Shown here in pieces: positions 1 through 10,842 of a stretch of DNA of 10,842 nucleotides (the first letter of the stretch is position 1; every line of letters begins with the position of its first letter). The notes below the pieces were generated by a model. It saw only the letters and a list, made by a program, of their open reading frames with translations, was not told the origin of the DNA and made no database searches. The position numbers were made by a program, and so were the translations under genes. The stretch is from Oscillospiraceae bacterium (GTDB lineage: Bacteria > Bacillota > Clostridia > Oscillospirales > Oscillospiraceae), in assembly GCA_031280325.1 (NCBI GenBank), contig JAITGW010000016.1, positions 1 through 10,842 of the forward strand, in the 5' to 3' direction.

Positions 1-3000
1 AGCCCGACGCGCCCGTAGACCACGTCCAGCCTCCGCGCCCGCTGTGCGCCGCGTTGGAATATACATCCGCCGCGATGACAAACGGCTCCGCCCGATAACG
101 CTCCGCATCACGCTCCCGCGGGCATATCGCGCGCAGCACCTCCCAGCCGTCGCCGGCGCGCCCGGTCAGATACAGCCCCATTGCAAGCCACGCCGCGCCG
201 TGGGTATATTGCCCGCCGTTCTCTCGGAACCCGGGGCTGTATCCGCGGATATACCCCGGCTCGCGCCCGTCGTCGCCGAACGGCGGATCAAAAAGCTTTA
301 TGACGCCGCGCTCCCTGTCGAACAGACGCTTCAGCGCGGAGTCAAGCGCTTTTTCGGTCTTTGCGCGCTCCCCGCCGCCGAGCGCGGCGAAGGACTGCGC
401 TATGGAATCGATTTTGCACCCCGCACAGAGGCGGGAGCCGAGCGGCTCGCCGTCGTCATAATAGCCGCGCAGAAACCACGCGCCATCCCACGCGCAGTTT
501 GCCGCGGCGCTTGCCGCGGCGGACGCGTTCTCAAACGTTTCTTCCCGCTCCGCGTCTCCGCGCCCGCGCGCCACATGCGCAAAATCCTCCGCGACGCGGG
601 AGAAAAACCACGTGAGCCAGACGCTCTCCCCCCGTCCGCGGTGACCGACGAGGTTCATCCCGTCATTCCAGTCCCCGCCACCGATCAGGCACAAGCCATG
701 CTCGCCGTATCCGCGCTCTATGACAAGCTCCAGCGCCCGGGCGCAGTGTTCGTAAACGCTCTCGGCGTATTCCGATACGTCCGGATCCTCATATCTGTCG
801 CCCTCCCGCTCCGCAAGGGGCGGCGAAACGAGATACGGCGCGCGCTCGTCCCATATCCCGCACCCGCCCGCCGTCTCGGCATAGCGCAGCGCGGCGTATG
901 GCAGCCAAAGCAGATCATCGCTGCACCTTGTGCGCACGCCTCGTCCGTTTTGACCTGTTCCGGGATGCCACCAATGCGAGACGTCGCCCTGCGTATACTG
1001 GCGCGCCGCGCTTTTGAGTATATGCTCCCGCGCGAGCTCCGGGAAAAACGGGGCGAGATTCGCCGTGTCCTGAAGCTGGTCGCGGAAGCCGTATGCACCG
1101 CCGCACTGATACAGCGACGCGCGCGCGTAAAGGCGCGAGACGATCGTTTGATACACTGCCCAGCCGTTCATATATCGGTTCAGCGCTTCATCCGGCGACT
1201 CCAGGCGCACAACGCTCACGCGCTCATTCCAATATTCGCGCGTGCGCTTGAGCGACGCGAGCGCCGCGAGCGGTTCGGACAGCTCAAAAGCGTCCCTTTC
1301 GTCGCCGACCGCAATGACAAGAATCTCCGGACACAGAACTTCAAACGACGCGCAGGCGGGAGCGCCCGCACAGGCGTTCATACCGCCGCGACCGTCGGCG
1401 CGGGGCGCCGCGCGGGAGGCTGTAAGCACCTTAAACGGAGCGGAGCAGACGAACGCGACCGCGCCGCGCTCCGCAAAGTCCCGGTTATAGGGATTTTCGG
1501 CGAGGATTGCTCTCTGCCCGCGTTCTGCGTTTCCGACAGCGCTTGTTACAACGGTTCCGCCGTCCGTCACGCCGTCGGAAAGGCAAAGCTCCGCGCGATA
1601 CGACAATCGCCCGCCTTGCGCTCCCTCGATTATCAGCACGCGCGCGTTTTGGTCCGGCGGAACGAACATGGTTGTTGTTATCGCCCTGCCGCGAGCGCGC
1701 TTTTCCCAGCGGGCAAAGCCAAAGCCATACTCCGCGCGGCACGGGCTGCCGTCTGCGCCGAAAACCGACAAAGCCCCGCCGCCCGCGTCAAGCGTTATCC
1801 GCTCTCCGTCACGCAGGGAAAGCGAGTCGTTCGTCCACGGGGTGATCTTAAACTCGCGCGCGTTGTCCCGCCACATAAAGCCTCCGCCGCACTCTGTCAC
1901 AACCGCTCCGAAGCGCTCGTTTGCGAGAATATGACTCCATGCGTTTTTGGGCAGCGCGCTGCCGCACTCAAACACAAAGCTACCGTCTCCGTCATAGTCG
2001 CCGCGCGGCGTTTCCCTCGGCGGATCAAGAAATTGAACCGGCAAATGAACCGGCGGCTCCCCGCTTTTTTGCTCCTGACCAAGAATCAGCGCGGCGCGGG
2101 CGAGAACAAGCTCGCCCCGCTCCCCGTTTTCGCAGCAGAACACTCCGCCCCGCGCGCCATAGCTCTGCTCCCGCCCAAGCGCGCGCAGCTCCTCCATTAC
2201 CGTCTCGCGCACAAGGGATACATAGTCTCCGGCATCGTCGGAGAGGAATACGAGATCATATTTCACTCCGCACTCGCGCAGCAGCGCGTGGCATTCGATA
2301 TAGCTTCTGTACGGAATGCCGCACCCGCTCTCCGCGACGCACGCCGCGATTGGATAATCGCCGCTTATTCCAAGGCTCCACAGTCCGTTTACGCCCTGGG
2401 ACAGCGCCGCAATTTGAGCCTGAGTCAGCCTGCGGCCGTATGGCGGCGCAATAAGGCGCGGCAAAAGCTCCGCCGCAAGCGCGGCGCACCCCTCCTCAAG
2501 CCCGAGGCGCAACGCCCCGTCGGAGAGCGCGTCGCGGCATACGCACCCCGCTTCCAGCGCTTCCTGCGCGGCGGCGAGCGGATCCTCCCCCGGAAACGCC
2601 GCCGCAAGCGCGTATCGGACAGCCGCGGCTTCGCCCGCGCCGCCGCTGATTTGAACCTTTGAGAGTACGCACGGGTCAAGCGCCGCGCCGTCGCAGGACA
2701 CAATCGGCTGCGCGAGCGCGCTTTCCAGCGCTAAGATTCCGCCCCGCCCGAGCGCCGCCTCGCGCGACGAGCTAATCTCCGCCGCCCTGTCACAGACAAG
2801 CGCGCAGACGGGTGCGCTTTCGCGGTTTTTCGGACGGCGCGAGACGACAACGCCCGGCGACGTGATCAAGGTTTCGATAGAGAGCTTTGAAAACGCCGGA
2901 TGGGAACGATATTCGCTCTCCCGTTCAAGCACAGGCTCAAAATAGCAGAACACCTCGCCGGAAAACTCTTTATCGGACGTTACCGTGATTTCCCGAAGCT

Positions 3001-6000
3001 CGCACGGACGCGCGGCTGACAGCCTCACCGTGACGCACGCTTCAACTCCGCTGCATTCCGCGTACAGGCGGCACTCTCCGCCTCCGAAAACCGCGCGGTA
3101 TGACACCTGCGGATCGTAAAACGGCGCGGCTTGCAGCGGGATTAGTTTATCCGCCGTTTTGAGAAAGAAGAGCATTCCGCAGTCCAAGCTGTTAAAATCA
3201 AAGTCCGCGCGGGCGAGCAGCTTTCCCGCAAATTCGCTGCGGCTGCGTCCGGAGGCGGAGACAATAACGCTGTACTGCCCGGCGCGCAGCAGCGTCGCCG
3301 GCGGATGGGGCGTGGCGACAAGCGTTGTTTCAAGGAGCGCGGGAGAACTTTCCGACGGAGCCTGCTTTTTCGGAACGTCGTCCTTCGGCGATGTTATGGC
3401 AATCCCTCCGCGCGGTACGCGCTGACGCAGCAAGTCTGCATGGGCGCGCAGCTCCGCGTCCGCCATAAAGCGGCGGCGGAGTAAATTGCCGCAGAGCGCG
3501 TTCGTTATGGCAAGCAGACTCATCCCCAGGTGGTGCGCCATGAACGTGCGCACCGACTCTCCCGCGCCGCCCGCGCCGGAGCGGGTGTAATCAACAGCGT
3601 CATAAAAGCCGTATTGCCCCGCCGCGCCAAGTTTTTGGAGCGAGAGAAGATTGCCCACAGCGCCGGCGGGATCGACCGCAAGCGCGAGAAACGACGCATA
3701 GGGCGCGACGACGTCGTCCTCTCCCGCGCCTCGGCGCAACGCAAGTCTCGGCGCGCCGTGCGCCTTATAGCGATATGCGCCGCCCGCGTCAAGCGCGCTA
3801 TACGCGCTCTCCGAAGCTCCCCACGGATGGCTGCGCGCGGCGCGCTTGTGGGCATATACGCAGAATCGCGCGCTCTCTTCCATGAGCGAATTCTTGTAAA
3901 GCGGCAAAAAGAGCGCGGGCATGAGATATTCAAACATCGTTCCCGTCCAGGAGGCGCAGCCGCGATAGCCGCCCTGTCCGCGCTCTGCGCGGGAGAGCGC
4001 GCCCCAATGCTCGCCCGGGATTTGGCCGCGGGAAATCGCGATATAGCTCGCCGTGACGTTCTCCGACGCGAACAGGTCATAGCAGCTTTCTGAAAATTCC
4101 CCGTCAAGATCGTCCCAGCCCAGGCGCAAAAGCTTCCTCCGCTCGTCGTACATTATCCCAAAATCCATATCCCGGTACAGCTTGTCGGCGCGGAGCGCCA
4201 AATCAGCTTCGCCCCATTCATAAAGCCCTTCCCGCAGGAGAGTGAGACACGCCGCAAGGTTGCCGTTGTCCACCGTGGAGACAAAGCGCGGCGGCATAAC
4301 CTCCAACGTTTCGGTGTCGTACCAGTTGTACGGGTGTCCGCGCCATTTCGGAAGCGCCTCAAGCGTTCGGAGCGCGTTGTTTATAATCTCCGCCGCGCGA
4401 GCGCGCGCAGCAAGCCCCAGTTCTCCCGCGCAGTGCGCCGACGCGAGCGCAAGACCTATGTTCGTCGGCGAGGTTCGCCGCGCGAGAACGGGCTCTGCCT
4501 CTGTTTGGAGATTGTCCGGCGGAAGCCAATTGTCCTCCTCTGTGAGATATCGTTCGAAAAAGCGCCAGATCAGCTTTGCCTGCCCGCGCAGAAACGCTGC
4601 GCCCGGGATTGCGTCGGCTGCCTTTCGCGCGCCAAGCCGGTTCAGCGCGGCAAGATACAGCGGCGACGCGATAAGACACGCCGCGGCGGCTGCTGCCGGC
4701 GGGCGCCGCGTGAACAGCAGCGCCGTCAGCGCGCAGGCAAGCCCCGGCGCGCAGAACGAATACCAGCGCAAGATATCCCTGCCGGGTGCGTGCGCGCGTT
4801 TTTCGCCGGCCTGCGCCGCCGTCGTCCATTCAAGCAGCCTGCGCCGCGAAACAAGCGTCCGCCAAAGCGCCGCGCCGACCGCGCGCAGATTCACCGCGCA
4901 TTCGCACGGAAGCAGCAGCGCCCGCGCAAAGCAGCGCGCGATTGTCGCGTCGGCGGCCTCGGGCACAAATGAGAAATATCGGCGCAGCAGGGCGCGCGGG
5001 CGCGCCAGCTTTGCGAAAACGCCAATAAGCTCTCCCATAAACATTGCAAGCGCGGCGAGCGCCGCCGGCGCGGCAAATTTCTCCGACAGCGCTCCGGCAA
5101 GAAATGCCGCCGCGGTCGCTATCGGCAGCAAGCTGCGGCGCAGATTATCCAAAAGCTTGAACCGGTCAACGGCGGGAAGCCCTCCGAAAAAAATCCATCC
5201 GGCGTTCTGCCAGTCTCCGCGGACCCATCGGCTCTGCCGGGAGTAATACGCCCCGGGAGTCTGCGGATGTCCGTCTGTAAGCTCGACAGAGCCGAGATAG
5301 CCGCAGCGCAGGATCGCCCCCTCGAGAATATCGTGGGAAAGCAGCGCGCTCTCGCGGAACCGCCCATCAAGACAGGCTGCGGCGGCGTCAATGTCGAGTA
5401 TTCCCTTTCCAAAAAATGTTGACGCGCCGCAAAGGCTGTCATAAAGCTCCGGCGCGCCGCCGCCATACGGATCAAACCCGCCCTCTCCCGCCGTCAGGCG
5501 CGCGAACTCCGTACCCGCCGCGTCGGAGAGCGCTGTGACGATACGCGGCTGCAAAATGCCGTGACCGCGCGTTATGAGCCGGCGCTTTTCGTCGATTTCA
5601 CAGCGGCAGGACGGATGCAGCATTGCGCCGGCCATGCGCCGCGCGCTGCCGGGCGTCAAGCGCGTGTCCGCGTCAAGCGTTATAAGAAATTTCACCTCCC
5701 GCGGCGCGCCGCCGGCAATGATTCCGGAGGTTTTGCCGCGCAAAAACCGGCACAATTCGATTATCGCGCCGCGCTTGCGCTCCCACGGACGCCACACTCC
5801 GTCGCGCTCACACCTGACGCGGTCGCGGTAAAACAGGAAAAACCTCTCGCCGTATTTGGCGTTCAGCCTCTTCAGCGCCGCGCGCGCCGCGCCTATTATC
5901 TCGCCGTCTCCAGGGGCGACCTTCCGCGCGCCCTCCGGCAGATCGCACAGCAGACCGAGGGTCAGGTTGTCGCCGCAGTCGCGGTTAGACAGCCAATATT

Positions 6001-6940
6001 CCTCAAGCAGGCGCGCCAGCGCACTCGCCTCATACGCATTTGGAACAAGCGCGCTTATCACGGCGAGCGTCCGCCCTGTCTCCGGAATTCCGTCCCGCAG
6101 CTCCAGCCTCGGGGTAAAGCCGCGCGGCAGAGCGCTCCGCGCGAAATGATCCGTCAGCGTTTTGACAATCTCCGACGCCGGAATGAGCGCAAGCGCCGCC
6201 GCAGCGCCGGAGCGCGAGATCGCCGCGACGAGCGCGCACAGCCAGAGCGTGAGCAGAGCATTCGCCGCAATGTACACTCTGCTACGAATCACGCCGATGT
6301 CGCTCATAAAAAGCGAGCCGACGTGAACGCCGCGCTTTTCCGCTTCCCGCACAAGCTCCCGCGCGTATGCTCCCTCCCCGCGGCGGAGGGCAAGCGCCCT
6401 GTCCGCGATAATTCTGCGGTACCTCGCGCGGCTCTCCTTGTCCATTGCTGCGTAAACCCCGTCGGACGCTTCGCGCAGCGCGCGGTCGATTGCGCTCGCT
6501 CCCTCGAAAACCTCCGTCGGGTCAAACCCCGATAAAAACCGCAGGGACGTGACGCCATCTGCAATCGTCTGTTGATTTCCCTTTGGTGTTTCGGCCGCTT
6601 TTCCGATTGCCGCGATAATTTCAAGCCTCAGCGCCGGGAGAAACAGACACTGCGCGCGCTCTGACAGCGGCTTTGCCAGCGCTGAGAGGTACCGCGCGAT
6701 ACGCGCCTCGTCAGCCGCGCCGACGCGCGCTTGATACTCCTCCGCGGCGCGCTTCGCGGCGCCGTATTCCCCTCTGAATCGGCGAAGCTCAAGCACCGCC
6801 GCTGACGCGGAGTTGAACTCGCGCTCTGCAAGATACCTGTTATCGCGCAGCCATGCAAGCTCTGACCGCGCGCCGGGCGCGTCCGCCGCCGATTTGATTA
6901 TATTCAATCCACGCCGGGCGCGGGCGATATGTGACTTCAT
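1..6940 (-). CDS. ndvB: Cyclic beta-1,2-glucan synthase (NdvB/ChvB type; GT84 + GH189-like + GH94), 3' end beyond window
   Basis: This gene encodes a membrane enzyme that polymerises UDP-glucose into beta-1,2-glucan, cyclises it and trims its length. The start is ATG at 6940-6938 with GGAGGA 5 bases upstream; the frame stays open to the left edge (about 2,313 codons). N-terminal landmarks are a WLRDN motif near residue 40 and RGVHVG near 205, followed by hydrophobic segments at about 217-250. The GT84 core shows a LDADT motif (D423, D425), SHDILEG (D537) and QSRWVRGDWQ (Q569-W572), then membrane segments at about 602-645 and 723-770. The glycoamylase-like cyclisation module spans about 790-1140, with LPPDN, RTSPTNIG, YDLFASE (E960), GTMFEYLMP, GASESAY (E1044) and VVAPYASFLAL; E960 and E1044 are my candidate acidic pair. 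Beta-sandwich regions lie at about 1180-1350 (HPAFSKL) and 1660-1900. The GH94 module shows GFRDQLQD (from 1951), HWWHP, SDDLLWLPY and GGGDWNDGM (D2090, family general-acid motif). It breaks off at GWTWSTGASG, so probably under 200 residues are missing. Family assignment is firm; cyclic rather than linear product is inferred from the module order. Confidence 0.93.
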   Translation of the reverse strand, partial: MKSHIARARRGLNIIKSAADAPGARSELAWLRDNRYLAEREFNSASAAVLELRRFRGEYGAAKRAAEEYQARVGAADEARIARYLSALAKPLSERAQCLFLPALRLEIIAAIGKAAETPKGNQQTIADGVTSLRFLSGFDPTEVFEGASAIDRALREASDGVYAAMDKESRARYRRIIADRALALRRGEGAYARELVREAEKRGVHVGSLFMSDIGVIRSRVYIAANALLTLWLCALVAAISRSGAAAALALIPASEIVKTLTDHFARSALPRGFTPRLELRDGIPETGRTLAVISALVPNAYEASALARLLEEYWLSNRDCGDNLTLGLLCDLPEGARKVAPGDGEIIGAARAALKRLNAKYGERFFLFYRDRVRCERDGVWRPWERKRGAIIELCRFLRGKTSGIIAGGAPREVKFLITLDADTRLTPGSARRMAGAMLHPSCRCEIDEKRRLITRGHGILQPRIVTALSDAAGTEFARLTAGEGGFDPYGGGAPELYDSLCGASTFFGKGILDIDAAAACLDGRFRESALLSHDILEGAILRCGYLGSVELTDGHPQTPGAYYSRQSRWVRGDWQNAGWIFFGGLPAVDRFKLLDNLRRSLLPIATAAAFLAGALSEKFAAPAALAALAMFMGELIGVFAKLARPRALLRRYFSFVPEAADATIARCFARALLLPCECAVNLRAVGAALWRTLVSRRRLLEWTTAAQAGEKRAHAPGRDILRWYSFCAPGLACALTALLFTRRPPAAAAAACLIASPLYLAALNRLGARKAADAIPGAAFLRGQAKLIWRFFERYLTEEDNWLPPDNLQTEAEPVLARRTSPTNIGLALASAHCAGELGLAARARAAEIINNALRTLEALPKWRGHPYNWYDTETLEVMPPRFVSTVDNGNLAACLTLLREGLYEWGEADLALRADKLYRDMDFGIMYDERRKLLRLGWDDLDGEFSESCYDLFASENVTASYIAISRGQIPGEHWGALSRAERGQGGYRGCASWTGTMFEYLMPALFLPLYKNSLMEESARFCVYAHKRAARSHPWGASESAYSALDAGGAYRYKAHGAPRLALRRGAGEDDVVAPYASFLALAVDPAGAVGNLLSLQKLGAAGQYGFYDAVDYTRSGAGGAGESVRTFMAHHLGMSLLAITNALCGNLLRRRFMADAELRAHADLLRQRVPRGGIAITSPKDDVPKKQAPSESSPALLETTLVATPHPPATLLRAGQYSVIVSASGRSRSEFAGKLLARADFDFNSLDCGMLFFLKTADKLIPLQAAPFYDPQVSYRAVFGGGECRLYAECSGVEACVTVRLSAARPCELREITVTSDKEFSGEVFCYFEPVLERESEYRSHPAFSKLSIETLITSPGVVVSRRPKNRESAPVCALVCDRAAEISSSREAALGRGGILALESALAQPIVSCDGAALDPCVLSKVQISGGAGEAAAVRYALAAAFPGEDPLAAAQEALEAGCVCRDALSDGALRLGLEEGCAALAAELLPRLIAPPYGRRLTQAQIAALSQGVNGLWSLGISGDYPIAACVAESGCGIPYRSYIECHALLRECGVKYDLVFLSDDAGDYVSLVRETVMEELRALGREQSYGARGGVFCCENGERGELVLARAALILGQEQKSGEPPVHLPVQFLDPPRETPRGDYDGDGSFVFECGSALPKNAWSHILANERFGAVVTECGGGFMWRDNAREFKITPWTNDSLSLRDGERITLDAGGGALSVFGADGSPCRAEYGFGFARWEKRARGRAITTTMFVPPDQNARVLIIEGAQGGRLSYRAELCLSDGVTDGGTVVTSAVGNAERGQRAILAENPYNRDFAERGAVAFVCSAPFKVLTASRAAPRADGRGGMNACAGAPACASFEVLCPEILVIAVGDERDAFELSEPLAALASLKRTREYWNERVSVVRLESPDEALNRYMNGWAVYQTIVSRLYARASLYQCGGAYGFRDQLQDTANLAPFFPELAREHILKSAARQYTQGDVSHWWHPGTGQNGRGVRTRCSDDLLWLPYAALRYAETAGGCGIWDERAPYLVSPPLAEREGDRYEDPDVSEYAESVYEHCARALELVIERGYGEHGLCLIGGGDWNDGMNLVGHRGRGESVWLTWFFSRVAEDFAHVARGRGDAEREETFENASAAASAAANCAWDGAWFLRGYYDDGEPLGSRLCAGCKIDSIAQSFAALGGGERAKTEKALDSALKRLFDRERGVIKLFDPPFGDDGREPGYIRGYSPGFRENGGQYTHGAAWLAMGLYLTGRAGDGWEVLRAICPRERDAERYRAEPFVIAADVYSNAAHSGRGGWTWSTGASG

Positions 6941-6945
6941 TAATG

Positions 6946-6951
6946 TCCTCC
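6946..6951 (-). promoter_or_regulatory. Ribosome binding site of the glucan synthase
   Basis: On the minus strand GGAGGA lies 5 bases before the ATG at 6940. This strong site decides the start codon. I see no convincing sigma-A-type promoter for this gene upstream. The best candidate (TTTACC, 17 bases, TGCATA on the minus strand, overlapping the inverted repeat at 6993-7008) matches the consensus poorly. Confidence 0.8.
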
Positions 6952-6992
6952 GAATGGCTTTTATGAGATTTTTGCCAAATATTCCGGAGGAT

Positions 6993-7008
6993 ATGCAAGC
7001 ATTTGCAT
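6993..7008. repeat. Inverted repeat ATGCAA-4-TTGCAT, possible operator
   Basis: Perfect 6-base arms (6993-6998 and 7003-7008) are separated by GCAT. The repeat lies 52 bases upstream of the glucan synthase start, where a promoter for that gene would be expected, and about 66 bases upstream of the rightward -35 box. The AT-balanced sequence stands out in a GC-rich genome. A regulator-binding role is inference only. Confidence 0.35.
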
Positions 7009-7053
7009 GTCGGCGGTAAACCGAAAAATCCGCGCGGCGCGCCGGCGCCCATA

Positions 7054-7065
7054 TTTGTTCACAAA
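7054..7065. repeat. Near-palindrome TTTGT-TC-ACAAA, possible operator
   Basis: Perfect 5-base arms flank a 2-base centre. The element ends 8 bases upstream of the TTGACA box of the rightward promoter, a location suited to an activator or repressor. It could also be chance in an AT-rich stretch. No regulator family is assigned. Confidence 0.35.
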
Positions 7066-7073
7066 CCTTTCTT

Positions 7074-7102
7074 TTGACAAATTGCGGGAGCGGGGGTATA
7101 AT
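7074..7102 (+). promoter_or_regulatory. Consensus housekeeping-sigma promoter of the alr-like/mutL/miaA operon
   Basis: TTGACA at 7074-7079 and TATAAT at 7097-7102 are both perfect matches to the housekeeping sigma consensus, with an optimal 17-base spacer. The predicted transcription start is near 7109, giving a leader of about 44 bases before the GTG at 7153. This is the strongest promoter seen in the window and implies robust expression of the downstream genes unless it is repressed. Confidence 0.9.
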
Positions 7103-7137
7103 ATATCTAATTGTATGCTGTGCGCAAAATTCAGAGA

Positions 7138-7145
7138 GGACGGAG
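7138..7145 (+). promoter_or_regulatory. Ribosome binding site deciding the GTG start at 7153
   Basis: GGACGGAG lies 7 bases before GTG 7153, inside a purine-rich run starting at 7133. It favours 7153 over the in-frame upstream TTG at 7111, which would sit almost on the predicted transcription start with no room for a leader. The protein from 7153 begins VKNLVIDRRVVKSNL, like typical N-termini of this family. Confidence 0.7.
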
Positions 7146-7152
7146 TTCTGCC

Positions 7153-8217
7153 GTGAAAAACTTAGTCATCGACCGGCGTGTAGTAAAAAGCAATCTCCAG
7201 GCGGCGAAAGATCGAGCGGACGGCGCGCGACTGATTGCGGATTTGTCCGCAAACGCCCAGGGAATGGGTCTTATGGACATTGCCCTGCTCCTGCGGGACG
7301 AGGGCGTGTCGGACTTTGCGGTGTCCGATCCCCGCGACGCGCGCTTGCTGCGGGAGAACGGCTTTACAAACACGCGGATCATGATGCTGCGCTCCACCGC
7401 CGACCCGGACGAGCTTGGCGAGCTGCTTGATCTCGGCGTCGTTACGACGGCGGGGAGCTATGAGTCCGCCGTCGCCATAAACGGAATTGCGGAGGCAAAG
7501 TCGATCACGGCGCAGATACAGGTCAAGGTAGACACCGGGCTTGGGCGATACGGCTTTTTGCCGGAGGAGGTTGACCGGATCGCGGCGATATACAAATACA
7601 TGTCGTCTGTGGAGGTTATCGGGACGTTTACGACGTTTTCCGTCTCCTGGGGTCCCAAAAAGCAGACGCTTGAGCAGCTTGATCGCTTCAACTCCGTTCT
7701 CGACAAGCTCATGTCGATGGGGCTTGAGCCCGGCATGGCTCACTGCTGCGACTCCGGCGCGCTGTTCCGCTATGATTTCGCGCATATGGACGCTGTCCGC
7801 GCAGACACCGCGCTTTCCGGCCGCGTTCCGGGCAAGGCTTTGCCGGGACTTTTGCGCGTCGGCTGTATCGAGGCGGGGATCGAGGAGATTGCCTGGGTCA
7901 AAAAAGGGCATCGCTGCGGGGCGGAGCGCACCGTCGTGACCAAGGCGCCGACGAAGCTTGCCGTACTCTCCGTGGGCTATTACCACGGCTTTGGAGTGGA
8001 GCGCCATATCTCGGCAATGACCGTGGCGGAGGCTCTACGCTATCGCACGCGCAAGCTGTATGTCCGCATTAACGGACAGCGGGCGCGCGTTCTCGGCGTG
8101 GTGGGGCTTCTGCACACGCTTGTGGACGTGACAAAAATCGACTGTACTGTCGGCGACACCGCCGTTATGGATGTTGATCCGGTCAACGTCAAGGGTCTGC
8201 CGATATTGTACAGATAA
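7153..8217 (+). CDS. Alanine racemase-family protein lacking the catalytic Lys and Tyr (probable pseudoenzyme)
   Basis: The gene encodes a 354-residue protein with the full alanine racemase layout: an N-terminal TIM-barrel-like domain followed by a C-terminal beta domain. Genuine racemases interconvert L- and D-alanine for peptidoglycan using PLP bound to a lysine in a K-A-N-A-Y-G motif. Here that stretch reads LSANAQGMG, so the lysine is Ser32. The second catalytic base, the tyrosine 19 residues before the GY(A/Y) tyrosine, is Ala257 (motif CGAERTV, with Y276 in VGYYHG). The usual T-H-F histidine is Thr161 (TTF), and GYADG has become GYYHG. Several other family positions persist: K125 and R132 in KVDTGLGRYG, H197 and S201 in HCCDSGA, and R216 in AVRAD. 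The C-terminus (VGLLHTLVDVTKIDCTVGD) resembles clostridial racemase paralogues I recall, in which the Lys and Tyr are present. The frame is intact, with a strong promoter and codon use like its neighbours, so decay to a pseudogene is less likely than a changed role. It probably does not racemise alanine; its real function is unknown. It leads the mutL-miaA operon. Confidence 0.88.
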   Translation: MKNLVIDRRVVKSNLQAAKDRADGARLIADLSANAQGMGLMDIALLLRDEGVSDFAVSDPRDARLLRENGFTNTRIMMLRSTADPDELGELLDLGVVTTAGSYESAVAINGIAEAKSITAQIQVKVDTGLGRYGFLPEEVDRIAAIYKYMSSVEVIGTFTTFSVSWGPKKQTLEQLDRFNSVLDKLMSMGLEPGMAHCCDSGALFRYDFAHMDAVRADTALSGRVPGKALPGLLRVGCIEAGIEEIAWVKKGHRCGAERTVVTKAPTKLAVLSVGYYHGFGVERHISAMTVAEALRYRTRKLYVRINGQRARVLGVVGLLHTLVDVTKIDCTVGDTAVMDVDPVNVKGLPILYR

Positions 8218-8252
8218 GGCAGCGCAAGAAAAACAGGCCGCTGACAAGACGC

Positions 8253-8262
8253 GGAAAGGGGG
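8253..8262 (+). promoter_or_regulatory. Ribosome binding site of mutL
   Basis: GGAAAGGGGG lies 7 bases before the GTG at 8270 and fixes the mutL start there. An in-frame ATG at 8171 would overlap the end of the upstream gene and add about 33 residues with no MutL similarity. The 52-base gap between the two genes shows no terminator-like hairpin, which supports co-transcription. Confidence 0.7.
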
Positions 8263-8269
8263 CTCTACA

Positions 8270-10135
8270 GTGCCGAAAATAAAGGAACTCAGCCGGGTTC
8301 TTGCCGATATGATCGCCGCCGGCGAGGTGGTGGAGCGTCCCGCCTCCGCCGTAAAGGAGCTTTGTGAAAACGCGCTTGACGCGGGCGCAACAGTCATAAC
8401 GGTCGAAATAAAGGGCGGCGGACTCACGTTTCTGCGCGTGACGGACAACGGCTCCGGTATAGAGCGCGACGATGTGCCGCGCGCGTTTCTGCGTCACGCG
8501 ACAAGCAAAATACGCGACATTTCAGGACTTGAATCCATCGCCACTCTGGGCTTTCGGGGAGAAGCGCTCGCCGCGATCTCCTCCGTGTCGCGCGTGGAGC
8601 TTCTCACTCGCTCCGATACGGAGGACGAGGGCACGCGCGCGCGGCTCACAGGGGGCGTTATCACGGATATTTCCCCCGCGGCGCGTCCCGCCGGCACAAC
8701 GGTCACGGTGCTGGATCTGTTTTTCAACACGCCGGCGCGCCAGAAATTCATGAAGACAGACCGCGCCGAGGCGGGCGCCGTTCTCGCCGCCGTGACGCGC
8801 ATTGCGCTCTCGCGTCCGGATGTATCCGTGCGCTATATCCGCGACGGCGCGGAGGAACTTCACACGCCCGGCGACGGCAGGGCGGAGTCCTGCGTTTACA
8901 GCGTCCTTGGCCGGGAGTTTATATCGGGCGCGCTGCCCGTGGAGTACGACGGAGACGGAGTTCGGACACACGGCTTCGTGTCAAAGGTTTCGGCGCTGCG
9001 CGGCAGCAGGACGGGGCAGTATTTCTTTGTCAACGGACGGGCCGTGCGATCCGCAACGCTTCAGGCGGCTCTTGAGCAGGCGTATCGCAACAGGATGTTC
9101 ACCGGCAGATTCCCCGCGTGCGCGCTGTATATCGAGACGGGCTTTTCCAAGCTCGACGTGAACGTGCATCCGGCGAAAACGGAGATAAAATTCCTCTTCG
9201 AAAAGCAGATTTTTGACGGGGTTTATTACGGCGCGCTCTCCGCGCTTGATTCAGACGGCGCCATACCGGCAAGCGGCGGGCAGTTAACGCCTAATCGCCG
9301 CGAGCCGGAGGAAACGATACCCACGGGGCAGTCTGCCGTTATCACGCCGCCGAAATCCGGCTATGGCGGCGGGTTCGCGCCGCGAAAATCGGATATTGCC
9401 CGTCCGCGCGGATTTTCTGACGCCGCCTCTCTTCCCGTTCGCGACAGGAACTCCGTCGCCTATAACGCGGGCGTCGATATAATCGTCTATGACGAGCCGC
9501 GACCGCGGCAAAAGCCCGCCGCGCCGGCGGAGCCGGAATATGCGGAGAAAATTGCGGACGAGACGCCACTGCCCCCGTTCCGCGTTGTCGGCGAGGCGAT
9601 GAACACATACATAATCGCCGAAGCGGGCGAGAGGCTCGTCTTAATCGACAAGCACGCGGCGCACGAGCGGATTCACTTTGACGCGCTGTCCCGCGGCGCG
9701 TGGACGCCGATGCCGCAGGTGCTGCTCTCACCGATAGTCATAACCGCCGAGGCGGACGCCATCGCCGCGCTGCTTGAGCGCGCGGAGCTTTTGCGCGGAC
9801 TCGGCTTCGAGCTGGAGGCGTTCGGCTCCGGCAGCGTCGCCGTGCGCCAGCTTCCGTCGGAGCTTGACCTTGACCAGGCCGAAAGCGTTCTTTCCGACAT
9901 CGCGCGGGAGCTTATTCTCGGCGGGCGCGACTTGTCCCGGCGTCGGGACGAGATGTACGCCGCAATTGCCTGCAAGACCGCGATAAAGGCGGGGCGCAGC
10001 TCTCAGCCGTCGGAGCTTTACGCGCTGGCGGCGCGCGTTCTTTCCGGCGAGGTGCAGTATTGCCCGCACGGGCGGCCGGTTGCGTTTGAGATCACCAAAA
10101 CATTTCTCGACCGCGGCTTCAAGCGAATCTCATGA
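8270..10135 (+). CDS. mutL: DNA mismatch repair protein MutL, endonuclease type
   Basis: MutL couples mismatch recognition by MutS to strand incision. The GTG start gives 621 residues. The N-terminal GHKL ATPase is complete: IAAGEVVERPAS from about 15, KELCEN with the catalytic glutamate at E30 and N34, DNGSGI (59-64), RHATSKI (75-81), GFRGEAL (94-100), then GTTVTVLDLFFNTPAR. A DVNVHPAKTE motif closes the transducer domain. A variable, Pro/Arg-rich linker follows at about 330-430. The C-terminal domain carries the metal-dependent nicking-endonuclease motifs DKHAAHERI (from D460), ACKTAIKAG (from A567) and CPHGRP (from C598). This places it with the nicking MutL proteins of Gram-positive bacteria and most bacteria without MutH, not with the MutH-dependent E. 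coli type. Lys461 replaces the Gln of the textbook DQHA motif, which I recall as common in clostridia. No mutS lies upstream in the window. It overlaps miaA by 4 bases. Confidence 0.97.
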   Translation: MPKIKELSRVLADMIAAGEVVERPASAVKELCENALDAGATVITVEIKGGGLTFLRVTDNGSGIERDDVPRAFLRHATSKIRDISGLESIATLGFRGEALAAISSVSRVELLTRSDTEDEGTRARLTGGVITDISPAARPAGTTVTVLDLFFNTPARQKFMKTDRAEAGAVLAAVTRIALSRPDVSVRYIRDGAEELHTPGDGRAESCVYSVLGREFISGALPVEYDGDGVRTHGFVSKVSALRGSRTGQYFFVNGRAVRSATLQAALEQAYRNRMFTGRFPACALYIETGFSKLDVNVHPAKTEIKFLFEKQIFDGVYYGALSALDSDGAIPASGGQLTPNRREPEETIPTGQSAVITPPKSGYGGGFAPRKSDIARPRGFSDAASLPVRDRNSVAYNAGVDIIVYDEPRPRQKPAAPAEPEYAEKIADETPLPPFRVVGEAMNTYIIAEAGERLVLIDKHAAHERIHFDALSRGAWTPMPQVLLSPIVITAEADAIAALLERAELLRGLGFELEAFGSGSVAVRQLPSELDLDQAESVLSDIARELILGGRDLSRRRDEMYAAIACKTAIKAGRSSQPSELYALAARVLSGEVQYCPHGRPVAFEITKTFLDRGFKRIS

Positions 10136-10842
10136 GCCGCGTTGTCGTCATAGCCGGCGCTACCGCGACCGGAAAAACGCGGCTTGGCATTGAGCTTGCG
10201 CGACGGCTTGGCGGAGAGATCATCTCGGCGGACTCTATGCAGCTTTACCGCGGTATGGACATCGGCACGGCAAAGCCGACGCGGGACGAAATGCGCGGAA
10301 TCACCCACCACATGATAAGCGTCGCCTCCCCTGCGGAAAACTATTCCGCCGCGCGATACGCGCGCGAGGCCGGCGCGGCTGCGGACGATATTCTGGCGCG
10401 CGAAAAGCTTCCGATCATCGTCGGCGGCACGGGACTGTACATCGATGCGCTCATTTACGGCAGGGCTTTTACGGTTCCCGGCGACGCCGCGCTCCGCTCG
10501 GAGCTGGACGCGGAGTATGACGCGCTCGGCGGAGCCGCGATGCTGCTTCGCCTCCGCGGATTTGACCCCATCACCGCCCTGCGCCTCTCTCCAAGCGACA
10601 GGCGGCGCATTATCCGCGCGACCGAGGTCTACCGCCTTACGGGAGAGCCGATATCAGCGCACGATGCGAAAAGCAGGCTCACCCCGCCCAGATTTGACGC
10701 CGTGCGTTTCTCGTTGAATTACCGCGAGCGGGGCGTTCTGTACGCGAGAATTGACGCGCGGGTGGATGAAATGCTCTCCCGCGGGCTGGTCGGTGAGGTG
10801 AAATCCCTGCTTCGCTCCGGCGTTTCACGCTCCGGCACGGCA
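10132..10842 (+). CDS. miaA: tRNA dimethylallyltransferase MiaA, 3' end beyond window
   Basis: MiaA transfers a dimethylallyl group to N6 of A37 in tRNAs that read codons starting with U, in the cytoplasm. The ATG overlaps the mutL stop (ATGA), implying translational coupling. The 237 residues present cover most of a protein usually near 310 long. Visible motifs are the P-loop GATATGKT (9-16), the substrate-binding ISADSMQLYRGMDIGTAKP (30-49, with the conserved D34), VGGTGLYI (97-104), SDRRRIIRATEVYRLTGEP (starting near 155), and RVDEMLSRGLVGEV toward the right edge. The P-loop has alanine where the family usually has proline (GPTAxGKT); the functional glycine, lysine and threonine are kept, so activity is expected. 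mutL-miaA adjacency is common in bacteria and supports both calls. Confidence 0.97.
   Translation, partial: MSRVVVIAGATATGKTRLGIELARRLGGEIISADSMQLYRGMDIGTAKPTRDEMRGITHHMISVASPAENYSAARYAREAGAAADDILAREKLPIIVGGTGLYIDALIYGRAFTVPGDAALRSELDAEYDALGGAAMLLRLRGFDPITALRLSPSDRRRIIRATEVYRLTGEPISAHDAKSRLTPPRFDAVRFSLNYRERGVLYARIDARVDEMLSRGLVGEVKSLLRSGVSRSGTA

Follow-up and report, generated by a model that had tools for sequence, protein, structure and literature searches.

The window analysed here, i.e. the whole stretch of 10,842 nucleotides of contig JAITGW010000016.1 from an Oscillospiraceae bacterium (assembly GCA_031280325.1), carries a gene of the alanine racemase (Alr) type, followed by mutL and miaA (Table 1). 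The sequence-only reading had described it as an Alr paralogue with both catalytic residues replaced and a frame open for 354 codons, and the frame indeed runs from a GTG start without interruption. An alternative upstream TTG start at 7111 would lengthen it; 354 aa is the length of most of the 120 listed homologues (see below), as opposed to the longer TTG-start form. On the other strand, the frame resembling a cyclic beta-1,2-glucan synthase gene occupies the place that miaB holds in most orthologous loci.

Table 1. Features of the window, with positions counted from its first nucleotide; subclade A and intact (lysine-bearing) rows are those of the residue comparison described in the text
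Feature	Position	Strand	Basis or remarks
Cyclic beta-1,2-glucan-synthase-like gene	2..6940	-	2313-residue frame off window edge; GH94 catalytic, supersandwich, glucoamylase and weak GT2 domains
Promoter-like site TTGACA-17-TATAAT	7074..7102	+	12/12 consensus matches
Lysine-less Alr2 pseudo-racemase, subclade A, 354 aa	7153..8217	+	Pfam/NCBIfam profiles, alignment, model, orthologues
Asp30 (Val in lysine-bearing relatives and canonical Alr)	7240..7242	+	Codon GAT; D in 197/199 subclade A rows, V in 195/200 intact rows
Ser32 at PLP-lysine position	7246..7248	+	Codon TCC; alignment
Thr161 (His in intact relatives)	7633..7635	+	Codon ACG; T in 172/199 and S in 24/199 subclade A rows, H in 200/200 intact rows
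Asp200 (Asn in intact relatives)	7750..7752	+	Codon GAC; D in 199/199 subclade A rows, N in 193/200 intact rows
Asp218 at phosphate-cup glycine	7804..7806	+	Codon GAC; D in 148/199 subclade A rows, G in 199/200 intact and 12/12 canonical rows
Ala257 at catalytic-tyrosine position	7921..7923	+	Codon GCG; alignment
mutL, next gene downstream	8270..10135	+	TIGR00585, E 9.6e-150
miaA, runs off the window	10132..10842	+	TIGR00174, E 1.2e-63

The barrel plus beta-domain fold of alanine racemase was recognized both by Pfam (Ala_racemase_N, E 3.6e-39; Ala_racemase_C, E 2.7e-10) and in the predicted model, which has a pLDDT of 93.2 and matches Alr along its whole length, in agreement with the earlier statement that the whole fold remains. 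Among solved structures, the top profile match was the catalytic domain of the VanT serine racemase (4ECL). The protein nevertheless scored below the NCBIfam cut-off for alr (TIGR00492; 131.6 vs 168 bits) as well as that of the VanT models (best score 131.5 vs 460 bits).

Upstream of the gene, the single promoter-like site found in the region compares with 0.8 expected in shuffles, while sites scoring at least 9 were present in 55/64 stretches upstream of subclade A genes (i.e. the branch of relatives to which the window gene belongs) and in 9/64 after one simple base shuffle of each. These counts are suggestive only of a promoter upstream of subclade A genes.

Residues of the PLP site and the pocket

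Alignment to solved racemases places Ser32 on the position of the Schiff-base lysine and Ala257 on that of the catalytic tyrosine, as had been proposed, and the replacement of the T-H-F histidine by Thr161 was likewise borne out. A paper on Clostridioides difficile Alr names ten PLP and catalytic residues, i.e. K39, Y43, K130, R137, S208, R223, G225, I226, Y268 and Y356 (PMC4089486). By alignment and spacing, these correspond in the window protein to S32 (K39), Q36 (Y43), K125 (K130), R132 (R137), S201 (S208), R216 (R223), D218 (G225), T219 (I226) and A257 (Y268), while the counterpart of Y356 would lie in a C-terminal segment that the window protein lacks, the tyrosine of this segment being Y356 in our reading. 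Therefore, six of these ten residues are changed or missing and four are kept. The Tyr356 segment is also absent from the intact Alr2 rows aligned (Alr2 being the name coined here for the FemAB-linked second lysine-bearing racemase of Clostridia).

The positions of Tyr36 and Tyr257 have been released to many residues, with a tyrosine at 257 in five subclade A rows. K125, R132, H197, S201 and R216 had been listed as retained, and all five are present in the window protein; K125, R132, S201 and R216 are found in most subclade A rows, and H197 is Ser or Phe in 15/199. We also looked for another lysine that could have taken over PLP. Since the K125 position, which is Lys in 180/199 subclade A rows, is Gln in 137/144 rows of subclade C, no invariant pocket lysine is left and this possibility was discarded. 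Two further points of the sequence-only reading fared differently: the change of GYADG to GYYHG is there, but its His278 also occurs in 121/200 lysine-bearing rows and is no mark of loss, and Tyr276 does not serve as a retained landmark of lost chemistry, with Trp at this position in 133/200 lysine-bearing rows. Both were dropped as marks of loss.

For the residue comparison, 199 rows of subclade A, 11 of B, 144 of C, 200 lysine-bearing and 12 canonical rows were used, representing 176, 9, 141 and 196 distinct cores for A, B, C and the lysine-bearing group, respectively. Among the sites that are fixed in the intact group and fixed otherwise in subclade A are V30D, K32S/T, H123Q, H161T/S and N200D. 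As the A, C and intact locus rows were sorted partly by residue 32, with the exceptional locus L086 excluded, row counts at position 32 are partly circular; we therefore also counted residues in three search lists that were not sorted by residue. In the window-type list (n=120), D30 was found in 119, S32 in 117, Q123 in 120, T161 in 112 plus S161 in five, and D200 in 120, whereas V30, K32, H123, H161 and N200 were each found in 119–120/120 of the intact-type list. The C-type list (n=120) showed V30 in 105, T32 in 111, H123 in 118, Q161 in 120 and G200 in 120, i.e. this sister subclade has fixed other residues than A at the same five sites. Based on predicted strands and the alignment to Alr, most of the changed sites would lie at the barrel ends of the strands that carry the PLP site. 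New fixed residues that differ between sister subclades argue against pure decay, and the pocket appears, with less certainty, to have been rewritten and not just emptied.

Orthologues, descent and gene neighbourhood

Of 5.8 billion proteins searched, 120 were listed as close homologues, the window copy among them, with Ser (117) or Gly (3) and never Lys at residue 32; close relatives, for which intact residues would have pointed to an error or recent decay in this copy, thus share the substitutions. Sorted by search list alone, Lys at position 32 occurred in 0/120 window-type and 0/120 subclade C proteins and in all 119 readable proteins of the 120 of the intact form. Lysine-less orthologues are present in many genera, including an ortholog 66 % identical to the window protein in the named type strain Sporobacter termitidis DSM 10068. 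In 65 subclade A coding sequences, Asp30 was written with both Asp codons, and residue 32 with ten different codons, i.e. those for Ser (of both codon sets), Thr or Asn. The lysine-less state is therefore more than chance. The dN/dS ratio was 0.008–0.144 in 12 pairs with dS < 0.35, all from a few clusters of near kin, and its median over 734 pairs with dS 0.2–1.5 was 0.25, i.e. not uniformly low. The window-type protein is thus kept under selection and is not a pseudogene.

Of the 150 genomes surveyed from the window's family, 145 gave some Alr-type match. Apart from canonical alr, 76 paralogue matches were listed (window included), and 68 were used in a first tree (L021, L022, L025, L027 and L029–L032 were left out); the lysine was missing in 44 of these and kept in 24. 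In a second, more careful tree of 70 rows, a branch with 100/100 support splits 66 Alr2 paralogues from four canonical alr sequences, the window grouping with Alr2. Three subclades of lysine-less sequences were obtained, supported at 100/99 (A, which includes the window), 99/94 (B) and 100/99 (C) and joined by nodes with support of 100/98 (A+B) and 82/95 (A+B+C). The window clade of a 215-row FastTree contains 87 tips, none with Lys and one unread, and the node uniting all lysine-less rows is supported at only 0.20.

The lysine state requires a minimum of two changes on the 70-row tree, i.e. one loss and one change for L086 (1-1600, genome G037), which lies inside subclade C with Lys at the PLP position and Ala at that of the catalytic tyrosine, and is either an intermediate or a reversal. 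A single loss of the lysine in one lineage of the window's family is likely rather than proven from these trees, as the weak A+B+C node (82/95, and 0.20 in FastTree) would also allow for more than one. The closest relatives with lysine are the lysine-bearing Alr2 proteins, 36–46 % identical to the window protein in the alignment; the model of one intact Alr2 had a pLDDT of 90.4. Outside the family, 83 matches were found at order level at E 1e-40 or better, of which 22 loci were read: all had Lys and His161, and 17/22 the aligned Tyr257. Hence, the idea that the catalytic set is intact everywhere outside the family had to be abandoned, five loci having Thr (four) or Ser (one) instead. These five (L195–L198 and L201) keep the PLP lysine and have Gly at 200. 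At class level, Lys, Tyr and His were present in 23/23 loci read.

All 23 class-level loci also have a FemAB gene within their 1.5-kb flanks. FemAB lies upstream in 31/36 lysine-bearing paralogue loci (the exceptions being L086, L091 and L097–L099) and in 0/111 lysine-less loci, with none in the window; flank lengths vary, and loci from different collections overlap (e.g. L038 and L132), i.e. they are not independent genomes. Counted by genome, FemAB was found in 19/19 genomes with a FemAB-linked intact copy, at most 88 bases away in 18 of them, and was missing from 32/33 lysine-less genomes tested, the exception being a remote 37 % copy elsewhere in the genome. A strict coupling of FemAB loss to lysine loss is excluded by G013, G063 and G076, which have a lysine-bearing copy without any FemAB match; G013, where the search likewise gave no match, carries one lysine-bearing and one lysine-less copy. 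Since the losses of FemAB and of the lysine amount to roughly one event, the correlation is unreplicated. The neighbour itself is a PF02388 protein (E 1.8e-64) similar to FemX alanyltransferases, with a score below the cut-off of that family. The FemAB and Alr2 gene pair is widespread in Clostridia (the lysine-bearing ones of L052–L099; L219–L241). From this neighbourhood, we infer that the Alr2 ancestor served the peptidoglycan bridge.

The surroundings of the lysine-less copies are of another kind. mutL is next downstream in 88/90 subclade A and B loci, and the two remaining loci run into a contig end within 500 bases. In subclade A, a divergent miaB adjoins in 66/79 loci, with mutS beyond it in 26, and a YggS gene (TIGR00044) lies downstream in 46/79; many of the rest are not long enough for it to be seen. 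The NCBIfam identity of the MutS, MiaB, YggS and HemZ neighbours was checked on one member each; one member of the SepF neighbours gave no NCBIfam match at E 1e-10, SepF being named by eye. In subclade C, a divergent miaB was found in 12/21 loci and dtd follows in 13; in five subclade C loci and L086 there come next an ATP-grasp protein (identified by eye and through weak family matches), an Asp/cysteate-type racemase and a MurE-like ligase. L064, L067, L080, L086, L088 and L112 have the MurE-like ligase, with a fused ArgB-type amino-acid kinase in four of the six, and their neighbours suggest a cell-wall or amino-acid-ligation pathway. Altogether, the neighbourhood suggests a link to cell-wall amino acids for the ancestor and for some of subclade C; for A it gives no specific lead.

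A separate intact alr had been proposed as a check, and full alr genes were found in relatives, i.e. over the cut-off in 32/33 lysine-less genomes, as well as in G137, which has an intact copy. The exception is the window's own genome, which is 64 % complete and where the sole find was an alr-like fragment, with lysine, at the edge of a contig; a full alr is present in G105, a member of the same genus. The fragment (G000:C136:5-523, L002) has the motif VLKNDAYGMG, scores 72 bits and is divergent from canonical alr. With a full alr in 32/33 genomes, the cell has no need of the lysine-less protein for D-alanine. The 12 canonical alr loci fetched have a different neighbourhood, mostly behind a gene for NAD(P)H-hydrate dehydratase/epimerase. 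Second alr copies with open frames of 713–757 residues were seen in G030, G078, G118, G020, G058 and G141, and are possibly VanT-like membrane serine racemases.

Possible role of the lysine-less protein

By its sequence, the window protein is a pseudoenzyme, i.e. an enzyme homologue without the conserved catalytic residues, and this part of the earlier reading is now strongly supported by the shared substitutions, the low dN/dS of the closest pairs (about 0.01–0.14), the separate full alr of relatives and the complete predicted fold. Presumably, it neither racemises amino acids nor holds PLP as an aldimine. With a probability of roughly 60 %, we consider it a conserved, PLP-free pseudoenzyme descended from FemAB-linked Alr2 that would act by binding through a rewritten pocket. 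By sequence, it groups with the lysine-bearing Alr2, whose gene across Clostridia comes as a pair with that of a FemAB transferase of the peptidoglycan bridge. One lineage within the window's family lacks the catalytic Lys, and almost always the Tyr as well, and FemAB is missing from 32/33 of the genomes tested; the window-type protein is kept under selection upstream of mutL. The new fixed set of D30, S/T32, Q123, T/S161 and D200 might form a pocket for a different small ligand, so that the protein could act as a sensor, carrier or allosteric partner. Binding of a new ligand is suggested by this fixed residue set, and the protein may have a new role such as sensing or partner binding, as the sequence-only reading had put forward.

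Inactive paralogous subunits regulate an active partner in some other enzyme families. The window protein might likewise be a dead subunit that joins the cell's own functioning Alr, or a different enzyme of the Alr fold, in a hetero-oligomer and regulates this partner, a reading that we consider unlikely. It would be in line with the full alr kept in 32/33 lysine-less genomes, with the retained fold and Alr2-wide residues (R224, G237, E245, G256 and P343), and with the substrate entryways of Alr, to which both monomers of the dimer contribute across their interface (PMC4089486); a dead paralogue reported to activate trypanosomatid deoxyhypusine synthase would be a precedent (PMC3663545). However, canonical alr lies in another neighbourhood in the 12 loci fetched, and no newly fixed set of residues would be required for a partner subunit as such. 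The acidic residues and histidines of the barrel (D30, D127, H197, D200 and H278) could also make up another catalytic or metal site in a new PLP-independent enzyme, D30 and D200 having been gained and fixed in subclade A and the other three being mostly kept; with H197 replaced by Ser or Phe in some subclade A rows, and D127 and H278 not specific to the pseudoenzyme, such a site seems quite improbable.

The retention of K125, R132, S201 and R216 in most subclade A rows would suit residual non-covalent PLP binding and thus speaks against a PLP-free protein. A binder or carrier of PLP or a vitamer in the manner of YggS/PLPBP, without a Schiff base, might also be read from the YggS gene downstream of many subclade A copies, but the phosphate cup has changed (with various residues at the Y43 position and mostly Asp at that of G225) and the Tyr356 segment is missing, as it also is from the intact Alr2 rows aligned, which makes this very unlikely. 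As for a decaying pseudogene or a sequencing error, for which only the missing residues speak, we regard it as practically dismissed by the same substitutions in the 120 listed proteins and many genera, the open frames and dN/dS < 1.

Returning to the PLP-free binding protein, it is tempting to extend this reading to the whole group: a peptidoglycan-bridge racemase would have given rise, in Oscillospiraceae, to receptors or regulatory subunits that do without PLP and fall into three subfamilies, each with its own fixed pocket and gene neighbourhood, the first pseudoenzyme family of the Alr fold to be described, a proposal to which we would give even odds. A search of the open-licence literature for inactive, paralogous or FemX-linked racemases, pseudoenzymes of fold type III and the gene of Sporobacter found no description of a lysine-less family of the Alr fold. 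Many gut bacteria carry the protein, and where it is named "alanine racemase", the name may be misread as D-alanine supply. Moreover, the group offers a rare series, from a lysine-bearing paralogue with a partner gene, via genomes without the partner and without the lysine, to subclades with different fixed residues. The transition from a vitamin-B6 enzyme to a binding protein could thus be tested directly among close relatives, one of the carriers being a named type strain.

Comparison with known systems

Antizyme inhibitor is a paralogue of ornithine decarboxylase, i.e. kin of a barrel-type PLP enzyme that has been kept for protein binding. In principle, the window protein may work alike; antizyme inhibitor, however, is eukaryotic and belongs to another enzyme family. 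The VanT serine racemase (4ECL) has the same fold, from which the window protein differs in lacking the membrane domain and the catalytic residues and in falling below the VanT cut-offs. Compared with Alr (EC 5.1.1.1, TIGR00492), the window protein has the PLP lysine, the catalytic tyrosine, Tyr43 and the T-H-F histidine together with the next Asn replaced, the phosphate-cup Gly changed to Asp and the Tyr356 segment missing, and scores 36 bits under the cut-off. Alr2 shares the short C-terminus and the Alr2-wide residues with the window protein but, unlike it, has the Lys, nearly always the Tyr and the His, and is usually found behind femAB.
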